NCBI GenBank assembly: GCA_028282865.1
Contig: JANQHA010000183.1
Location: forward strand, 1-10,175
Reading direction: 5' to 3'
Origin: Oligoflexales bacterium
GTDB lineage: Bacteria; Bdellovibrionota_B; Oligoflexia; Oligoflexales; CACXFL01
DNA length: 10,175 nucleotides
The position numbers were made by a program, and so were the translations under genes. Below, piece by piece: positions 1-10,175 of this stretch; the stretch's first letter is position 1; each line of letters opens with the position of its first letter. The notes beneath the pieces were generated by a model, which was given only the letters and a program-made list of their open reading frames with translations, was not told the origin of the DNA and made no database searches.

Positions 1-445
1 CCAGCAGTACTTTGTTATCATCGACTAAGCCTGAGAGCTCGATCAATAGCTTTCGCTTCTTAAGGCCTAGATTGATAAAGTTTTGAATCTCTTCGACAGT
101 AAATGGCTTACGCAAAAAACCATCTGCCATGTGATCAATTTTTTCTTGCATTTCATCATCGACAAACTCACCGCTGATCAGAAAAACTGGAATAGATGCG
201 TCAAAGTTACGAATTCTTTTCAGCAACTGAAGGCCGTTGGTTCGTGGCATACGAATGTCACTCAAAACCAAATCAATTTTCTTTTCCTTCAATACATCGG
301 TGGCTTCATTAGCATTCTTAACGACGATCACCTTCGAGAAAAATTTATTTAAATGGATCTTAAAGAATTTAAGAAGCGTCTGATCATCATCGACGATCAT
401 GATATAACTCTCACGGTCGTAATTTATCTTTGCCGCTTCAGCCAT
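1..445 (-). CDS. CheY-like response regulator receiver domain, 3' end outside window
   Basis: The reverse strand from ATG at 445 stays open to the window edge (148 codons), so the C-terminus is missing. The protein begins [20 protein letters not shown] and has the full receiver signature: acidic cluster D19-D20-D21, phosphoacceptor D63 in LVLSDIRMP, switch residue S91 in FLISGE, and the conserved Lys-Pro pair K113-P114 in LRKPF. It should therefore be a cytoplasmic phospho-accepting signal protein. After the receiver comes a basic helix (GLKKRKLL, about residues 127-134), and the reading frame runs on, so an output domain or a short tail may follow. A strong Shine-Dalgarno (AAGGAAGG) lies just upstream inside the preceding gene. 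The ATG overlaps that gene's stop codon by 8 bases (ATGGCTGA), which points to translational coupling. No partner histidine kinase is visible. The receiver call is firm; its regulatory target is unknown. Confidence 0.93.
438..445 (-). other. Stop/start overlap coupling DUF2282 gene to response regulator
   Basis: On the minus strand the bases ATGGCTGA contain the response regulator start ATG (445-443) and the TGA stop (440-438) of the DUF2282 gene in another frame. The Shine-Dalgarno of the second gene (AAGGAAGG) lies inside the last codons of the first. Such an arrangement favours re-initiation and ties the output of the two genes together. Confidence 0.8.
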
Positions 446-761
446 TATTTTTCCTTCCTTTTTTCTTAGCTAGAGTTTTTCTAACTTTCTCTTGTTCCGC
501 TTTGCAGGTTCCTTTTTTAACAAACTTCCACTCGTTAGGGTCGTAGTCATTGGTTGCCGCGCCAGCACAGCCATGATTATTGGCAGCACAGCTATTTTCA
601 CCAGCCTTCGCAATTCCTTTACAAGCGACATAGCCCTTGGGGGTTGGGTGAGCGTAACTAGAGCGACTCACTGCAAATATAGCTGGTACTAAAACCGTCA
701 ACCACCTTAGGCATTTAAACCTACTCTGTTTTTGTAATCCCACCTTTACTATTGATATCAT
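438..761 (-). CDS. BufA1-family (DUF2282) bufferin-type small exported precursor
   Basis: This 107-residue protein has a basic n-region, a hydrophobic core ([11 protein letters not shown], about residues 21-31) and a likely signal peptidase site after SSYA (residue 37). The mature part carries the four-cysteine DUF2282 pattern: C47 in [14 protein letters not shown]58, C65 in HGCAGAA, and C86 in VKKGTC, with DP-W-F between C65 and C86. In known bufferins (RiPPs) this family is modified on cysteines by the MNIO enzyme BufB (DUF692) with BufC, exported, and binds copper. That biochemistry is family knowledge; modification here is inference, because no bufB or bufC lies in the window. The Lys-rich tail (residues 87-107) is longer and more basic than I recall for the family. 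The ATG start overlaps the upstream TPR gene by 41 bases behind a weak GAGGG; a GTG at 743 is an alternative start. The stop overlaps the response regulator start. Confidence 0.87.
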
Positions 762-1917
762 CTATATAGACCCTCGCTAACTCAGAGATTTTTTCATTTT
801 TTTCCCTTACTTGGGATACTTCATAAAATAGCCTTAAAGCAGCCTGAGGTCTATTAAATTTAGTCATCATAAGCCTTCCTAGGTGAAACCTCGCCGCGGC
901 ACTGTCAGGGTCTAAATCGATAGCCCGGTTAAGGTTGGCTTTTGCATCCTGGTACCGACCCATCTTTTTATGGCACATGGCGAGGGCAATATATGCATTT
1001 ACGCTTCCAGGTGAGTAATTTATAGCTTTCTGGAGGTTCATTTCAGCGGGCTCTAGCTCACCGAGCTCAATCATGGAGTGGGCTCGGTTTATCAATGCCG
1101 GAGCAAAAGTTGGTTGTATCTTTAGAGAGCGATCGAAGTACTTCTGAGCTCGATCGTGATCCCCCTGACGCTGAAAAACCACTCCCATCAAATTTTGCAG
1201 ACTCGCACTATCTGAGGTCCTATCTAGGCCTTGCTTGACAATAAACTCTGCGATTTTAACCTTGTCATCCTTTAAATATGAATAGGCCAGACTAGTATAA
1301 GCGGGGGTAAAGCTTTTATCGACCCCAAGTAGGTCGCTAAGAATTTTCCGCCCCGACTTGATATCATTGGCTGTCAAGTGTGTTAGTGCAAGTACATATT
1401 TATATAAAAACACAAGTTCATGGCTTTCAGACTTATTAGATTCGATTAGTCCGCGAACAACCCCTAACCACCGAAAAGACTCATCAGACTCATGTTTTCT
1501 AAGATGAAGTTTAGCAATCTCGAGCAAAATATCCGCTCGGTCAGGGGCAAGCCGACGAGCATGCATAAAACTAGCATTGGCGGCAGCAAAGCGCCCTACC
1601 ACGACCTCCTTACGGCCGCGTTCTAGAAGCTCTTGAGGGTCGTTAGAACTAGGGGCAGAATCTAATTTCTGTTCCAGCATGCTTCTCTGCTTAGAGTTAG
1701 GTGCCGGCTTAAAAAAGGACTTCCAATCGATGGTCTCGTAATGCTGCAAAACAATTGGCTTAGCTGAAGTCGCAGAGCCCTTGGCGTCATCAAACTTAAC
1801 CGCCGATCTTTTCATATTAATATCTAAATCTTTGGGGTTAGGCTCAGAAGAACTAGTAAAGCACCCAGAAACGAATTGAATCGGAATTAATAATGTAAAA
1901 AGATAAAAACACTTCAT
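721..1917 (-). CDS. TPR-repeat lipoprotein (GltE-like in style)
   Basis: This 398-residue protein starts with a lipoprotein signal: [19 protein letters not shown] has the lipobox VSGC with lipidated Cys19. Position 20 is Phe, not Asp, which fits outer-membrane sorting. Residues 20-90 are a low-complexity polar linker. From about residue 93 to 375 there are roughly seven TPR units; clear ones start near residues 205, 239 ([20 protein letters not shown]), 273, 307 ([20 protein letters not shown]) and 341. TPR solenoids are protein-binding scaffolds, so an assembly or tethering role at the outer membrane periplasmic face is likely. Architecture and length resemble the gliding lipoprotein GltE of Myxococcus, but TPR similarity alone cannot prove orthology. 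The ATG directly follows the TAG stop of the previous gene, with GGAG upstream inside that gene. Confidence 0.88.
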
Positions 1918-4900
1918 CTAGGGGCTCCATTGAGTAGGCATATCGGTGTACGAAGCTGTCGGTAGTGAATCTGTTGACTCTATATCGTCGTCCAACACCC
2001 CGTAGCCAGACAGCCGGATAGAGGATTTTTTGATCCATTCGTTGCCGCGGTACGCCTGGGGGTTTCGTCGTCGCTCTAGCAAGTTATTGCTAAGATATTT
2101 CTTTGCTAGTTTACGTAGACGGTCAGCCGATTTCTTTGATCGGCTTATTAATGCCGAGTTAGCTTTAGCACCCAGACGACTAGAGATGCTCGTAAGATCA
2201 TCGGCATAATTTTCAGAGGCCTCTGCCAGCCGATAACGTGCCTGCGGAGCCCAGCGATAGTCGTTGCCTTTAGTCACCTCAGCATAATTGGTAACCATAT
2301 TTCGGTAATAACTATTTTTCTGCCGAATATTTTCGCCGACGTTATCTCCTCGCTCGTAAATATCAAAGTCTTCGAAAGCGTCCCTGGACTCTTCGCCTAA
2401 AAGAAAGTGAACCTCTCCGTGAACTGCGCTATAGACACCACCATCAATACTATTTTTCTGCCTTCTTAAGTTAGACGATATCGCAGTCAATGTCTTTAGA
2501 TAAGCATCATATTTACCGCTTCTTCGCAGAGCCTTGGCATACGCCAAATCTGCTGAGACCCGTTCAGAGGCACCCTTCGCCAACTTGCGATTCTTCTCAG
2601 CAATTTCTAGAGACATTGCGTTGTCATTACCTTTCGCAAAAAAGTCAATTGATCTCGCGTAAGAAGAGGTTTTATCTCTCTGGTTCTTGGAGCGTTCAGC
2701 AATCAATTTAACAGCTATACCAGCAGTTTTAAAATCGTTCTCAGAGACAGCAAGGCTCTCAGAACGTCGAAGGCTAGTCAGCGCACGCGAGTGCTTAGGG
2801 AATTTTTGGCCCAGTAGCAAATATGCTTGCGCAGCTTCCGCAAACCGAACCTGAAACTCGTAAGACCGAGCCATAAGGTATTGCATATCGCCACCAAACT
2901 TTTTCATACCTTGCTTCTGGTAAAATTCCGCTGCCTCAAGTGCAGAGCTCCACTGCCCAGCAATTGCCAGCATGTAGGCTCCATCTCGCAAGATTTTATC
3001 TCTGTTCGGGATTGCCTTGAACTCCTTCGCAATCTCAACTAGGAAAATTCCGGCTTCAGCAATTTCACCTTTATTATTTAACCGTTTCCCCTCATCAAGG
3101 GCTGCGGTTGAAATAACTCCCATAAGCTCATTACCTAAGTTGACTCCCAAGCTGCTCCAGTCCTCAAGTTTTAAGAACCTACGGGTTAGTGCTACCACAT
3201 CTCGACTCTTACCTTGTTTAATACTCGCCGCAATCAGGCCTCTGATTGCTGAAGCTCGCTGTGAGGTATTAGGTTTGGATATTAATACCCGCTCCCAATA
3301 TCTGACTGCATTCTGATCCTGGCCATAATCGCGATATGAGGAGGCCATAACTAATAGTAAGTCTACAGCTCTGGACCTACGTGGGAAACGGTTGGCAAAT
3401 TTATCGACTGAAGCGCGAAGATCAGCGATCGATCTTTTAACCGATTCATCATTTTTAGGCTGCATTCCTCGCTTGATCGATTTTGCAAATACTTCTCGCC
3501 ACCTTTTCTCACGAGTCAACACTAACTGATACGAAGCAACTTCAAGAGTTACGTCGTCGAGTTTGTAGTTTTTAGTAAGGTCAGCATAGCGTTTTGCAGC
3601 CTCAACATTCTTTGAAGAGAAGAAGTAGCAATGAGCGACCCTGAGTCGCCAATGGTTGCTTTTTGCTGAGTGAGGCTTGAATTTTATAAGGCTCTCGTAC
3701 AGCCCGGCAGACTTCATAAAATTATTAAGATTTCCAGACCTTAAACCGTAATCGTAGTGATAAGCAGCGGCAGCGGCAGCGGCCGACTCGGCACGTTGCT
3801 CCATATCTTTTAGGAGTTCAAACTGATTCTTATAGCGAACTCGCCATAGGCTGTTTTTAGGCAGAAGCATCGCTAAGCGCTCTAAAGCATATATTTTATT
3901 TCGCACGTCACCAGTACTGTTATAGCTTGTAGCTAAAAGCCCGTACCATCTGGGCACTAAAGAGCTATCTGAGAAGCGCTCGACTGAAAACTCAGCAACT
4001 CTAATCGCTCGTTTAACGAGCTTATTCTTTTCCAAACGCTCGAGCATTCTATTTGCGACAAATGGAGCCGAGGCAAGTATTGACCTATTACCAAGCACGC
4101 GCTTGACTCGCCTATAGTCGTTTATCTCATAGAGTGAATCCGCCAAAATATCTATTAAGTCCCGCTTCATCTTACCCCACTCCTCTGGGCCCGGAAGCTG
4201 CCAACCTGGAGTTAAGGCTGATAATGCGTACCGGATTGCAGACTCTAGATCAGTAGTTCGGTAGCCACCCCATGCTAAACGGTAAATAATATCTATATGG
4301 AACTGTTGGAAGTCTTTGGCATTACCAGATTTCATCATAGAGTTAGCAGCTTGATAGTAGTCTATGGCTTTCTTTGGATTTTCTCGGTCAAAATAGTAGT
4401 CACCTATCGCCAAATTAGCTTGCAACACGTACTCGGACTTTTCGGGCATAGCTGCGAGCCGGCTCCACACCGGAAGAGCAGACTCCATGCGACTTTCTTT
4501 TTCAAGAAGCGATCCAAGAAAATATAATACTTGCGACCTACGCGAAAAAGATGGGTAATTCTTGTCAATTCCACTGAGAACATCAATAGCCTGGTTTCGA
4601 TAACTTGAAGCAATATCTGTATTGGTTCTCGCATATATTTTCGCAAATAAATTATATATTTGAGAAAGATTAAACAGAATATGTGCGCGATTTGTTGCGT
4701 TTGGATACTGCTTTAAATGTGCTCGATATTTTTTCTCCGCACTGCCAAGTTTTGCGATTGAGTCTTTGTAAAACTGGGCTCTTTTAGCCTCGTATTCATC
4801 AGTGATTTTCTTGTTCTTTTGCTCAATCTCTTTCCGCCCTTCTTCGGAGATCTTTTTTTCATACTCGGAGAAGGCGCTCCAATACTCTTGAAAAGCCTTA

Positions 4901-5016
4901 AGAGAATCAGGATTAGGAACATCACCTGATAGCTTAATCTGTGATCTCGCGCTAGACGCTACGCCAGCGATCAGGGACAGTAAGAATAAATTTATTAGAT
5001 TTATCTTGGTTGCCAT
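1918..5016 (-). CDS. Giant exported TPR-repeat protein, 1032 residues
   Basis: The N-terminus MATKINLINLFLLSLIAGVA is a Sec signal peptide, with cleavage probable near SSARS (about residue 25). Residues 45-100 are charged and helical (EYEKKISEEGRKEIEQ), likely a coiled coil. Most of residues 105-960 is a helical-hairpin solenoid with TPR-type units, for example around 162-190 (VLYFLGSLLEKESRMESAL), 197-225 (LQANLAIGDYYFDRENPKKA) and about 450-480. No catalytic motif is visible. The protein is expected to be a large periplasmic scaffold, similar in style to TPR proteins of myxobacterial gliding clusters; function is inferred from architecture only. A seven-alanine run occupies residues 412-418. 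The start has a good Shine-Dalgarno (AGGGAG, 5 bases upstream) and overlaps the previous gene by 16 bases. The C-terminal 50 residues are polar and probably disordered. Confidence 0.9.
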   Translation of the reverse strand: MATKINLINLFLLSLIAGVASSARSQIKLSGDVPNPDSLKAFQEYWSAFSEYEKKISEEGRKEIEQKNKKITDEYEAKRAQFYKDSIAKLGSAEKKYRAHLKQYPNATNRAHILFNLSQIYNLFAKIYARTNTDIASSYRNQAIDVLSGIDKNYPSFSRRSQVLYFLGSLLEKESRMESALPVWSRLAAMPEKSEYVLQANLAIGDYYFDRENPKKAIDYYQAANSMMKSGNAKDFQQFHIDIIYRLAWGGYRTTDLESAIRYALSALTPGWQLPGPEEWGKMKRDLIDILADSLYEINDYRRVKRVLGNRSILASAPFVANRMLERLEKNKLVKRAIRVAEFSVERFSDSSLVPRWYGLLATSYNSTGDVRNKIYALERLAMLLPKNSLWRVRYKNQFELLKDMEQRAESAAAAAAAYHYDYGLRSGNLNNFMKSAGLYESLIKFKPHSAKSNHWRLRVAHCYFFSSKNVEAAKRYADLTKNYKLDDVTLEVASYQLVLTREKRWREVFAKSIKRGMQPKNDESVKRSIADLRASVDKFANRFPRRSRAVDLLLVMASSYRDYGQDQNAVRYWERVLISKPNTSQRASAIRGLIAASIKQGKSRDVVALTRRFLKLEDWSSLGVNLGNELMGVISTAALDEGKRLNNKGEIAEAGIFLVEIAKEFKAIPNRDKILRDGAYMLAIAGQWSSALEAAEFYQKQGMKKFGGDMQYLMARSYEFQVRFAEAAQAYLLLGQKFPKHSRALTSLRRSESLAVSENDFKTAGIAVKLIAERSKNQRDKTSSYARSIDFFAKGNDNAMSLEIAEKNRKLAKGASERVSADLAYAKALRRSGKYDAYLKTLTAISSNLRRQKNSIDGGVYSAVHGEVHFLLGEESRDAFEDFDIYERGDNVGENIRQKNSYYRNMVTNYAEVTKGNDYRWAPQARYRLAEASENYADDLTSISSRLGAKANSALISRSKKSADRLRKLAKKYLSNNLLERRRNPQAYRGNEWIKKSSIRLSGYGVLDDDIESTDSLPTASYTDMPTQWSP
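3764..3783 (-). repeat. Short hexanucleotide tandem repeat coding for polyalanine
   Basis: On the plus strand gcagcg occurs three times in tandem followed by gc. On the coding strand this gives alternating GCC and GCT codons, producing seven consecutive alanines (residues 412-418) in the giant TPR protein. Change by whole units would keep the reading frame. Confidence 0.85.
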
Positions 5017-7310
5017 AACACTCCCTGTTCGATGTTCTGTAAGCTATCTTTTAATATCTGCTGCTCTAGTTGATAACGTTTATCTTCTCGCTCTTTATTC
5101 AGAGAGACTTTTTCATATTGAAGCCACTCTAAGTCAGCCTGCCATTTTTGAGTGTTAGCCATCTGTTGATCCAATTTATCGTGGTAAAACTGAACCATCG
5201 GCTTAATGCCCTCGCGCATAGCTTCTCCGAGCTTTGATAACAAGATTTGTTGTCTAGCATGCAGAGCATCATGACGAGAGATCAAAGATTGAATTCTATC
5301 AATATTTGTTTTCAAATGCTTCTTTGCATACCCGTCGAAGGCAACAATATTCTCGTAAAGTTTACGATTAACATACTCCCAGCGCTTCCAAGCTTTTGCA
5401 AAGGACATATAAGTCACGAACACCGGCGAGTCACGCTTATCTTGCATAAACCTATCAATAATCAGGTATTCTTCGTTGAGTAGATTTGCATACCGAGCGT
5501 GCAGAGTCTTTGCAGCCCTGTGAGGACTCTGTTTAACAATCTCCATAACCTTACTAGTACGAATAACCTCGAGAGATCGAGCAAGATACTCCTCTAGCTT
5601 AGAAATAGATCTTTCAACAGATTTTAACTTTGCTCTTTTCACATCGTCTATAGACTCAGAATTACTAAAAAACAACTGCGCCGCTGATCGTTCAGCATGA
5701 AGCCTTCTTAGACGATCTTGCTTCTGCGCAATATCCTTAGTCAGGTCAAGCGCGTTTGACCAATTTGCCCAGATTTCTTTGCGCCGCTTCATTTTAGATG
5801 GAGCTGAAAAAAGATCAAAACGGCGTTTGCGAGATATTTCGAGAGAATTTTTTTCTAGGTCAGATAAAGAATCCTTAATCGCATTTTGCATACTAAAAAT
5901 GAGCCTATGCCCAACCACCAAAGCTTTTTCAGATAAATGTTCGTATTGCTTGCTGCGATTGATCCAGCTAGGTTTAAACTGCTTTAGGTTCGTCCGGCCA
6001 AGTGTGTATATAAGGTTTCTTAGATTAGCCCGACTGTCTGATATTCTCCGGCTAAGCTCGGCTAACTTACTATAGAGCTTATGACCAAGAACGGCGTCTG
6101 GAGAATGTAAAATCTGGCCATTACTCAGCTTAAATAGGTTATCAATATCTCTCTGAGAAATCTCCGAAGATTTCGCATAAGTTTGATCAATCCATTGCCG
6201 GTATCTACTAAGCTGCTCGTCCGCGTCATTCATCGATGACTTAGCCAGATCCCACTTTCCATCTTTTAAATAGAAGTAGCTCATAAGGGACTTTAGTTGA
6301 AAAACCCGATTATCTGACGGGAAAATCTTCAAAAATTTCTCAGCCCCAGATCTGGCCCGACTACCGTCCTTCAATTCGACATATGCATAAATGCTCTCAA
6401 ATAAAGCGTCTTTATAAAGACTCGACTCCTCCGAGATCTGTCTATAATACGACAGCGCCTCAGAGGTATTTTTAGTCGTCATATTGATCCTAGCTAGTGC
6501 TAAAAGAGAATACTCGGCAAACTCTTTACTAGGACCACTATTTTTGGAAACATTTTCTAATAGAATTTTCTTAGCTGCCTGAAAATTCCTCTGACCGAGG
6601 AGTAGCAACGCATGAAAATACCTTGAACGAGCGGTTAGATTAGGGTCAGCGCTCATTGCAGCCGACCGTTCAAACCATTCACTTGCGATATTTACTTCTC
6701 CAGATTCGCGAGCGCTATTGGCAGCGTAATAAAGCAACTCAGCTTTTTGTGTCTTTGTCATACTAATACCCACTACCGCAGAAAACAGCTTCTTAAGGTC
6801 TTGGTTGGTAATGGTTGAATGATTGGTTGCAAGTGGAATGGCATAATGCAACACCCTCAGAAGTTGGGGGTTATCTGGCTTCTCTACAGTCGTATGAATC
6901 GCTACATACCTCAAATAGGCCTGCAGCGCCTGAATGTCCATCCCAATTTCCTGATAGGACCTGCCCAGCGTGTAGAGTGACTTCATATAATCAGAGGTCT
7001 CTGGGGATTGGCTTAACTTCTGGTATGCCAACGATTCGCGGATTGCCGCCAAATACATCTCTTGGGCAAAGTATTTCTGCGCGTTCATAAATGATCTTTT
7101 GGCTGCCAGCATCACAGCTCTAGCCGAATGTTCACTGTTTAAGACCTCAAGAGTACTAACTTGATGGTCAATATTCTTCAATGTAGTGAGTCCACGCTCG
7201 ATCTCAACCTCTGGTACCGAAACAGCCTGTTTCGCTACTCCAGAAGCAAAACAGACTGGAATAGATAACAGAAGGTAAATCAATATGCTTGTTATCAGGC
7301 GCAAAGTCAT
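5001..7310 (-). CDS. Exported protein with N-terminal TPR-like and C-terminal coiled-coil halves
   Basis: This 769-residue protein begins with a Sec signal peptide (MTLRLITSILIYLLLSIPVC, cleavage probable after CFA at about 22). Cys20 is not in a lipobox (IPVC). Residues 65-370 are TPR-like hairpins, for example 104-135 (YMKSLYTLGRSYQEIGMDIQ), 190-220 and 265-300 (AEYSLLALARINM). Residues about 460-765 change character to long, charged, heptad-like helices rich in Lys, Arg, Glu and Gln (for example DIAQKQDRLRRLHAERSAAQ near 526-545), with W515, W641, W644, W723 and W729. I see no enzyme motif. It is likely a periplasmic scaffold whose coiled-coil half may oligomerise or bind the coiled coil of the upstream gene product. 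The start codon overlaps that gene's stop (ATGA), with AAGG about 7 bases upstream. The fold assignment is fairly sure; the role is unknown. Confidence 0.88.
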   Translation of the reverse strand: MTLRLITSILIYLLLSIPVCFASGVAKQAVSVPEVEIERGLTTLKNIDHQVSTLEVLNSEHSARAVMLAAKRSFMNAQKYFAQEMYLAAIRESLAYQKLSQSPETSDYMKSLYTLGRSYQEIGMDIQALQAYLRYVAIHTTVEKPDNPQLLRVLHYAIPLATNHSTITNQDLKKLFSAVVGISMTKTQKAELLYYAANSARESGEVNIASEWFERSAAMSADPNLTARSRYFHALLLLGQRNFQAAKKILLENVSKNSGPSKEFAEYSLLALARINMTTKNTSEALSYYRQISEESSLYKDALFESIYAYVELKDGSRARSGAEKFLKIFPSDNRVFQLKSLMSYFYLKDGKWDLAKSSMNDADEQLSRYRQWIDQTYAKSSEISQRDIDNLFKLSNGQILHSPDAVLGHKLYSKLAELSRRISDSRANLRNLIYTLGRTNLKQFKPSWINRSKQYEHLSEKALVVGHRLIFSMQNAIKDSLSDLEKNSLEISRKRRFDLFSAPSKMKRRKEIWANWSNALDLTKDIAQKQDRLRRLHAERSAAQLFFSNSESIDDVKRAKLKSVERSISKLEEYLARSLEVIRTSKVMEIVKQSPHRAAKTLHARYANLLNEEYLIIDRFMQDKRDSPVFVTYMSFAKAWKRWEYVNRKLYENIVAFDGYAKKHLKTNIDRIQSLISRHDALHARQQILLSKLGEAMREGIKPMVQFYHDKLDQQMANTQKWQADLEWLQYEKVSLNKEREDKRYQLEQQILKDSLQNIEQGVLWQPR

Positions 7311-8056
7311 TGGCTAACCTTTTTGTCACTGCTACCCTGATCAGTTGACTCACCTTGAGCCTTTGGGTAGTTCTTAGTTGAGTTCTTAGCTAAATCTATC
7401 GACCATCTTTTCTTGAATACGCCATCAGGAATGTCTATTTCAAACGATCTTGAGACTACCTGATAATCGCCGTTAATAAAGGGAAAGTGATCAGAGCTCT
7501 TAGAAGATATCCGAGCATCAATCGTCACCCGGTGTTTCCCTGGGCTCATCGGCCCACTATACAAAGGAATACTTTTAGACGGTATCCACAGACCGTTCGA
7601 ATCATTAAGAGTATAAACCTCGTATCCATCGATATGTACTAGCAGTGAGCGTAATGCAATCTTGTCGGGATTCCCGATCAAGCCTTCAATTTCGACAACA
7701 TTATCAATTTTTGCAGTCTCCAATAACGACTGCCTGGCTAAATGAACCTCAGAGTCAATTTTGTTGATGTCATCCTCAAGTTTACTGATAGCTTCCGACA
7801 ATGAGATTAGTTTTTGACTTTCGTTAAGATCAGCCTCAATTTTTTCCTGTTTAAACTTAACCAATCCCTCATCGCTTTTAAGGTACTTCTTGGAGCCAAA
7901 GCTCATAGGAGCAGAGGTTTTAACTTCGTTTTCCTGTAGCCGCTTTTCAAGTTGATCGAGAATCGACTCCACTTCATTAAGAGGTTTTTGAGCCTTAGCT
8001 TGCGCAAGGGCCAAGCTTGAGTTCATCCACAGCAACAAAAATATTAAATTATTCAT
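7307..8056 (-). CDS. Periplasmic coiled-coil plus beta-domain protein (family often mislabelled dihydrolipoamide acetyltransferase)
   Basis: This 249-residue protein has a short signal peptide (MNNLIFLLLWMNSSLALAQA, cleavage near residue 20). It then has two helical stretches predicted as coiled coil (about 25-45 and 66-115, KFKQEKIEADLNESQKLISL) and a compact beta-rich domain at about 118-225. That domain includes VHIDGYEVYTL, SIPLYSGPMSPGKHRVTID and FINGDYQVVSRSFEIDI. The pattern of an inner 'DG' strand, a 'PG.H.V' turn and a late 'G.Y.V.....F' strand recalls periplasmic proteins of myxobacteria that databases call dihydrolipoamide acetyltransferase; nothing here suggests lipoyl chemistry. 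The C-terminus is a polar tail. It sits 3 bases after the transglycosylase gene, with AAAGG about 9 bases from ATG, and overlaps the next TPR gene by ATGA, so it probably works with that TPR/coiled-coil protein. Confidence 0.82.
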   Translation of the reverse strand: MNNLIFLLLWMNSSLALAQAKAQKPLNEVESILDQLEKRLQENEVKTSAPMSFGSKKYLKSDEGLVKFKQEKIEADLNESQKLISLSEAISKLEDDINKIDSEVHLARQSLLETAKIDNVVEIEGLIGNPDKIALRSLLVHIDGYEVYTLNDSNGLWIPSKSIPLYSGPMSPGKHRVTIDARISSKSSDHFPFINGDYQVVSRSFEIDIPDGVFKKRWSIDLAKNSTKNYPKAQGESTDQGSSDKKVSQ

Positions 8057-8059
8057 ATA

Positions 8060-9292
8060 CTAAAACCTTTCTTGACGAGCTTTTGAAGATCGACCAACAG
8101 CTAGTTTTACCGAGCTTGCATACGCCGCAGGAACATATATATTAAAGCCAGCAGGCAGCGGTGAGTAATGATAATGCTTGAGAGCCCTAGGGGTCAGGCA
8201 TAAATTGTAACGCGATAATAAGTCCTTATTTATAGAAGTTTTAGAAACAAGCCTTGCTATAGTAATCGGCTTTTTAAGTTTGACTTTCATCACATCATTT
8301 CGGTAAAACCTCTTAGGTTTATCAGAAAAGTAACTTCGATAGATATTTCTAGCTGCAATAAATTCAGCGTAAAAATTCTTACTTGCAAACCCAAAGCTTT
8401 TAGCTCGGTAGTTCTTAATAATATAGCCCAAGTCGTCGGTTCCCATCCGACGTTTTGCTTTTGCCATACCAGCCCGGCCGAAATTGTATGCAGTCACAGC
8501 TAGCGGCCAGCTTCTTAGATGCCGGTAGTTTTTAGCTAACAACTTAGCTGCACCCTCTGAGGCTTTGTATGGCGAGTTGCGTTCATCAATAAACTTATCC
8601 ACTTTCATGAATTGCCTAGCGGTCGCTGGCATAAACTGCCAAATCCCTGATGCCCCTACCTTTGAAACAGCTTTTGGATTAAACATAGATTCGACAAAAG
8701 CAATACGTGTTAGATCGATAGGAAGATTTTCCCTCTGAAAAACTCTCTCCATGAAAGGCAGGAATTTATAAGACCGTTCTACAGCTCGTTTAAACTCGTC
8801 TGCTAAACCAGTTTGACTCCGGATAGAGACCTGGCCTTTTAATAGGAGTTTCAGTGCGGCTGGCTTGGTTTTATAAACATTAAAAATGCGACGCTCTATC
8901 GCACCAGTAAGCACCGCCTTACGACCTTTAGTGTGAAACCTCTTTAAGGCCATCTGATACCTCGAAAGGTACCCATCAGATATTCGATTTCTATACGATC
9001 GATCGGTCAGAACTTTGCCTCCCAGACTCTTAGCGAAAACTTTAAAATCTATCAAATCAGTTACCAACTCCGGAAAATTCGCATCGTGAATAAGCACTGT
9101 AGTAGATGGGTATGATGCAAAAATCTTTTCCCAAAATCTAACTTGCTTCTGCACATGGCTCGATTCGGACAAATAGTGTGTACGGTCGAAACCTCCAACA
9201 TGCTTAGCTGCAAGAAGTTGATTTCCAAACCCCAATGCATACAAAGTAAGTGCACCAGCAAACACAACTGATTTAATTTGTTGGTTAGCCAT
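8060..9292 (-). CDS. Exported SLT-domain (MltD-like) lytic transglycosylase
   Basis: The protein is 410 residues from the ATG at 9292. Residues 1-29 form a signal peptide (VVFAGALTLYALGFGNQLLAA). Residues 52-85 carry the FW-KIF-YPSTTVLIHD segment common in delta-type transglycosylases. The SLT domain spans about 177-320: catalytic Glu201 in AFVESMFNP, then SKVGASGIWQFMPATAR (210-226) and LAVTAYNFG (264-272), the standard goose-lysozyme-fold motifs. Such enzymes cleave the MurNAc-GlcNAc bond of peptidoglycan to 1,6-anhydro ends in the periplasm. Residues about 342-390 (TIARLVSKTSINKDLL...YVP) look like one degenerate LysM-type wall-binding module. A GTG four codons upstream (9304) is also in frame, but it lies inside the GAGGTG Shine-Dalgarno that serves the ATG, so I reject it as start. 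As first gene of the cluster it may open the wall for the TPR assembly. Confidence 0.94.
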   Translation of the reverse strand: MANQQIKSVVFAGALTLYALGFGNQLLAAKHVGGFDRTHYLSESSHVQKQVRFWEKIFASYPSTTVLIHDANFPELVTDLIDFKVFAKSLGGKVLTDRSYRNRISDGYLSRYQMALKRFHTKGRKAVLTGAIERRIFNVYKTKPAALKLLLKGQVSIRSQTGLADEFKRAVERSYKFLPFMERVFQRENLPIDLTRIAFVESMFNPKAVSKVGASGIWQFMPATARQFMKVDKFIDERNSPYKASEGAAKLLAKNYRHLRSWPLAVTAYNFGRAGMAKAKRRMGTDDLGYIIKNYRAKSFGFASKNFYAEFIAARNIYRSYFSDKPKRFYRNDVMKVKLKKPITIARLVSKTSINKDLLSRYNLCLTPRALKHYHYSPLPAGFNIYVPAAYASSVKLAVGRSSKARQERF

Positions 9293-9301
9293 TGAAATAG
9301 C

Positions 9302-9307
9302 CACCTC
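9302..9307 (-). promoter_or_regulatory. Shine-Dalgarno deciding the transglycosylase start
   Basis: GAGGTG on the minus strand ends 9 bases before the ATG at 9292. It includes the alternative in-frame GTG (9304-9302), which has no ribosome binding site of its own at a useful distance. This favours the ATG start. Confidence 0.7.
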
Positions 9308-9333
9308 AAATAAAATAGACGAACCCTGATGCT

Positions 9334-9363
9334 ATTATATCAAGCTAGGCCGTGGACCCACAA
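9334..9363 (-). promoter_or_regulatory. Sigma70-type promoter of the envelope operon
   Basis: In the only real intergenic gap, the minus strand has TTGTGG (9363-9358) and a perfect TATAAT (9339-9334) separated by 18 bases. The -35 matches the consensus in its first three bases only; the -10 is ideal. Transcription would begin near 9327, leaving about 35 bases of leader before the ATG at 9292. No second clear promoter was seen between the downstream genes. Confidence 0.55.
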
Positions 9364-9398
9364 TCTGGGAGCAGGTAGGGTGACCAGGTAAAAATTTC

Positions 9399-10175
9399 CT
9401 ATTTGAGCTTATATTGTGAGGCAATCTCAGAAATACACCCTAAACGGATATCAACCACATCATACATGTCAACATCATGACACTCTATCCAGCCACCGTT
9501 GGGGTCACCAGGAGCATGGCTAAACTGGATTCGACACCTACCCTTATGACCGACTGGGCCATCGGAAAGTTTGACATATTTTGCGTCTAGGTGATAAGAG
9601 CGCTTAGTACTTACAATCCAATGATCTGTGCTTTTCTTAGGCTTCGAATCCTCAGCATTTTTTTTCTCTTTTGTTTTCGAAACTTTGGTCAATTTCTTTG
9701 GAATCTTAACAGTCCATTTCAAGCCATCTAGTAACGGAAGATGAACGATGTTCATATTATTTTCCTTCGAAAGCAAACAGTCTGCCAAAGCTACGACCCG
9801 AGGAAATTTCTTGCCGTAATCAATTACGTGAGCAAGTCGGACATTACTGGTCCAAGTGTACATGTTGCCAAAGTCTTTGGGACCTGTAGATATTTTCCAA
9901 GTAAGAGAGCCATCGGTAGCCAACATAGACAGATCAAAATTTAGCTTTCTTTTCTTGCAAACCTTTTCATCTTCTAATTTTTTGGAGCGAGTGACAGTGA
10001 AGCAGACGCCTGGTGGCGGGTTGATCTCTATCTTTCCAAAATACTCGAGCTGGCTTTTTAGGTGCCGTGGATCCTTAACCATATCTGCCCTGATATGGAC
10101 TTGTTCACCGATGGGAGGGTCAAAGTATTTTTTCATCACACTGTGACGTTGGTCTACCGTCATCCGATCATGAAT
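9399..10175 (-). CDS. Hypothetical Cys-containing protein, 5' end probably outside window
   Basis: The frame is open from the window edge to TAG at 9401-9399. The first in-frame ATG (10163) has no Shine-Dalgarno and no signal peptide follows, and the codons upstream of it are also open, so the true start is probably beyond the window. From that ATG 254 residues are visible. They hold six cysteines (54, 69, 129, 210, 228, 243), consistent with disulfides in an exported protein. Many alternating beta-type segments are seen (GVCFTVTRS, GSLTWKISTG, DHWIVSTKRSYHLD, CRIQFSH, GGWIECHDVDMYDVVDIRLG), and a Lys-rich linker lies at about 154-178. I recognise no family and assign no function. A promoter lies between it and the operon downstream, so it may be a separate unit. 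Confidence 0.72.
   Translation of the reverse strand: MHDRMTVDQRHSVMKKYFDPPIGEQVHIRADMVKDPRHLKSQLEYFGKIEINPPPGVCFTVTRSKKLEDEKVCKKRKLNFDLSMLATDGSLTWKISTGPKDFGNMYTWTSNVRLAHVIDYGKKFPRVVALADCLLSKENNMNIVHLPLLDGLKWTVKIPKKLTKVSKTKEKKNAEDSKPKKSTDHWIVSTKRSYHLDAKYVKLSDGPVGHKGRCRIQFSHAPGDPNGGWIECHDVDMYDVVDIRLGCISEIASQYKLK

Follow-up and report, generated by a model that had tools for sequence, protein, structure and literature searches.

The window, i.e. the complete stretch of 10,175 nt analysed here, is an entire contig (C433) of the Oligoflexales assembly. Its large genes are on the minus strand, a strand that the initial annotation had not specified for the ORF: a 254-aa protein comes first and is followed by a lytic transglycosylase, a 249-aa protein, TPR proteins of 769 and 1032 aa, a TPR lipoprotein, the DUF2282 protein and a response regulator (Table 1). 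The DUF2282 gene, an ORF of 107 codons with its ATG at position 761 and its TGA at 438–440, is tightly fitted between its neighbours. The last 41 nt of the lipoprotein gene overlap its start, and its stop codon and the start of the response regulator gene share an overlap of 8 nt (ATGGCTGA). Because of these overlaps on both sides, and since the possible Shine-Dalgarno sequence of the regulator lies inside the codons of the DUF2282 protein's tail, co-transcription of the DUF2282 gene with the envelope operon is likely. A scan of positions 1–2200 for promoters and terminators yielded about the same number of sites as shuffled sequences. The neighbours named in the initial annotation, a TPR lipoprotein upstream and a response regulator downstream, are thus confirmed. 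The same is true of its remark that no MNIO gene is in view, since profile searches detected neither an MNIO nor a DUF2063 gene anywhere on the contig. Directly downstream, in the place of bufB in a canonical bufABC locus, lies the response regulator, and the operon contains no bufC. Upstream of the operon and on the same strand, positions 9399–10163 encode the 254-aa protein, which has no Pfam or NCBIfam match and no matching ORF in the relatives compared.

Table 1. Features of the window (positions in nt; all on the minus strand).
Feature	Positions	Strand	Basis
Response regulator (receiver domain), truncated at the contig end	2..445	-	PF00072, 86.1 bits; 48–61% identity to 15 aligned operon homologues
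Gene of a bufferin precursor, DUF2282 (Buf1/BufA1-type), 107 aa	438..761	-	ORF; PF10048, 58.1 bits (cut-off 22.4)
Basic C-terminal tail, residues 87–107, predicted part of a helix (86–106)	441..503	-	Net charge +7; AlphaFold2 pLDDT block means of 94, 92 and 77 over residues 81–107
Possible Shine-Dalgarno sequence GGAAGG of the response regulator, within the basic-tail codons	453..458	-	Inspection
Four-cysteine core, C47 to C86	504..623	-	Residue invariance in 47 chosen DUF2282 proteins
Putative Sec signal peptide, residues 1–37	651..761	-	By eye: basic n-region, hydrophobic stretch
TPR lipoprotein	721..1917	-	TPR Pfam matches; C-terminus in register with 15 relatives; "lipoprotein" from the leader by eye
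Possible Shine-Dalgarno sequence GAGGG of the DUF2282 gene, within the TPR lipoprotein gene	771..775	-	Inspection
1032-aa TPR/CpoB-like protein, conserved operon	1918..5016	-	
769-aa TPR protein, conserved operon	5001..7310	-	
249-aa protein without family, conserved operon	7307..8056	-	
MltD-like lytic transglycosylase with SLT domain, heading the conserved operon	8060..9304	-	PF01464, 83 bits

The 107-aa protein had been assigned to the DUF2282 family from its letters only, and the Pfam search bears this out: PF10048 matches residues 47–88 with an E-value of 8.7e-16 and 58.1 bits, compared with a cut-off of 22.4. All four cysteines that had been predicted, C47, C58, C65 and C86, are in place and invariant in an alignment of 47 proteins chosen from the DUF2282 proteins found, as are G49, A51, N56, H63, D74, W78 and G84. 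The DUF2282 proteins of two genomes, G018 and G043, were not extracted by the search pattern and are therefore in no alignment. As to the claimed BufA1-type pattern, the cysteine part is firmly established, while the signal peptide is plausible by eye. The NCBIfam bufferin models gave no match to the window protein; they were likewise silent on the two relatives from the phylum tested, one of which comes from a canonical locus. An AlphaFold2 model built from 41 sequences (mean pLDDT 71.7, pTM 0.49) contains strands at residues 44–48 and 78–82 and a C-terminal helix at 86–106, with low confidence for the N-terminal 40 residues. Solved structures compared with a profile of the family gave no match (best E-value 0.82). 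From its sequence, the ORF at 438–761 is a genuine, intact bufferin precursor of the Buf1/BufA1 type.

The initial annotation had called the C-terminal tail unusually basic and had taken this to fit a changed role. The first part stands. The net charge after C86 is exceeded by none of the 122 DUF2282 proteins listed (331 were found in all) and equalled by one, P0011, in a ranking that sets aside P0034, a tandem-domain protein misparsed by the pattern. The second part does not hold up well: the closest relative found, P0004 from G002:C20 (46% identity), has a similar tail (KKGTCDAMQSKVKAMMSKKKK, net charge +5 after the last cysteine), and its gene is a canonical bufA, situated directly before bufB and a DUF2063 gene. 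Hence, the tail was judged a weak sign of a changed role. A lysine-rich tail is also present in the second DUF2282 protein of the window's own genome, encoded on contig C527. We take the tail for a subtype feature that was probably extended by some five residues, which overlap the start region of the regulator.

The leader was examined with a profile derived from 120 bufferin N-termini, which was applied to 12 proteins and to 52 control N-termini taken from the other exported proteins of the operon; long leaders were trimmed beforehand at an internal Met chosen by script. The window leader scored -0.4 bits and thus within the controls, whereas the leader of the C527 protein reached 10.5 bits, above all 52 controls. 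Six leaders of MNIO-adjacent DUF2282 proteins also fell among the controls, namely those of G017 (-0.9 bits), G005, G012 and G002:C8 and two of G033 (G033:C2 with 1.4 bits). The score of 24.2 bits for G002:C20 lies above the controls but is uninformative, since this protein is itself part of the training set. According to preliminary evidence presented by Antoine et al. (PMC12452194), the signal peptide is part of what BufBC recognizes. The low score of the window leader would therefore lean against a modification of this precursor in trans, but with six MNIO-adjacent leaders among the controls the profile does not discriminate and the score decides nothing.

The operon around the precursor gene consists of six genes, for an MltD-like lytic transglycosylase, the 249-aa protein, two long TPR proteins, the TPR lipoprotein and the response regulator, and its order is kept across the relatives fetched (window 721–9304; L081–L098). 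Its 769-aa protein has matches in 34 of the 56 genomes searched, that is, in 33 relatives besides its own genome, and in 24 of these relatives the match is below 1e-20. Operon regions were fetched from 18 of the 24, and as far as their contigs reach, all 18 show the block from lytic transglycosylase to response regulator in the same order. The six genomes left out (G023, G024, G027, G028, G035 and G036) have no DUF2282 gene anywhere. An additional search with the regulator returned 30 loci, in 25 of which the lipoprotein gene precedes the regulator; the other five (L107, L121, L124, L127 and L128) were excluded from the count of gaps. For L112, whose lipoprotein match is under the 100-bit filter, the gap was counted by eye from the coordinates. 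As 16 of the 25, judged by their lengths, are contigs already among the 18 fetched, both sets together amount to 27 distinct relative contigs, and in all of them the gap between lipoprotein and regulator measures 12–107 nt and holds no DUF2282 gene.

The relatives have the operon but not the DUF2282 gene, which gives the latter the look of a lineage-specific insertion, placed between genes five and six of the operon and seen so far in one genome only. The insertion appears clean, because the C-terminus of the window lipoprotein and the N-terminus of the regulator both align with those of 15 relatives. A misassembly is conceivable but would have to have struck both junctions precisely. Base composition was considered as an indicator of foreign origin and gave no signal (GC content of 42.9% for the gene vs 42.8% for the contig).

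The phylum was searched for DUF2282 over 58 genomes, including the one studied here; the comparison with MNIO and DUF2063 genes extended over 56, which cover all 10 genomes bearing DUF2282. Fourteen DUF2282 loci were found in these 10 genomes. At nine of them an MNIO gene follows directly downstream, accompanied in eight cases by a DUF2063 gene, and bufA and bufB are spaced from an overlap to 27 nt apart. The remaining five are the C527 locus, located at a contig end, and four stand-alone genes, namely that of the window, G003:C1, G010:C18 and G010:C87. The three other stand-alone genes each have a different, unrelated neighbourhood; G010:C87, for example, lies between genes resembling those for ribose-phosphate pyrophosphokinase and ribosomal protein L25 (names given by eye). 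Both genomes concerned, G003 and G010, carry MNIO genes, of whatever subtype, and DUF2063 genes elsewhere. In the region of the stand-alone gene of G003 (L063, G003:C1:1258000-1275000), short ORFs such as FLGRAAPCQDNGGL recur many times and appear to represent a dispersed DNA repeat. Lipobox-like leaders occur on two DUF2282 proteins of the phylum, LTGC on the stand-alone G010:C87 (L015 1372-1719) and ALGC on G002:C8 (L012 1432-1755), which is encoded beside an MNIO gene; these motifs suggest lipoprotein bufferins of the Buf1 type.

The second DUF2282 gene of the same genome (C527:8761-9075) ends 51 nt before the end of its contig. Twelve nt past its stop codon, an ATG is followed by 13 open codons (MSLKLMRGLEGAG) that run to the last base. 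BufB proteins encoded beside DUF2282 genes in the phylum begin, for example, with MDTSKISGVGLGLR, MNSISGVGLSYR or MVVNLSEQADVGLNLR; of the nine bufB starts printed from the DUF2282-MNIO loci, five have G-A-G or G-V-G near the start and four do not. C527 probably carries the beginning of a bufABC locus interrupted by an assembly gap, an assignment that rests on the 13 codons. A nucleotide search of the C527 end against plasmids gave a single, uninformative match of 41 bases, and neither the last 87 bases of C527 nor the first 120 of the window have a second match in the assembly. Two close ORFs of about 100 aa on C527 (L005 3077-3376 and 4022-4324) share nearly identical first 35 residues (MILISDFSEFIRQIGLVAHIDDFEHLNIRP...).

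The assembly comprises 3.33 Mb in 683 contigs and is 90.13% complete and 2.69% contaminated. The whole-genome search for DUF692 and DUF2063 genes proposed in the initial annotation was positive for the former only. Searches with the PF05114 and NF050167 profiles revealed no BufB body in this 90%-complete assembly, the sole PF05114 match being an MNIO homologue of 453 aa on contig C99. A DUF2063 gene was found neither with the PF09836 profile nor with the BufC protein of a relative as query, the latter search having no positive control. A BufB profile match on contig C47 (11.4 bits, E-value 0.22) was dismissed as chance. For five MNIO proteins encoded beside DUF2282 genes of the phylum, BufB was the best NCBIfam model, with 214–304 bits, all below the model cut-off of 310. 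The C99 protein, by comparison, is nearer to ApyH (83.1 bits, cut-off 400) than to BufB (57.5 bits, cut-off 310). Its C-terminal extension (L004 1822-3183, G000:C99) looks membrane-spanning by eye, and no precursor was recognised. Going by eye, one of its neighbours encodes an uncharacterised protein; on the other side, a gene for a family-5 solute-binding protein precedes one for a histidine kinase carrying receiver domains.

How a precursor separated from bufB and bufC may function has been considered before. Sizeable proportions of Buf1 and Buf2 precursors are reported to lack an MNIO association, some being stand-alone, and both a modification by enzymes from another locus and a role without modification were proposed for them (Antoine et al. 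2025, PMC12452194). The stand-alone state of bufferin precursors is thus already known. The initial annotation had offered the same two readings, and of these we favour modification in trans, with a probability of roughly 0.6: a stand-alone Buf1 precursor, inserted in an envelope operon, would be modified by BufBC enzymes whose genes an assembly gap conceals. The preference derives from the contig of the second bufA, which ends 13 codons into a bufB-like ORF, and from Table 3 of PMC12452194, according to which only 21 of 4072 complete genomes with DUF2282 are without MNIO (27 others have MNIO but lack PME1). The MNIO genes downstream of nine of the 14 loci in the phylum and the MNIO- and DUF2063-bearing genomes of the other stand-alone copies speak for it as well. 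Against it stand the searches of the assembly, in which no BufB body and no DUF2063 gene were found, and the four of nine bufB starts without G-A/V-G. In this scenario, a bufA copy would have been inserted by duplication or transfer between the genes of the TPR lipoprotein and the response regulator, and would be expressed with the envelope operon rather than from a metal-responsive buf promoter. Gadgil et al. 2026 (PMC13097082) describe 5-thiooxazoles and divide the precursors into three groups, DUF2282 being one. Here C58 and C65 would be converted to 5-thiooxazoles in the cytoplasm by BufB-BufC of the C527 locus, and the outer cysteines C47 and C86 may form a disulphide. After export by Sec, the product could then buffer copper in the periplasm, the function described for bufferins (PMC12452194, PMC13097082).

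The other reading, rather unlikely in our view, is that the precursor stays unmodified and was taken up into the operon's envelope complex as a metal-binding or structural component, or that it serves the response regulator as an upstream metal sensor. Its insertion into an otherwise fixed-order operon, overlapping both neighbours, would suit such a role, as would the failure of the searches to find any BufBC in the assembly and the contrast between its leader, unlike those of bufferins, and the bufferin-like leader of C527, even though some MNIO-adjacent leaders score low too; PMC12452194 moreover allows for some unmodified precursors. Yet the motifs of the core that surround the central cysteines are preserved, a canonical bufABC relative has a similar basic tail, and an insertion in a single genome gives no sign of a conserved association with the operon. 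A further reading is a bystander: a duplicated bufA copy that landed in the operon without any particular connection to the envelope genes and either persists by chance or is in decay. The single occurrence and the unrelated places in which the other stand-alone genes of the phylum lie (e.g. G010:C87) speak for it. However, the ORF is intact with all invariant residues, has a plausible Shine-Dalgarno site and matches its neighbours in composition, and we regard such a bystander as unlikely. An enzyme for the precursor could also be sought in the C99 MNIO, as the only PF05114 match of the assembly, but its greater proximity to ApyH than to BufB, the lack of any DUF2063 match in the assembly and its unrelated neighbourhood led us to reject it as a very improbable maturase. 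Finally, the window ends inside the response regulator gene, and a search for contigs overlapping this end found none, so that bufB and bufC might be imagined just beyond the left edge, making this an ordinary buf operon. This is very unlikely: the order bufABC is described as strictly conserved (PMC12452194), but the gene after bufA is here a response regulator; PF05114 has no match on any of the 18 operon-bearing contigs fetched from relatives, and no BufB was found in the assembly.

Whether stand-alone precursors are modified in trans or work unmodified is a question raised in PMC12452194, and the present genome offers a natural test case for it. It contains two bufA genes, one stand-alone with a divergent leader and one that is probably the head of a bufABC locus, and hence a single BufBC pair could be tested on both. 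It is also conceivable, but quite doubtful, that the precursor is now coupled, as a component, to the conserved envelope machine and the response regulator that goes with it; it would then be a metal ligand or sensor located in the envelope, with or without thiooxazoles. If this link were true, the window gene would to our knowledge provide the first case of a bufferin linked to an envelope/response-regulator operon, our literature searches not having been aimed at this operon.

Compared with Buf1/BufA1 bufferins such as Buf1 of Caulobacter vibrioides (DUF2282, PF10048), the window protein shares the four cysteines and the core motifs, together with a signal peptide that is plausible by eye, but its gene has no adjoining bufB or bufC and is embedded in an operon of lytic transglycosylase, TPR and response regulator genes. 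The same core and a lysine-rich tail are found in G002:C20 from the same order, which in contrast is a canonical bufA ahead of bufB and a DUF2063 gene. The stand-alone genes G003:C1, G010:C18 and G010:C87, likewise of the same order, resemble the window gene in having no adjoining MNIO; they differ in their unrelated neighbourhoods and, in the case of G010:C87, in the lipobox-like leader. The stand-alone Buf1 precursor genes of Antoine et al. (PMC12452194) are like the window gene in that no MNIO gene is associated with them and in that the genome has another bufA; in the excerpts of that paper available, non-conserved flanks are handled as a class, and the operon of the window is not described.
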